Positions 1-64,000 of a DNA stretch of 64,000 bases are shown here, in pieces (the stretch's first letter is position 1; the number at the start of each line of letters is the position of its first letter). Location of the stretch: the NCBI RefSeq assembly GCF_001078705.1, contig NZ_CDMW01000001.1:1109541-1173540 (forward strand), read 5' to 3'. This DNA is from Streptococcus sanguinis. Its GTDB lineage: Bacteria; Bacillota; Bacilli; Lactobacillales; Streptococcaceae. The position numbers and the translations under genes were made by a program. The notes beneath the pieces are model-generated. The model was not told the origin of the DNA. It worked only from the letters and a program-made list of their open reading frames with translations, and ran no database searches.

Positions 1-259
1 CCAAGAAATGCTCATCTTCATAGATGATAGACAAATCCTTATCAACAGCCATCAGACTCTCAAATCCCTTTTCAGACGGGATATCAATCGTCACCCTATC
101 GCCAATATCCAAGAGATAAATAGCGTTCTGAGGTTGATGGTTGACAAGAATGTTTCCGCCGGAAAATTTTATCTTTGCCAAGAGGCCTTTGGAAATTTCG
201 TGCCGTTTTAAAAAGGTCTTCACCTTGACATGCTCATCGGCAATAAACTCAAACCTCAT
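1..259 (-). CDS. RluD-family 23S rRNA pseudouridine synthase, N-terminal part (runs off the window)
   Basis: The minus strand opens with an ATG at 259 and stays open to base 1, giving 86 codons that begin [20 protein letters not shown]. This N-terminal S4-like segment ([17 protein letters not shown], then ILVN and a GDRV turn) is typical of the large-subunit pseudouridine synthases that lie after ppnK in streptococci; the catalytic Asp lies outside the window. Its ATG overlaps the ppnK stop in an ATGA arrangement, so it is probably translationally coupled as the third gene of relQ-ppnK-rluD. The exact uridine target cannot be told from this fragment. Confidence 0.8.
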
Positions 260-1074
260 TCCTTGCACTCTCCAATAAAGGAGTCTCTGACACGATTCCA
301 AAAGCTGGTATGACTTGGCGATGCCACAAAATGTATCTTATGATTGTCAATCTGATACTCAATACGGACAATATTTTTGAAAGAGAAAGTCTGATTATCA
401 ACCGCAATAGTGTGATAATCACTGCGGGTTGGCACCAGCTCAATCTTATCCTTTTTGGGAACAATGACAGACGAACCCAACGTCCGATAAACCCGATTGT
501 TGAGACTGGCAATTTCTGTTACTTGCAAGGCTTCAATCGTCGGATGCAATACCGCTCCGCCCAAAGATTTGTTATAGGCTGTACTGCCCGTAGGAGTAGA
601 AACGGAAATCCCATCTCCTCGGAAACGCTCGAAATGAACCCGATTGATAATGACATCGGCTACCATAGTCCGATCCGAGCGCTTGATTGTTGCTTCGTTC
701 AAAGCACGAATGATGCGTGTATCACCATTTTCAAAAGTAATTTTGACATTTAAAATTGGATATGAAACCTGAGCACCAGAGTCTAATTTGAGATTTTCTA
801 CCAGCTTATCCAATTCAAAATCACGGTAGTCCGTATAGAAGCCGAGATGGCCTGTATGCACACCAACAAAGCGAACCCGGTCTAGCCGTTCTTCATACAT
901 ATGAAAAGCCGATAGCAACATGCCGTCACCACCCACCGAAATCACGATGTCGGGATTCTTAGGAGTTAAAATAAAGCCGTTCTGTTTCAGCTTCTGATTC
1001 AAATCTTGATAAACTTGTTCACTCTGTCTTTTCCGATTGCGGATAATCGCTATTTTTTTATCTGTATTCTTCAT
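256..1074 (-). CDS. ppnK: NAD kinase
   Basis: ATP-dependent phosphorylation of NAD to NADP in the cytosol. The 272-residue product has the family motif GGDGMLLSA near residue 45, the NE segment ([13 protein letters not shown]) and the glycine-rich [15 protein letters not shown], in the usual order and length. An in-frame ATG at 1104 exists, but the start at 1074 (MKNTDKK) matches streptococcal homologues and is preferred; it lies 17 bases inside the end of relQ. The stop overlaps the start of the pseudouridine synthase gene. The pairing with relQ is a conserved Firmicute arrangement. Confidence 0.93.
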
Positions 1075-1729
1075 CTGTATCATCACTATTTCCCACACCG
1101 TCATTTAACTTGCGGTGAAGAGGGTCAAAGAGGGCCTGCGCCTCCTGGATAGCGTCACGGATAGCACCCATCTCCTCATCCAGCTGATAGGCTAGGTTAG
1201 CTGTGGTTTCCAAGCGGCATTTGATTTCCTCGGGAAATTCTCCTTTATACTTGTAATTCAAAGAATGCTCAATCGTAGCCCAAAAATTCATCGAAAGGGT
1301 GCGAATCTGAATTTCAGCCAGAATAAGCCTATGACCATTAATCGTATCAACTGGATACTCTACAATCACATGGTAGCTCCGATAGCCACTGGCTTTTTTG
1401 TTTTTGATGTAGTCTCGCTCCTGGACAATACGCATATCGGTCCGGTTTCGCAAGACTTCTAAAACTTCATCCACATCATCGACAAACTGGACCATGACCC
1501 GTAAGCCAGCGATATCCTGCATCTCCTGCTCGATATTTTCCTCGCGAATGCCTCGCAGAACCATCTTTTCTTTAATGCTCTCAATCGGCTTGACACGCCC
1601 GGTCACAAACTCAATCGGAGAATGACGCTGCTGCTTGCGGTATTGCTTTCGCACCCCACGTAACTTAATTTTCAGCTCTCCAACCGCTTGAATATAGGGG
1701 TCTAGAAAATCTTCCCATTCTATTGTCAT
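1058..1729 (-). CDS. relQ: Small alarmone synthetase RelQ (GTP pyrophosphokinase)
   Basis: Single-domain (p)ppGpp synthetase of 223 residues, without the HD hydrolase, TGS and ACT domains of long RSH enzymes. It carries the RelA/SpoT synthetase signatures: [11 protein letters not shown] near residue 88, the G-loop segment [12 protein letters not shown] near 130 and EIQIRT near 155, followed by [15 protein letters not shown]. It transfers pyrophosphate from ATP to GDP or GTP. It is first in a tight relQ-ppnK-rluD unit. Family knowledge: RelQ enzymes form tetramers and are induced by cell-wall stress; nothing in this sequence tests that. Confidence 0.93.
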
Positions 1730-1829
1730 ACACTTACCTTGTCATATCATTATTTTTTGTATAAAATAAACACAACTGTTATTATAACATAAATCGCTTT
1801 CAAACAAAAGCAAAGAAAAGGACTTGAAA

Positions 1830-2393
1830 ATGACTCACTTAGAAATTGAATTCAAAACCATGCTGACAAAAGAAGAGCACGACCGTTTGCTCCAGTTGTT
1901 TGCTGACATCACTGCCGTTAGCCAGACCAACTACTACATCGAGTCAGACCAGAAAAGTATTCGTCATGCTCACATGGCTTTTCGAGTACGAACTTTTAAG
2001 CATCGCGAAGCTGAGCTGACGCTTAAGATTCCTCAAGAAGTCGGAGCCTTGGAACTTAATCAGAACCTGACACCAGCAGAAACTGAAAATATTTTGCAAA
2101 ATAATATCTTTCCTGCTGGTGAGATTTTAGATACCCTGATTCAAAAAGGACTTCCCATTCAAGACTTAAAAGTTTTAGGTTCTCTAGAGACTATCCGCTA
2201 TGAAAAGGAAGACGAAATCGGCCTTCTCGCTCTGGATGAGAGCCACTATTTTGGGAAAACAGACTTTGAACTTGAAGTCGAAGTTGAAGATTTCGAAAAA
2301 GGAAAAGAAAATTTCCTTGACTTCCTAAAGCAGCACAAGATCGACTACAAGCCTGGCAAGAGCAAAATAGCAAGATTTTCTGAAAACTTGTAA
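1830..2393 (+). CDS. CYTH-domain protein (triphosphate tunnel family)
   Basis: The 187-residue product begins MTHLEIEFKTML, with the ExExK signature (EIEFK) that defines CYTH/triphosphate tunnel metalloenzymes, followed by charged strand segments such as FRVRTF and ELTLKIP and the acidic ELEVEVEDFEKGKENF near the C terminus. The ATG at 1830 follows an AAAAGGA ribosome site; the TTG two codons upstream is not needed. Members hydrolyse triphosphate substrates (tripolyphosphate, thiamine triphosphate) or, rarely, cyclise ATP; the substrate here is unknown. It is divergent from relQ, with about 100 bases between them. Confidence 0.85.
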   Translation: MTHLEIEFKTMLTKEEHDRLLQLFADITAVSQTNYYIESDQKSIRHAHMAFRVRTFKHREAELTLKIPQEVGALELNQNLTPAETENILQNNIFPAGEILDTLIQKGLPIQDLKVLGSLETIRYEKEDEIGLLALDESHYFGKTDFELEVEVEDFEKGKENFLDFLKQHKIDYKPGKSKIARFSENL

Positions 2394-2528
2394 ATCCTAA
2401 ACTACAAAATAGCTGAAATAATCTATTTTTTTTGGTAAAATAAAAGGTAGCAATCTAAAGCCTATTGAAAAATAAATTTCATGGAGCATTAGATATAGAA
2501 ATGAGACAAAAAGAGGACGGTCCAACTC

Positions 2529-3485
2529 ATGTCAGATAAAAAAAATATGAAGCTTTTTTCCCTCAACTCCAATCATTCCATAGCTGAAAAAATCGCTGAG
2601 GCTGCTGGGGTTCCTTTGGGAAAACTATCTTCCCGCCAATTCTCTGATGGCGAGATTCAGATTAATATCGAAGAAAGTGTTCGCGGCTATGATATTTATA
2701 TCATTCAGTCGACCAGTTTCCCTGTCAACAATCACTTGATGGAGCTCTTGATTATGGTGGATGCCTGCAAGCGTGCCAGTGCTAATACAGTCAATGTTGT
2801 TATGCCTTATTTTGGTTACGCTCGTCAGGATCGGACAGCTGCTCCACGTGAGCCAATCACAGCTAAGTTGGTTGCCAACATGCTGGTCGGTGCTGGAGTA
2901 GATCGCGTAATTTCTCTGGATCTTCATGCAGTGCAAGTCCAAGGTTTCTTTGATATCCCTGTCGACAACCTTTTCACTATCCCACTCTTTGCCAAACACT
3001 ACTGCAATAAGGGATTAACTGGTGAAAATGTCGTTGTCGTCAGTCCTAAAAACTCTGGCGTCAAACGCGCCCGCAATCTTGCTGAGTATTTGGATTCCCC
3101 GATTGCAATCATTGATTATGGCGAAGACGAGGCAGGTCGCTCTGAGGGCTATATCATTGGAGATGTTGAAGGCAAGAAAGCAATTCTGATTGACGATATT
3201 TTAAATACCGGCAGGACTTTCTCTGAAGCGTCTAAAATTGTCAGCCGCGAAGGCGCAGTCGAAATTTATGCCGTATCCAGTCATGGTCTCTTTGCAGATA
3301 AAGCTGCAGAATTACTGGATAATTCTCCTATCAGGGAAATTCTTGTGACAGACTCTGTTGATACCAAAGAAAAAACACCTAAAAACCTCCACTACATTAC
3401 AGCAAGTGAACTGATTGGTGATGCCATTGTCCGCATCCAAGAAAGAAGACCAGTCAGCCCGCTCTTTGCCTATCAAAAGAAATAA
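2529..3485 (+). CDS. Ribose-phosphate pyrophosphokinase, divergent second-copy type
   Basis: Makes PRPP from ribose 5-phosphate and ATP. The 318 residues show the PRPP synthetase signature near residue 140 ([18 protein letters not shown]) and the ATP-binding YGYARQDR-like segment [16 protein letters not shown]. The PRPP loop is DDILNTGRT rather than the classical DDIIDTAGT, and the motif downstream of VVVVSPKN is shortened, so this resembles the divergent Prs2-type paralogue of streptococci rather than a standard Prs1. A second, canonical prs would be expected elsewhere in the genome. The cysteine desulfurase follows 10 bases after its stop. Confidence 0.9.
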
Positions 3486-3495
3486 GGTAACCGGA

Positions 3496-4608
3496 GTGAT
3501 TTATTTAGATAATGCTGCTACAACTGCTTTGTCGCTCGCTGCAATTCAAGCAATGACCAAAACTATGACTGTCTTCGGAAATCCTTCCAGTACGCATAGC
3601 CATGGTCGAGAAGCTAGTAAACTCCTTAGGCAGGCGCGTGAAGATATTGCTCAAGCCCTGCATACTCAAAGCAATAAGATTCTTTTTACTTCAGGCGGCA
3701 CTGAAAGCAATAATACTGCTATCAAAGGCTATGCCCTTCGTCACCAGAACCGAGGAAAGCATATTGTGACCACTGCTATTGAACACCATGCTGTCTTAGA
3801 AGTGGTGGAGTACCTAGTAGATAAATTCGGCTTCGAAGCTACTTTTGTTCAGCCGGTAGATGGTCAGATTCGAGCGGAGGATATTAAGAAGGCTCTTAGA
3901 CCTGACACTATTCTTGTGTCCGTCATGGCAGTTAATAACGAGACGGGTGCCATGCTCCCCATTAAGGAAATTGGTGAATTACTACAAGAACATCCTGCTG
4001 CTTTTCACGTTGATGCTGTCCAAGCAATTGGTAAACTTCCCATCTACCCTGACGAGCTAGGGATTGACTTTCTATCTGCTTCAGCGCATAAGTTTCATGG
4101 TCCCAAAGGCGTTGGCTTCCTTTATGCCAAGAAGATGGATTTTGACAATTTCATGCACGGTGGCGACCAGGAAGAAAAACACCGGGCCGGAACTGAAAAT
4201 CTAATCTCTATCACAGGTATGGCGGCGGCTCTGTCAGATAGCACGGAACATCTTGAGGAGAATTTAGCGCATGCGCAAGACTTAAAAAACAGCTTACTTG
4301 CTGACTTATCGGACATTGACTTTTACTTAAATGAAAGCCAACCAAGCTTGCCTTACGTCATCAATTTGGGATTTCCCAATCAAAAGAATGACCTGCTTCT
4401 GCTTCAAATGGATTTAAATGGCTTTTCCATTTCAACAGGATCAGCCTGCACAGCCGGAGCTATACAACCCAGTCATGTCCTGCAGGCTATGTATGGCAAA
4501 GATTCCAACCGCTTGCATGAGTCTATTCGGCTCAGCACTTCGGACCAAACAACTCTGCAAGAGATTCAATCATTTACAAAGAAATTAAAAGAAATTTTAG
4601 GAGGATAA
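3496..4608 (+). CDS. Cysteine desulfurase (class V aminotransferase, NifS/IscS-like)
   Basis: PLP enzyme that removes sulfur from cysteine for Fe-S cluster or thionucleoside synthesis. The GTG start at 3496 gives VIYLDNAATT at the N terminus, as the family requires; the longer upstream frame overlaps prs and is rejected. The PLP-lysine motif ASAHKFHGPKGVGF, the ETGA strand segment and GTENLIS are present, and the active-site loop carries the cysteine in STGSACTAG. About 370 residues, close to the family length. The following DUF1831 gene starts one base after its stop, indicating a shared transcript. Confidence 0.9.
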   Translation: MIYLDNAATTALSLAAIQAMTKTMTVFGNPSSTHSHGREASKLLRQAREDIAQALHTQSNKILFTSGGTESNNTAIKGYALRHQNRGKHIVTTAIEHHAVLEVVEYLVDKFGFEATFVQPVDGQIRAEDIKKALRPDTILVSVMAVNNETGAMLPIKEIGELLQEHPAAFHVDAVQAIGKLPIYPDELGIDFLSASAHKFHGPKGVGFLYAKKMDFDNFMHGGDQEEKHRAGTENLISITGMAAALSDSTEHLEENLAHAQDLKNSLLADLSDIDFYLNESQPSLPYVINLGFPNQKNDLLLLQMDLNGFSISTGSACTAGAIQPSHVLQAMYGKDSNRLHESIRLSTSDQTTLQEIQSFTKKLKEILGG

Positions 4609-4609
4609 G

Positions 4610-4957
4610 ATGGCCTTTCAAACATCTGTTAGCTTAGCAAACTGTGAATATACCTATTCACTTCACCCAAATGTCAAGAAATTTACCTTGCGCGACAATA
4701 CATTCGCTGAAAGCAAGGTTGGCAACTATGAACTCTCTCGTCTGCTGGAATCTGTTCCCAACAGCGGAAATGGTTTTCTGCTGAAAATCATCGTCAATAA
4801 AGATTTGAATGGTTTCAAAATCAATATCACTGACAAATCAGGCCTGCGCTTGGTCAATATTTTCAAATCAGAAGACCATCACATTATCCAGCAAAAATTT
4901 TATTTCTTGATGGATAGCTTGGTTGAAAGAAATATTTTTGAAAAGACACCACAATAA
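4610..4957 (+). CDS. DUF1831 family protein
   Basis: Small soluble protein of 115 residues (MAFQTSVSLANCEYTYSLH...), with no signal peptide or membrane segment. Length and sequence fit DUF1831, a lactic-acid-bacterial family usually found next to a cysteine desulfurase, as here with a one-base gap. A role in sulfur transfer is an inference from this fixed linkage only. Its biochemical function is not known. Confidence 0.8.
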   Translation: MAFQTSVSLANCEYTYSLHPNVKKFTLRDNTFAESKVGNYELSRLLESVPNSGNGFLLKIIVNKDLNGFKINITDKSGLRLVNIFKSEDHHIIQQKFYFLMDSLVERNIFEKTPQ

Positions 4958-5079
4958 GCAAGATTCTCGCAATTTTGCTTTTTTGATTTAGACTCTTTAA
5001 AAAACCAAACAAGCTTGACTTCTGCTTAGAACTCTTGAAAATATCAAATGACTAATCGAACCAAAGGAAAGGATTAACG

Positions 5080-5301
5080 ATGGTTGAACTGACCTATTTG
5101 GACTCATATAAGGTAAAACGAACACTTACCTATGAAGATTTCGATGAATTTCTTCTAGCCTTCTCTGGCTGCGTTACGGTTCCTGACTCGCTCAAGGTGC
5201 TTTCTGTTACGTATAAGGGACACCAGCTGCCTTTTGCAGGGCTAATTGGAGACTTGTACCGCCAGATGTACCAGTTAGACTTAACTCCCTATCAGGACTA
5301 A
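5080..5301 (+). CDS. DUF4649 family protein
   Basis: A 73-residue acidic protein beginning MVELTYLDSYKVKRTLTYED. The start follows a GGAAAGGA ribosome site. It resembles the short streptococcal DUF4649 family found between the desulfurase cluster and rex; function unknown. It is preceded by a gap of 122 bases, so it may have its own promoter. Confidence 0.75.
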   Translation: MVELTYLDSYKVKRTLTYEDFDEFLLAFSGCVTVPDSLKVLSVTYKGHQLPFAGLIGDLYRQMYQLDLTPYQD

Positions 5302-5424
5302 TCTCTTCGCAACTGCAACATAACTTAAACGTTAACTCTTTTCTTTTTTAATGATCAAACACTCTTAATTAGTTGATTTTTTCACAAACTTTCTATAAAA
5401 TAGAATTAGAAAGGTTGTGATTTT

Positions 5425-6072
5425 GTGAAAACTGAAAAAAATACTACAATTCCCCGAGCTACTGCTAAAAGGCTATCGCTCTACTATCGTATTTTTAAAC
5501 GTTTTAATGCTGAGAAGATTGAAAAAGCCAACTCCAAACAAATTGCAGAAGCCATTGGTATTGACTCTGCTACTGTCAGACGAGATTTTTCTTATTTCGG
5601 TGAACTCGGCCGCAGAGGATTTGGTTACGATGTCAAGAAATTAATGAACTTTTTTGCTGACCTCTTAAACGACAATGCTATTACCAATGTCATGATTGTT
5701 GGCGTTGGTAATATGGGACGTGCTCTGCTGCACTATCGTTTTCATGAGCGCAATAAAATGAAGGTTGTAATGGCTTTTGACACAGATGACCATCCAGAAG
5801 TTGGCAGCACAACCAGCGATGGGATTCCTATCTATGGAATTTCCCAAATCAAAGAAAAAATACAGTCAGGAAATGTGCAAACTGCTATCCTAACTGTACC
5901 TAGCGTAAAAGCTCAAGAAGTCGCATCTATCTTAGTTCAGGCTGGTGTAAAGGGTATTCTCTGTTTCTCACCTGTAAACCTATCCCTGCCTAAGGATGTG
6001 GTCGTCCAGTATGTTGACCTGACTAGCGAACTGCAGACTCTGCTCTACTTCATGAGAAAAAATGACAATTAA
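5425..6072 (+). CDS. rex: Redox-sensing transcriptional repressor Rex
   Basis: NADH/NAD-responsive repressor of fermentation genes. The 215-residue protein has the N-terminal winged-helix ([17 protein letters not shown]..., [23 protein letters not shown]) and a Rossmann domain with [13 protein letters not shown] near residue 95. Translation starts at a GTG at 5425. The upstream region contains half-sites of the Rex operator type (TTCACAAA at 5381-5388 and TTTTGTGAAA at 5421-5430), compatible with autoregulation, but a full palindrome was not found. Confidence 0.94.
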
Positions 6073-6096
6073 TTTGAAAGAGGTATTAAACAATCT

Positions 6097-6789
6097 ATGG
6101 GTAAACCTATTATTGGAATAACCGGAAATGAAAGAGAAATCCCAGACGATCACTTCATCCATATGAGCTATACAGCGACAGGATTCGTTGAGGGTGTCAA
6201 AGAAGTTGGCGGAATTCCAATGATTTTGCCAATCGGTGATGAAGAAATGGCGAAACAGTATGTTTCCATTATCGATAAATTAATCATCACAGGCGGTCAG
6301 AATGTATGCCCTCAATTCTATGGTGAAGAGAAAACCATTGACAGCGATGATTATCTACTCAAACGGGACATTTTTGAATTAGCTTTAATTAAGGAAGCTC
6401 GCCGTCAAAATAAACCAATTTTCACCGTCTGCCGCGGAACCCAACTTTATAATGTCGCTCTAGGTGGTACTCTTCATCAAGACATTGAAGATCATTGGCA
6501 AGATAGCTCTGCTGAGTACACAACTCAAAGCATGGTGACCAAGAATGGCTCTATTCTGCATGAAATCTATGGCCCTGCATCTGAAATCAACTCCTTCCAC
6601 CACCAAAGTATCAAGGATTTGGCTACTGGCCTAGAAGTCATCGCCTATGATCCTCGCGATAAGATTATTGAAGCCATCACTTCTACTGACGGTAGTCCTT
6701 TCCTTGGCGTCCAATGGCACCCAGAGTTCTTGTTTGGCTCCAGAGAAGGAGACTTAGCTCTGTTTGATTATGTTGTCAATATTCTTTAG
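6097..6789 (+). CDS. Class I glutamine amidotransferase-like peptidase C26 (gamma-glutamyl hydrolase type)
   Basis: The 230-residue protein shows the triad of class I amidotransferase-like hydrolases: a nucleophile Cys in FTVCRGTQLYNVALGG near residue 110 and the His-Glu pair in GVQWHPEF near 207. The PuuD/gamma-glutamyl-GABA hydrolase group is the closest fit, so it probably cleaves gamma-glutamyl bonds in small molecules. It follows rex by 24 bases and is probably cotranscribed. A hairpin with a T-run follows the stop. Confidence 0.87.
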   Translation: MGKPIIGITGNEREIPDDHFIHMSYTATGFVEGVKEVGGIPMILPIGDEEMAKQYVSIIDKLIITGGQNVCPQFYGEEKTIDSDDYLLKRDIFELALIKEARRQNKPIFTVCRGTQLYNVALGGTLHQDIEDHWQDSSAEYTTQSMVTKNGSILHEIYGPASEINSFHHQSIKDLATGLEVIAYDPRDKIIEAITSTDGSPFLGVQWHPEFLFGSREGDLALFDYVVNIL

Positions 6790-6807
6790 AAGCCTCTATT
6801 CCTAGAT

Positions 6808-6840
6808 AAACTTCTGTTCTACACGAATAGAAGTTTTTTA
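6808..6840. terminator. Bidirectional terminator between the C26 peptidase gene and radC
   Basis: The inverted repeat AAACTTCTGTTC / GAATAGAAGTTT with a short loop is followed by a T-run. The facing gene radC ends at 6858, so the hairpin can serve both strands. Confidence 0.75.
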
Positions 6841-6857
6841 TATTCAAGTAAATCAAA

Positions 6858-7541
6858 TTATATCATATCTGTCTCCTCTCGGTAGCTATAGTAGTTGGAC
6901 TTAGACACAATCAAATGATCCAAAAGAACTAAACCCATCATCTCACAAGCTTCTTTCATATGCTGGGTCACCTCATCGTCGTTTCTGCTGGGAATGACTG
7001 AGCCTGATGGATGATTGTGTACCAGTATGATAGATGTCGCTAGATGCTTGAGAGCGTAGTGGAGAATCTCTCTCGGCTCAGCAATGCTTCTGCTTACCGT
7101 CCCCATGAAAATTGTCTGCTGGTGAAGAATTTGATTTTGACTATTAAGATAAATGGCAACCAAGCACTCCTGCCTCTTGTCTCCCAATTCCTGCTGCATC
7201 TTCTGGGCTAATTTTTGACTGCCCATAATCTGCTCTTTCTGCAGAACCTCTGCTCGATTAATCCGACGACCTAATTCGATAATGGCCTGCAGCTCCACAG
7301 CCTTAATCGGACCGATTCCAGAAATAGTCTGCAATTCCTGCAAAGTTAAATACTTAAGATCGTTCAAACTGGAAATCGATGATAAAATTCTTTGAGAAAC
7401 TTGAAAAACAGTTTCTTTTTTGTTGCCTGTTCTGAGAAAGATCGATAGAAGCTCCTGGTTACTGAGTTTTTCAGCCCCTTCTCTCATCAAACGCTCCCGT
7501 GGCATCATGCTAATATCATCTTGAAATGAAATGCTATACAT
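6858..7541 (-). CDS. radC: RadC/JAB-domain protein
   Basis: 227 residues with an N-terminal helix-hairpin-helix part ([14 protein letters not shown] near residue 78) and a C-terminal JAB1/MPN-like metalloprotease domain with the metal motif HNHPSG near residue 175 followed by S and D (SRNDDEVT). The E of the JAMM motif lies in the IFMGTVSRS strand region. The historical link to DNA repair is weak and the present function is uncertain. It lies convergent to the peptidase C26 gene. Confidence 0.9.
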
Positions 7542-7631
7542 AGAAACCTCCTTACCTTATTATTCGGAAAAAGAGTCAAAATCAGCAAGAATTGATATAA
7601 AAAAACTTTTGCTCAGAACAAAATTTTAGAT

Positions 7632-7673
7632 AAAAAAACTCCAAAAATTAGAGTTCTTCCTAACCTTTGGAGT
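7632..7673 (-). terminator. Terminator of the gyrA-srtA unit
   Basis: On the minus strand CTCCAAA pairs with TTTGGAG across an 18-base loop and is followed by a run of seven T, just after the srtA stop. Confidence 0.75.
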
Positions 7674-7696
7674 GAAATTTTTTTAGTTTTTTGTCT

Positions 7697-8452
7697 TTAA
7701 ATCTGCATTTGATTGTAGGACTTACTGAAAGATTCAAGAACTTCCTTAGGAGCCTTTTCATACTCAACAGAGCCTTCTAACGTTCCCTTGACAATAGTCC
7801 GGTTGGTTGCCGCAGCATCCTCACAGGTAACCAAAGTAATCTCTGTAACGCCTTCGGTATCCTCAATTAAATCCGTTCGATCCGGAGTTACCGTTTCAAC
7901 ACTAGTGATTACATAAGTATAGACATGCTCTTTATCAGTGATATAGATCTTCATGCCAGTCTTAGCACGATCCAGTGGGGAAAAGAGCATGTTGCTAGCC
8001 CCTGTGATGCCAAAGACATGGTGGCTAGCCAAGGCATAATTTCCCTGCCCCATCTGCTGGGTCTCTTTCATCGTACCAGCACCATAATACAATCCGGCAT
8101 TATCCAGTCCTTTGAAGATCGGCAAATTCATGGAAACTTCCGGAATAGAGATGCCTCCTATAACAGGCAGTTGCTGAGCTTTCCACTGAGCATTGATAAC
8201 TGCTTCTGTAGAAAGTGACTCTACCTTATTAAAATCAAAGCTAGTCTCAACATTTTTATTTTTATTAATAGAGTCTTTGGAAACCTTGCTGACCTGATAT
8301 TGGTTGGTATGCCAAACCATAATCATGTTTCGGATTTGCGCATTAAAGATTAAGCCAAGAGCCACAATAATTAATAATGTCGCAACAATATTGATAAAAA
8401 TATTTCTTTTGCTTTTTTGTTTTCTTTTTCGACTTCTTTTTCCTTGTACCAT
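7697..8452 (-). CDS. srtA: Class A sortase (housekeeping LPXTG transpeptidase)
   Basis: Membrane-bound cysteine transpeptidase that cleaves LPXTG proteins and links them to peptidoglycan. 251 residues: a basic N terminus, one membrane segment (about residues 17-37), then the catalytic domain with His in ALASHHVFG (about 143), Cys in TLVTCED (about 207) and Arg in NRTIVKG (about 216). It lies 14 bases after gyrA, the standard streptococcal position. An LPQTG substrate, the nucleotidase at 27963-30122, lies in this window. Confidence 0.95.
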   Translation of the reverse strand: MVQGKRSRKRKQKSKRNIFINIVATLLIIVALGLIFNAQIRNMIMVWHTNQYQVSKVSKDSINKNKNVETSFDFNKVESLSTEAVINAQWKAQQLPVIGGISIPEVSMNLPIFKGLDNAGLYYGAGTMKETQQMGQGNYALASHHVFGITGASNMLFSPLDRAKTGMKIYITDKEHVYTYVITSVETVTPDRTDLIEDTEGVTEITLVTCEDAAATNRTIVKGTLEGSVEYEKAPKEVLESFSKSYNQMQI

Positions 8453-8466
8453 ATAGAGGTCCTCTT

Positions 8467-10926
8467 TTACGATTCGTTTTCTTCCTCTGCTACATCTTCT
8501 TTATCGTCTGCTTCGACGCTTGTAAAGGTGACAATCTGTGCATTTTGGTCCAGACGCATGACCTTAACTCCCATGGTCGAGCGACCGGTCTGAGAAATAT
8601 TAGCCACACTGGTCCGAATGATGACGCCTGTATTAGTGATAATCATCAAATCTTCTTCGCCAGTAACTGTCATCAGACCAGCAAGAGGCCCGTTCTTATC
8701 AGTGATATTGGCTGTTTTAATCCCTTTACCACCACGACCCTTGGTTGGGTACTCGCTAGCAAGAGTTCGCTTACCATAGCCTTTTTCGGTAATGACAAGC
8801 ACTTCGTCTCCCTCAGCAATCACTCCAGCCCCAACAACCTGGTCGCCCTCTCGAAGATTAACCCCGCGAACACCAGTCGCTATACGACTCATGCTCCGGA
8901 CAGCTGTCTCATTGAAACGGACAGAATAACCAAACTTAGTACCAATGATAACGTCTGCAGCACCGTCCGTCAGAAAGACATTGATTAACTCGTCTTCATC
9001 CTTCAAATTCAAAGCCTTGAGACCGTTCTGACGAATATTAGCAAATTCTGTCACACTTGTCCGTTTGACCACCCCATGACGGGTAGTAAAGAAGAGATAG
9101 GAATCATCACTTCGGTCTTGCTGGACATTAATAATAGTCTGAATAGTCTCTCCTTCATCCAGCTTCAAAAGATTGACTACTGGCAAGCCCTTGGCTGTCC
9201 GGCCATACTCAGGGATTTCATATCCTTTGAGACGATAGACCCGGCCTTTGTTAGTAAAGAAGAGCAGTCTATCGTGGGTACTCGTTGAAACCAGCTCTTT
9301 GACGAAGTCATCGTCCTTGACACCTGTTCCTTGAACACCACGGCCTCCGCGTTTCTGAGCGGTAAATTCAGCCTGATTCAGACGTTTTATATAGCCTTTA
9401 TTAGACAGGGTAATCAAAACATCCGCTTCCTCAATCAAATCTTCATCTTCAAGAGAAAGAACTTCTCCCACCATCAGCTCAGTCCGGCGGTCATCCGCAA
9501 ATTTACGCTTGACCTCGTCTAACTCCTCCTTGATAATAGCGATAACGCGCTCTGGCTTAGCCAAAATATCAGCCAAGTCCGCAATCAAAGCAATTAGCTC
9601 ATCATACTCTGACTGAATCTTATCACGTTCCAAACCAGTCAGACGACGCAGACGCATGTCAAGGATAGCCTGACTCTGGCGCTCAGACAGCTCAAACTTA
9701 GCTATCAATTCAGCTTGGGCTTCTGCGTCCGTCTCGCTATTACGGATAATGCGAATCACTTCATCAATGTGATCCAACGCAATCAGCAAACCAGCCAAGA
9801 TGTGAGCTCGAGCTTCCGCCTTTTCTTTATCAAAAGCCGTCCGTCGAGTCACTACTTCTTTTTGGTGCTCAATGTAAGCCAACAAAATCTCACGTAGAGA
9901 CAGAATCTTCGGAACACCATTTTGAATAGCCAGCATATTGAAGCTGAAATTGGTCTGCATCTGAGTCAGCTTGAAAAGGTTATTTAGAATGACATGTGCA
10001 GAGGCATCACGACGAACCTCAATGACAAAACGGACCCCTTCACGGTTGGACTCATCACGAACAGCTGTGATACCGTCAATGCGTTTTTCCTGCACCAGAC
10101 GAACAATATGTTCATGGACCTTAGTCTTATTAACCATGTAAGGAAACTCAGTTACGACAATTCGCTCACGACCATTTTTCATCTCTTCGATTTCAGTGCG
10201 AGAACGAAGAACAATCGAACCCTTCCCTGTTTCATAAGCCCGGTGAATACCAGACTTACCCATAACCAGTGCACCTGTAGGAAAATCTGGTCCAGGCAGG
10301 ACTTCCATGATATCGCGAGTTGTTGCTTCCGGATTATCCATGACAAGTTTTACTGCATCAATAGACTCACCGAGATTATGTGTAGGGATATTAGTCGCCA
10401 TCCCAACTGCAATCCCTGTCGCTCCATTTACAAGCAAGTTAGGGAAACGAGCAGGAAGAACTACAGGCTCTCTCTCACTGGCATCATAGTTGTCAATATA
10501 ATCAACAGTATTTTTATTAATATCGCGAAGCATCTCAAGAGCAATCTTGCTCATACGTGCTTCTGTATAACGTTGAGCAGCAGCTCCGTCTCCGTCCATA
10601 GAACCGAAGTTTCCATGGCCATCTACGAGCATATAGCGATAACTCCACCATTGAGCCATCCGCACCATCGCTTCATAAATAGAGGAGTCACCATGCGGGT
10701 GATACTTACCCATGACATCCCCTGTGATACGAGCTGATTTCTTGTGAGGCTTCTCAGGCGTCACGCCCAGCTCATTCATACCATAGAGAATCCGACGGTG
10801 AACTGGTTTGAGACCATCACGAACATCTGGAAGTGCCCGAGCCACGATAACACTCATAGCGTAATCGATGAAACTAGTCTTCATTTCACTAGTCAGATTA
10901 ACATTTACTAAGTTTCTGTCTTGCAT
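8467..10926 (-). CDS. gyrA: DNA gyrase subunit A
   Basis: 819 residues from [11 protein letters not shown]; the ATG at 10926 has AAAGG upstream and matches streptococcal GyrA, while the ATG at 10947 adds seven unconserved residues. The catalytic Tyr sits in [11 protein letters not shown]. The quinolone region reads [12 protein letters not shown], with Ser at 81 and Glu at 85, the susceptible-type residues by S. pneumoniae numbering. The GyrA-box [10 protein letters not shown] near residue 540 in the C-terminal wrapping domain is intact, which sets it apart from ParC at 15904-18354. srtA follows at once. Confidence 0.97.
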
Positions 10927-10962
10927 TAAAAAATGCCTTTCTTTCATATTAAACTATCCTAT

Positions 10963-10968
10963 ATTATA
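10963..10968 (-). promoter_or_regulatory. Extended -10 of the gyrA promoter
   Basis: The minus strand reads TGGTATAAT, an extended -10 (TGn plus consensus hexamer), 37 bases before the gyrA ATG. No good -35 is seen 17 bases upstream, which fits an extended -10 promoter. Confidence 0.65.
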
Positions 10969-11007
10969 CCACATTTTCTTTGATTTTTCAGTATTTTGAA
11001 CCATTTG

Positions 11008-11021
11008 TAAAAACGTTTACA
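11008..11021 (+). promoter_or_regulatory. Candidate CcpA catabolite-responsive element (cre)
   Basis: TAAAAACGTTTACA matches the cre consensus TGWAANCGNTNWCA at all fixed positions but one. It lies 23 bases upstream of the ldh -35 and also upstream of the divergent gyrA promoter. CcpA control of ldh is known in streptococci; the position just upstream of -35 would suit activation. Binding is an inference. Confidence 0.5.
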
Positions 11022-11043
11022 TCGCTAGATATACAAGTTGACC

Positions 11044-12107
<1,064 letters not shown>

Positions 12108-12111
12108 TTAT

Positions 12112-12150
12112 AAAAAAACATCTCCTGATAAAAAAGGGGGTGTTTTTTAG
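12112..12150 (+). terminator. ldh terminator
   Basis: AAAACATCTCC pairs with GGGGGTGTTTT across a short loop, followed by T residues, directly after the ldh stop. Confidence 0.7.
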
Positions 12151-12155
12151 TTGTT

Positions 12156-12572
12156 TTATATAGGTTTGTCGGCAAAAATATCTATTAAATAAGGCACGAT
12201 GAGCTCGCTCTCTATGTCTTTCAAAGAAGAAATCCAGATAAAGTCTGTGTGCTCTTCTGGATCTAATATAATATCACGCTCTTCCAAAATTCTACCCGCA
12301 TAAACTAAGCGTGTGAAAACAGTATCTTTGCTAGCATCAAACTGACTATCTTCATGGATAATCTTATCAATCCGAATCTTTTGATTAACCTCCTCCATAG
12401 CCTCACGTAGAGCTGCCTCTCTAGGCAGTTCATTCTCTTCTACACCTCCGCCTGGAATATCCCAATAAGATGGATAAACATTAGGAAGGCCTCGCTTTAT
12501 CTTAGAGCGTTTGATAAGCAAATACTTCCCCTCTTTCTCGATTAAGGTATGAGCAATTAATTTTACTGTCAT
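12156..12572 (-). CDS. Nudix hydrolase
   Basis: 138-residue protein with a complete Nudix box: G in GGGVEENELP, then REAALREAMEEVNQ, providing the REXXEEXG-type metal helix near residue 55. The ATG at 12572 is ten bases after GGAGG; the longer frame from 12599 would swallow the ribosome site and is not used. Nudix enzymes cleave nucleoside diphosphate-X compounds; the substrate here is not predictable. It lies convergent to ldh. Confidence 0.85.
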   Translation of the reverse strand: MTVKLIAHTLIEKEGKYLLIKRSKIKRGLPNVYPSYWDIPGGGVEENELPREAALREAMEEVNQKIRIDKIIHEDSQFDASKDTVFTRLVYAGRILEERDIILDPEEHTDFIWISSLKDIESELIVPYLIDIFADKPI

Positions 12573-12631
12573 TGCATGTGTTCCTCCAAGAAAGAGCAAA
12601 AAAAGACTCCTAAGAGTCCAATTTTAAGTCA

Positions 12632-12703
12632 TCCACCCTGAGAGAATCGAACTCCCATCTCAAGAACCGGAATCTTGCGTGATATCCATTACACTAAGGG
12701 TGG
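12632..12703 (-). tRNA. tRNA-Arg (anticodon CCG)
   Basis: Folds as a cloverleaf on the minus strand: acceptor CCACCCT / AGGGTGG with discriminator A, T-stem GGGAG / CTCTC, anticodon stem CAAGA / TCTTG around TTCCGGT, giving anticodon CCG (reads CGG). CCA is not encoded. It stands alone downstream of rpsA. Confidence 0.92.
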
Positions 12704-12753
12704 CAACTAATTCATTATAACTGATTTTCTCTGAAAATACAAGTGAAAATCAG

Positions 12754-12785
12754 AAAAAGAAGCTGAGAAAACTCAACTTCTTTTA
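12754..12785 (-). terminator. rpsA terminator
   Basis: AAAGAAG with TGAG / CTCA and CTTCTTTT forms a hairpin with a T-run on the minus strand, just after the rpsA stop. Confidence 0.7.
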
Positions 12786-12790
12786 TCTAA

Positions 12791-13993
12791 TTACAATTCA
12801 ATATCGCCAAACAAATCAGCCATTGAGAATCCAGTTTGAGTTTCTGGAAGTTCAAAGTCACGTTTTTCTTGACGTTTTGGACGACGAGGACGTGATTGAC
12901 GTTTCTCATCTTTTGGCCCTTCTTCTTGAGCCGGACGTTCTTCAAGAGCCTTAATAGAAAGTGATACACGCTCATCAGCAGCATTCACTTCAAGAACCTT
13001 AACAGTCACTTCTTGACCAACCTTAAGGGCATCCTTAGGGCTTTCAACACGCTTGTGAGAAATTTGTGAAATGTGAACCAGTCCATCAATTCCTGGCAAT
13101 ACTTCAACGAAAGCACCGAAATCAGTCAAACGTTTTACAGTTCCTTCAATCACATCGCCAGCAGCAAGTTTTTGCTCAACGCCATCCCATGGTCCAGGTG
13201 TTGTTGCTTTAAGAGAGAGAGACACACGTCCTTCTTCTTCGTTCAAGTCAAGAACTTTAACTTCAATTTCATCACCAACTGATACGACAGACTTAGGTGA
13301 TACGTTGCGTTCATGTGACAATTCAGTCAAGTGAACCAATCCGTCAACTCCGCCAAGGTCAATGAAAGCACCGAAGCTAGTGATGCGAGCAACTTTACCA
13401 GTTACAATATCACCAACATTCAACTTACCAAAGACTTCAGCACGTGCTGCTGCAGCTTCAGCTTCTACAACTTCACGACGTGAAAGGATGAAGCGGTTTT
13501 CTTTTGGATCTACTTCTTTGATCTTAGCATCAAACTCTTGACCTACAAAACGCTCAGTGTTGCGAACGAAACGAGTATCAAGCATTGAAGCAGGGATAAA
13601 TCCACGAAGTCCTTCAAACTCAACTGAAAGACCACCTTTAACAGCACGAGTGCCCTTAACAGTGACAACTTCTTCTTCACGACCAACCAATTTGTCCCAA
13701 GCTTTGCGAGCTTCCAAACGTTTTTTAGATACCAGGTAAGTTACGGTGTCTGTATCTTTACCCACTACTTGACGAAGAACAAGCAATTCAAGTGTTTCAC
13801 CTGGTTTTACAAGATCGTTGATATCAGCGTCGCGGTCGTTTGTCAACTCACGAAGAGTCAAAACACCTTCAACACCAGTTCCAGCGATTGCAACATTAGC
13901 TTGGTTAGCGTCAACAGTCAATACTTCAGCAGTAACGACGTCACCTGGCTCAACTTGGCTAACACTATTTAGCAAATCTTCAAATTCATTCAT
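12791..13993 (-). CDS. rpsA: 30S ribosomal protein S1
   Basis: 400-residue protein with four S1 RNA-binding repeats, the short Firmicute form (E. coli has six). The repeats start near residues 16, 105, 190 and 275; repeats three and four carry the clear GxVxxxxxFGAFVxL pattern ([17 protein letters not shown] and [17 protein letters not shown]). The C-terminal tail is basic then acidic ([17 protein letters not shown]). It helps bind mRNA on the 30S subunit. Codon use is highly biased, as expected of an abundant protein. Confidence 0.95.
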
Positions 13994-14156
13994 CTAAAAA
14001 AATCCTCCAACAATCAAGCTTTCGCTTGACATACTACTTATTTATTTTCCTAAGCACCCGCAAATGACATTGATCTATCGTTAACGATTTCCATCCTATA
14101 AAGAAATAAAACACCAGAAGACATTTTATTATTTTATCAGATCTATTACCTAAGAA

Positions 14157-14228
14157 CTGGGGTAGCTGGATTCGAACCAACGCATGAGGGAGTCAAAGTC
14201 CCTTGCCTTACCGCTTGGCTATACCCCA
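14157..14228 (-). tRNA. tRNA-Gln (anticodon TTG)
   Basis: Minus-strand cloverleaf: acceptor TGGGGTA / TACCCCA with discriminator G, anticodon stem AGGGA / TCCCT around CTTTGAC, anticodon TTG. It lies 13 bases after tRNA-Tyr on the same strand, so both are probably processed from one transcript. Confidence 0.95.
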
Positions 14229-14241
14229 TTAATATAAAGAA

Positions 14242-14322
14242 TGGAGAGAGAGGGATTCGAACCCCCGAACCCGAAGGAGCGGATTTACAGTCCGCCGCGT
14301 TTAGCCTCTTCGCTATCTCTCC
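14242..14322 (-). tRNA. tRNA-Tyr (anticodon GTA)
   Basis: Minus-strand class II tRNA of 81 bases: acceptor GGAGAGA / TCTCTCC with discriminator A, anticodon stem GCGGA / TCCGC around CTGTAAA (anticodon GTA), and a long variable arm (CTCCTTCGGGTTCGG). First of the Tyr-Gln pair. Confidence 0.95.
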
Positions 14323-14372
14323 GACAATCAACGCTATCTATTATAACATTGATACAATGAAAATGCAAGCCC

Positions 14373-14603
14373 TTATTTGCTTAAATTATAGGTTTCAATC
14401 AAAGTTTCCACGGCTCTTTCAAATTTTTTATAAAAACTTTCAGCATTTCCATTTTTGATAATTGCAAACTGGCCATCTAGTTCGGCAATCTCGCCAATAA
14501 CCTTCTTACCTATAGCAAGACTATAACCGTCAAATTGGTCTGATCCGACCTTCACTTTGCTATCTGTGATTTGAATTTCAATTTTTTTGTCTTTTTTACT
14601 CAT
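14373..14603 (-). CDS. DUF2969 family protein
   Basis: 76-residue basic protein (MSKKDKKIEIQITDSKVKVG...) with no membrane segment, matching the short lactic-acid-bacterial DUF2969 family. Function unknown. It precedes the tRNA pair on the same strand and follows ilvE. Confidence 0.75.
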   Translation of the reverse strand: MSKKDKKIEIQITDSKVKVGSDQFDGYSLAIGKKVIGEIAELDGQFAIIKNGNAESFYKKFERAVETLIETYNLSK

Positions 14604-14676
14604 AACTTACCTCTTTCAAATTTCTATTGTACACGAAAAAGACTGAGTACGCAAGCTATCTTAAGCTAGAATTACA

Positions 14677-14706
14677 GAAAAACTGCCCAATCAAGGACAG
14701 TTTTTA
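14677..14706 (-). terminator. ilvE terminator
   Basis: AAAAACTG / CAGTTTTT hairpin on the minus strand directly after the ilvE stop. Confidence 0.7.
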
Positions 14707-14708
14707 GA

Positions 14709-15728
14709 TTATACATTCACAATCCAATCTTCTGGTGCTTCAACATCACCGAATTGGATACCAGTCAATTCGTCATATAGCTTCCGAGTGACTGGACCGA
14801 CTTCTGTCTCGCTATAAAAGACATGAAAATCATCGCCGTGCTGGATACCTCCGATAGGAGAGATAACTGCAGCAGTTCCGCAAGCTCCAGCTTCAGTAAA
14901 TTTACCCAAGTCTGCCAGAGGAACATCTCCTTCAATCGGTTTGAGCCCTAGTCTATGCTCTGCCAGATAAAGCAAAGAGTACTTGGTGATGGATGGCAAG
15001 ATAGACGGACTGAGCGGTGTTACAAACTCATTATCCTTGGTGATACCAAAGAAATTGGCAGAACCTACTTCTTCAATCTTGGTATGGGTTGCCGGATCTA
15101 GATAAATCACATCAGAGAAATGCTTATCCTTAGCAATCTTTCCTGGTAATAAGCTAGCAGCGTAATTGCCACCCACTTTTGCCGCACCAGTTCCGTGCGG
15201 TGCCGCGCGATCATAGTCATCTGACACAATGAAGTTAGTCGGAGTCAGACCGCCTTTGAAGTAATTGCCGACAGGCATTACAAAGATAGTGAAAATGTAT
15301 TCTTCAGCTGGTTTTACGCCGATAATATCGCCGACTCCAATCAAGAGAGGTCGAATATAAAGGGTTCCGCCTGTTCCATAAGGTGGCACATATTCTTCAT
15401 TAGCTCGGACAACCTGCTTGACTGCTTCCACGAACATTTCCGTAGGAACTTGCGGCATGAGCAAGCGGTCAGCTGTCCGCTGCAGACGATCCGCATTTTT
15501 ATCCGGACGGAAGAGTTGAATGCTGCCGTCCTTAGTTCGATAAGCCTTCAGACCCTCAAAAGCCTGCTGACCGTAGTGAAGGCAAGGAGACGACTCAGAA
15601 ATATGGAGCGTAGCGTCCTCAGTTAGGGTTCCTTCTTCCCACTGGCCATTGCGATAGTAAGCTAAATAGCGATAAGGTAGTTTCATATATGAGAATCCTA
15701 GATTTTCCCAGTCAAGATTTACAGTCAT
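14709..15728 (-). CDS. ilvE: Branched-chain amino acid aminotransferase
   Basis: PLP enzyme that makes leucine, isoleucine and valine from their keto acids with glutamate. 339 residues; class IV aminotransferase features include ESSPCLHYGQQAFEGLKAY near residue 50, the PLP lysine in AKVGGNYAAS near 183 and the EVGSANFFGI strand near 220, then TEAGACGTAAVISP. It lies downstream of parC, as in other streptococci. Confidence 0.95.
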   Translation of the reverse strand: MTVNLDWENLGFSYMKLPYRYLAYYRNGQWEEGTLTEDATLHISESSPCLHYGQQAFEGLKAYRTKDGSIQLFRPDKNADRLQRTADRLLMPQVPTEMFVEAVKQVVRANEEYVPPYGTGGTLYIRPLLIGVGDIIGVKPAEEYIFTIFVMPVGNYFKGGLTPTNFIVSDDYDRAAPHGTGAAKVGGNYAASLLPGKIAKDKHFSDVIYLDPATHTKIEEVGSANFFGITKDNEFVTPLSPSILPSITKYSLLYLAEHRLGLKPIEGDVPLADLGKFTEAGACGTAAVISPIGGIQHGDDFHVFYSETEVGPVTRKLYDELTGIQFGDVEAPEDWIVNV

Positions 15729-15869
15729 GGTCTTTCTCCTCTTCTTCCAAACTTCATTTTTAGATACTCCCTATTTTACACCTTTTTAAGATATTTTCAA
15801 GTATTATTTTCAATTTTCTGAAAATTTTGTTATTCAGTCTTTTGTTCCGCTATCAAACTTATAGAAATT

Positions 15870-15898
15870 GAAAAAAACCAGCTCCTGCGAACTGGTTT
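15870..15898 (-). terminator. parC terminator
   Basis: Minus-strand hairpin AAACCAG / CTGGTTT with a following run of T, six bases after the parC stop. Confidence 0.75.
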
Positions 15899-15903
15899 GA
15901 TGA

Positions 15904-18354
15904 TTACTTGATATAAGCTGAGAAGACTTCTTCGTCTGAAATGGTATCAGAAATAAAGCTGCCGTTACTAGTTCTCTCAGACAGACTAAGATCAGCTAGA
16001 TTGATCTCATAGGCAGTTCCTTTATTAGAAAGCACCTGCAAAATCTGCTCCTCGCTGGCTTCTGCTTCTGTTGTGAAAAGGTCGAAGTCCACTGCTTCGC
16101 CATAGACTGGTCCAGCTGCAAAGACACGATGTGGCTTGGTCTTAAGCTCTCTCAGAACTTGAAGACCGCGATTTGCCCGACTGGTAACAGGAATATCTGC
16201 GACTGCCATACGCTTGATCGAACCGCGCTGGGTCAGGAGGTAAAGTGAGTCTGTATTGGCGATAAAGGCTGCCGCTAGGACATCGTCTTTCTTGAGATTG
16301 ATGGCTTTAACCCCAGCAGCCTTAGCTCCGATGACAGGAACTTCCTCAATATTGAAGCGAAGGGCATAGCCATTCCTAGTCACGAGCATAACATCATCCA
16401 GCTTAATCGGCGCCAGAGCAATAACCTGGTCGTCTTCATTTTTCAGCTTGGCAAATTTAATCGACTTAGACTTGTAGGTCCGCCAAGGACTGAATTCCTT
16501 GCGCTCTACACGCTTGATTTGACCTAACTTGGTCGCTGCAAAGTAAGTGCCTTCCTCAAAGCTATCCAGCAATTCTGTATAGATAACCTCTTCCTTGGTA
16601 TCAAAGTTGCTGATGGTCTGGCTGAGGTGTTCTCCTATTTCTTTCCAGCGGATGTCTGACAGCTCATGAACAGGCCGGTAAATAACATTTCCCAGGCTGG
16701 TGAAAATCAATAAATGCTGAGTCGTCTTGGCTGGGCTGAGGAAAATCAGGCGGTCATCATCACGCTTGCCCATCTCCTCTAAGGTCGAAGCTGAGAAGGA
16801 ACGCGGACTGGTCCGCTTGATATAACCAGAACGAGTCACGCTGACATAGGTTTCTTCCTCAACAATCAGACTAGCTGTATCAATCTCAATGGCATTTGCT
16901 GTATCTTGCAACTCACTGAGACGCGGATTGCCAAACTTCTTCTTGACATCGCGGAGCTCCCGCTTCATAAGATTATACATGGTGCGCTCATCACCGATAA
17001 TGGCAGCCAGCATGGCAATCTTCTCGCGGAGCTCTGCTTCTTCCTCTTCCAGAACCACTACGTCTGTATTGGTCAAACGGTAGAGTTGGAGAGTGACGAT
17101 AGCCTCAGCCTGCTCCTCAGTGAAATCATAGCTGACCTTAAGATTTTCCTTGGCGTCTGCTTTGTTTTCAGAAGCACGAATCAGGGCAATCACCTCATCC
17201 AAGATGGAAAGCACCCGAATCAATCCTTCTACAATATGCAGTCGTTTCTCAGCCTTGGCCTTGTCAAAACGGCTACGAGCCAGAATAATCTCCTTGCGGT
17301 GGGCAATATAACTAGTCAAGATTGGTACAATTCCCACCAAACGAGGCGTGAAATTGTCAATAGCCACCATGTTGAAGTTATAATTCACCTGTAAGTCAGT
17401 GTACTTAAAGAGATAATTGAGAATCAGTTCAGTATTGGCGTCTTTCTTGAGCTCAATAGCAATGCGCAGACCGTCACGGTCGGATTCGTCCCGAACCTCA
17501 GCAATGCCAGTCACCTTATTGTTGACCCGCACATCGTCGATTTTCTTGACCAAGACCGCCTTATTAATCTCGTAAGGAATCTCGGTGATGACGATTTGCT
17601 CTTTTCCGCCCTTCAACTTTTCAATCTCAGTTCTAGAGCGCACCACGACGCGACCTTTACCAGTCTCATAGGCTTTCTTGATCTCATCACGGCCTTGGAC
17701 AATAGCTCCTGTCGGGAAGTCTGGACCAGGCAGAAACTCCATGAGTTTGTCCACCTTGGCAGACGGATGGTCAATCATATAGATAACCGCGTCAATGACT
17801 TCGGCTAGATTATGAGGTGGAATATCAGTCGCATAACCGGCGGAAATCCCAGTTGCACCATTGACCAAAAGGTTAGGAAAGGCTGCTGGCAGAACAGTCG
17901 GCTCCTTCTCAGTATCGTCAAAGTTCCAAGCAAAAGGAACGGTATCTTTCTCGATATCCTGCAAAAGATAGCCAGCCATTTCAGACAAGCGCGCCTCGGT
18001 ATAACGCATAGCCGCTGGTGGATCACCGTCCATAGAACCGTTGTTACCGTGCATCTCAACGAGAATCTCACGGTTTTTCCAGTCCTGAGACATGCGGACC
18101 ATGGCATCGTAGATGGAGCTGTCACCATGGGGGTGAAAATTCCCCATGATGTTCCCGACAGACTTGGCAGATTTGCGGTAGCCCTTGTCAAAGGTGTTGC
18201 CGTCCTTGTTCATCGAATAAAGAATACGACGTTGCACAGGCTTCAAGCCATCGCGAATGTCCGGCAAGGCCCGCTCTTGAATGATGTATTTGGAGTAGCG
18301 ACCAAAGCGCTCTCCCATGATGTCCTCAAGGGACATGTTTTGAATGTTGGACAT
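15904..18354 (-). CDS. parC: DNA topoisomerase IV subunit A
   Basis: 816 residues from MSNIQNMSLEDIMGERFG, the standard streptococcal ParC start (ATG at 18354 with AAAGAG upstream; the ATG at 18402 is rejected). The catalytic Tyr is in AAMRYTEARLS. The quinolone region [12 protein letters not shown] has Ser79 and Asp83, the susceptible type by pneumococcal numbering. There is no full GyrA box, as expected for ParC. It decatenates daughter chromosomes with ParE. parE normally lies next to it but is here 6.8 kb upstream, beyond an island. Confidence 0.97.
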   Translation of the reverse strand: MSNIQNMSLEDIMGERFGRYSKYIIQERALPDIRDGLKPVQRRILYSMNKDGNTFDKGYRKSAKSVGNIMGNFHPHGDSSIYDAMVRMSQDWKNREILVEMHGNNGSMDGDPPAAMRYTEARLSEMAGYLLQDIEKDTVPFAWNFDDTEKEPTVLPAAFPNLLVNGATGISAGYATDIPPHNLAEVIDAVIYMIDHPSAKVDKLMEFLPGPDFPTGAIVQGRDEIKKAYETGKGRVVVRSRTEIEKLKGGKEQIVITEIPYEINKAVLVKKIDDVRVNNKVTGIAEVRDESDRDGLRIAIELKKDANTELILNYLFKYTDLQVNYNFNMVAIDNFTPRLVGIVPILTSYIAHRKEIILARSRFDKAKAEKRLHIVEGLIRVLSILDEVIALIRASENKADAKENLKVSYDFTEEQAEAIVTLQLYRLTNTDVVVLEEEEAELREKIAMLAAIIGDERTMYNLMKRELRDVKKKFGNPRLSELQDTANAIEIDTASLIVEEETYVSVTRSGYIKRTSPRSFSASTLEEMGKRDDDRLIFLSPAKTTQHLLIFTSLGNVIYRPVHELSDIRWKEIGEHLSQTISNFDTKEEVIYTELLDSFEEGTYFAATKLGQIKRVERKEFSPWRTYKSKSIKFAKLKNEDDQVIALAPIKLDDVMLVTRNGYALRFNIEEVPVIGAKAAGVKAINLKKDDVLAAAFIANTDSLYLLTQRGSIKRMAVADIPVTSRANRGLQVLRELKTKPHRVFAAGPVYGEAVDFDLFTTEAEASEEQILQVLSNKGTAYEINLADLSLSERTSNGSFISDTISDEEVFSAYIK

Positions 18355-18433
18355 AATAATTCTCTTTTTAAAAATTTTTTTAATAGTTTCCTTAGGTAGC
18401 ATGGGACACCAGCAAACCTACGGTTTCATGGCT

Positions 18434-18460
18434 AATCTGAGAGCCAGAGTCTCTCAGATT
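18434..18460. repeat. Perfect inverted repeat upstream of parC
   Basis: AATCTGAGAG (18434-18443) and CTCTCAGATT (18451-18460) form a perfect 10-bp stem with a 7-base loop. It lies at the parC-side edge of the island, between parC and the coiled-coil gene. It lacks a T-run on either side, so it is not a standard terminator. Confidence 0.7.
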
Positions 18461-18532
18461 GCGATAGACGGCCCTGAGGACTGTCAGAATCACTACGACA
18501 GCGATACAGACTCCTTCAAGATCAGTTTTGTG

Positions 18533-19231
18533 TTAGGACAATAATTTATTCAATTCCATATCAAATTCTTTTAGTTTAGGATAAATGTTTTCAAAATATT
18601 CGTCATAATTTTGTGCTCTTTTAAAATCTATTTTTTGTAGAAATTCTTTTAATTTTAAAAAATCATCAAAAACAATTGGTGGAATATTTTCTTCATCTAA
18701 AAATAGGAATCCATAGATTTTATAATCCCCGATCGAATTTCGGAGAGCTTTGTATTTATTTTTTACTTCAGGTGGCATTGAACCAGAATCAGAACATTTT
18801 TGTTGGTACAACTCATAAAATTCTTCAATTCTCATCAAAGCTTTTTTAAAACTTTTATGTTTTTCAAAAAATACTTTATAATGAACCTGCATGGTCAACT
18901 GATTTAACTTCCTAGATTGCTGTGCTAATTCTTTTAGCTCTCTTAGGTTTTCTTCAACTTTTTCTTGGGTTTTGGAGAGTTGATTCTGTTGTTTTGTCAG
19001 TTCTGAAATATTTTCGGCGATTGTAGTTTGAATAGTTTCTAACTTTTGTTGCCGTTCATCCAATATTCTGTTCTGATTTTCAACATCTACTTTTAATCTC
19101 TTTGAATCTCTCCAAGAAATCCAGAGGGCAAAGATAATAGGTACTATTATTCCTCCGAACTGCAATCCGTGATCAATCCAATCTGTTGAATTAATCGCTC
19201 TGATTAATCTCTCAAACATTTCTGGTGTCAT
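18533..19231 (-). CDS. Hypothetical membrane-anchored coiled-coil protein
   Basis: 232 residues. One hydrophobic segment near residues 24-38 (GGIIVPIIFALWISW) is followed by a long heptad-type, Lys/Glu/Gln-rich stretch from about residue 45 to 115, predicted to be a coiled coil, and a mixed C-terminal domain with many Lys, Phe and Glu. No known family recognised. It is more AT-rich than parC and lies in the island between parC and parE, beside a broken RelA/SpoT-like gene. A role in the island (defence or surface) cannot be assigned. Confidence 0.65.
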   Translation of the reverse strand: MTPEMFERLIRAINSTDWIDHGLQFGGIIVPIIFALWISWRDSKRLKVDVENQNRILDERQQKLETIQTTIAENISELTKQQNQLSKTQEKVEENLRELKELAQQSRKLNQLTMQVHYKVFFEKHKSFKKALMRIEEFYELYQQKCSDSGSMPPEVKNKYKALRNSIGDYKIYGFLFLDEENIPPIVFDDFLKLKEFLQKIDFKRAQNYDEYFENIYPKLKEFDMELNKLLS

Positions 19232-19254
19232 TGTTACTCCTCTTATTCACTCTC

Positions 19255-19745
19255 CTACCTCACAAACTCCCGTTTATACTTGATATGACTGGCGATATTG
19301 CCAGTCACATCTTTTTTGTCCCAGAGTTGGAGCTCCCATGGGTAGTAAAAGTTGCTTTTGTTTTTGAAGTAGATATGGATGCCAACATAGCCGTCTTTGT
19401 CCCGCAGGTACTATTTTTTCAGGCTGTAGGCGATCTGCCAGTCGTCGAGTCGCTCCATGACTTGGGTAATTTCCTCCGAGCTTAAGATCATGCGGGCACT
19501 GAAAATGTCATTGAGGACAGAGTTGGCCGGATAGACCTCCTGTGTTCAGAAAAGCGTGCGACTTTATCCAGGATAGACTCGGAGGTTTTGACACGGTAAA
19601 CCAGAATGACCTCAATTAGTACCTTCGCAAAGATGTGCTTAAGATTTATTTTCTCTACCTTGTCAGTCTCAATGTAATCCTTTGAACATCCCTCTCGAAG
19701 AATGCGGTTGATTTCCGGAATGAAGCGTTCAACTTTTTCTAACAT
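19255..19745 (-). pseudogene. RelA/SpoT-like domain pseudogene (one frameshift, one in-frame stop)
   Basis: The frame from ATG 19745 (MLEKVERFIPEINRI) runs to about 19545, where the reading must shift to continue as VYPANSVLNDIFSARMI, then SSEEITQVMERLDDW. A TAG at 19411-19413 interrupts (SLKK*YLRDKDGY). After it the frame reads YVGIHIYFKNKSNF and PWELQLWDKKD to a stop at 19255. The GYVGIHIYF and ELQLWD segments resemble the GYRSYH and EIQIRT blocks of (p)ppGpp synthetase domains, and the text on both sides of each lesion is continuous. Family assignment is by motif only. The gene is almost certainly dead. Confidence 0.7.
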
Positions 19746-19776
19746 GATATGATTACTATCTATTGCGAGCTAACAC

Positions 19777-20598
19777 TCATTCCCCCACTCCTAGCTTTTC
19801 CTTGGCATAGGTCAGCATCTTCTCTGCGCTTTCTTTGTCATAGTGGAAGCCGGTTTTGAGAGAGAAGGCTTGTGCCTCTTTGTGGAAAAAGTCCATGGTA
19901 GCTAAGAGAGACTTGGTGAGGCTTTTCTGGTTAGAAAAGTCAAGCAAGGCTGTAAATTCTTTCTCTTTTTCAGCAGGCAAATACTGAAAGAGGTACTTGT
20001 AGTTCTTGCCAATATCGACAGTCCCCTTATCTGCTGCCACTTGCCAAGCTAAAAGCTTGAGCAATTCTTGCTGGCAGATTCCATACAGATGATCCGTCGC
20101 ATAGACCAGATGGTTCCGACGAATGCCCTTGACTACATAAGCTGAGACCCACCAGAATTCATTGCAGGATTTGTCAAAGTCAGTCGCACTAGCTGTTGTC
20201 GTCCAATAGCGCTTGGGGGCCGGTGCATAAGGAGCAAACAGCCCCTGCGCGTCATCCAGCACCGTGAAATCTGCTTCGCTATCCACCCACTCTTTAATGT
20301 GCTCCTTAGAACAAAGGGTCAAATCTATCCGATTGCCATCCTCAAAAAGCATGAGATAGAGGTGGCGATGGTCTAGTAGGACATGCTGCTCAATCATGCG
20401 CTTGCCAAACTGGTCCAACCAAGCAAGGTCAGCCACCATACCATCCAAATCCTCCACAACGTAGACCACATCATAGTCTTGGAACTCGTCTTTGGGAGCC
20501 TTTGGATTTGTCCGCGAGCCGGACATAGCGACAGCGTCAACCTGTAGCACTTTTGCAGTTTGCAAAATCACATTAAACATCTCGGTTTCAGTTCTCAT
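19777..20598 (-). CDS. ANT(6)-like aminoglycoside 6-nucleotidyltransferase family protein
   Basis: 273 residues from MRTETEMFNVIL; the ATG at 20598 has an AGGT site seven bases upstream. The nucleotidyltransferase core is visible: GSR at about residue 26, DEFQDYDVVYVV (metal Asp pair) near 36-47, and RIDLTLC near 103. The NEFWWV..YVVKG segment and a GKNYK motif near 206 are also shared with ANT(6)/AadE enzymes, which adenylylate streptomycin. The sequence is clearly divergent from plasmid-borne ANT(6)-Ia, and chromosomal homologues need not confer resistance. It lies in the island after the GNAT remnant. Confidence 0.8.
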   Translation of the reverse strand: MRTETEMFNVILQTAKVLQVDAVAMSGSRTNPKAPKDEFQDYDVVYVVEDLDGMVADLAWLDQFGKRMIEQHVLLDHRHLYLMLFEDGNRIDLTLCSKEHIKEWVDSEADFTVLDDAQGLFAPYAPAPKRYWTTTASATDFDKSCNEFWWVSAYVVKGIRRNHLVYATDHLYGICQQELLKLLAWQVAADKGTVDIGKNYKYLFQYLPAEKEKEFTALLDFSNQKSLTKSLLATMDFFHKEAQAFSLKTGFHYDKESAEKMLTYAKEKLGVGE

Positions 20599-20648
20599 GG
20601 GAATACCTGCCTTTTTAGTGAAAACACTTGATTCTGTAGAGGACATGT

Positions 20649-20887
20649 CTATAAAGGGGGACTGTCTGCTGGAACTTTTTCATTATCAAATTCTTTGACA
20701 AATTCCATGCCTAGTTTTTGCATGACTTTTTGCGAAGGGAGATTGAGTAAGGATGTAAAAGAGTAAACTTCTGACAAGCTAGCTAGCTGGAAAGCGAAGT
20801 CTAGACAGGCTTGGGCAGCCTCTGTCGCATAACCATCTTGGCTAGTTCAAGCGAATCCGTCAGACCCAGTTTATTGTCAAGCGTCAT
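20649..20887 (-). pseudogene. Composite gene remnant: Fic-like start joined to GNAT acetyltransferase C-terminus
   Basis: From ATG 20887, with AAAGGAG upstream, the first codons read MTLDNKLGLTDSLELAK, the usual beginning of Fic-family proteins, but the frame soon ends at a TAG. From about 20840 another frame reads DGYATEAAQACLDFAF, then LNLPSQKVMQKLGMEF and ends at TAG 20649-20651; this is the C-terminal part of a GNAT N-acetyltransferase. The two pieces are out of frame with each other and both lack their catalytic cores, so a deletion has fused two genes and killed both. Confidence 0.75.
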
Positions 20888-20913
20888 TGGCTGTCTCCTT
20901 TCGTCAGAAGTAG

Positions 20914-21660
20914 CTAGTTCGCCTCCGCCACTTCTTCTTTCACTTTCTTAGCTGGTTTGCGTTTTTTGTAGCGGCTGCGGATGGTATTGAGGTGGTCGCG
21001 GAGATTGACCACGTGAGTTCTTTCAGGATAAGCGTAGGCAATGATCGCAGTGAAATCGACTAGAAAATCATAGATTTCTTGCAGCTTGAGGCGGACGTTC
21101 TTATTCTGGCTCGGTGTCTTGCCCTTGAGCTCAGTCAGTCGCTCCTTGTAGACCTTTTCAAAGGCCTTCTGAGCAGCAGCCAGACTGTCGACATGGGCTT
21201 CCAGATGAAGCTTAGCCAGCGCTGTCTGGTAGGTTGGTTTTTTCAGCTCTTGGAGCAAGTGGTTGATGCCCTCGGTCTCCTTTTCCAAGCTAGTCGCAGC
21301 TAGGCCAATGTAGTTTTTCAGGATCTGAGACAGGGTCTCATAAGCTTCCTTGGTCGCTGCATCCTTGACCCGTGCAAAGGCCCGAACCAAAGACTGGAGC
21401 GTACCCAAAGCATCATCACGCTCGCGGTCAGCCTGATCTAGACTAGCCACCAGCTTGCTGGACTTGGTCTGATGAAGCCCGCCCTGCAGCTGTTCCAGAA
21501 GTTTGTCCATCTCATCCAGCTTGGTCGTGTAAATGCCGTCCACCTTATTTTCCTTGATAAAAGTTGCAATCTCGCTCCGACTCTCAGACATGAGCTGGAA
21601 AAATTCGTTGTTTTCCAAAGTCTGAACATCTACACTAGTAATTCCATAAATTTTTTTCAT
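20914..21660 (-). CDS. DUF6261 family protein
   Basis: 248 residues, almost wholly alpha-helical by composition, with no signal peptide or membrane segment, and a Lys-rich tail (RYKKRKPAKKVKEEVAEAN). Opening MKKIYGITSVDVQTLENNEFF and the LNTIRSRYKKRK end fit DUF6261, a family of unknown function often carried on accessory regions in oral bacteria. No catalytic motif seen. It is followed within 30 bases by the Fic-like start of the composite remnant. Confidence 0.65.
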   Translation of the reverse strand: MKKIYGITSVDVQTLENNEFFQLMSESRSEIATFIKENKVDGIYTTKLDEMDKLLEQLQGGLHQTKSSKLVASLDQADRERDDALGTLQSLVRAFARVKDAATKEAYETLSQILKNYIGLAATSLEKETEGINHLLQELKKPTYQTALAKLHLEAHVDSLAAAQKAFEKVYKERLTELKGKTPSQNKNVRLKLQEIYDFLVDFTAIIAYAYPERTHVVNLRDHLNTIRSRYKKRKPAKKVKEEVAEAN

Positions 21661-21839
21661 TTTTATAATCTCCTAAATTTTTTATTTATTTTAACTTTAA
21701 TTCCCTTTTTACCTTTCCTGATTTTCAGAAAAAGTTTTTTGCTTAAAAACTACTTGCCAGAAAAACAAACGTTCGTCTTTTACTCAAAAAATACTCGCCA
21801 GATTTTCTGCCAAACAGAATTTGCTAAAAAATGCCTTAT

Positions 21840-21894
21840 CAGAAAATCGGACGGTCTCACTTAAGCTCTGGCGAGCTTGACAGAAAATCGGACG
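21840..21894. repeat. Short direct repeat in the DUF6261/specificity-subunit gap
   Basis: CAGAAAATCGGACG occurs at 21840-21853 and again at 21881-21894, 41 bases apart. CTGGCGAG (21868-21875) between them is complementary to CTCGCCAG near 21794-21801. The 245-base gap holding them is AT-rich and has no gene. Confidence 0.6.
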
Positions 21895-21905
21895 AATGGA
21901 ATTAT

Positions 21906-23024
21906 TTATTTTGCCACAATTTCTTTTGCTGCCGCAATTTTCTTATCTGTCCACTGCACTAAGTCTTTGATGACAATTTTCTCAACGACTTTAATAAAAT
22001 CAGACATGAATTGATAATCAATTTGACCATTTTGAGTAGGAAGTTGAATACTTTCTTTTTGAACTTTTGACCATACAGCTTTATTTTCCCAACCAAATCT
22101 TTGTTTAATTGACTTTTGAATTGATGTTGCCATAAATTTCAACTGTGATTCCGTAACATTTAACTTAGATTTGATTAAATAAGCATCCCAAAGAACTCCT
22201 ACTCTGTGAACTTGTGGATACACAGTCCCAGTTGCAACAGCACCGTTACTAATAATATCGATAGTCATCTCTGCGCTATCAAAATCCTCAGTTCTACCAT
22301 AAAACATTATACCATTTCCACCAATTTTCGCATTAACAAGCGGAAGATCGAATTCTTTGGTGGGTTTTTGTGATGTATCTCTTAATTTATCAAAATTAGC
22401 TCTATGACATTTCAACTCTAATTTCGTAAATAATTTGTTAATGACACAGTATTCCCACTCCTCTACTCTACTCTTAGTATCGTTGAGTTTGTCAAATCTG
22501 TCAAGGATTTTCTCATCATTTTTTGTGAGGTGATAATCCTTGAGATTTGTTACTGTTAGATAAGCCTCGAGCGTCTCGATGCGTTCAGCCTCGAGCGCTT
22601 TGATGTAGTCTTCCATATATTTAAATGCCGGTTTATTATTGTGGTAAGGTACGGTAACTAAAATCTCTTTTGCCTTATCTCGATTAAATTTGTTTCCATA
22701 GTCAAATTTCCCTTTTGTAGCCGTTCTAAAACATATTACAAAATATAGCAAACTGTACTTATCCCACTCTTCATATGGAAACATTCCCTGTACATGCGAG
22801 TAACCTATAAAATCATTTGGTTGATAAAAAATACTATCCGATGTAGTTGTATCAGAAAAAGTAATTATATTTCCCTGCTCTGTAGGTTCTAAATCAACAA
22901 AACCCCCAATTCCATTATTTTGGCTGGAATTAACTACAACTGGTACTGAACCAGAATTAGCAAACAGTTTCTGATTTGTTAGACCATAATTTTTAGTGGG
23001 ACGAATATGAAACAATTTTCCCAC
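21906..23024 (-). CDS. Specificity subunit of a BcgI-like (type IIB/I) restriction-modification system; start probably lost to a frameshift
   Basis: DNA-recognition subunit with two target-recognition regions: residues about 1-125 and 195-330, each followed by helical spacer (ALEAERIETLEAYL; DFIKVVEKIVIK). The annotated start is GTG 23024, with GGAGAG 8 bases upstream. However, the frame is open for 22 more codons upstream and reads SPRLQKLNEEFEASGGEW, typical of intact S subunits. It would join an ATGATG start overlapping the methylase gene if the T7 tract at 23096-23102 had six bases. So the gene is either shortened, frameshifted or phase-variable. Functional status uncertain. Confidence 0.75.
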   Translation of the reverse strand: MGKLFHIRPTKNYGLTNQKLFANSGSVPVVVNSSQNNGIGGFVDLEPTEQGNIITFSDTTTSDSIFYQPNDFIGYSHVQGMFPYEEWDKYSLLYFVICFRTATKGKFDYGNKFNRDKAKEILVTVPYHNNKPAFKYMEDYIKALEAERIETLEAYLTVTNLKDYHLTKNDEKILDRFDKLNDTKSRVEEWEYCVINKLFTKLELKCHRANFDKLRDTSQKPTKEFDLPLVNAKIGGNGIMFYGRTEDFDSAEMTIDIISNGAVATGTVYPQVHRVGVLWDAYLIKSKLNVTESQLKFMATSIQKSIKQRFGWENKAVWSKVQKESIQLPTQNGQIDYQFMSDFIKVVEKIVIKDLVQWTDKKIAAAKEIVAK

Positions 23025-23089
23025 TTTGACTTCTCTCCACTCGCCCCCGCTAGCTTCAAATTCTTCATTTAATTTCTGAAGACGAGGGC

Positions 23090-25123
23090 TTAAGCTTTTT
23101 TTGAGTCATCATCTCCCTTGTTTTTTAGAAGTTGGTCAACTTCCCAAGCTAGGTAGTCGGCAACAGTCTTTTTAAAATCGTCCAAGGTTGGTTTGGTATC
23201 AATTACTTGATGCTGCTCAAAATTCCAGTCATTACCTTTATCAGTGATAAAATCTTCAAAATAGACTTGTTCTAAATTCCAGAGCTCTTGATCAACTTTT
23301 GCACGAGTTCCAGCTTTGTAAATCTTGATAATATCCTGGTAACGCTGAACAGGACTATCTATTTCTGAAATTCCTCGTTTTGCACGTTTATATCCATCAT
23401 TTCTGAAATCAATAAATTTAACCGTCTGCTCATAGTCATGTTTTTTATGAGCTTCAAAAATATAAATAGAGGTTTGTACTCCTGCCATGGGAACGAATAG
23501 ATCAACTGGCATTTTGATTGAAGCTAACAATGTATGTTTCTTCAAGATAGCCTTAGCAGTCTCTGTCGCCTTACCTGAGCCAGCACTATCTTGGATAATA
23601 ATAGCACCAAGTCCGCCTTTCTCCATTTTATCCAGACCGTAGGCAATGAATGGCAGACCATTTTCTTTGTAAGAAAATGGAGGATTTAGCAAGACACGAT
23701 CTGCTTTAAAGTCTGCAAAAAGACTTTCAGGACGATTAAAAGCAGAACCTTTTTCAATACGACTAGAACCGTCTCCACGCAAAATCATATTAGTTGTCGC
23801 CAAGGTATACATCTCTGCATTGAGTTCAATCCCTAAAAGATTATTTCGTTTAATGTGTCTAATTGTTTTTTCTGCTCTAGTTGTTCCTTTACCATACTTT
23901 TCATTAGCACTATCTGTCATTAATTCCATAGCAGAAATCAAGAATCCAGCAGAACCGGTTGCCAAGTCCATCACCTTGTTATTCATATCAATATCAAGAA
24001 TTTGAGACATCATTTTGGTCACATAAGGAGGAGTCAATACGATTCCGATTTCCTTCCCATCACCAAGAGCATATTTAAGAAACTCAGAGTACATCTCGCC
24101 CATAATATCAATATGACCACCTAAACCATCAATTGATTTAAAGATATATTCAAAAATGAAAGTGAAAATTTGCTTTGTCACTGATGATGAGCCATCAATA
24201 AACTTAGCAACTTCTTTATCCGTCTCATGTAATTCATCTCGTTGACTATCCTTGGAAATTTCACCAAAAGATGCCATCATCAATTTCAATTTTTCAGAAT
24301 TAATATTTCTTTCATCTAAAAAAGATTTAATTTGATCAACAACTTTTTTACCATCTCGTTTAGATGCCGATTGGATACCTTTAAGATCATCAGGAGTTAA
24401 ACCATCATCTACATGTTTTCCATCGCTATCAACTACTTCCTGCATAGCTAAAAGCATACCAGACACATACAAAACTCGCTGTGGAGCAGTAATATTATGA
24501 TTGTGCATAAGCTTATTTAACTTTTTAGCATAATTTTGCAACGTTGCCTGGCTATCAATAAGAATTTGATGTTTGTCTTCTTCACTAAGTTTTGCTTCAT
24601 TATAAAAATCAGCAAAAGTTTTTTCGTTTTCGAGAAAGTCTAAAGTTGTAACAGTTGTAACTTCTTTATGGGCATTTTCTGCAGAACCAAAAACATAATA
24701 GACTTTAATAGCAACATTTTCGGCATTATCACCGGCAATTCCAATCGCAATAACTTCATTGTATTTCCCACTATCAATTACCTTACGAGAATAATGAATA
24801 GCACCATTTACAGCAAAAGAATTAACTGAGTTATAGTCAAATTTCAATCCATCTTTTGTTTGAACTACCAATTTATTCAGTTTAAGCTTGTCCTCAATGA
24901 TAACAGGCACTTTGTATCTATCAACATATTTTTCAACATGAAAGTCTGGCGTACCAGTCTTCGTCTTCATTTTAGTCTTAGCAGCTCCTTTCAGAGCTGA
25001 TTTAAGCTTAGGACTCATTGCCGATTCTTCGTTAAAATCTACAAGTTTGACTAATCCTAAACCCTCTAACTGTCGTTTTACCCAATCGTTCACATCTGAT
25101 TCTAATTTCCAATTTACTGTCAT
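23090..25123 (-). CDS. BcgI-like fused restriction endonuclease and N6-adenine methyltransferase
   Basis: 677 residues combining cleavage and modification. The N-terminal 100 residues hold a PD-(D/E)XK nuclease motif: PD at 59-60, then IIEDK with E77 and K79. The gamma-type adenine methylase core follows: TPPYVTKMM near 364, SAM motif I DLATGSAGF at 386-394 and catalytic motif IV NPPF at 480-483. This architecture with a separate S gene and no hsdR nearby matches type IIB BcgI (A and B subunits), not classical type I. Its last codons run through a seven-A tract at the S junction. Confidence 0.85.
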   Translation of the reverse strand: MTVNWKLESDVNDWVKRQLEGLGLVKLVDFNEESAMSPKLKSALKGAAKTKMKTKTGTPDFHVEKYVDRYKVPVIIEDKLKLNKLVVQTKDGLKFDYNSVNSFAVNGAIHYSRKVIDSGKYNEVIAIGIAGDNAENVAIKVYYVFGSAENAHKEVTTVTTLDFLENEKTFADFYNEAKLSEEDKHQILIDSQATLQNYAKKLNKLMHNHNITAPQRVLYVSGMLLAMQEVVDSDGKHVDDGLTPDDLKGIQSASKRDGKKVVDQIKSFLDERNINSEKLKLMMASFGEISKDSQRDELHETDKEVAKFIDGSSSVTKQIFTFIFEYIFKSIDGLGGHIDIMGEMYSEFLKYALGDGKEIGIVLTPPYVTKMMSQILDIDMNNKVMDLATGSAGFLISAMELMTDSANEKYGKGTTRAEKTIRHIKRNNLLGIELNAEMYTLATTNMILRGDGSSRIEKGSAFNRPESLFADFKADRVLLNPPFSYKENGLPFIAYGLDKMEKGGLGAIIIQDSAGSGKATETAKAILKKHTLLASIKMPVDLFVPMAGVQTSIYIFEAHKKHDYEQTVKFIDFRNDGYKRAKRGISEIDSPVQRYQDIIKIYKAGTRAKVDQELWNLEQVYFEDFITDKGNDWNFEQHQVIDTKPTLDDFKKTVADYLAWEVDQLLKNKGDDDSKKA

Positions 25124-25138
25124 GTTTTATCTTTCTTA

Positions 25139-27082
25139 TTAAAATGCTGTTACTTCCTCAAGCGTAAACTTGACGTTATCCTCAATCCACTTGCGGCGTG
25201 GTTCAACCTTGTCGCCCATGAGGACATTGACACGGCGTTCGGCCCGGGCCAGGTCTTCGATGGTAACACGGATGAGGGTGCGGGTGTCGGGATTCATGGT
25301 GGTCTCCCAGAGTTGGTCAGCGTTCATTTCACCGAGCCCCTTATAGCGCTGAAGCATGGCACCCTTGCCAAACTTGCGGCGCAGGTCATCCAGCTCGCCA
25401 TCGGTCCAGGCATACTCGACGACTTCGCTCTTGCCCTTGCCCTTGGACATCTTATAGAGAGGCGGCAGGGCGATATAGACGCGACCGGCCTCGACCAGCG
25501 GGCGCATATAGCGATAGAAAAAGGTCAGCAGCAAGGTCTGGATATGGGCACCGTCGGTGTCCGCATCGGTCATGATGATGATCTTGTCATAGTTGGCATC
25601 CTCAAGGGTAAAGTCTGTCCCAACACCCGCTCCAATCGTGTAGATCATGGTGTTGATTTCCTCGTTCTTGAGAATGTCAGCCATCTTAGCCTTGGCAGTA
25701 TTGATAACCTTACCGCGCAGGGGCAGGATGGCTTGGAACTTACGGTCACGGCCTTGCTTGGCAGAGCCACCGGCAGAGTCTCCCTCGACCAGATAGAGTT
25801 CGTTCTTGGCTGGATTCTTGGACTGGGCCGGGGTCAGCTTACCAGACAGCAAACCCTTGTCTTTCTTATTCTTCTTGCCGTTCCGGCTTTCGTCACGCGC
25901 CTTGCGGGCTGCTTCCCTAGCATCTCTGGCCTTGATAGCCTTGCGGATGAGATTAGATGCCAGCTCACCATTTTCCAAGAGGAAGAAAGTCAGCTTGTCA
26001 GAGACAATGGAGTCCACGGCCGGACGAGCCAAAGGGCTGCCCAGCTTGTCCTTGGTCTGGCCTTCAAACTGCAGGTGTGCCTCAGGGACGAGGATGGACA
26101 GGACAGCTGCCAGACCCTCACGGTAGTCTGAGCCTTCCAGATTCTTATCCTTTTCCTTTAGCAAGCCAGTCTTTCTGGCATAGTCGTTCATGGCCTTGGT
26201 AATAGCGGTCTTGAGCCCCGTCTCATGGGTACCACCGTCCTTGGTACGGACGTTATTGACAAAGGACAGGATATTATCGGCGTAGCCGTCGTTGTACTGG
26301 AGAGCCACCTGAACTTGGAAGCCACTCTCCTCGCCCTCGAAATAGAGGACAGGAGTCAGGGTTTCCTTGTCTTCATTGAGATAGCTGACAAAGTCTTCAA
26401 CCCCGTTCTCATAATGAAACTCTACTTCTTCGCCAGTCCGTGCATCGGTCAGCGACAGGCGGACATTCTTGAGCAAGAAGGCTGATTCTTTAAGCCGCTC
26501 CGCAATAGTGTTGTACTTGAAGTCCGTCGTTGAAAAAATCGTATCGTCTGGCATGAAGGTCACTTTGGTCCCAGATTTGGACTTAGGTGCCGTGCCGATT
26601 TTCTTGAGCGTAGTGACTGGTTTTCCACCATTTTCAAAGCGCTGCTTGTAAACAGTCCCATCCCGTGTGATTTCCACTTCCAGCCAGCTAGACAGGGCAT
26701 TGACAACAGAGGACCCTACACCGTGAAGACCGCCCGAGGTCTTATAGCCACCTTGGCCAAACTTACCGCCAGCGTGGAGAACGGTGAAGATGACCTCAAC
26801 CGTGGGAATGCCCATAGCGTGCTTGCCGACTGGCATCCCGCGTCCGTGGTCTGCGACAGTCAGGCTGCCGTCCTTGTTAATCGTCACATCGATCCGGTCA
26901 CCGAAGCCTGACAGGGCTTCATCAACAGCATTGTCCACAATCTCCCAGACCAGATGGTGGAGTCCCGCTCCGTCGGTCGATCCGATATACATCCCTGGAC
27001 GTTTGCGGACCGCATCCAACCCTTCTAATACCTGAATGGCATCGTCATTGTAATTGTTAATATTGATTTCCTTTTTTGCCAC
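25139..27082 (-). CDS. parE: DNA topoisomerase IV subunit B
   Basis: 647 residues; ATPase subunit partner of ParC. The GHKL ATPase shows EIVDNAVDEALSG near residue 45, DHGRGMPVG near 77 and GGLHGVGSSVVNALS near 120. The TOPRIM part has EGDSAGGSA near 432 and DADTDGAHI near 510. A QRYKGLGEMN segment lies near 590. The island starts 16 bases beyond its stop, where parC would be expected. Confidence 0.97.
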   Translation of the reverse strand: MAKKEININNYNDDAIQVLEGLDAVRKRPGMYIGSTDGAGLHHLVWEIVDNAVDEALSGFGDRIDVTINKDGSLTVADHGRGMPVGKHAMGIPTVEVIFTVLHAGGKFGQGGYKTSGGLHGVGSSVVNALSSWLEVEITRDGTVYKQRFENGGKPVTTLKKIGTAPKSKSGTKVTFMPDDTIFSTTDFKYNTIAERLKESAFLLKNVRLSLTDARTGEEVEFHYENGVEDFVSYLNEDKETLTPVLYFEGEESGFQVQVALQYNDGYADNILSFVNNVRTKDGGTHETGLKTAITKAMNDYARKTGLLKEKDKNLEGSDYREGLAAVLSILVPEAHLQFEGQTKDKLGSPLARPAVDSIVSDKLTFFLLENGELASNLIRKAIKARDAREAARKARDESRNGKKNKKDKGLLSGKLTPAQSKNPAKNELYLVEGDSAGGSAKQGRDRKFQAILPLRGKVINTAKAKMADILKNEEINTMIYTIGAGVGTDFTLEDANYDKIIIMTDADTDGAHIQTLLLTFFYRYMRPLVEAGRVYIALPPLYKMSKGKGKSEVVEYAWTDGELDDLRRKFGKGAMLQRYKGLGEMNADQLWETTMNPDTRTLIRVTIEDLARAERRVNVLMGDKVEPRRKWIEDNVKFTLEEVTAF

Positions 27083-27238
27083 AAGAACCTCCTAATGATT
27101 CATCTTTTCTATCTTACAAGTTTTTGGCAAATATTGCAAAGATTTTTTTGAAAAAAATGCTGATGAGGACTGATTTTACACGAAGAACAATCCACTATCC
27201 GAGTAGACATTTCCTGCTATAAATTCTATCCTTTTCTA

Positions 27239-27266
27239 TTGTAAGAAAGCGAAATAATGGTATAAT
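27239..27266 (+). promoter_or_regulatory. plsY promoter with extended -10
   Basis: TTGTAA (27239-27244), 16 bases, then TGGTATAAT with -10 at 27261-27266. The first plsY ATG is only six bases past the -10, so the transcript would start at or near the AUG; no Shine-Dalgarno is present. Confidence 0.65.
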
Positions 27267-27272
27267 AAAATC

Positions 27273-27923
27273 ATGATGAACACGATAATTGGATTAATAC
27301 TAGCATACTTACTGGGCTCTATTCCGACTGGACTTTGGATTGGGCAAATTTTCTTTAAAAAGAACCTGAGAGAATACGGCAGCGGCAATACTGGAACGAC
27401 CAATACTTTCCGTATTTTGGGAAAGACTGCTGGGACGGCTACTTTTGCTATCGACTTTCTCAAAGGAACTGCAGCGACCCTGCTGCCTTTCTTTTTGCAT
27501 ATTGAGGGAGTTTCGCCGCTTGTCTTTGGCCTCTTGGCCGTAATTGGCCATACTTTTCCCATCTTTGCTGGCTTTAAGGGCGGCAAGGCAGTGGCAACCA
27601 GTGCAGGGGTTGTTCTGGGCTTCTCACCAGCCTTCTTTGTCTATCTGATTATCATCTTTGCCAGCATCCTCTATCTGGGAAGTATGATTTCTCTGGCAAG
27701 TGTGCTCTCAGCAGTCATCGCTATCCTGTCGGCTCTGCTCTTTCCTCTAGTTGGCTTTATCCTGCCCAGCTATGACCTCTTCTTTACTCTGATTATCATT
27801 GTGCTAGCTTTGATTATTATCTTCCGGCACAAGGACAATATCCAACGTATCAAACAGAAAAAAGAAAATTTAATTCCTTGGGGCTTGAATATCACCCATC
27901 AAAATCCTGAGGCTAAGAAATAA
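27273..27923 (+). CDS. plsY: Glycerol-3-phosphate acyltransferase PlsY
   Basis: Membrane enzyme that acylates glycerol 3-phosphate from acyl-phosphate, the first step of phospholipid synthesis. 216 residues with about five membrane segments and the three family motifs: [12 protein letters not shown] near 12, [15 protein letters not shown] near 37 and [19 protein letters not shown] near 92. Monocistronic, divergent from parE and closed by a strong hairpin. Two adjacent ATGs at 27273 and 27276 are possible starts; neither has a ribosome site. Confidence 0.93.
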
Positions 27924-27951
27924 AACGGAAGTGAACAACTTCCGTTTTATT
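27922..27951. terminator. Terminator between plsY and the nucleotidase gene
   Basis: AAAACGGAAGT / AACTTCCGTTTTA with a 4-base loop; serves plsY and probably the convergent nucleotidase gene. Confidence 0.85.
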
Positions 27952-27962
27952 GTGTCTTCTAA

Positions 27963-30122
27963 CTAGTCTTCTTTATGACTTTTCTTGATTCCTGCCAATC
28001 CAAAGAATCCTAAAACCATACCAACTAGGCTCAAGGTAACTGCTGATTCGCTGCCTGTTTGTGGTAGTTCTTTAGCTGCAGGGTCCTTAGTGAAGGTCTT
28101 GGCAACATGCACAGGCACTTGCTTAGTTTGATTTGGCGTGTTGGCCATTGGAGCTGCCTGTTTTGCAGGATCAGCTGCTTTAGCACCAGCTGGGTAGGAA
28201 GCCGCATTAGCCGGATCCGTTCCTTGCTTGATTTCTTCAATATCAGTGTAGCCATCACCATCTGTATCCTTAGTGGATGAAATAGAGATAGCACGTGAGT
28301 TTGGATTGATAACTGCATAGGTTGTCAAATCAGCTTTTGCAAGATAGTCTGCGAAAGCCACATCCATAGATGGTCCTTCCTCGCGAGGGCCGCCTAGCAT
28401 GGTATAGCCGTCACCACCAGCAGCCAAGAAGTCATTAGTCGTCAGATAATAAGTCTTATTTGGATCAAGAGGCTCATAAACACCAGTTTCTTTGTTCTTA
28501 ATCTCAATGTGAAGGACACGCTGATCAGCCGGCAGAGTAGTATCGTTGTAGACTTTAGCTCCAGATATTTGCAGGTAGCCACCGCTTGGTTCTAGCAAGG
28601 GTTGTCCGTTCTCATCCAGCACAGGCTTGCCATCTTTTTCCTGAAGAATAGAGCCCAGAGATTTGGCAAACATATCTGCAATATTTTGACCAGTTACCTT
28701 GATTTGAGAAATAGTATTCCCAAAAGGTAATACGGCGATAACATTTCCCTTGGTGATTGGCTTGTCTTTGGCAATAGTTTCGCGCAGGCCGCCTCCGTTA
28801 GTAACAGCTAAGTCTGTTTTATTGGCAAAGCCAGTTTGACCATAATCGTAGAGAGCATCGGCTACGACATTACCCAGATTGGTTTCGCGAACGCGGACAT
28901 TTTCACGATCGCCATTAAGCTCTACAGGGCTGTTTGCAACGATAACTTTGGCATTATCTGCGTCGTATCTGGCTTTAATCTTGCTGACCATGTCTGCTAC
29001 AACTGGGTCTGGAGCGACTTTCTTAGCTATTTCAGCAGGGATTTGCTGAGGATTGCCTAGCAGTTGATTGGCCTTGAAAGTCACTTTTCCGATATTGTGT
29101 AGGTAGCTACCGGTCTGGTTGTAGGTTACATTATCGCCATAAGTTGTAGAAGCTACTGTGTGGGAGTGGCCGTCAATAACGGTTACACGTTTGCCCTTGA
29201 GCTTAGGATTTTTGGAAAGGGCCTCAGATAAGGTTGAGCCGCGCCACTCAGTTGGAGTGGTCGTATCAATACCTAAGTGAGCCAGGACAACATAGTTTTT
29301 GTAGTTCTTTCCTTCTGCTGCTGCGCGTGCTTCAATTTCGTCAATAACCCGATTAACCTCTGTAATTGGATCAGTGAAGGTCACACCTTGGACGTTTTTA
29401 GGGTGAGTTTTTGTAGCAGTTTCTGGTGTTGTCACACCTATTACCACAAACTCATCTCCCTCAACCGCTGGGTCCTTGTCCACAATGGTAGATGCTTGGA
29501 AGACTCGAGCATTATTGGCGTAGGTGTTAGAACTGAGGAGTGGGAATTTAAGAATTTCCTTGTATTTCTTTGCCTCATCCAGACCAAAGTCAAACTCATG
29601 GTTACCAACTGCCATAGCATCGTAACCAATTTCATTAAGGATTTTCGCCCGTTCTTCCCCTTTTGAGCTATTGGAAATTGGCAACCCTTGGAAGGCATCA
29701 CCCGCATCCACGACTAGAACCTTAGGATTTTTAGCACGTTCTTCCTTGATAACAGTAGCTAGCTTGGCATCACCGATAACGCCTTTTTCTTCTACGATGC
29801 GGCCGTGCACATCGTTGGTATGGAGAATCGTAGCCTCTGGCAGATTTTCAGACTGGGCTGGTGCTGCAGCGGCTTCTGTCGCAGCTGGAGGAACCTGAGC
29901 AACTGCATCCTGACTAGTTGCTGCTGGTTTTTCTTCTTCTGAAGCTGCTGGAGCAGTTGGTTGCGCTTCAGAAGCTGTCTCAGCAGCTGGCTGATTGGTC
30001 AACTCCGTCGTTGCAGGTTCAGGACTAGCCTGAGCCTCTTCCGCAGAGACTTGATGCGCCAAAAAAGCAGGTGCCAAAAGCACTGTTGATAGAACAGGTA
30101 AGATGAAAAATTTCTTCTTCAT
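27963..30122 (-). CDS. Cell-wall-anchored 5'-nucleotidase (LPXTG)
   Basis: 719 residues from MKKKFFILPV. Signal peptide to about residue 27 (VSAEEA), an Ala/Glu/Pro/Thr-rich stretch to about 95, then the metallophosphatase domain: LHTNDVHGR near 105, DAGDAFQG near 142, GNHEFDFG near 172 and GHSHT near 318. The C-terminal nucleotidase domain holds TNGGGLRETI near 442 and TNDFLAAGGDG near 560. A calcium-type DTDGDGYTDIEEIKQGTDP repeat precedes LPQTG, a hydrophobic segment and a basic tail, a sortase A signal. Related S. sanguinis ecto-nucleotidases release adenosine outside the cell. Confidence 0.92.
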   Translation of the reverse strand: MKKKFFILPVLSTVLLAPAFLAHQVSAEEAQASPEPATTELTNQPAAETASEAQPTAPAASEEEKPAATSQDAVAQVPPAATEAAAAPAQSENLPEATILHTNDVHGRIVEEKGVIGDAKLATVIKEERAKNPKVLVVDAGDAFQGLPISNSSKGEERAKILNEIGYDAMAVGNHEFDFGLDEAKKYKEILKFPLLSSNTYANNARVFQASTIVDKDPAVEGDEFVVIGVTTPETATKTHPKNVQGVTFTDPITEVNRVIDEIEARAAAEGKNYKNYVVLAHLGIDTTTPTEWRGSTLSEALSKNPKLKGKRVTVIDGHSHTVASTTYGDNVTYNQTGSYLHNIGKVTFKANQLLGNPQQIPAEIAKKVAPDPVVADMVSKIKARYDADNAKVIVANSPVELNGDRENVRVRETNLGNVVADALYDYGQTGFANKTDLAVTNGGGLRETIAKDKPITKGNVIAVLPFGNTISQIKVTGQNIADMFAKSLGSILQEKDGKPVLDENGQPLLEPSGGYLQISGAKVYNDTTLPADQRVLHIEIKNKETGVYEPLDPNKTYYLTTNDFLAAGGDGYTMLGGPREEGPSMDVAFADYLAKADLTTYAVINPNSRAISISSTKDTDGDGYTDIEEIKQGTDPANAASYPAGAKAADPAKQAAPMANTPNQTKQVPVHVAKTFTKDPAAKELPQTGSESAVTLSLVGMVLGFFGLAGIKKSHKED

Positions 30123-30286
30123 ATTAACGAACACTCCTCTTTAGTATTTTGTTATATTATACATCTTTTCGGTTCAAAAAGGAACTAAACTACTACTATT
30201 TCAACAAACATTCGTATTTTCAGAAAATTCCCAGAAAGTTTTCTGTGTTAAAAAAGACCCTGAAATTCATCAGAGTCTTATTAGTA

Positions 30287-31555
30287 TTATCCTTCAAAGA
30301 CAACTTCCCCATCACAGATGGTAAACTTCACTTGGCCTTTAAGTTTTTCACCAACGAAAGGTGAATTGGCAGCCTTGGAGGCAAAATGGTCAGTCACAAG
30401 TATATCTGCTTCTGGGTCAAATATTGTCAAATCGGCTGGACCATCCTGAGCGATGAAGCCAGCATCAAAGCCATACAATTGAGCCGGATTAAGAGTCATT
30501 TTTTCCAAAAGTTCCATCAAACTCAGATGACCAGCCTCAACAAGGTAGGTCAGACCTAGAGAAAGCGAAGTCTCAAGACCAGTCATACCAGAAGGCGCCT
30601 GCGTGATATCGGCTACATTTTTCTCGTCAGCATGATGTGGAGCATGGTCCGTCGCAATGACAGAAATGACACCAGACTTGAGCCCCTCGATAACCGCCAG
30701 ACGGTCCGATTCTAAGCGCAGAGGTGGATTCATCTTAGCATTGCTGCCCTTGGTCAATAGCAGAGCTTCTGTCTTAGAGAAGTGCTGAGGTGCTGCTTCA
30801 GCAGTGACTTGAGCACCTAGCTTCTGAGCGAATTCCACAACCTTTACACTCTCAGCCTTGGACAAATGCTGGATATGCACATGAGCCTTTGCATCATAAG
30901 CAATCATGACATCGCGGGAAATCATGCTGTATTCTGCCACACCTGTCGCGCCGCAGATATGAAAATGCTCTTTGGCAATATGCTCATTGAAACCAAGGAT
31001 TCCGTTGAGATTGGGATCTTCCTCATGCAAGCTGATAAAGGTGTCATTTTTACGCGCTTCTACAAGGGCTTGGCGGACAATGCCAGCGTTGGTCAACGGA
31101 ATACCGTCATCAGAAAAACCTACTGCTCCTGCTGCCAAGAGACCTTGAAAATCTGTCAGATGCTGCCCGTCAAAATTCTCTGTAATCGTTGCGACCGACT
31201 TAATATGGATATTTTCACGACTAGCCGAGTCCAGTACTTCTTTCAGGGTTTCAACCGTAGAGATGGTCGGATTGGTATTGGCCATCATAACAACAGTCGT
31301 AAAGCCTCCTGCTGCTGCTGCCAAGGCCCCCGTATGAATATCTTCCTTATGAGTCTGGCCAGGCTCTCTAAAATGAACATGTATATCCACCAAACCAGGA
31401 GCCACAACCAAACCATTGGCATCAATAACTTTTGCATTTTCTTCCTGCAAATCTTGACCGATTTTGACAATTTTCTTCCCCTCGACCAAGAGGTCAGTAA
31501 TTTGGTCAAAACCAGTCTTAGGATCCATAACTCGTCCGTTTTTGATTAATAGCAT
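30287..31555 (-). CDS. pyrC: Dihydroorotase
   Basis: Closes carbamoyl aspartate to dihydroorotate in pyrimidine synthesis. 422 residues, type I dihydroorotase of the amidohydrolase superfamily: [17 protein letters not shown] near residue 57, the metal His residues in SLHEED and HIQHLS, and ATDHAPHH near 302. Start taken at the second of two adjacent ATGs. It heads no PyrR leader here; it stands at the end of the unit ung-mutX-pyrC, the usual streptococcal arrangement. Confidence 0.95.
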
Positions 31556-31567
31556 CATCTTATCTCC

Positions 31568-32032
31568 TTATTCGTAAAAGTCCACCTGCGTATCCAACAG
31601 TTTATCACCGTCATAAACAAACTTTGCAGAAAAGAAAGGCTTGTCTTCTAGAAGCCACTCAACAAAGGTATGATCGCCTTCCCAGGTTGGTTTAGATAAA
31701 ACCTGGTCATAGGGCACCCATTCCAAAGTCCCTTCGTTGCATTCAATCAGTTCACCCTCGAACTCAGTCACCATGAAGACATAGGTGTACCAGTCCAAGT
31801 CGGGAGTAAACTCTGGAAAAGTGATAACTCCTTTGAGAACAGGTTTAGCTTTTAGACCTGTTTCCTCTAGAATCTCACGTGCAGCACATTCTTGCGGAGT
31901 TTCTCCTCGCTCTAGCTTGCCACCGACACCAATCCACTTCCCAGCATGAACATCGTTGGGCTTTTTGTTGCGGTGCAGCATGAGAAACTCTTGACCATTA
32001 TCGATATAACAAATCGTTGCTAACTGAACCAT
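31568..32032 (-). CDS. mutX: 8-oxo-dGTP diphosphatase (Nudix)
   Basis: 154 residues from MVQLATICYIDNGQEFLML, equal in length and very like pneumococcal MutX. Nudix box GGKLERGETPQECAAREILEETG near residue 37 is complete (given here in parts: GGKLERGET, then REILEETG). Removes oxidised dGTP to prevent A:T to C:G changes. It starts eight bases past ung, a DNA-repair gene, and runs into pyrC. Confidence 0.92.
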   Translation of the reverse strand: MVQLATICYIDNGQEFLMLHRNKKPNDVHAGKWIGVGGKLERGETPQECAAREILEETGLKAKPVLKGVITFPEFTPDLDWYTYVFMVTEFEGELIECNEGTLEWVPYDQVLSKPTWEGDHTFVEWLLEDKPFFSAKFVYDGDKLLDTQVDFYE

Positions 32033-32040
32033 ACTACCTC

Positions 32041-32694
32041 CTAAGCTAACCAATTGATAGGCTCCAAGCCCTTAGCCACTAAAAAATCATTGGTACGTGA
32101 AAAAGGTTTGCTGCCAAAGAAACCACGATACGCAGACAGCGGACTTGGGTGAGCTGACTCGATAATCAAATGTTGGGAATTGCTAATCAGGGCTTTTTTC
32201 TTGCGGGCGTAAGAACCCCAAAGGATAAAGACAACTGGAACAGTCTTTTCATTGACTACCTTGATAATTGCATCTGTGAATGGCTCCCAGATTAAGCCGG
32301 CATGCGCATTGGCCTGACCAGCAGGCACTGTCAGACCAGCATTGAGCAAGAGAACACCTTGCTGAGCCCAGGAAGTCAAATCATGCGACTCCTTCACTCC
32401 GATATCGTCAGCCAGTTCTTTGAGAATATTCTGCAAAGAAGGCGGAGCTGGAATGTCATCAGGTACAGAAAAACTCAAGCCTTGTGCCTGTCTCGGTCCG
32501 TGGTAGGGATCCTGCCCCAAAATAACCACCTTAACATCCGCTAAATCTGTCGTCTGAATCGCATTAAACACCTTTTCCCGAGGTGGGTAAATGGTCCCTG
32601 AAGCATACACTTCGTCTAAAAAATGATTGATTTTTGCAAAATAACCTTCCGGCAGCTGCTCCTTAATCAAAGCATGCCAAGCTGAATGCTTCAT
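32041..32694 (-). CDS. ung: Uracil-DNA glycosylase
   Basis: Removes uracil from DNA. 217 residues with the water-activating motif [18 protein letters not shown] near residue 59, LLLNAGLTV near 115 and the leucine-loop motif [13 protein letters not shown] near 183. First gene of ung-mutX-pyrC on the minus strand. Confidence 0.97.
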
Positions 32695-32729
32695 ACATGT
32701 CTCCTCTCATTTCCTACGATAAAATTCTC

Positions 32730-33482
32730 TTACCTAATCCACCTAAGCGCTCTTCTTAATTCTGCTGTGCCATTTTCCAGAAAACAAGAACCGTGGGCTA
32801 GGATGATTTTCTCCGGTTGCCAAGCCAGCATCTGCTTCAAACACTCTCTGGCTTCTTTTTGATGACCGATAAAAGTCATACGGTAGTCAATAGGTGTCTG
32901 ACCGTCCGGAGCTGCAACTCGAACTAATTTATAAAACTTGCTGCGAAGCGGACTTGGAAAACGGTCTGTTTGAAAATTCTCAATCAAATCTGTCAAAATC
33001 AAGGTTCGACTGTCCTTGTGAAAAAAGACCACTTCCTCAATATAAGTACTTCCCTTGAAAACCAACTGATCTATCTGGTCTGCCCAAACTTCAGGAGCCT
33101 CATTCGTCAGCTTTTCATCAAAAGAGACTGGGATTTTCTGCTTGGCCGCTCTCTCCTCAACTCCTGGGCTAGACCAAGCAATTGCCTCCGGATAGCGCTT
33201 CTTCCAGTCAGCAATATAAGCATAGTGAATCTTATTAGGAGAAACAAGATGCGAAACCGGACCCAAAGCGTCTAACTGGTCAAACAAAACTTGATTTGGC
33301 TGGATTGGTGAATGACACCAGAGCTGGCCGTTTGCTAACTTAATAACAGTCATGCGGGTAGAAAAAGGCAACTTTGTCAGCACCGCATCCATTTCAATCA
33401 AATCACCGTCGGCAATCCAGATATTCTCAGCAATGGGCTTCAAGCTATAAAGCGGTTCATAGATAGGAACAGGTCTTTTCAT
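32730..33482 (-). CDS. DUF4336 family protein
   Basis: 250 residues, soluble. The pattern of strands with VSPNKIHYAY near 80, LILTDLIENF near 155 and ILAHGSCF near 230 resembles a metallo-beta-lactamase-type fold in which most metal ligands are lost, which is how DUF4336 is described. Enzymatic role unknown. Its ATG overlaps the stop of the upstream membrane protein gene (ATGA), so the two are coupled. Confidence 0.7.
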   Translation of the reverse strand: MKRPVPIYEPLYSLKPIAENIWIADGDLIEMDAVLTKLPFSTRMTVIKLANGQLWCHSPIQPNQVLFDQLDALGPVSHLVSPNKIHYAYIADWKKRYPEAIAWSSPGVEERAAKQKIPVSFDEKLTNEAPEVWADQIDQLVFKGSTYIEEVVFFHKDSRTLILTDLIENFQTDRFPSPLRSKFYKLVRVAAPDGQTPIDYRMTFIGHQKEARECLKQMLAWQPEKIILAHGSCFLENGTAELRRALRWIR

Positions 33483-35017
33483 TCTAAAGACTCCTTCTTT
33501 CTAGTCCAAAAGCGAAACTTCCCTAGAGATTGAGGGTACTGGGCTAATCCTAGTGCGGACAGAATTAGAATCTGTGGCAAAAACTGAATCAGATAACGCG
33601 TCTTTCCTCCCTCAAAAATTTGCAGAAAAAGCAGGCCGCCAAAAACAGCTAAGGTTAGAAAATTCAGTTCGTCACTGGATCGATATTTCCAAAGAGCAAA
33701 GACAAGTCCTGCCGCCATGACAATCCAAACCACCTGCTTGGACAGCGAGAAATAGACAAATTCTGACTTGTCAGTGTTCAGTAAGAAGTCACGGACAAAC
33801 TGAGTTAAAGGATTATCTTTCGTATCTTGGTAAAAAGGCGATATATAAGGCGTCTTTTCATTTTCGACACTGCGGTAGAGCCAGCCCAAATCTCCTTCTG
33901 CTACAGTCAGAGACTGCTTGTGGAAGAGATGATGAGCTAAAGTCAAAGGATTATAATCGCTCAAGCGCCGCTTGATTTCCTTGATAACATATTCCTTAGC
34001 AAACATGCCATTGTTATAATCATATTGCTTATCGGGCTCAATATACTGCAAGAGCCCTTCTTTCATATCTTCCTGATTGTGGCCATTGAAGGTCAGACCT
34101 AGATTGATAAAGAGCAGGGGACCTTTTGCCAATCCCTCTCCCTCCATAATCGGCACTTCATTCTGATGCTTGGAGCAGTAATGCAGCGGAGCATAGCTAA
34201 TCGCAAAACTGCAAGCAAAAACGACTAGTGTCAGAAAGAACTTCTTCCAGTTCTTTTTGAAAAAGAGAACTCCGAAGACAGCTATCAGCAGAATCATTAC
34301 TGTTGGTCTAAAGAAGAAAGCCAGACTAGTCATCAGCCCAAGCAAAATACTGCGCCAAACCAGCTGTCGGCTTGATTCCTCTCCCTTCAGCAATCCCAGA
34401 ACTAGGAAAATCTGCAAACTGATGAAAGGCAGAGGCGGAATATCGGTATACATTGAAAAGAAATAAGGAGAAAAGCCCAGTAAAAGCACATATAAACTAA
34501 AGACAACATCTGCAGTCTTTTGGGAAAAATACTTTTGGCAGCCCTTATAGAGAATCAAGGCCGTTACGTTAGTATAAACAATATTCAAGGCCTGCATGAC
34601 CCATAGACCAGATTCCCCAAATACATTAAAGAAAAAACGCTCGTAAAGAAAGAGTGAGACATTGTTAGGGTTGCGGGTCAAATAGCTGGAAATGGAACTT
34701 TCTTTCAGAGTTTTGAAAGCCCCTGTAAAGACAACTGCTGCATCCCGCCTAATCAAAAGCTCTGCTGAAAAGAGCATAATCAGCTGAAAAATAAAGGCGG
34801 CTAGCATAATAAGAAGTTTATGCTTCATCAGCCAATGATAAGCTTTTCCTAGCAAATGCCGATAGCGATAGCCTAGATACGCTAACCCAGCAAAAGCAAT
34901 AATAGCTATACTATTCAGCTCTGAAACATGCCATATGGCAATCAGAAACCAGTGAACAGCCGTAATCAGCATAACTTTCTGTAATATTGAAAAGGATAGA
35001 TGATAAATCTTAGACAT
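33479..35017 (-). CDS. Polytopic membrane protein, GT-C glycosyltransferase-like
   Basis: 512 residues with ten or more hydrophobic segments. The first extracytoplasmic loop contains RRDAAVVFTGAF near residue 90, placing acidic residues after an early membrane helix as in GT-C lipid-linked sugar transferases (the family-39 type), and the C-terminal part has GGKTRYLIQFLPQ near 468, a common ending block of that group. It would act on a lipid-linked sugar outside the membrane. The substrate is unknown and no polysaccharide cluster lies near. Coupled to the DUF4336 gene. Confidence 0.6.
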   Translation of the reverse strand: MSKIYHLSFSILQKVMLITAVHWFLIAIWHVSELNSIAIIAFAGLAYLGYRYRHLLGKAYHWLMKHKLLIMLAAFIFQLIMLFSAELLIRRDAAVVFTGAFKTLKESSISSYLTRNPNNVSLFLYERFFFNVFGESGLWVMQALNIVYTNVTALILYKGCQKYFSQKTADVVFSLYVLLLGFSPYFFSMYTDIPPLPFISLQIFLVLGLLKGEESSRQLVWRSILLGLMTSLAFFFRPTVMILLIAVFGVLFFKKNWKKFFLTLVVFACSFAISYAPLHYCSKHQNEVPIMEGEGLAKGPLLFINLGLTFNGHNQEDMKEGLLQYIEPDKQYDYNNGMFAKEYVIKEIKRRLSDYNPLTLAHHLFHKQSLTVAEGDLGWLYRSVENEKTPYISPFYQDTKDNPLTQFVRDFLLNTDKSEFVYFSLSKQVVWIVMAAGLVFALWKYRSSDELNFLTLAVFGGLLFLQIFEGGKTRYLIQFLPQILILSALGLAQYPQSLGKFRFWTRKKESLE

Positions 35018-35083
35018 AGCTCTATTATACCAAACACCGAGACTTTAAGCCATTTTTAAAGGCAATACAAGGACGTTTTACTG

Positions 35084-35118
35084 AAAAATGACCTGAATAA
35101 AGGTCAGATCATTTTATT
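35084..35118 (-). terminator. pyrE terminator
   Basis: On the minus strand AAATGATCTGACCT pairs with AGGTCATTTT around a short loop, ahead of T residues; located eleven bases after the pyrE stop. Confidence 0.7.
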
Positions 35119-35128
35119 TGTATTCGGT

Positions 35129-35758
35129 CTAATCTTGCCAATTTTCTTGGTCATGCTTAAATTTCTCAAGCAAGGCCAAGCCTTCAGGACTGACATACCC
35201 TTCTGCTTCAGCCAGAGTGATTAGCTCAGTGTAGTTAGAAAGGGTTATTAATTTCACACCCGCTTCATTGAAGTTCTTTTCTGCCTTTGGCAGCTCATAG
35301 GTAAAGATAGCCGCCGCACCAATCACATCCGCACCTTCACGTTTAGCGGCAGCAATCGCATCCAAGACCGAACCACCCGTCGAGATTAAGTCTTCAATGA
35401 CAACCATCTTCTGTCCAGGCACTACGCGACCTTCGATTTGATTGCCCGCTCCGTGATCTTTTGGTTTGCTGCGGATATAGGCAAATGGCAGGTTCATTTT
35501 ATCTGCAATAATAGCTCCGTGAGGAATACCTGCTGTCGCAGTTCCAGCAATGACTTCTACATCTGGAAATTCCGCTCGAATCTTTTCGACAAAACCATCT
35601 TCAATCAAGGTCCGAGTTTCTGGATAAGCCAAGGTCACTCGGTTGTCCGTATATATAGGTGACTTGATGCCCGACGCCCATGTAAAAGGTTCTTCTGGCT
35701 TCAAATACACAGCTTTGATGTTCAATAAATCACGCGCAATCTCTTTTGCTAAAGTCAT
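35129..35758 (-). CDS. pyrE: Orotate phosphoribosyltransferase
   Basis: Joins orotate to PRPP to give OMP. 209 residues with [13 protein letters not shown] near residue 28 and the PRPP-binding loop [16 protein letters not shown] near 119; the flexible-loop lysines lie in [15 protein letters not shown]. Follows pyrF by 79 bases in the attenuated pyrFE unit. Confidence 0.96.
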
Positions 35759-35837
35759 TTTTTGCTCCTTATAAATTTGAATGTTTATGATGCTGTCAAT
35801 TTCGTATAACGATTTAAATCGTATCTCTTGTTCTTAC

Positions 35838-36530
35838 TTAGCTATTCCACTGCTTCTTGATCTCATGGTAAGCATCCCAAGGATTTTCAGCTTGGATAAT
35901 CGGACGGCCGACTACAATATAATCACTTCCGATTTGATGGGCTTCCTGCGGAGTCATGACCCGCTTTTGGTCACCGATTTCTGATCCAGCTGGCCGAATA
36001 CCCGGCGTCACACAGAGAAAGTCATTTGCAGTAGCCGCCTTAATCAGTTCAACTTCTTGAGCCGAACAAACGACGCCATCCAAGCCAGCTTCTTTAGCCT
36101 TCCGAGCGTAATTGACAACTGACTCCTGAACCGTAGTCTGGATATTTTGGCAATCACGCATATCTTCCTCACTGGTCGAGGTCAGCTGAGTCACCGCAAC
36201 CAACTTAGCATTATCTCCCAAAACCTTCTTGGCTTCGCTCATCATCTCCACACCGCCTGCCGCATGGACCGTGACCATGTCGATGCCAAATGTTCCTAAG
36301 ACAGACATGGCTGAGCGCACCGTATTGGGAATGTCGTGCAGTTTCAGATCCAAGAAAATGCTGTGTCCAAGACCTTTCAAATAATGAACGATTTCTGGAC
36401 CAATGGCATAGAAGAATTCCATGCCGATTTTGACATAAAGCTTTTCATCTTCCGGAAAATGCTCCAAGAACTCTTTGACATCGTCAAAAGATGGAAAGTC
36501 GAGGGCGATAATAGGCCGTTCTTCACGCAT
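35838..36530 (-). CDS. pyrF: Orotidine 5'-phosphate decarboxylase
   Basis: Converts OMP to UMP. 230 residues from [13 protein letters not shown]; the start at 36530 has GGAG upstream, while the frame extension to 36599 is not conserved. The catalytic array [10 protein letters not shown] near residue 60 contains the Asp-Lys-Asp residues. The C-terminal phosphate-binding part reads VTPGIRP near 180 and IVVGRPI near 209. First gene after the PyrR attenuator. Confidence 0.96.
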
Positions 36531-36623
36531 GAGGGGAAAATCTCCTTTTAAATTATTATCTTCAAAAAAGTCCATTAGGCATTTATATCTCAAAACCAAC
36601 CTTCACATTAGGCTTAGAGACAT

Positions 36624-36651
36624 AGAAAAAACCTTGCCCGAGAGCAAGGTT
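36624..36651 (-). terminator. Attenuator terminator of the pyrFE unit
   Basis: Minus strand AACCTTGC / GCAAGGTT with a short loop and a run of T. It lies between the PyrR-binding loop and the pyrF start, and its left arm repeats the AAGG of the binding loop region, as in other PyrR attenuators. Confidence 0.85.
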
Positions 36652-36691
36652 ACACGAAAATGTGGCAGTATCTGCCATTCAAACGTATGTA

Positions 36692-36710
36692 CCTTAGTAG
36701 CCTCTCTGGA
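36692..36710 (-). promoter_or_regulatory. PyrR-binding loop (pyrFE leader)
   Basis: Minus strand reads TCCAGAGAGGCTACTAAGG, an exact fit to the conserved PyrR anti-antiterminator motif (UCCAGAGAGGCU...AAGG). With UMP bound, PyrR should hold this loop and let the downstream terminator form, switching off pyrFE. Confidence 0.9.
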
Positions 36711-36735
36711 CTTCTTTAAAGGTTATATTTAGTTC

Positions 36736-36764
36736 ATTCTATAATTTCACGGCAGGATTGTCAA
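36736..36764 (-). promoter_or_regulatory. pyrFE promoter
   Basis: Minus strand TTGACA (36759-36764) and TAGAAT (36736-36741), 17 bases apart; upstream of the PyrR loop and just after pyrD. Confidence 0.8.
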
Positions 36765-36778
36765 GTAAAAATGTAACT

Positions 36779-38535
<1,757 letters not shown>

Positions 38536-38555
38536 GACAACCTCACTTTCTACAA

Positions 38556-38580
38556 GAAAAAACCTCGCCGCAGCAAGGTT
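38556..38580 (-). terminator. Attenuator terminator of the pyrKD unit
   Basis: Minus strand AACCTTGCTGCGGCGAGGTT followed by six T, placed between the PyrR loop and pyrK. Confidence 0.85.
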
Positions 38581-38626
38581 TCGCAAAAAACAAGGCAGCC
38601 AACTGCCTCTTATACCGTTTTTCCTA

Positions 38627-38645
38627 CCTTGCAGCCTCACTGGAC
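38627..38645 (-). promoter_or_regulatory. PyrR-binding loop (pyrKD leader)
   Basis: Minus strand GTCCAGTGAGGCTGCAAGG matches the PyrR-binding motif, with AGTGAGG for AGAGAGG. Together with the downstream terminator it forms a second independent PyrR switch. Confidence 0.88.
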
Positions 38646-38669
38646 TTGATTAAAGGTTAAATTGTAAAC

Positions 38670-38698
38670 ATTATATCGTTAGAGATGAGGAATGTCAA
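38670..38698 (-). promoter_or_regulatory. pyrKD promoter
   Basis: Consensus TTGACA (38693-38698) and TATAAT (38670-38675) separated by exactly 17 bases on the minus strand. Confidence 0.9.
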
Positions 38699-38910
38699 GG
38701 CATAAAAATATCAGAATTTTCACATTTCCGACTTACCTCAGCTTTACCAGTCCTTGTCAAATTCGCTACTTACATCTGCTAGACAAAAGCTTCCATCCTC
38801 CTGTCTTCTGAAAACCAAGGCTACTCTATCACTTTTTCGTTCAGTATCTGATTATTATTCGGAATAACATGTCTGCATGTTTTTGTGTTGAAAGAGAGCC
38901 ATTATTCGTT

Positions 38911-39729
38911 TTATCTTTCTGTTCTCTCAATGTGGCTATCTGCTATCGTTAAACGGTAAATTCCGTCTTCTTCACGATGTAAAGTTAGATGAACCCATTC
39001 ATTTTTATAAACTTCATCTGATGTTACGTATCTAAGGTCTAAGCCAATATAATGACTACTTTCTGAATCTAAGTGAGAAATGAAGACTTCTGATTCCTGA
39101 GGAAGTCCAAACAATTGAATGATTTCTTCATAAGACATACCGGGTTTGCCTGTACTCTCGTCACGAACTTGTAAGCTGGAAATTTCATCCTTTGTCCAGA
39201 GATGGGAACTATCTTCCTTTGGTAAACTTGGATATAGTTCATCAATAATATGCGCACTCTTCCTAATAAGATGATAGTTTGACCCATTTTTTTCAAATGT
39301 CAAACTTAAATTGCTTCTATGATAGTCTTGCTTAGCTTCGCTAAAATAAGTTAATTCAATATTGTCATCTATTTCACTATAAAAAAAGCTAGTAGCTTTG
39401 CCATGTTTTTCCAGCACTTCATCCAAAGAAACTCCAGCTTGGCCAGTAGAAGTATCCTTAATTTGCAGATTGATTATTTCGTCAGTTGACCACTTGAAGC
39501 TATAGTTTCCTTTATCTAAGACTTTATCTTCTAACTGAAGCTCGTCTGACGATTTTTGAGGAAGAGATGAGGTATTACTGTTTTGCCCAAGACTCTCATA
39601 AGCAGACTTAATCCCCCACATAAATAACACATTCCCAAATGCAATCATTATGCAAATTATCATAAATACTATAAAAATTGCAATTGGTAAAACCACTGAA
39701 CGATTCTTGTAATCATCATCTTTATCCAT
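38911..39729 (-). CDS. Hypothetical membrane-anchored protein with two tandem repeats
   Basis: 272 residues. One N-terminal membrane segment (about 13-40), a short polar linker, then two related domains of about 85 residues: the first starts WSTDEIINLQIKDTSTGQAG near 80, the second WTKDEISSLQVRDESTGKPG near 175. Each continues with a V/MSxxE(V/I)-x-x-x-(H/F)G helix, resembling the small BLIP/SmpA-like repeats of lipoproteins and surface proteins. It is therefore probably exposed outside the membrane, tail first. Function unknown; no operon partners. Confidence 0.65.
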   Translation of the reverse strand: MDKDDDYKNRSVVLPIAIFIVFMIICIMIAFGNVLFMWGIKSAYESLGQNSNTSSLPQKSSDELQLEDKVLDKGNYSFKWSTDEIINLQIKDTSTGQAGVSLDEVLEKHGKATSFFYSEIDDNIELTYFSEAKQDYHRSNLSLTFEKNGSNYHLIRKSAHIIDELYPSLPKEDSSHLWTKDEISSLQVRDESTGKPGMSYEEIIQLFGLPQESEVFISHLDSESSHYIGLDLRYVTSDEVYKNEWVHLTLHREEDGIYRLTIADSHIERTER

Positions 39730-39839
39730 ATCGCCCTCCTTATTTCCTTCATTTTAGCACAGGGAACCATAGCAAGCAAACATTTTCTAATCTTCAGATT
39801 TATCGGGAAAAAATCCCCAGTTTGTGATAAAATAGTCCT

Positions 39840-40748
39840 ATGAGAATTCAACAGTTACACTATATTATCAAAATTGTCGAGACTGGCAGTATGAACGAAG
39901 CTGCCAAGCAGCTTTTCATTACCCAGCCTAGCTTATCCAATGCTGTACGGGATTTGGAAAATGAAATGGGCATCGAGATTTTTATTCGCAATCCCAAAGG
40001 AATTACCTTGACCAAGGACGGCATGGAGTTTCTTTCCTATGCTCGGCAGGTAGTTGAGCAGACGCAGCTTCTAGAGGAGCGATACAAGAACCCTGTCGCC
40101 CACCGCGAGCTTTTCAGCGTTTCTGCCCAGCACTATGCCTTTGTGGTCAATGCCTTTGTCTCCCTGCTTAAAAAAAGCGATATGGAGAAATACGAGCTCT
40201 TTTTGCGGGAAACTCGGACTTGGGAAATTATTGACGACGTAAAAAACTTCCGCAGCGAAATCGGCGTTCTCTTTCTCAATAGCTACAACCGCGATGTCCT
40301 ATCCAAGATGCTGGATGACAATCACCTGATTGCTACTCATCTATTCACAGCTCAACCCCATATCTTTGTCAGCAAGTCCAATCCGCTGGCCAAGAAAAAG
40401 CTGGTTCAATTATCTGACTTAGAAAACTTCCCCTACCTCAGCTACGACCAAGGAACTCACAACTCCTTCTACTTTTCCGAGGAAATTCTCTCTCAGGAAC
40501 ACCATAAAAAATCCATCGTTGTCAGCGACCGCGCGACCCTTTTTAACCTTTTGATTGGTCTGGATGGCTACACAATTGCAACAGGTATTCTCAATAGCAA
40601 CCTCAATGGAGATAATATCGTCTCCATTCCACTGGACATCGATGATCCGATTGAGCTGGTCTACATCCATCACGAAAAAGCCAGCCTATCCAAAATGGGA
40701 GAACGATTCATTGAGTATCTGATTGAGGAAGTACAATTTGATAAATAA
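39840..40748 (+). CDS. LysR-family transcriptional regulator, CpsY/MtaR-like
   Basis: 302 residues: N-terminal winged helix (MRIQQLHYIIKIVETGSMNEAAK, then LFITQPSLSNAVRDLE, here in pieces) and a type-2 periplasmic-binding-like effector domain from about residue 90. The N terminus is very close to the streptococcal CpsY/MtaR group, which controls methionine and cysteine uptake and surface traits. Monocistronic, divergent from the two-repeat membrane gene, and ended by a bidirectional hairpin. The effector is not known from sequence. Confidence 0.85.
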   Translation: MRIQQLHYIIKIVETGSMNEAAKQLFITQPSLSNAVRDLENEMGIEIFIRNPKGITLTKDGMEFLSYARQVVEQTQLLEERYKNPVAHRELFSVSAQHYAFVVNAFVSLLKKSDMEKYELFLRETRTWEIIDDVKNFRSEIGVLFLNSYNRDVLSKMLDDNHLIATHLFTAQPHIFVSKSNPLAKKKLVQLSDLENFPYLSYDQGTHNSFYFSEEILSQEHHKKSIVVSDRATLFNLLIGLDGYTIATGILNSNLNGDNIVSIPLDIDDPIELVYIHHEKASLSKMGERFIEYLIEEVQFDK

Positions 40749-40754
40749 ACTGCA

Positions 40755-40790
40755 AAAAACACCTGAAAAAGCTATCTCAGGTGTTTTTTC
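40755..40790. terminator. Bidirectional terminator between the LysR gene and the sirtuin gene
   Basis: AAACACCTGA / TCAGGTGTTTTTT with a ten-base loop; A-run and T-run flank the stem, so it serves both convergent genes. Confidence 0.85.
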
Positions 40791-41521
40791 TATTGTTTTA
40801 ATTTCCCCAAGACTTCCCCTATCTTGCCCTCAATCACTAAGTCTGCTTGGCTGTCTTGAGGGATGCTGGTCTTGTTGATGACGACCAGATGCTTACCTGA
40901 AAAGTACTGGATGAGGCTGGCTGCGGGATAGACGACTAAGGATGTACCGCCGATTATCAGTAGATCAGCTTGCTGGATAGCTTGGGCTGCCTGCTGGAAA
41001 ACTTCCATATCTAGCGGTTCTTCATAAAGGGTCACATCTGGCTTGACAATACCGCCACAGTCAAGGCAGCGAGGAATGGTACTCTGCAGAGCCAGAAAGG
41101 CATCCAAATCATAGAATTGCTGACAATTCAGACAGTAATTTCTATCCGCACTGCCATGTAGCTTGAGAACCTTTTTTGAATCAGCTATTTCATGCAAGCT
41201 ATCGATATTTTGAGTCACAACAGCCTTGAGCTTACCCATTTTCTCTAAGGCTGCCAAGTAGACATGTGCTGCATTGGGCTTAGCCTCTGGATAGAGCAGG
41301 TACTTCTTGTAAAAGTCAAAAAACTCCTGCGGATAGCGCTCAAACATAGTATGAGAAACCAGCTGCTCTGCTGTAAAATGCCGACCCAGCTCGACGCTGT
41401 ATATCCCATCTGAGCTGCGGAAGTCCGGAATATTGGACTCAGTCGAAACACCTGCCCCACCGAAAAAGACGATATTTTGACTTTGGTCTATCAATTCTTG
41501 CAGCCTTGCAATTTTATCCAT
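40790..41521 (-). CDS. cobB: Sir2-family NAD-dependent protein deacylase
   Basis: 243 residues: GAGVSTESNIPDFRS near residue 22, the catalytic TQNIDSLHE ... LHGS pair (His near 122) and a structural zinc site CLNC ... CLDCGG. It removes acyl groups from lysine with NAD as cosubstrate. All core residues are present, so it is probably an active housekeeping sirtuin. It is the last gene of the nucleoside-salvage operon, 11 bases after the HEPN-like gene. Confidence 0.92.
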   Translation of the reverse strand: MDKIARLQELIDQSQNIVFFGGAGVSTESNIPDFRSSDGIYSVELGRHFTAEQLVSHTMFERYPQEFFDFYKKYLLYPEAKPNAAHVYLAALEKMGKLKAVVTQNIDSLHEIADSKKVLKLHGSADRNYCLNCQQFYDLDAFLALQSTIPRCLDCGGIVKPDVTLYEEPLDMEVFQQAAQAIQQADLLIIGGTSLVVYPAASLIQYFSGKHLVVINKTSIPQDSQADLVIEGKIGEVLGKLKQ

Positions 41522-41532
41522 CCTGCTACTCC

Positions 41533-42294
41533 TTATAAGAGACTTTCTATAACCTCATTAGCTAGGTCGAAGTAAAAAGGTTCCCTCTGGTAGACAATGC
41601 CTGTCTCCTGCGCCAAATCAACCAGAAGCTCCATAAAATGCTGAGATGAGAAACCTGTCGTCCGGTGCAATTCTTCCTCATCAAAAGGCTTGATAAGATG
41701 AGCCAGTGGATTGCGGACTGACTTTTCTAACTCTCTTAGTTGCCGTGCTGATTCTTTGACAGATTCGGGCAAATGCAACTGCAAAATCATCTCCGTCAAA
41801 CTAGAAGAATTGACCGTGCTTTCCGCATGAAAATTTTGCAGGTCAGGATTATCAGAATTTCGCATCTTTTCAAACTTCCAACGGTCGTAACTAGCCCCTC
41901 GCGAATTATGAATATAGCTCTCAATATCTGGTATTTGCATGCGAATCAGCCGCATAAAAATCCGATAAATAGCTGGACTTACAGCTCGGATAAAGTCAAT
42001 CAGCTGCTCATTTCTCAGCTTGGCTTCCAGATCATAAAGGTAATTAACTAGCTGCTCATCCACTTCATTTTCATGGTAAAAAAGTTGAAAATCAGCTAGG
42101 TTAGCCCCAGTGATTTCCAACTTTAGATTCATCATAGATTGGATGTTAAGCTCTCTTCGCTCCGCTAAAGCCTCAAGAAGAAGGACCAAATCAGACTGGA
42201 TACTGCTTCCTGCTCGCACAGCCAGCTTATGAGCATAAGCATAGTCATAGCGGGAAATAGCAAAGAGAATGGCTTCTTTGACATCTACTTTCAT
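41533..42294 (-). CDS. Hypothetical protein with HEPN-like RNxxxH motif
   Basis: 253 residues, nearly all helical. Near the C terminus it reads [18 protein letters not shown] with R194, N195 and H199, which fits the R-x4-6-H (often RNxxxH) motif of HEPN-fold nucleases such as the C-terminal part of Csm6/Csx1. No CARF sensor signature is evident in the N-terminal 150 residues, and no CRISPR array or cas gene lies in the window. The gene overlaps deoD by ATGA and precedes cobB by 11 bases, so it is embedded in a core operon. RNA cleavage is inferred from the motif only. Confidence 0.6.
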
Positions 42295-43004
42295 GCTTCT
42301 GCAATCAAGGTTTCCAAACCAACCTTCATCATATCGGTAAAGGTATTTTGACGCTCTTCAGCTGTCGTATCCTCTTCAGGATTGACCAAGCTATCAGAAA
42401 TGGTCATGATAGCAAGAGCATCCACATGGTGTTGAGCTGCCAAGTAGTAAAGAGCTGCCGCTTCCATTTCAACAGCTTTAACTCCCCATTTACCAAGCTC
42501 AATGTTCTTTTCAAAGTAGTTTGAATAAAAGACATCTGACGACAAGACATTCCCAACATGCGTTGTCATACCGAGATCTTTGGCGATATGATAGGCCTTA
42601 TCTAGTAAATCAAAGCTAGCGATTTGTGGGAAATCATACTGTGGCCAGTCATTGCGGATGATATTGGAGTTAGTCGCAGCCGCCTGAGCCAGTACTAATT
42701 CACGGACATGGACATCAGCATTCAGCGAACCAGCTGTTCCCACACGAATCAGCTTTTTCACACCGTAATCAACAATCAGCTCTCGCGCGTAGATAGAGAT
42801 TGAGGGCATTCCCATTCCAGTCCCCATAACTGAAACACGTTGTCCTTTATAAGTACCAGTGTAGCCGAACATATTGCGGATTTCATTGAAGCAAACAGCA
42901 TCCTCAAGGAAATTCTCCGCAATAAATTTGGCACGAAGCGGATCCCCCGGAAGAAGGATTTTATCAGCAATTTCACCCTGCTTAGCAGAAATATGAATAG
43001 ACAT
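42291..43004 (-). CDS. deoD: Purine-nucleoside phosphorylase, DeoD type
   Basis: Phosphorolysis of purine nucleosides, hexameric class. 237 residues from [22 protein letters not shown]; the upstream frame to 43079 is not conserved. Family marks include [17 protein letters not shown] near residue 66, RVGTAGSL near 89 and the [11 protein letters not shown] block near 180, with D204 in ISDSLV as general acid. Separated from punA by a 197-base gap containing small hairpins, and overlapped with the HEPN-like gene downstream. Confidence 0.95.
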
Positions 43005-43201
43005 AGTTAAGATACCAAACCCGTCAAAAGCAAAGGGAAAATAGGAGATGGTCGCAGTGAGCGATGCTCGCAAGACCAACTATCTTTTTCCCACCGCTTT
43101 TAGGGTGGGTTCAATTCCTTTCTTTCTTAATTTTAATATTCCATAGAAAGACTAGTTCGGATTCAATTACAAACCCAGACACTCCGCCTTTCAACATTTT
43201 T

Positions 43202-44014
43202 TTACAATTCAGCAAGTGTTTCTTTAAGCAGTCGTTTAAAATCACCCTTGACACGTTCTGTTACTTCAACCACTTCCTCATGATTAAGCTCTTCTTGGAA
43301 CCCAGCAGCAAAGTTTGTAATGCATGAAATTCCAAGGACTTTCAAACCAGAATGTGCTGCTACAATCACTTCAGGCACAGTAGACATGCCGACTGCATCC
43401 GCTCCAAGTGTCTTATAAGCTCGGATTTCTGCTGGCGTTTCATAAGTTGGTCCAGTTACACCGATATAGACACCCTCATCCAGCTTGATACCAAGCTTAT
43501 CAGCAACTTTGTGAGCAATGGCACGGTATTCTGGAGTGTAAGATTTAGACATATCAGGGAAACGCAGACCAAATTCATCCAAGTTTTCACCGATCAAAGG
43601 ATTTCGACCAGTCATATTGATGTGGTCAGTGATCGCCATAAGCGTACCGGGGCCATAGCCGATACCACCAGCTGCATTTGTCACAATAACACCTGTCGCA
43701 CCAAGAGCCTTCATCACACGCACTGGGAAAGTAACGATTTCTAAAGGATTTCCTTCATAGAAATGGAAACGGCCTTGCAGTGCCAAGACTTTACGTCCAG
43801 CCAAGTCTCCATAGACTAATTTACCAGCGTGGCCAACAACAGTTGAGCGGCCCCAGTTTGGAATATCCGCATAGTCAAGACTAACGGCATTTTCGATTGC
43901 TTCAGCCAATTCTCCCAAACCAGATCCCAAGATTAGACCAAATTCAGGTTCTGTCATACCTTTTTCTTTTAAGAAGGCTGCTGTTGCTTTGATTTTTTCA
44001 GATAATGCTGTCAT
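43202..44014 (-). CDS. punA: Purine-nucleoside phosphorylase, trimeric PunA type
   Basis: Phosphorolysis of guanosine and inosine. 270 residues from MTALSEKIKATAAF; the frame extension to 44074 overlaps deoB and is not used. Family motifs GLILGSGLGELAEA near residue 26, QGRFHFYEG near 81, TNAAGGIG near 114 and GPTYETPAEIR near 197. It follows deoB by 28 bases. Together with DeoD it gives the cell both PNP classes. Confidence 0.95.
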   Translation of the reverse strand: MTALSEKIKATAAFLKEKGMTEPEFGLILGSGLGELAEAIENAVSLDYADIPNWGRSTVVGHAGKLVYGDLAGRKVLALQGRFHFYEGNPLEIVTFPVRVMKALGATGVIVTNAAGGIGYGPGTLMAITDHINMTGRNPLIGENLDEFGLRFPDMSKSYTPEYRAIAHKVADKLGIKLDEGVYIGVTGPTYETPAEIRAYKTLGADAVGMSTVPEVIVAAHSGLKVLGISCITNFAAGFQEELNHEEVVEVTERVKGDFKRLLKETLAEL

Positions 44015-44042
44015 AAATATTTTCCTCACTCTCTTATCACGC

Positions 44043-45254
44043 TTATAACAATTTGTCCAAGAAGCTTTCGCCAATCATCGCCTTATCCACTCCGAAGTTT
44101 TCAGCAACGGTAGCTGAGATATCTGCAAAGTGTCCGATAGGAATATGACCATGACCGCTCAGCGATTTTCCGAAGACCAAGAGCGGAATGTACTCACGAG
44201 TGTGGTCAGTTCCGGCATAGGTAGGGTCATTACCATGGTCTGCAGTAATCATGAGCAAGTCATCTTCACGCATATTTTCAATGATTTCTGGGATGCGCGC
44301 ATCAAACTCTTCCAGGCAGTCACGGTAGCCATGTGGATCACGGCGGTGACCATAAAGAGCATCAAAGTCTACTAGGTTGGTAAATGAGAAACCTTCTTTG
44401 AAGTTTTCGTCTTTGAGGGCTTTGACCAAAGTATCTACACCATGATTGTTAGACTTATTGTGTCCCATATCATGATTGATTCCAGCGCCGTTGAAGATAT
44501 CATTAATCTTACCAACAGAATAAGTGGCAATTCCAGCTTCATTGAGCCTATCAAGAACAGTTGGCTCAAACGGAGAAACGGCATAGTCGTGACGGTTGGC
44601 TGTACGAGTAAAGTTACCAGGCTCACCTACATAAGGACGAGCGATAATACGTCCCAGAAGCGCAGGGCGTTCCAAGGTAATAGAGCGGGCGAATTCACAG
44701 ATACGATAGAGCTCTTCCAAAGGAATCACTTCTTCGTGTGCTGCAATTTGCAATACTGGGTCTGCAGAGGTGTAGATAATCAGCTCGCCTGTTTCCATCT
44801 GACGAGGACCAAAGTCATCAATAACTGCTGTACCAGAGTATGGCTTGTTAGCCTCACGAATGACCTTGCGACCAGAAAACTCTTCAATCTGAGTCAGGAT
44901 TTCTTCTGGGAAGCCATTCCAGAAAGTATCAAAAGGCTCAGTAATATTGAGACCCATGATTTCCCAGTGTCCTGTCATCGTGTCTTTTCCAAGAGACACT
45001 TCTTCCAGCTTGGTATAGTAACCGCTAGGATTTTCTTCTTGAGGAACGGTCTTCAAAGGAGCAGGACGCTCGATATTTCCCAGGCCGATTTTAGCCATAT
45101 TTGGCACACTCAGTCCTACCGTTTTGGAAATATGTCCCAGAGTATCTGAAGCACCATCTGGTACCCCTGCATTGACAAAGTTATTAGCATCTGGTGCAGC
45201 ACCGATACCAACTGAGTCCATGACTACCAAGTGAATACGATTAAATTTTGGCAT
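44043..45254 (-). CDS. deoB: Phosphopentomutase
   Basis: Interconverts (deoxy)ribose 1- and 5-phosphates, linking nucleoside cleavage to the pentose phosphate pool. 403 residues with the alkaline-phosphatase superfamily metal sites [11 protein letters not shown] near residue 12, the phospho-Thr in [10 protein letters not shown] near 92 and the C-terminal [19 protein letters not shown] near 340. Follows rpiA by 13 bases. Confidence 0.96.
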
Positions 45255-45267
45255 AAAACACCTCTTT

Positions 45268-45945
45268 CTATTTATTGGCCTCTAAAATTTTAAGACCTGA
45301 TTTTCCAGCAACAATGACCTTGTCTACCATTTGATTAAACAGTCCATGCTCCACTACGCCCACAACATGATCAAGTTCTTGCGCAAACTCAACTGGATTT
45401 TCAATCACACCAAGGTCTAGGTCGATAATGAAATTCTGCATGTCCGTGATAAAACGCTGACCCACCTGCTGACGAAAGGCCGGCTTATAGCCCGCACGCT
45501 CAAAGCGACGAAAGAGCTGTTCAGCACCATACTGAACAACTTCTACTGGCAGCTTGAAGACACCTAACTTCTCTACCATCTTGCTCTCATCGACTACCCA
45601 GATATAGTGCTTGGTGGGCACCGCTACGACTTTCTCCATGAGAAGTGCGCCGCCACCACCCTTGATACCGTTAAAAGTGGCGTCAACCTCATCAGCTCCA
45701 TCAACTGTCACATCAACAAAGTCAACTTCATCAATGGATTTGAGCGGAATACCTAAACCTTCTGCCTGTTTGCTAGTGACACTGGAAGTCGTAACAGCTG
45801 TAATCTGTAGTCCTTCCTCTTTTATACGCCGACCAATCTCTTCGACAAAATAATAAGCGGTCGAACCCGTCCCGAGACCAACTATCATCCCGCTTTGGAC
45901 AAATTCAGCAGCCTTGATTCCTGCCAGTTTCTTTAGATTTTCCAT
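45268..45945 (-). CDS. rpiA: Ribose-5-phosphate isomerase A
   Basis: Interconverts ribulose 5-phosphate and ribose 5-phosphate. 225 residues with [16 protein letters not shown] near residue 24, DGADEVD near 83 and [11 protein letters not shown] near 95. First gene of rpiA-deoB-punA-deoD-HEPN-like-cobB, the salvage operon, whose promoter should lie between 45946 and mnmE. Confidence 0.96.
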
Positions 45946-46121
45946 AGCACCTCCTCAAATCACACTACTTTTATTATATCATGATTTTCACTAACATGAA
46001 AGTGTTTTCTTTACCAGACTTAAATTTCATTCCTTTGGCTTGATAATCGAAAGCCTTGCTCCTCCTTGATTTTTGCGTTACAATTAAGGTAATTGATTTT
46101 AAACACAAGGAAAAATACTGT

Positions 46122-47495
46122 ATGATTACCAGAGAATTTGATACAATCGCTGCAATTTCTACGCCTCTTGGCGAAGGGGCCATCGGCATTGTTAGACTAA
46201 GCGGGACTGACAGCTTTGCTATTGCCCAAAAAATCTTCAAAGGGAAAAATCTAAGCAAAGTGGAAAGTCACACGCTCAACTACGGTCATATCGTCGACCC
46301 TCAAAATCAGGAAATTCTGGATGAGGTTATGGTTGGTGCCATGCGCTCTCCCAAGACCTTCACGCGCGAGGATATCATCGAGATTAATACCCACGGCGGG
46401 ATTGCAGTCACGAATGAAATTTTGCAGCTGGCTATCCGCGAGGGCGCGAGAATGGCTGAGCCTGGCGAGTTTACCAAGCGGGCCTTTCTCAATGGGCGAG
46501 TGGATTTGACTCAGGCCGAGGCTGTCATGGACATAATCCGCGCCAAGACCGATAAAGCCATGAACAACGCTGTCAAGCAGCTGGATGGCTCCCTCTCCAA
46601 CCTTATCAACAATACCCGTCAGGAAATTCTCAACACTTTAGCTCAGGTCGAGGTCAACATCGACTATCCTGAGTACGACGATGTAGAAGAGATGACGACC
46701 CAACTTATGCGAGAAAAAACGGCTGAGTTCGAGACATTGCTGAGCAATCTCCTTAATACTGCACGACGAGGTAAGATTTTACGCGAAGGTATTTCCACTG
46801 CTATCATCGGACGGCCTAATGTTGGCAAGTCCAGCCTGCTCAACAATCTATTGCGCGAGGACAAGGCCATTGTGACTGATATTGAGGGGACGACTCGAGA
46901 TGTGATCGAGGAGTATGTTAATATCAAGGGTGTCCCCCTCAAACTCATCGATACCGCAGGGATTCGAGAAACCGATGACCTTGTGGAGCAGATTGGAGTT
47001 GAGCGCTCTAAAAAAGCCCTGCAGGAAGCTGACTTGGTCCTCTTAGTTCTTAATGCCAGCGAGCCTCTGACGGATCAGGACAGACAATTGCTCGAAATCA
47101 GTCAAGATAGCAATCGTATCGTCCTGCTTAACAAGACTGACCTTGAGGAAAAGATTGAGCTGGATCAGCTGCCAGCAGATGCTATCAGGATTTCTGTCCT
47201 TCACAATCAAAATATCGATAAAATTGAAGAATGCATCAATCAACTCTTCTTTGAAAATGCTGGTATCGTTGAGCAAGACGCCACCTACCTGTCCAACGCC
47301 CGCCACATCTCCTTGATTGAAAAAGCCTTGGAAAGCCTGCAAGCTGTCAACCAAGGCTTGGAAATGGGTATGCCGGTAGATCTTCTCCAAGTCGATATGA
47401 CCCGCACCTGGGAAATCCTCGGCGAAATCACTGGTGACGCCGCACCAGACGAACTCATCACCCAACTCTTCAGCCAATTCTGCTTGGGGAAATAG
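46122..47495 (+). CDS. mnmE: tRNA uridine-5-carboxymethylaminomethyl modification GTPase
   Basis: With MnmG it modifies the wobble uridine of certain tRNAs. 457 residues from [22 protein letters not shown] (AAGGA upstream of ATG 46122). N-terminal folate-binding domain, a helical part, then a G domain with [12 protein letters not shown] near 228, [10 protein letters not shown] near 275 and NKTD near 335. It ends QFCLGK, the catalytic C-x-G-K tail. A copy of this 3' end occurs at 48192-48218. Confidence 0.96.
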
Positions 47496-47500
47496 AGAAC
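47474..47500 (+). repeat. Left copy of the duplicated mnmE 3' end (att-like)
   Basis: 27 bases covering codons QFCLGK, the TAG stop and six bases after it. It matches 48192-48218 at 25 of 27 positions; both differences are synonymous in the mnmE frame. Confidence 0.75.
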
Positions 47501-47582
47501 AATAAATACCTGTCATTTCCAAACTTACACTTGTTCTACTGTCCTTAGTTCTATCAAGTTCCATTGCCCTCTAATAAAACTA

Positions 47583-47611
47583 TTGCTAAAATCTTCAAAT
47601 TCATATAAAAT
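47583..47611 (+). promoter_or_regulatory. Promoter of the Ser-rich lipoprotein gene
   Basis: TTGCTA (47583-47588), 17 bases, TAAAAT (47606-47611); AAGGAG precedes the ATG at 47642. Confidence 0.6.
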
Positions 47612-47641
47612 AATCCTATCATATCAAAAAGGAGATTCTCC

Positions 47642-48169
47642 ATGAAAAAAACCTTTCAAGTATTCTTACTAGCAGCTAGTCTATTAAGTTTGGCCGCTTG
47701 TGCCCAATCTCAATCAAAAAAGCCAGCTCAATCAAGTGATAAGGCTAAAACTTCCAAAAAATCATCCTCTAGCAGTAAAGCCAGTTCTAAATCATCTAGT
47801 AAATCTGATAGCTCTTCGTCATCCAGTTCATCTTCTGACTCCAGCAGCATTCCAAGCACTAACAGCAGCTCAGGCTCTACTATAGTAGATGGCAAGGAAG
47901 TTTCTATTACTTCCGAAGGTGCTTTTATCACTTTTCCTGAAATCGGTAAAGTCGTGAAGAAAGATGATGGCTATCTATTCGCTTCGCAAGGCCTTTGGGT
48001 AATGATTAGAACTGATGGACAATATATGTCTATCACATCAGAGGGTAGAAATATCAATAGCATTGATGTCGATCCTGGTCCAGTTAATGACGTCTATGCA
48101 AAATTTGGAGTTTCTGGAACTGCTGATATTGACGCGATTATAGAAAAAGCAAAATCATCAAACAACTAG
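47642..48169 (+). CDS. Serine-rich lipoprotein, accessory cargo between mnmE end copies
   Basis: 175 residues. A lipoprotein signal peptide ends in the lipobox LAAC (Cys20). Residues about 24-80 are Lys/Ser-rich, then almost pure Ser, a flexible wall-spanning linker. The C-terminal 95 residues form a compact domain (SEGAFITFPEIGKVV..., GYLFASQGLWVMI, MSITSEGRNINSIDV) of no family I recognise. It should be lipid-anchored on the outer face of the membrane. It has its own promoter and lies between two copies of the mnmE 3' end, suggesting acquisition. Confidence 0.8.
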   Translation: MKKTFQVFLLAASLLSLAACAQSQSKKPAQSSDKAKTSKKSSSSSKASSKSSSKSDSSSSSSSSSDSSSIPSTNSSSGSTIVDGKEVSITSEGAFITFPEIGKVVKKDDGYLFASQGLWVMIRTDGQYMSITSEGRNINSIDVDPGPVNDVYAKFGVSGTADIDAIIEKAKSSNN

Positions 48170-48191
48170 AGTAAAAATAAAGCATATCTAA

Positions 48192-48218
48192 CCAATTTTG
48201 CTTAGGGAAATAGAGAAC
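48192..48218 (+). repeat. Right copy of the duplicated mnmE 3' end (att-like)
   Basis: CAA TTT TGC TTA GGG AAA TAG again encodes QFCLGK-stop, followed by the same AGAAC as at mnmE. Directly after it comes a terminator hairpin, which probably was the original mnmE terminator. Confidence 0.75.
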
Positions 48219-48219
48219 G

Positions 48220-48245
48220 AGAGACCTAAAATTTAGGTCTCTTTT
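48220..48245 (+). terminator. Terminator after the right mnmE-end copy
   Basis: AGAGACCTAAA / TTTAGGTCTCT is a perfect stem ahead of TTTT. Confidence 0.85.
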
Positions 48246-48393
48246 CAAATGCAGTAATTTATTCACTATACTCATTAAGTATCCTTTTAAATTAAGAACA
48301 GCATTTTAAAATTTCAGTCCAAAACTGACGTTATCGACTCAGTCAGGCCCAAGAGAAAATGACAACCCATCTCTTTTCCTCCTGAGAGTATTG

Positions 48394-48417
48394 AAAAAAG
48401 CCTTAGTCAGGCTTTTA
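48394..48417 (-). terminator. Terminator downstream of tRNA-Arg(CCT)
   Basis: Minus strand AAAAGCCTGACTAAGGCTTTTTT; stem AAGCCT / AGGCTT with a T-run just after the tRNA gene. Confidence 0.8.
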
Positions 48418-48420
48418 GAA

Positions 48421-48492
48421 TGTCCCCTGCCGGAATCGAACCAGCAACTACTCCTTAGGAGGGAGTTGTTATATCCATTGAACTAAGGGGAC
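48421..48492 (-). tRNA. tRNA-Arg (anticodon CCT)
   Basis: Minus-strand cloverleaf: acceptor GTCCCCT / AGGGGAC, discriminator A, T-arm CTGGTTCGATTCCGG, anticodon stem ACTCC / GGAGT around CTCCTAA, anticodon CCT (reads AGG). It lies 40 bases after rplS on the same strand. Confidence 0.94.
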
Positions 48493-48532
48493 TTAGAGAA
48501 AAACTCTGCCCAACGACAGAGTCTTTCTAAGA

Positions 48533-48880
48533 TTAACGGCGAATTTCTTTGATACGTGCTGCCTTACCTTGCAATGCACGAAGGTAGTACAATTTAGCAC
48601 GACGGACTTTACCGTAACGAACGACTTCAATCTTGTCAACACGTGGAGTGTGGATTGGGAAAGTACGTTCAACACCGATACCGTTAGAGATTTTACGAAC
48701 GGTGTAAGTTTCTGAGATACCAGCACCTTTACGAGCGATAACCACACCTTCAAAGATCTGGATACGTTCGCGAGTTCCTTCGACAACTTTCGCGTGAACG
48801 CGGACAGTGTCACCAGGACGGAATGCAGGGATGTCAGTACGAAGTTGACCTTCAGTCAAACTTTGGATTAATGGATTCAT
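48533..48880 (-). CDS. rplS: 50S ribosomal protein L19
   Basis: 115 residues with the family block [25 protein letters not shown] (here RPGDTVRV and RERIQIFEG) and the C-terminal [23 protein letters not shown] segment. Sits at the 30S-50S interface. Strong codon bias. It has its own promoter and a structured leader upstream. Confidence 0.96.
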
Positions 48881-48934
48881 TTTTTTCTACTCCTATCTTA
48901 CTAATCTTAAGGTTCAAGACCGCAGCGGATTAGC

Positions 48935-48995
48935 CGTTTTTTGTGCTTCCATTAGGCACAAAATATATTATATCAAAATTTCTAAAAATGTAAAG
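48935..48995 (-). promoter_or_regulatory. rplS promoter and leader hairpin
   Basis: Minus strand TTTACA (48989-48994) and TATAAT (48967-48972), 16 bases apart. Right after them the leader forms TTTGTGC / GCACAAA around CTAATGGAA (about 48936-48960). Many Firmicute rplS genes carry a structured autoregulatory leader; identity with that class is not shown here. Confidence 0.55.
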
Positions 48996-48999
48996 ATGT

Positions 49000-49326
49000 T
49001 TAAATGAAAATTCCCAAAAGAATCGCTAAAAATCCGAGGATATAGGTCAAAGCCAAATAGAGAGCAAATTTCTTTCGATCCGAAAAGAGATCTGCCAACT
49101 CAGCATTCAAGGTGGAAAAGGTCGTCAGGCCACCACAGAAGCCTGTTGCCAAAATCACATAAAGCTGCTTGTCTTCTATATGATTATAAAAATATCCAAT
49201 GAGAAAAGCACCTAGCAAATTTGCCAATAAAGTCCCAATCGGCAGATATGCTCTGCTATTGACCTTGGAGAAAACATAACGCACAAGAGAACCAGCGCCG
49301 CAACAGATTAACATCGCCCACATCAT
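49000..49326 (-). CDS. crcB: Fluoride channel subunit CrcB (second copy)
   Basis: 108 residues, four membrane segments. It has the channel Asn in LLANLLGAFLIGY near residue 42 and the GFCGGLTTFSTLNAEL motif near 74, carrying the phenylalanine box and the sodium-binding turn of Fluc exporters. The start is the first ATG of ATGATG at 49326, overlapping the stop of the partner gene; the longer frame to 49476 merely shadows that gene. Paired crcB genes suggest a heterodimeric channel. Confidence 0.9.
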   Translation of the reverse strand: MMWAMLICCGAGSLVRYVFSKVNSRAYLPIGTLLANLLGAFLIGYFYNHIEDKQLYVILATGFCGGLTTFSTLNAELADLFSDRKKFALYLALTYILGFLAILLGIFI

Positions 49327-49697
49327 GGCTTCACCTGCTTTCCAGCCCATAGGGCGATTGCAAGGCCACCACCTACACTTAAAACTAGATAGATAAGAAG
49401 CTCCGTATAGCGCCCTGAATCTGCTAGTTTGATACTGTCTAGCAGAAGACCAGAAAAAGTCGTCAAACCTCCGCAAAAACCGGTCGAAAGCGCTAAAAGC
49501 AGACGCTGGGACTTAACTTTACTGCTAAGATATCCCTTGATAATATAGACTAGCAAAAAAGTTCCCAAATAATTGACCAGTAAGGTAGCCAGCGGAAATG
49601 AATCATCAAAAACTGATATGAGCGCTACTTGGTAACGTAGCCAACCGCCTGCCATTGCAAATAAAGCCACAGCAATAGAGTTCTGTACTTCTTTCAT
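49323..49697 (-). CDS. crcB: Fluoride channel subunit CrcB (first copy)
   Basis: 124 residues, four membrane segments, with LLVNYLGTFLLVY near residue 40 and GFCGGLTTFSGLLLDS near 73. Exports fluoride as a dual-topology dimer, here probably with the product of the overlapping next gene. Its ATG touches the stop of the chorismate mutase gene. Confidence 0.9.
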   Translation of the reverse strand: MKEVQNSIAVALFAMAGGWLRYQVALISVFDDSFPLATLLVNYLGTFLLVYIIKGYLSSKVKSQRLLLALSTGFCGGLTTFSGLLLDSIKLADSGRYTELLIYLVLSVGGGLAIALWAGKQVKP

Positions 49698-49960
49698 TAG
49701 ATATTTTTATTCTGAAATTCACGCGAACGTTTTAAAATGTCAGAAAAGGTCGCAACAACAGTTTCCTTGTAGTCCTTGTTTTCAACCTTATCCGCCACTC
49801 TGGCAAAAATCACATCTTCTCTCTTGCTATCCAAGACTGCTGTGCCCGTTAATTTTTTTAAAGCCACGACTTGGCCAACCAGATTCATGCGTTGCTCCAG
49901 TAAGGTAACGATTGCATCATCCACTTGATCGATTTCCTGTCTGATTTCTTCTAACGTCAT
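49697..49960 (-). CDS. Chorismate mutase, AroQ type
   Basis: 87 residues forming three helices, with the AroQ pattern: R in LEEIRQEIDQVD (residue 6 region), LLEQRMNLVGQVVALK near 20-35 and REDVIFARV near 47. Converts chorismate to prephenate for Phe and Tyr. Stand-alone short form. First gene of a unit with the two crcB genes, a linkage also seen in other streptococci. Confidence 0.9.
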   Translation of the reverse strand: MTLEEIRQEIDQVDDAIVTLLEQRMNLVGQVVALKKLTGTAVLDSKREDVIFARVADKVENKDYKETVVATFSDILKRSREFQNKNI

Positions 49961-50025
49961 CTCATTCCTCCTTATATTCTATCTATCATATCAAAAAATA
50001 GTAAAATTTTCTAGTTAATTCTAAA

Positions 50026-50317
50026 TAAAAAGGTCCAATGGACCTTGATTAAAGGAAACTCGCAAGGGCGAGTCTTTATCTGCCACCTAAAACAGCTCCT
50101 ATCTATAGATTAAAAAGGTTCCCCGAACCTTTTTAAAGAGCACTCGCTTAACCGAGTGCTTATCAGCAACCTAAAACAGTCTCCCGAACCTTGGATTAAA
50201 GATAACTCGCAAAAGCGAGCTTTTATCCACAGATTAAAAAGGTCCACTGGATCTTATTAAAGAGAACTCGCAAAGGCAAGTTTTTATCCGTAACCTAAAA
50301 CAGTCCCCCGGACTGTT
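50026..50317. repeat. Array of four composite hairpin repeats
   Basis: This gene-free stretch is built from three recurring modules. A: AAAAAGGTYC.../...GACCTT hairpins near 50027, 50112 and 50237. B: ATTAAAGxxxACTCGC-loop-GCGAGT-xTTTATC hairpins at 50048, 50131, 50195 and 50256. C: ACCTAAAACAGYCYCC near 50085, 50169 and 50293. Spacing of B is 83, 64 and 61 bases. It lies after the sufB stop on the minus strand. It matches no BOX, RUP or SPRITE element I know. The B units resemble terminators. Confidence 0.75.
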
Positions 50318-51700
50318 TTAGCCAACTGAGCCTTCCATACTCATGTTGATGAGTTGGTTGAGTTCGACGGCGTATTCCATTGGTAGTTCTTTGGTAATGG
50401 GTTCCATAAATCCGTTGATAATCATAGCTGTGGCTTCTTCTTCGCTGATGCCGCGACTCATCAGATAGTAGAGCTGATCCTCAGACACTTTGGAAACCTT
50501 GGCTTCATGCTCTAGAGCGACATTGGAATTATGAATTTCATTAAAGGGAATGGTGTCAGAACTGGACTCACCATCCATCAGAATGGTATCACACTCGATA
50601 TGAGATTTGGAGCCTGCACTATTCTTGCCAAAGCGAACCTGACCACGATAGTCCGTCTTACCACCATCCTTGGCCACTGATTTAGAAATTAAGGTACTGG
50701 AAGTCTTAGGTGCATTATGAAAGACCTTACAGCCCGCATCTAAGTGCTGACCATAGTTGGCAAAGGACATAGAGAGGACAGAAGTTCTTGCATTGCGGCC
50801 ATTAAGAATGCTACAAGGATATTTCATATTGACCTTGCTGCCTAAGTTCCCATCAATCCACTCTAAGGTGCCGCCCTCTTCAACAACCCCGCGCTCCGTT
50901 ACGAGGTTATAGACATTGTCTGACCAGTTTTGAATGGTTGTATAGCGGAAAAAGGCATCCTTTTTGACAATGATTTCGACATTTGCGGCATGAAGACTAT
51001 TGCTTGTGTAAGTCGGTGCTGTACAACCCTCAATATACTGGATAGAGCCACCCTCCTCGATAATCATCAAGGAGCGCTCAAACTGGCCGGCATTTTCACC
51101 ATTGATACGAAAATAGGTCTGGACAGGAACTTGGCACTGGACGTTCTTGGGCACATAGATAAAGGTTCCACCGGACCAAACTGCACTATTAAGCGCAGAA
51201 AATTTATGCTCAGCATTTGAAATCACAGTACCAAAATACTGCTTGACCAAGTCTGGATATTCCTGAACAGCCGTATCCGTATCAGTGAAGATAATCCCCA
51301 GCTTGGCAAACTCTTCCTTCATATTATGATAAACCACTTCAGATTCATACTGTGCAACAGCTCCAGATAAAAACTGCTTCTCAGCTTCTGGAATTCCCAG
51401 GCGGTCAAAGGTTTTCTTAATCTCTTCTGGGACTTCATCCCAACTGCGAGCCCGATCTCCGCTTAGCTTCTGATAATAGATAACATCATCAAAGTGAATC
51501 CCTGACAAATCAGGGCCAAAGTCGGGCATAGGTAACTTATGAAAGAGTTCCAAGGAGCGCAGACGATAGTCCAGCATCCACTGGGGCTCATTCTTGATTT
51601 CTGAGATTTCTCGAACAACTTCTTCTGTCAGGCCTTTACCAGTCGAAAAGAGCGGCTTGACATCATCATGAAAGCCAAAAGCATAGTCGCGTTCTTTCAT
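50318..51700 (-). CDS. SufB-family Fe-S assembly scaffold, orphan copy
   Basis: 460 residues with the SufB/SufD beta-helix core: [15 protein letters not shown] near 178, [20 protein letters not shown] near 243, [16 protein letters not shown] near 275 and the C-terminal [23 protein letters not shown] (in parts). Conserved Cys in EGCTAP and SHIECDT and the [11 protein letters not shown] histidines are kept. The usual sufC, sufD, sufS and sufU genes are not next to it; neighbours are a hairpin repeat array and a flavodoxin gene. It is probably a second sufB in this genome. Confidence 0.9.
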
Positions 51701-51787
51701 AGGAACTCCTCCTTTATCTGATGGATAGCGCTTACTTACATTATACTCCTAATCATGAGAATTGTCAGAAAATAACACTTTTCGCAC

Positions 51788-51812
51788 AAAAAAAACGGCC
51801 GCAGCCGCTTTC
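51788..51812 (-). terminator. Flavodoxin terminator
   Basis: Minus strand AGCGGCTGCGGCCGTTTTTTTT: a GC stem with an eight-T run, just after the flavodoxin stop. Confidence 0.75.
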
Positions 51813-51825
51813 TCTATTTATCGCT

Positions 51826-52266
51826 TTAAACTTTATTAACCATGCCTTCCGCAAAAGCTTCCAAGCGTGCAATATCATCATCTTCCGCAGATAGATCCAC
51901 TTTAACGCTTTCTGCACCCTTCACTGCTCCTGTAGCAGCAAAAGCAGCATCAAAGTCATCGACAGCCTTGCAGAATTCATCATAGAAAGTATCGCCCGAA
52001 CCGACCACTCCGTAGACCTTGCCAGACAAATCCAGACCAGACAAGTCTTCGTAGAAGTCCATCATTTCATCCGGCAGCTCACCATCACCATAGGTATAGG
52101 TCGCCACAATTGCAATATCTGCTTCCAAGAAATCTTCTGCATCGACAGTGGTGCACTCGTCCACTTCAACTTCTACATCCAGGTCTCTTAGCTTATCCGC
52201 CACAATATCAGCAATTTCCTCGGTGTTTCCAGTCATGCTGGCAAATACAATTTTCGCTAAGGTCAT
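51826..52266 (-). CDS. Flavodoxin
   Basis: 146 residues from MTLAKIVFASMTGNTEEIAD. The FMN-phosphate loop is SMTGNTEEIA near residue 9; the two aromatic-ring loops are TYTYGDGELPDE near 60 and GSGDTFYDEFC near 90. A low-potential electron carrier. The ATG at 52278 is four codons upstream but poorly placed. Divergent from the DHH phosphoesterase gene. The presence next to the orphan sufB may reflect electron supply, but this is only context. Confidence 0.92.
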   Translation of the reverse strand: MTLAKIVFASMTGNTEEIADIVADKLRDLDVEVEVDECTTVDAEDFLEADIAIVATYTYGDGELPDEMMDFYEDLSGLDLSGKVYGVVGSGDTFYDEFCKAVDDFDAAFAATGAVKGAESVKVDLSAEDDDIARLEAFAEGMVNKV

Positions 52267-52371
52267 AGTTTCCTCCAAATTCTAATCTGCTCTCATTATA
52301 TCATATCTTTTTTATTTTAAAAATAAAAACTCTTATGCTACAATGGGTGAAGAAAGTTGACGAGGTTATTT

Positions 52372-53307
52372 ATGACTCTTTATCATGATATTTTAAGTAA
52401 GATCAAAGAATACGATACTATTATTATCCATCGCCATATGCGGCCAGATCCTGATGCTCTTGGCAGTCAGGTCGGACTGCAAAAGCTGCTTCAGTACCAC
52501 TTCCCAGAAAAGACAATCAAAGCGACAGGCTACGATGAGCCCAATCTCATGTGGTTGGCGCAAATGGACCAAGTTACAGACGAAGAATACCAAGAGGCCC
52601 TAGTCATCGTCTGTGACACTGCTAATACACCCCGCATTGACGACCAACGCTACACGACAGGCGACTTCCTCATCAAAATCGATCATCATCCTGATGATGA
52701 GGTTTACGGAGATATTTCTCTGGTGGATACAAGCTCCAGCAGTGCCAGTGAGATGATTGCTCTCTTTGCCTTTGAAAATGACTTAGGCTTGAGCAAGGAA
52801 GCTGCAGAACTCCTCTATGCTGGCATCATCGGCGACACTGGCCGCTTCCTTTATCCTTCTACTAGCGCCCGCACATTCGAAGTAGCTGCCAAGCTGCGCC
52901 AGTACGATTTCGACTTATCAACCTTATCTCGTAAGATGGACTCTATCAGCCGCCAAGTAGCTAAACTGCAGGGCTATGTCTATGAGCAGTTGGAAATAGA
53001 TGAAAATGGGACTGCGCGGGTCATTTTGCCTCAGGAAGTTTTACAAGCCTATCAACTGACCGATGCTGATACAGCAGCCATTGTCGGGGCACCTGGACGA
53101 ATTGAAGAAGTCGGTCTGTGGGCTATCTTTGTTGAGCAGCCTGAAGGTCACTACCGTGTCCGCATGCGCAGCAAGGTTATTCCTATCAACGGTATTGCGA
53201 AAAATCATCACGGCGGAGGACACCCCTTAGCCAGCGGAGCCAATGCATTTTCTAAAGAAGAAATTGAGCAAATCTACACCGAGATGAAAGAATTGGCAAA
53301 AAAGTAA
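52372..53307 (+). CDS. DHH/DHHA1 phosphoesterase, NrnA/Pde2 type
   Basis: 311 residues from MTLYHDILSKIKEYD. DHH domain: HRHMRPDPDALGS near residue 20, CDTANTPR near 83 and the signature DHHPDDE near 105; the C-terminal DHHA1 domain ends in HHGGGHPLASGA near 282. Stand-alone DHH-DHHA1 proteins degrade nanoRNA, pAp, or pApA from c-di-AMP turnover (pneumococcal Pde2). The substrate preference cannot be fixed by sequence alone. Confidence 0.9.
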   Translation: MTLYHDILSKIKEYDTIIIHRHMRPDPDALGSQVGLQKLLQYHFPEKTIKATGYDEPNLMWLAQMDQVTDEEYQEALVIVCDTANTPRIDDQRYTTGDFLIKIDHHPDDEVYGDISLVDTSSSSASEMIALFAFENDLGLSKEAAELLYAGIIGDTGRFLYPSTSARTFEVAAKLRQYDFDLSTLSRKMDSISRQVAKLQGYVYEQLEIDENGTARVILPQEVLQAYQLTDADTAAIVGAPGRIEEVGLWAIFVEQPEGHYRVRMRSKVIPINGIAKNHHGGGHPLASGANAFSKEEIEQIYTEMKELAKK

Positions 53308-53414
53308 GAAATTAGTCTAAAAGTCTTGTCAAATCAATCAGAATTTGATAAACTATCAAAGTAACTAATCTATGGCTCGCAAAGAGACCATGGCAGAAAG
53401 GAAATTTTTGTAAA

Positions 53415-53657
53415 ATGAGAAAAGATATTCATCCAGAATACCGCCCAGTTGTCTTCATGGACACTTCTACCGGCTACCAGTTCCTTAGTGGTTCAACTAA
53501 GCGTTCAAACGAAACAGTTGAGTTCGAAGGGGAAACTTACCCATTGATCCGTGTAGAAATTTCATCAGACTCACACCCATTCTACACTGGACGTCAAAAG
53601 TTCACTCAAGCAGATGGACGTGTGGATCGTTTCAACAAAAAATACGGTCTCAAATAA
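53415..53657 (+). CDS. rpmE2: 50S ribosomal protein L31 type B
   Basis: 80 residues, [21 protein letters not shown], then the typical [10 protein letters not shown] and [13 protein letters not shown] end. The zinc-binding CxxC of the type A protein is absent, so this is the zinc-free paralogue. Monocistronic; GGAAA precedes the ATG, and a hairpin follows. Confidence 0.96.
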
Positions 53658-53661
53658 TCAT

Positions 53662-53684
53662 AAGCACCAATCGGTGCTTTTTTT
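53662..53684 (+). terminator. rpmE2 terminator
   Basis: AAGCACC / GGTGCTT with a four-base loop and seven T. Confidence 0.9.
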
Positions 53685-53730
53685 GTACCTTCTTTTTTTC
53701 TTATATGCTAAGTTTTAAAAACTTGATAGC

Positions 53731-53763
53731 AAAAGAACTGGGCGAATTACCCAGTTCTTTTTT
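53731..53763. terminator. Terminator of the smaller Tyr-rich gene
   Basis: AAAAGAACTGGG / CCCAGTTCTTTTTT; strong stem flanked by A and T runs, so it can act on both strands. Confidence 0.85.
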
Positions 53764-53799
53764 GAAGAGTTTTTATAAGGGAGAGTTTAATGATGAAGA

Positions 53800-55254
53800 T
53801 TATTTATAATTAAATATCCAATAATAGGTTCCATCTCCTGCCAGTACGCAAGCTACAGCGCCCTCTTTAGCATCTGGGCTGAGCAATAGCTCACGATTGC
53901 CGCTTTTAAGCCATTTAGAGGCTACTACTGACGCGTCATCTTCTCGACGGAAGGTAATCCCTGCATCGCTGTCATAGCTAACAGCTAATTTATTGGCTGT
54001 TGGGAGAGATTGGTTATTGTAGATGTCATCAGACCAGGTTAATTCAGGTAGATTTTGCTCCTTACGAGCAGCATTAATAGCTGCAAAAGCTGCCTTGGCC
54101 TTATCTATATCTGGGAAATTAGAATCTTCTGTTTTCTCAACTCGATAGATAAATTTGATAGAGCCGAATTCTGTTTTTTCATAACCTTTAACGCTGCTGG
54201 TTAGATTAGCAGTCAGAACATAATCTCTAGCCCAAGCATGTTCCACTGCCTGTTTGAAGACATCTTCTTCTTCGATTTCATAAGTTACTTTACATTCGTA
54301 ACCTGCATTATCCAGCATTTTTGGTGCCAACTGCTTCTGAACATAATCGATAAATTCTTCTTTATTCTTAAACGGCAGCGCTTCTCCTGCTTTACCAGTT
54401 CCAACCACATTTTCAGAATAAAGTTTAACACTAGATGCATTATCATCATAATTGTATTCATCGTCTTTTGGATTCGAATGATTATTTGGATCAAGAGCCG
54501 GATCGTCTAAATCTGTTCCATTAAAGAGTTTCCAGCGGTCGCCCATCCACTTGTAATATCCATCAATACCATCAGGATTTTCGTCTCCTAGATGGACTCG
54601 GTAATAATAGGCGCCGTTATCATCTACAAAGCGAGGGTCACTCTTCATCCGAGGATCGTCAGGTCTGTAGAGAGGTTTTGGCAGCTTGCTATAGTCGATA
54701 TTCGGTTTCGGTGCCCAGTCAGGCGTTTCTGGCTTATCCGGCTCAGGCTTAGGTTCTGGTTGTGGTTGTGGATCTGGACTTGGTTCTGGATCCGGAGTTG
54801 GTGTTGGAGATGGTTCCTCTGCCTTCTTCACATAAATCCACTGACCGTTCTGGTAATAATAGTAAGAGCCATCATCCAGTACATAATAGTGATAGCCATT
54901 TTCATAACGGTAATGCGGATCATTTTTTAGCTTGTTAAAGCCATCTTGATAGTAGAGTTCCCACTTGCCATTCCTATAGATATAGTAGTCACCGTCTTTA
55001 TCCTTATAGAAATAAGAGCCGTTCCAATAAAAAATATCAGAACGATACCAAGGATTGAAATATCCCGGATAACGGCCGTAGCCATACCCATAATCATAAC
55101 CGCGCCTGTTATAATAACGATAGCCCGGTTGATAATAATGGGATGGACTCCTACTATATTCGGCGGCCTTAGCCTGTTCAGTGGTTACAAACGTTAAGAG
55201 CGCAGCAGCTCCAATAAGAATAAGTGTTGAAAAATGCTTTCTTTTTAACTTCAT
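53800..55254 (-). CDS. Secreted Tyr-rich protein with aromatic repeats and CAP-like C-terminus (smaller paralogue)
   Basis: 484 residues. Signal peptide to about residue 31 (EQAKAAEYS). Residues 35-70 are rich in Tyr, Gly, Arg. Three aromatic repeat units follow, for example NGSYFYKDKDGDYYIYRNGKW near 75-95 and NGYHYYVLDDGSYYYYQNGQW near 118-138, recalling cell-wall-binding repeats. A Pro/Glu/Asp linker spans about 147-180. The last 110 residues (INAARKEQNLPELTWSDDIY, WLKSGNRELLLSP, DGTYYWIF) look like a degenerate CAP/SCP domain. No LPXTG or membrane anchor. Paralogue of the gene at 55642-57555. Confidence 0.8.
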   Translation of the reverse strand: MKLKRKHFSTLILIGAAALLTFVTTEQAKAAEYSRSPSHYYQPGYRYYNRRGYDYGYGYGRYPGYFNPWYRSDIFYWNGSYFYKDKDGDYYIYRNGKWELYYQDGFNKLKNDPHYRYENGYHYYVLDDGSYYYYQNGQWIYVKKAEEPSPTPTPDPEPSPDPQPQPEPKPEPDKPETPDWAPKPNIDYSKLPKPLYRPDDPRMKSDPRFVDDNGAYYYRVHLGDENPDGIDGYYKWMGDRWKLFNGTDLDDPALDPNNHSNPKDDEYNYDDNASSVKLYSENVVGTGKAGEALPFKNKEEFIDYVQKQLAPKMLDNAGYECKVTYEIEEEDVFKQAVEHAWARDYVLTANLTSSVKGYEKTEFGSIKFIYRVEKTEDSNFPDIDKAKAAFAAINAARKEQNLPELTWSDDIYNNQSLPTANKLAVSYDSDAGITFRREDDASVVASKWLKSGNRELLLSPDAKEGAVACVLAGDGTYYWIFNYK

Positions 55255-55313
55255 GATTATTCACTCCTTTTAGTCATAAAAAGCAATTATTCCTTACCCT
55301 CCCTTTATCTTCC

Positions 55314-55342
55314 ATATTAATCAGTTTTATCCAAAGAGTCAA
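55314..55342 (-). promoter_or_regulatory. Promoter of the smaller Tyr-rich gene
   Basis: Minus strand TTGACT (55337-55342) and TAATAT (55314-55319), 17 bases apart, about 60 bases before the ATG. Confidence 0.6.
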
Positions 55343-55570
55343 ACGATAACACAAATATTATCCTATAATTATACACTCTTTCATTATATGTATAAATTAG
55401 ACTAATTTTTATCTATTTTTATTAAAAAATGCGATTTTTTTAAGCTTTACAACAACCACTGAGCGATTTCATAAATAAGCTTAAACTTGTTTAAAAACAC
55501 TGAATTTTGGAATGAGAACAGATTCCAAATTCATTATGATGTTCGATTGAATATGTACATTAATACACAC

Positions 55571-55609
55571 AAAAACCCCTGAGGCAAATCAAGTCTGCTC
55601 TCAGAGGTT
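55571..55609 (-). terminator. Terminator of the larger Tyr-rich gene
   Basis: Minus strand AACCTCTGAG / CTCAGGGGTT with a long loop and TTTTTGTG after it. Confidence 0.7.
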
Positions 55610-55641
55610 AAGGGTACTTTGTTTAGGAAGATACTTCCTTA

Positions 55642-57555
55642 TTATTTGTAGCTGTAAGCCCAGTAGTATACGCCATTTCCGTCTACAACTGTCGCTACTG
55701 CACCTTCAGTTACGTTAGGATCAAGAAGCAAGTCTCTCAGACCGCTGTTAGCCCATTTCTTAACGACAACAGAGGCATCCTCATCACGACGTCCAACAAA
55801 GCCTGAGCTATCGTATTGACGTGAGATTTCATTTACTTTTGGAAGTGCTTGATTTTGATAAATGTCTTCTGACCAAGTCAACTCTTTCAAGCCTTGAGCT
55901 TTACGCTCTTCATTGATTTTAGCGAAAGCTTCTTTAGCTTTTGAAACATAGTCATAGTTTGTATCGTTTGTTGCTTCAACACGGTAAACAAACTTAACAT
56001 AACCAAATTCTACATCACTGTATTTCTTATCCTCAACACCACTCTTAAGGTTTGCAATCAAGACATAATCCTTAGCATATGGGTTTTCTTTGGTTTTTTC
56101 AAAGATTTCTGGATCTTCGATTTCCCATTCAACTTTGGCATCCCATCCTGCGTTATCAAGGAACTTAGGATTCATCTTTTCGATAACGTAGTTCTTGAAC
56201 TCTTCAACGTTCTTGAATGGCAGCGGCTGACCAGCTTTAGCCGTTGTCACTAGGTTAGTTGAGTACAATTTCACGCTAGAGTCTTTATCACTGTACATGT
56301 ATTCATCATCAGCAGTGTTTTCGTGAAGTTTTGGATCAAGAGCTGGATCGTTTGGATCAGTCATACCTTGCAGTTTCCATTTGTCACCAAACCATTTCCA
56401 ATACGCTGAGTATCCTGTACGTTCTGAATCAGAAGGCACGTAGTAGTAATGAGTGCTTCCGTCGTAGTAGTAGTTTGGATCTTTCTCAAGAGCTTTGTCA
56501 CCTGGTTTTCCAGACGGGTAAATCAATTTTGGAACTCGTCCATTTGGTGCCCATGTCAAGTGTTCAAGACCTTCTGCTGGTTTTTCAACATATGGAGGAA
56601 TTTGATCTTCACTTGGTTTATCAGTCGTTACCAAACCAGGAGTCTCTGGCACAGCAGGTGTTGTTGGAGTTTCTGGTTTTGGTTCTGCTGGTTGCTCTGG
56701 TTTCGGAGCAAATGGATCAAACTCACCTTCTGCACCGCCAATTGGAGGATTTTCTGGCAAATCAACACTTGGTACCTCAGGTTTTGGTTCTGCTGGAGCT
56801 GTTGGTTGTTCCGGTCTATCATTTGGAGCTGGAGTTGGTTGCTCTGGTTCCGCTGGTGTCGGAGTTGGAACTTCTGGTTTTGGTTCTTCCGGCTGGCTTG
56901 GAGTTGTTGGATTAGTTGAGTTATCAGCAGAATCCTTAACAAACACCCACTTGCCATTTTTATAGTAGTAATAGTCACCATTATCCAACACATAGTAATG
57001 ATAACCATTTTCATAACGATAATGCGGATCGTTTTCCAAGTTGTTATTGGATGTGCTGTTATTGTTAGTATTTGTCAATGGTTTCCACTCACCATCACGA
57101 TAGATGCGGTAAGAACCATCCGTCATACGGTAGTAATGGTTACCATTCCAGTAAATGTAGTTTTCATCATTTGCGAGATTGTTGTAATTATTCCAACCAT
57201 TATATCCGTAGTTGTTGCTATAGTTGTAATTCCAGTTGTTATAGCCTGGATAATAGTTATTATAACCATAGTTGTAATTATAGCCATTGTAGCCATAGTT
57301 ATAGCCTGGATAATAGTTATTGTAACCATAGTTGTAATTATAGCCATTGTAGCCGTAGTTATAGCCATAATTGTAGTTATTGTAACCATAATTATAATTG
57401 TTATAGCCGCCATTCCAGTAATTATAGCCTGGTTGATAGTAATTATAACCATAACCATAATCTTGCGCCTCAACATTATTCACAGCAGCGATTGCTGGAA
57501 TAAGAGCTGCAGCTGCTACAACAGATCTTGATAAGAGTCTGAAACGATTGTTCAT
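55642..57555 (-). CDS. Secreted Tyr/Asn/Gly-rich protein with aromatic repeats and CAP-like C-terminus (larger paralogue)
   Basis: 637 residues. Signal peptide to about residue 30 (NNVEA). Residues 32-125 are almost only Tyr, Asn and Gly with scattered Pro and Trp, built of YGYNNYYPGYN-type units. Aromatic repeats follow near 133-157 (NGNHYYRMTDGSYRIYRDGEW) and 178-205. A Pro/Glu linker with repeated PKPE and PEQP runs from about 213 to 330. The rest aligns with the smaller paralogue and ends in a degenerate CAP-like domain (INEERKAQGLKELTWSEDIY, GNGVYYWAYSYK). No sorting signal. It has its own promoter with a long leader. Confidence 0.8.
   Translation of the reverse strand: MNNRFRLLSRSVVAAAALIPAIAAVNNVEAQDYGYGYNYYQPGYNYWNGGYNNYNYGYNNYNYGYNYGYNGYNYNYGYNNYYPGYNYGYNGYNYNYGYNNYYPGYNNWNYNYSNNYGYNGWNNYNNLANDENYIYWNGNHYYRMTDGSYRIYRDGEWKPLTNTNNNSTSNNNLENDPHYRYENGYHYYVLDNGDYYYYKNGKWVFVKDSADNSTNPTTPSQPEEPKPEVPTPTPAEPEQPTPAPNDRPEQPTAPAEPKPEVPSVDLPENPPIGGAEGEFDPFAPKPEQPAEPKPETPTTPAVPETPGLVTTDKPSEDQIPPYVEKPAEGLEHLTWAPNGRVPKLIYPSGKPGDKALEKDPNYYYDGSTHYYYVPSDSERTGYSAYWKWFGDKWKLQGMTDPNDPALDPKLHENTADDEYMYSDKDSSVKLYSTNLVTTAKAGQPLPFKNVEEFKNYVIEKMNPKFLDNAGWDAKVEWEIEDPEIFEKTKENPYAKDYVLIANLKSGVEDKKYSDVEFGYVKFVYRVEATNDTNYDYVSKAKEAFAKINEERKAQGLKELTWSEDIYQNQALPKVNEISRQYDSSGFVGRRDEDASVVVKKWANSGLRDLLLDPNVTEGAVATVVDGNGVYYWAYSYK
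57241..57396. repeat. 60-bp tandem repeat inside the larger Tyr-rich gene
   Basis: 57241-57300 and 57301-57360 differ at only two positions; 57361-57396 is a third, partial copy. Each unit encodes 20 residues of Tyr, Asn, Gly and Pro. Near-identity of the copies points to recent duplication and likely copy-number variation between strains. Confidence 0.9.
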
Positions 57556-57828
57556 ATTAATTAAACCTCCAAAGTGACCAACATCACTTCATATTTTTGT
57601 GGGGGGAATTTATCTTTTGTGCACAACTTCATAAAAAAGAATTTCACGAAAATACTGCCAGCTGACAGTTGACTACTCCATCATTATCAAACGCAAAAAC
57701 GAATCACTAGTTAGTGAATCTACCTGATTAAAGGTTGCACATAAATGTTTTTATAGCATTTGATTTAGAAAGAAAGAAGTCAATATGCTTGAAAATACTT
57801 TTTTATGCATATCTCACCCTCGAGATGA

Positions 57829-57857
57829 ATTATAGCACAAGAAATTTTTGAATGCAA
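57829..57857 (-). promoter_or_regulatory. Promoter of the larger Tyr-rich gene
   Basis: Minus strand TTGCAT (57852-57857), 17 bases, TATAAT (57829-57834), preceded by TG (extended -10). The predicted transcript start is about 265 bases before the ATG at 57555. Confidence 0.8.
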
Positions 57858-58084
57858 GCATTTTGGTTAACAAGGTGTAAATTATTTTTATGGGTAATTT
57901 TTTATAGTTCGTATTTTTGTTTGTTTGTTATTATTAAATGCTGATAAATAATTACATTCTGCTTTTTATCCGAACTAAAAGTTCGTAATAATGTTTATAA
58001 TTTGGTTTACATACTGTAAATTATTTTTGTTTTTTCTTTATAAAAACATTTTTCAGAGAGAAATTCTATTTTCCTTATTTTTGC

Positions 58085-58145
58085 TTTAAGTTTATTTTAA
58101 GCTTATATTAAGCCTTTTTTAAGTTTTTCTTAAGTTTGGTTTAAG
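58085..58145 (+). promoter_or_regulatory. Six NTTAAG hexamers at exact 11-bp spacing (CiaR-type half-site array)
   Basis: Hexamers TTTAAG, TTTAAG, ATTAAG, TTTAAG, CTTAAG and TTTAAG start at 58085, 58096, 58107, 58118, 58129 and 58140. The streptococcal response regulator CiaR binds NTTAAG-N5-WTTAAG, which is the same hexamer and the same period, normally in two copies. Six in perfect register give up to five overlapping boxes. The identity of the binding protein is inferred. Confidence 0.75.
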
Positions 58146-58227
58146 AATCAAAGAATCTGTTGCCAACTTTCTTCGTTATGGGTTTTTATTTATATTAATG
58201 AATAACTAATGCTGAATAGTAAAAAAT

Positions 58228-58262
58228 ACTAGAAGCATTTATTCCGGCTTCTAGTATTTTTG
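58228..58262. terminator. Strong hairpin terminator after the cupin gene
   Basis: AATACTAGAAGC / GCTTCTAGTATT with a ten-base loop, followed by T's on the plus strand and by A-to-T runs on the minus. It ends the envelope operon and could also end a plus-strand small RNA. Confidence 0.8.
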
Positions 58263-58268
58263 TATTTA

Positions 58269-58559
58269 TTAATATTTGAGTTGTTTGATAACCAAGAGGT
58301 GGCTATCTTCTTCTCCAACCAAGCTGTGTGACTCATTGGGTTCCATCGTTAGAAAGGAACCTGCCACCAGCCGTACAGTATGCTCTCCAGCAGAAAAGCT
58401 TACATTTCCTGATAAACAAACGACTGTTACTAGTGCATCAGCACTGTGCTCTGGTACTTCTTTTCCTTTAGCAAGATGCAGATGATGGATGATCCTGCCT
58501 TCTTCCTGCACAGGTGTTTCTGCAAAATCATTATTGGGATTGGTAACAAAAAATTTCAT
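58269..58559 (-). CDS. Small cupin-domain protein
   Basis: 96 residues forming one cupin barrel: HHLHLAKGKEVPEHSADALVTVV supplies a metal-type motif (HxHx.. E..H) near 25-40 and SFLTMEPNESHSLVG the second motif near 68-82. Such single-domain cupins bind metals or small ligands; function unknown. Last gene of the operon, 32 bases after the carboxypeptidase gene. Confidence 0.82.
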   Translation of the reverse strand: MKFFVTNPNNDFAETPVQEEGRIIHHLHLAKGKEVPEHSADALVTVVCLSGNVSFSAGEHTVRLVAGSFLTMEPNESHSLVGEEDSHLLVIKQLKY

Positions 58560-58591
58560 TTTCTTCCTCCTTGTAACGGATAATAGGATGA

Positions 58592-59383
58592 TTATTCTTC
58601 GTAATCACCGCCAGTAATGCCGAAATATTCTTCTAAAGATTTGCCTGATTGAGCAATTTCCTTGGCTTCTTGACCAATATAGCGTAGATGCCAGCTTTCA
58701 GGCATGTAGCCAGTTGAATCTTCCTTGCCTTCTAGATAGCGAATGATAAAACCGTATTTATAAGCGTTGTCTAAGAGCCACTGACTGGCTCCTACTTCTT
58801 GCACAAGGTTACCACTCTTATCAATCAAGTCAAAAGCTAAGCCAGTCTGGTGCTCACTGTAGCCTGGTCGAGCCGAATAGCGATCTGCTGCTGATTTACC
58901 GTCCTGATTGACATAGTTTTGATAGAGCTCGGTCTGAGTATCATAGCTGCGAAAGCCACTGTATTGGTCGCTGATGGCATAACCTTGTGCCTTCATGTCA
59001 GCAATCAGTTTGAGCAATTCTGCTTTAGCAATCGCATTCTCACCTGGGTTATAGGAAGCAGACAAAGGGTAGTGTTTGTTGACAACAAGAATCTCATCAT
59101 ATTTCCCTTTGACACTGTAGTAGCTGCCGTTATAAGAAACATTTTGATCAAGAGTTTTGGCCTCGTGATTTTGCTCCTTTTTAGTATCAGTGTTATCTGA
59201 AGATGTTGTCGTATCTTGGCTAGAGTTTTTGTCTTTTTCAGCATCTTGTTTTTTAACCGTACTAGTTGAGCTAGCCGCTTGTTTATTAGAGCTATCTCCA
59301 GTAGTGTCTTTACCAGACGAACACGCGCCTAGAACAAGAACAGATGCTGCAAGAAAAATTAGTTTACTGTATTTCATTGTCAT
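58592..59383 (-). CDS. VanY/LdcB-type D-alanyl-D-alanine (L,D/D,D) carboxypeptidase lipoprotein
   Basis: 263 residues. Lipobox VLGAC near residue 20, a Ser/Thr/Asp/Lys-rich spacer, then a peptidase M15B domain: SGFRSYDTQTELY near 147, the zinc motif SEHQTGLAFDL near 178 and the second His in ESWHLRYIG near 235. It trims peptidoglycan stem peptides outside the membrane. The first ATG (59383) follows AAGG and lies five bases after the stop of the TcaA-like gene, so the pair is coupled. Confidence 0.9.
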   Translation of the reverse strand: MTMKYSKLIFLAASVLVLGACSSGKDTTGDSSNKQAASSTSTVKKQDAEKDKNSSQDTTTSSDNTDTKKEQNHEAKTLDQNVSYNGSYYSVKGKYDEILVVNKHYPLSASYNPGENAIAKAELLKLIADMKAQGYAISDQYSGFRSYDTQTELYQNYVNQDGKSAADRYSARPGYSEHQTGLAFDLIDKSGNLVQEVGASQWLLDNAYKYGFIIRYLEGKEDSTGYMPESWHLRYIGQEAKEIAQSGKSLEEYFGITGGDYEE

Positions 59384-59387
59384 AATA

Positions 59388-61118
59388 TCAACCTTCTGAA
59401 ACTTCAAGATTATAGATTACAAAAGAATCCCCGCTAGGTTTCAAGTAATAAGTCTTATTTTTACGATTTACACTATTTGGAGTGCTATCAACATAGTGGA
59501 CTGTATAGTCCTCATATGTTGTCACGATATAGGAACCATTTTCTTCCTTGATTTCGCGGATATCCAAAGCTCCTGGCTCATAATAGTTAATTTTCGCTTT
59601 CTTAACACCACCACCAGTGGTCCACTCAACCATTTCTCGATATACTGCACTAGAGGTATCGTAGTATTGAGAATAGTTGTTGCTCCTGTTAGAAACTGAG
59701 CTGAAAACAGCACTGCGGTAGTCATTAAGGAAAGTAGAGACTTTTGCCTTTTGAGCCTCAACCTTTTTCGCTTCTTCGTTCTTTTCTCTAATCTTAGAAA
59801 CCACTTCCTTAGGAAGAGATAATTTCACATTCGTGGTATCATCTTCCACAATCACTGTCTCTTTATTGGTAGTAAAGGTAGTATCAGAGATAGTAAACTT
59901 GGCATAAATTTCAAGTTCTTGATAAGGAACAAGCTGCAACTCAGGGGTCAAACTGCTACCACTTTCTTTACCATTAACAACGATTTTAATATCTGTTGCT
60001 TTTGAAGTTTCAGAAGGCATAGTAATTTTTAGCTGTTTCTTTTCAGACTTGAGATCCAGTTTGATCTCATTATCTTTAGCCGTAGCTAAATCAAGCTGAA
60101 CCTTACTCTCTACATCTCCAACATCCGTCTTACCTTTGAGAGTAAAGTCTTGTTTGATGAAGTGATATTCACCCAATTCAGTGTCTGTGTTTTTCTTAAG
60201 GGTAATAGTTTTTTTCTCACTAGGTTTAATGGTAGCATTATCTAAATTAGTATTGACTTTAACTTTAACTGGATAGGAAACCATCTGATATTCCTGGAAA
60301 ATACCAAATTTCTTACTCTTTTCAGTAACACCTAAAATCTTATTATTATTGTCATCAATATAAGCAGATTTGCCATTTGACTCAACAATGTTATCTAGCT
60401 CAGTTTCGAGATTGATTTTTTGGCTCTCTAGGTGCTCAACCAGTGCTCTTGCTTCAGCACGTGTCCACCTATCGGATTGAGTAGAGAGAAGACTTGCCAC
60501 TTCATCAAAGTCTTTACTAGAGACTGCTTTTGCAAAATGGTCTGTAACTACTTTAACTCCGGTTATAGAGTTTAGATAGAAGAAAGCTCCAATCAAAGCG
60601 GCAACTAGAAGGGTTGGACCTCCAATCATGATTGCTTGCTTCTTTGATATTCTCTTTTTAGCCTTTTTTACCGGTTTCTGTGGTAATTGCGAATCGAGCA
60701 GTTCAGATCGGATAGGTAGGTTAGAGAATCCTTGGCTCTTAGCTTCTGCAAATTCTTCTTTGGTAGGTTTTCGACCAATATTATTTTCAAAAGCTTGCAG
60801 CCAATTCTGGCGGAGTTCTTCATATTGGCTAGACTCAGAAGAACCTTGCTTCTCATCTTGGGAAGATGGTTGAATTGATTCTTCTGTGACAGAATCTTCA
60901 GAAGGCTTCTCCTGAACAATATTTTGATTCTCAGAAGCTTCATCAGTAGTATTTTCTACTGACGGAGTTTCTGTGGTTGCTTCCTCTGCTTCGCCTGCAA
61001 TCTCCTTAATTTTTTTTGGATCAAAGTTAGATTGTTTGCCGGCTAGAAACTCACTTGCAGTTGGTTTTCGACCAATTACTTTTTCAAAGAGATCAACCCA
61101 TTTTTCTTTTGTTGCCAT
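59388..61118 (-). CDS. TcaA-like membrane protein with two N-terminal W..FE..GRKPT motifs
   Basis: 576 residues. In place of the N-terminal zinc ribbon of TcaA/YvbJ proteins it has two copies of a short motif, KWVDLFEKVIGRKPTASEF at 6-24 and NWLQAFENNIGRKPTKEEF near 109-127, separated by an acidic spacer. A basic KKAKKRISKK stretch and one membrane helix near 165-185 follow. The extracellular part contains an NTF2-like region (VVTDHFAKAVSSKDF), beta domains, and a second NTF2-like end (DYTVHYVDSTPNS). TcaA proteins affect glycopeptide and wall stress responses in staphylococci; the role here is inferred. Confidence 0.75.
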   Translation of the reverse strand: MATKEKWVDLFEKVIGRKPTASEFLAGKQSNFDPKKIKEIAGEAEEATTETPSVENTTDEASENQNIVQEKPSEDSVTEESIQPSSQDEKQGSSESSQYEELRQNWLQAFENNIGRKPTKEEFAEAKSQGFSNLPIRSELLDSQLPQKPVKKAKKRISKKQAIMIGGPTLLVAALIGAFFYLNSITGVKVVTDHFAKAVSSKDFDEVASLLSTQSDRWTRAEARALVEHLESQKINLETELDNIVESNGKSAYIDDNNNKILGVTEKSKKFGIFQEYQMVSYPVKVKVNTNLDNATIKPSEKKTITLKKNTDTELGEYHFIKQDFTLKGKTDVGDVESKVQLDLATAKDNEIKLDLKSEKKQLKITMPSETSKATDIKIVVNGKESGSSLTPELQLVPYQELEIYAKFTISDTTFTTNKETVIVEDDTTNVKLSLPKEVVSKIREKNEEAKKVEAQKAKVSTFLNDYRSAVFSSVSNRSNNYSQYYDTSSAVYREMVEWTTGGGVKKAKINYYEPGALDIREIKEENGSYIVTTYEDYTVHYVDSTPNSVNRKNKTYYLKPSGDSFVIYNLEVSEG

Positions 61119-61134
61119 AAATCTCCTCCAATTA

Positions 61135-62229
61135 TTACATCATTGCGATACTAGTTAGTAGAGAAAAAGCGATGAAAGAGAAGAAAAGTGTAATCACACC
61201 ATTGACAATAATGGCCAATAGGTATTTATAAAAAGGATCCATAGAGTTGTTTGTCTTGGAATAAATCAAAGCAAAGGTCGCTCCAACTCCGACTAACAAA
61301 AGACCAATCCATGTGAAGAACAGAGATAAATGAATAATACCCAACAGAGCAAACAGAGCTGAAACAGCAATAAATGGAAGAACAATGGCATACAGTCGAC
61401 CGTACCAATCAAAAGCCTTATTAAAGGTAAAACTTCTATCCTGGTAGACCAAACGCTTCACAACAAAACCACCTAAAATAATAGAAAAAAGGAAGAGAGC
61501 CGCTGCTATCAGTGAAACAAAGAAGATTTTGAAATTAAAAGTCGGTCCATTATACATACCAAAACTCATGATACCAATAGTACTGAAAATGTTGTAGTTG
61601 GCGACAATAGCAAAAAAGAACACTGTCAAACCTAAAGATAGGTAGCCATTCACCTTACTGCTCTCAATTTCAGATGTCGGTGATTTCCAAGCTGAAACAA
61701 GCCAAGTCCAGAAACCTTTCATTGTTTTAGAAAACTCGTTGGGCTGAGGAGGCTGCTGACTGTAATAAGCCTGCGGTCCTTGTTGAGGTACTTGTGAATT
61801 GAACTGTCCTTGCTGTGGGTTGTTCTGATAAGCTTGCGGTCCAGAAGACTGAGGCTGGCCAGCAAAAGGGCTCGCTTGCTGAAATCCTTGTTGCTTATAT
61901 GCTTGTCCCTGATTCGCAAATTGATTTTGATTCGCTTGTTGCTGTGGAGCTTCTTGATATTGTTGAGAAGCCGGCTGAGCAAAAGGTTGTTGGAATTTTT
62001 GCGGCTGAGCAAAGTTTTGTGGATGACCTTGTGTTTCAACTGTTTGAGCTTCTTGTTGAGGCTGTTCAAAGCTTGATGAAGCTGGGCTAGCTTCACTAGA
62101 CACTTGCTCAGCACTTAACTGTTCAGCTTCAACAAATTCCCCGGCAGCCAATGCTTGGGCAATTTCTTCTTCTGTAGCTGAGCGTCCGTTAACGGCCTCA
62201 AAATATTCAAGCCAATCTTCTTTTGACAT
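61135..62229 (-). CDS. DUF6574-like membrane protein with W..FE..GR N-terminal motif
   Basis: 364 residues. The N terminus DWLEYFEAVNGRSATEEEI (5-23) is the same motif as in the next gene. Residues about 40-165 are Gln/Pro/Ala-rich and disordered. The C-terminal 190 residues hold five membrane segments of the Yip1/DUF6574 kind. First gene of the operon with the TcaA-like, carboxypeptidase and cupin genes. Molecular function unknown. Confidence 0.7.
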   Translation of the reverse strand: MSKEDWLEYFEAVNGRSATEEEIAQALAAGEFVEAEQLSAEQVSSEASPASSSFEQPQQEAQTVETQGHPQNFAQPQKFQQPFAQPASQQYQEAPQQQANQNQFANQGQAYKQQGFQQASPFAGQPQSSGPQAYQNNPQQGQFNSQVPQQGPQAYYSQQPPQPNEFSKTMKGFWTWLVSAWKSPTSEIESSKVNGYLSLGLTVFFFAIVANYNIFSTIGIMSFGMYNGPTFNFKIFFVSLIAAALFLFSIILGGFVVKRLVYQDRSFTFNKAFDWYGRLYAIVLPFIAVSALFALLGIIHLSLFFTWIGLLLVGVGATFALIYSKTNNSMDPFYKYLLAIIVNGVITLFFSFIAFSLLTSIAMM

Positions 62230-62327
62230 AGATATTCTCCTATCCTCAATTTATTATACTACTATAGTATACAAAAAAAGGGCCGGAAATTCAATCTATT
62301 CCGGCATTTGCACTTCTTAATCGCTTG

Positions 62328-62624
62328 TCACAACGTCAATTTAGCAGGAAAAGCTTCCACTCCTCCTTCGACATTGGTTACTTGGTAACCCTTGGCTTCC
62401 AAAAATTCGCAGGCACGCGCTGAGCGGCCGCCTTTTTGGCAGATGATATGGTAGGGGATTTGTTTATCTAATTGCCCATAATTCTCCGGCAAGCTGCTGA
62501 GAGGCAGATTCAGAGCTCCAGAGACATGTCCAGCTGTAAATTCGTCCACCTCACGGACATCAATCAACTGCAGTTCTTCTGCCTGCAATTTGTCATATAA
62601 ATCTTTCGCACTAATTTTTTGCAT
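62328..62624 (-). CDS. Rhodanese-like domain protein
   Basis: 98 residues from MQKISAKDLYDKL: a single rhodanese domain with LIDVREVDEFTAGHVSGALNLP near 19-40 and the active-site loop CQKGGRSARAC near 63, so the catalytic Cys is present. Probably a sulfurtransferase or redox protein. It starts 10 bases after the stop of the oxidoreductase gene. Confidence 0.88.
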   Translation of the reverse strand: MQKISAKDLYDKLQAEELQLIDVREVDEFTAGHVSGALNLPLSSLPENYGQLDKQIPYHIICQKGGRSARACEFLEAKGYQVTNVEGGVEAFPAKLTL

Positions 62625-62634
62625 TCTTTTTCTC

Positions 62635-63597
62635 CTATTCATTCATAATCACGATTTTTCCAAAACCTGCTGTTCCCTCTATAAAAGCATGAGCTTTGGG
62701 CACTTGCTCTAGGGGAAAGACACGCCTTGGTGTAACATTGACCTGGTAGCGGTCAATGTAGTCAAATAATTCATCTATCAAATCTTGGCTCACATGAGCA
62801 GAGTGGAAACTTGTCAGAAAACTGTTATTTTTAATTTCTTCAATTGGGTTGAAATCATCCAGTTCCCATTGGCCGCCCAAGAGGCCGGTCACACAGATAA
62901 TCCCGCCCTCTGCGATATGGTCAAATGAATCCTTGACAGTAGCTGGGCCGACCAATTCAAGGATTTTACCAAACTTCTCCTCTGTTTCCAGTCGACCATC
63001 CTGGTCTATGATGATATCGTCGTAGGCTTGGTGCTTGAGCAGAAACTGTTTGGAACCGCTATTGACCGAGCCCACGATATGTGTGTCTGGAAACTGTGCC
63101 TTGACCAGACGAGCAAAGGCCAAACCGACACCGCTAGTAGCAGCTCGGACTAAAATCTTGTCATTGGGCTCAATACACAGATTTTTCATAGAGCCTAGAG
63201 CAGTATAATAGGTCTCTGGCACTGCAGCCAGCTCCGTCCAGGTCAGGTTGGTCTCGACTGTATAAATTTGGTCGTTCGGCAGGAGGACATACTCAGCATA
63301 AGAACCGTCAAAAGCTCGCCCCATTTCACCCATAATGGAAACCACTTTTTGACCGACCTCTAAATCAGGCCGAGTCGTCTCAGCCACTTGACCAACACAC
63401 TCAATGCCTAAAATTCGAGGAAAGGTGACACTAGGCGATAAACCCTCACGAGTAAAAATCTCCGATCGGTTAATCCCAAACCCTCTGACCCTGACCAAGG
63501 TCCAGCCTTCTTGAAGTTGTGGAATCGGTCTTTCTTCCAGCAGAAGCTTTTCTGGGCCACCTGCTTCGTAAATGACTATAGCTTTCATCGTTTCCAT
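62635..63597 (-). CDS. Zinc-independent alcohol dehydrogenase-like / quinone oxidoreductase (MDR family)
   Basis: 320 residues: GroES-like N-terminal half (GFGINRSEIFTREG near 35, LGIECVGQV near 63) and a Rossmann half with VRAATSGVGLAFARLVKA near 152 in place of GxGxxG. The zinc-ligand cysteines of true alcohol dehydrogenases are absent, so it belongs to the NADPH quinone-oxidoreductase branch. Start at 63597 has GAGGTG upstream. Substrate unknown. Confidence 0.85.
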   Translation of the reverse strand: METMKAIVIYEAGGPEKLLLEERPIPQLQEGWTLVRVRGFGINRSEIFTREGLSPSVTFPRILGIECVGQVAETTRPDLEVGQKVVSIMGEMGRAFDGSYAEYVLLPNDQIYTVETNLTWTELAAVPETYYTALGSMKNLCIEPNDKILVRAATSGVGLAFARLVKAQFPDTHIVGSVNSGSKQFLLKHQAYDDIIIDQDGRLETEEKFGKILELVGPATVKDSFDHIAEGGIICVTGLLGGQWELDDFNPIEEIKNNSFLTSFHSAHVSQDLIDELFDYIDRYQVNVTPRRVFPLEQVPKAHAFIEGTAGFGKIVIMNE

Positions 63598-63654
63598 AGA
63601 ATCACCTCGCTTTCTACAAAGTTTAGCATTCTAAGCTTAGACTTTTCAAAAAAA

Positions 63655-63800
63655 TCAGTCAGCTACTCCTGCAAGGTATAATAGTTCTTTGACAAAATCA
63701 TTGGCTGGCTGTTGGAGAATCTCCTGAGAGGAAGCAAGTTGCTGGATACGTCCTTCATCCAAGTTCAAGACGCTAGCAAATGAGTGATACCAATCCACTC
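63655..63800 (-). pseudogene. C-terminal remnant of an ABC transporter ATPase
   Basis: A minus-strand frame reads NLDEGRIQQLASSQEILQQP, then ANDFVKELLYLAGVAD and a TGA at 63655-63657. GxIxQxxxxxEILxxPANxFV is the standard end of importer ATPases (osmoprotectant or amino-acid type). The Walker A, signature and Walker B parts are not present upstream, so only a tail survives. Confidence 0.65.
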
Positions 63801-63859
63801 GGTTTGACAACCTGAGAGAGCAGCTGGATAGTACTACTCTATCTCAGCAAAACAGTTAG

Positions 63860-64000
63860 TTAAAGCTCCAGCACTTGGTAAGAGTAGCCTAAATCTTGCA
63901 AGAATTTAAACAAATCTTTTGTAGAGACAAAGATAGTCTTTTCATTGGTATTAGGATGGAAACTCATGCGTTCTTCGTTGATAATCTCTTTATCAAAATA
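63860..64000 (-). CDS. YbaK/EbsC-like prolyl-tRNA editing protein, C-terminal end (partial)
   Basis: 46 residues before the TAA at 63860 read YFDKEIINEERMSFHPNTNE, then KTIFVSTKDLFKFLQDLGY. The FHPNxNxxTIFxxxxDLxKFLxxLG pattern resembles the C-terminus of YbaK/ProXp-type tRNA deacylases. The gene begins outside the window, so the call is tentative. Confidence 0.5.
   Translation of the reverse strand, partial: YFDKEIINEERMSFHPNTNEKTIFVSTKDLFKFLQDLGYSYQVLEL

Follow-up and report, generated by a model that had tools for sequence, protein, structure and literature searches.

Genes and features at the locus

The array considered here lies in an intergenic region of the Streptococcus sanguinis genome (2.31 Mb, single contig), within a window (the whole stretch of DNA that was analysed) of 64,000 nucleotides. 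The genes and features of the locus, with their positions in the window, are as follows.

53800..55254, minus strand: gene of a CAP-domain protein (484 aa; CAP domain by Pfam), next downstream
55642..57555, minus strand: gene of a Tyr-rich secreted protein (637 aa), the neighbour with its 5' end facing the array and the probable target
57829..57857, minus strand: promoter of the Tyr-rich gene, TTGCAT-N17-TATAAT, conserved in all 10 alleles
58085..58101, plus strand: CiaR-type box 1, TTTAAG-TTTAT-TTTAAG, no variation in its 17 columns across 10 genomes
58107..58123, plus strand: CiaR-type box 2, ATTAAG-CCTTT-TTTAAG, no variation in either TTAAG or in the T that opens its second hexamer
58129..58145, plus strand: CiaR-type box 3, CTTAAG-TTTGG-TTTAAG, likewise constant in each TTAAG and in the T that opens its second hexamer
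58146..58159, plus strand: block adjoining the array, AATCAAAGAATCTG; of its 14 columns, 2 differ among the 10 genomes
58221..58261, no strand assigned: inverted repeat with runs of A and T on its flanks
58269-58559, minus strand: small cupin gene, 3' end toward the array

Of the neighbouring genes, only the Tyr-rich one has its 5' end toward the array, which is situated approximately 520-530 bp before its start codon. Its product had been described as a surface protein in the initial annotation; a protein of 637 aa with a signal-peptide-like start (judged by eye) is indeed encoded, but no Pfam match was obtained at E 0.001, and nothing relevant was found in the literature on the gene product. 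The promoter assigned to 57829-57857 is present on the minus strand, 227 bp from the array edge in this genome. If this promoter is used, the 5' leader of the Tyr-rich gene would be approximately 270 nt in length. A leader ORF (MHKKVFSSIL..., 57751-57810, minus strand) is found close behind the promoter and encodes 19 aa in nine of the 10 alleles and 16 aa in one.

Between the array and the promoter is a dyad, TTTACA-N3-TGTAAA (58006-58020), which is kept in the group alignment; a similar, imperfect copy at 57867-57881, just upstream of the promoter, could form an operator pair with it. As a shared operator the dyad was rejected: its one other copy in the genome is in a region of small ORFs, suggesting no regulator. 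The inverted repeat at 58221..58261 was recognised by eye, is present in the aligned relatives where the sequence is unmasked, and is absent from the list of the simple scan; it probably terminates the transcript of the upstream cupin gene and would be readable in both directions.

Layout of the array and chance expectation

Six NTTAAG hexamers, as originally reported and read here directly from the sequence, start at 58085, 58096, 58107, 58118, 58129 and 58140, each step being 11 bp; their first bases are, in order, T, T, A, T, C and T. TRF recovered the same region as an 11-bp array (78% matches, zero indels). Four of the five adjacent hexamer pairs fit TTAAG-N5-WTTAAG, and three non-overlapping pairs fit the direct-repeat pattern NTTAAG-N5-WTTAAG, the second hexamer being TTTAAG in 10/10 array-bearing genomes. 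The pattern TTAAG-N5-TTTAAG was matched three times in the 64-kb window against 0.13 expected, and three matches were reached in 0 of 100 shuffles. Moreover, the array is the only chain of at least five copies of any 5-mer (periods 8-14) in the window; the longest period-11 chain was two or three in 30 windows simulated with an order-2 Markov model (AAAAA and TTTTT left out). A first-order estimate for six copies in register, over 4.6 million positions, was approximately 4e-11 under the window composition or 2e-8 under the local composition.

Conservation within the S. sanguinis group

The best relatives at the array locus were S. sanguinis strains. The group sample comprised 12 genomes (G000 and G185-G195), chosen as neighbours of the array bearers in the genome list. 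Six hexamers in register were found in 10 of the 12, and hexamers scattered and out of phase, which had been named in the initial annotation as refuting its reading, were not seen among these 12. The column counts below are based on the 10 genomes (8 distinct alleles), without G189, whose contig stops short of the array, and without G187, in which the array is absent; the N in G188 was ignored at its column. The Tyr-rich gene was present in 11/11 group genomes searched besides G000. In G187, the gene and its promoter are present and the array is absent outside 50 masked bases; the upstream sequence of this genome is identical to that of S. sanguinis SK49 (L017). Among other species (S. parasanguinis, S. 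oralis, S. australis, S. rubneri, S. gordonii and others), no hexamer pair in register was found at loci carrying a relative of the gene, with flanks of up to 4 kb. Thus, the gene can do without the array, because G187 and the other-species loci have the former and not the latter.

Variation within the array is unevenly distributed. No variable column was found among the 30 columns of TTAAG, as against 12 of the 31 other array columns (Fisher p 1.3e-4, an optimistic value given that the strains are related). The first base was T in 10/10 genomes for hexamers 1, 2, 4 and 6, and was variable for hexamers 3 and 5. In box 2, variation is confined to the opening base (that of hexamer 3) and a single spacer column; in box 3, to the opening base (that of hexamer 5) and two spacer columns. 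Variable columns accounted for 9 of 12 between the boxes and 3 of 18 within them (p 0.002, to be taken as a guide only for related strains). Because the variation falls mostly between the hexamer pairs, in a two-step rhythm, the array was divided into three NTTAAG-N5-TTTAAG boxes 22 bp apart, and is probably best taken as a head-to-tail series of three CiaR boxes of 22 bp. The unit in the initial annotation should be modified in this respect: the register of six stands, but in place of six equal hexamers the column variation indicates, probably, three 22-bp boxes. The array is probably in use, judging from the alignment, since the word is constant while the letters between its copies drift.

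Distribution across the genus

Among 284 genomes of the genus, six hexamers in register were found in the 10 group genomes only, and one other genome has four; the six-hexamer form away from a promoter is thus confined, among the 284, to the array bearers. At least three hexamers in register were found in 20/284 genomes. Outside the S. sanguinis group, runs of at least three were matched 13 times, in 10 genomes, and the backwards control 12 times, in 11 genomes, so the mere existence of these three-hexamer runs says little. They occupy 12 places, of which 11 were read (G218:C130 was left out). TANNNT follows the last hexamer at exactly 10 nt in four of these 11 three- or four-hexamer runs, namely those of G118 (L091) and G140 (L093), which are orthologous and near purA, G208 (L104), and G218 (L105, four hexamers). 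In a few genomes, then, runs beyond two hexamers sit at CiaR-type promoters; these four loci may represent an extended form of the CiaR-type promoter in streptococci outside the S. sanguinis group.

These data bear on the view that the array is a neutral low-complexity repeat. The local sequence is AT-rich, as such a repeat would be; however, TTAAG is constant between spacers that are unlike one another, none of the 30 simulated windows contained a chain this long, and at least four hexamers in register occur in 11/284 genomes, against 1/284 for the pattern read backwards. A neutral origin is therefore considered very improbable.

CiaR and its boxes in this genome

The published CiaR site is TTTAAG-N5-TTTAAG, and the recognition helix of S. 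sanguinis CiaR is given as VVEVYVSKIRKKL (PMC3091779). Locus L084 encodes CiaR (224 aa; Response_reg and Trans_reg_C domains), the sole carrier of the helix VVEVYVSKIRKKL among the nine OmpR-type regulators encoded. The two-hexamer pattern was matched 12 times in the genome (four of these in the array) against three times backwards; some boxes elsewhere in the genome may therefore be chance matches. Outside the array, eight perfect boxes were found, or nine with one more seen in L010, and TANNNT is located 10 nt downstream at six of the nine boxes in these eight loci. Boxes with TANNNT include those at htrA (L012), at two loci near ruvB (L009 and L010) and at one near purA (L008), where the usual layout, box-N10-TATACT/TATAAT, is observed; the sixth, in L011, is weak (TAGGCT). 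The L011 box (L011:1500-1516) is on the opposite strand approximately 105 bp upstream of a gene for a PilB/GspE-type ATPase, and CiaR may thus act directly on pilus genes. Another perfect two-hexamer box, just past xerS (L002:1500-1516), has no -10 and may be a chance match.

In an S. agalactiae csRNA promoter, activity was strongly reduced when the second hexamer was replaced and was kept after a TTTAAG to TGTAAG change (PMC9603419). Because TGTAAG stayed active in that species, strict hexamer identity is not needed at every promoter.

The assignment to CiaR made in the initial annotation is retained in part: CiaR is the best candidate (4/5 pairs fit, CiaR is encoded and the hexamers are constrained), but the array has no CiaR-type promoter. 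The OmpR/PhoB family in general uses direct repeats of 11 bp, and the array might instead serve VicR, CovR or another of the nine OmpR-type regulators. The VicR motif is TGTWAH and the CovR motif is ATTARA; both fit worse, whereas TTTAAG-N5-TTTAAG is the very sequence tested for CiaR, which makes another regulator distinctly unlikely.

Promoter and transcript signals at the array

In a CiaR-activated promoter, the -10 element is placed 10 nt after the second hexamer. At the array, this place is occupied by TCTGTT, and across the alleles by TCTG[TAC]T, with no A at position 2. The array is intergenic with an inverted repeat further on, as for a csRNA gene, yet the -10 is absent; a canonical CiaR promoter or csRNA on the plus strand was accordingly rejected. 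Rfam gave nothing above the gathering score in 50000-60000. The minus-strand TAGAAT previously noted beside the array is present in this genome but absent from 9/9 other alleles (in three, CAGAAT is found at a distance of 8 bases from the array), and it was rejected as a -10 because the exact form occurs in this genome alone. Since no CiaR-type promoter is present at the array, distal action, titration or an unseen transcript are the options.

The last of these would be an unannotated transcript driven or blocked by the array, either a plus-strand RNA ending at 58221-58261 or a minus-strand RNA starting inside the array. Consistent with it, the block at 58146-58159 is well kept, with the inverted repeat 75 bp further; a promoter-like TTAAAA-N17-TAAAAT lies inside the array on the strand of the Tyr-rich gene in 10/10 alleles; and a plus-strand TTTACA-N16-TATTRT, approximately 40 bp before the array and reading into it, is found in 5/10. 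Shuffled sequence yields promoter-like matches of this kind at least as often (4.6 versus 3 here), and TTAAAA-N17-TAAAAT is made of array letters. Against this transcript are also TCTG[TAC]T at the -10 place, the negative Rfam result and the lack, in the 10 alleles, of any plus-strand promoter-like match over the first 130 bp past the right edge of the array. We consider it quite improbable.

Possible distal control or titration

Counted from the last TTAAG, the -35 of the Tyr-rich promoter is 217 bp away in eight, 218 bp in one and 228 bp in one of the 10 genomes; from the array edge the value is one bp less. (Spacings for G185, G186, G188 and G193 were measured on L015, L013, L022 and L014, respectively, which share the array and 60-base flanks, and then on their own loci.) The 228-bp spacing belongs to this genome, in which the 11-bp excess consists of two insertions; its agreement with one helical turn is suggestive.

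In the explanation that we prefer, the three tandem CiaR boxes would form a high-occupancy site controlling the Tyr-rich gene at a distance, from the opposite strand. Up to three CiaR dimers would be placed side by side, perhaps cooperatively, on the three plus-strand boxes of the 22-bp head-to-tail repeat; with an 11-bp step against a helix of approximately 10.5 bp, the drift would be slow and the dimers would lie near one face. The site would then act from approximately 217-228 bp on the Tyr-rich promoter. On the present sequence comparisons, we judge this statement as a whole to be evenly poised, and binding of CiaR in itself to be more probable than the whole. Counting against distal control are a distance far above the 10 nt of canonical boxes or the 25 bp of the dlt box (see below), an 11-bp spacing difference that depends on two indels of a single genome, and the presence of the gene without the array in G187 (outside its masked bases) and in other species. 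The TTAAAA-N17-TAAAAT match within the array could be a nearer target.

The main rival of distal control is titration, in which the array, as a decoy without a promoter, would hold several CiaR dimers and buffer CiaR-P or set the threshold for the csRNA and htrA promoters. The intact boxes, the absence of a -10 at the CiaR spacing and the far position of the nearest conserved promoter would all suit a decoy, as would the addition of three boxes to just eight perfect ones elsewhere (nine with the extra box of L010; six with TANNNT). However, a decoy needs no fixed neighbour, and the spacing between array and promoter is near constant in 10 genomes (which shared descent also fits); furthermore, three dimers are few relative to the typical copy number of a regulator. 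Titration appears unlikely. As for the broader proposal, that the array is a multi-dimer CiaR site of one S. sanguinis lineage which either acts over more than 200 bp on the secreted-protein gene or titrates CiaR-P for the csRNA/htrA threshold, it is less likely than not, and we offer it tentatively.

With its triple box conserved and no conserved promoter close by, the array would have CiaR working in another way, and a secreted protein would be added to the reach of CiaR in this oral species. CiaRH affects competence, biofilm and stress responses in streptococci. The S. sanguinis ciaR mutant is reported to form a fragile biofilm (PMC5719415). The search for CiaR sites in that study covered 200 bp upstream of each ORF; the array would be missed there because its distance from the start codon exceeds this range.

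Comparison with known systems

The CiaR sites in the published accounts considered here are single boxes at promoters. By title and abstract, no CiaR array of more than two hexamers was found in the literature on CiaR sites, tandem repeats and titration, a search on tandem OmpR-type sites returned no matching papers, and neither a distal multi-dimer CiaR site nor a built-in CiaR-P titrator is described in the passages considered. Compared with the CiaR box of the csRNA and htrA promoters, the array has the same hexamer, 5-base spacer and 11-bp register, and its units fit NTTAAG-N5-TTTAAG. It differs in having three tandem boxes where the known promoters have one, and in being without a -10 at 10 nt, approximately 217-228 bp from the nearest conserved promoter, which is on the opposite strand.

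The tandem pho boxes of PhoB/PhoP-type regulators consist of 22-bp head-to-tail units at the promoter. As in the array, each unit comprises two 11-bp direct repeats, and several dimers are aligned; the half-site differs, and pho boxes are located directly at the promoter.

CiaR sites on the opposite strand have been reported for pneumococcal dlt (up) and manLMN (down) (PMC6560143). Five of 12 dlt loci were scanned; boxes with at most one mismatch were found in three of the five, and none in the dlt locus of this genome (L123). In two other genomes, an opposite-strand box with one mismatch precedes dlt, 25 bp ahead of a TTGAAA that resembles a -35 (promoter assigned by eye). The boxes of dlt and manLMN are single and near the promoter, approximately 25 bp before the -35 in dlt and just after the -10 in manL of this genome. 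As in the array, the box is on the strand opposite the gene in both systems, and the dlt box of those two genomes is, like the array, upstream of the promoter. This dlt box is the closest precedent for the array, at a ninth of the array's distance.
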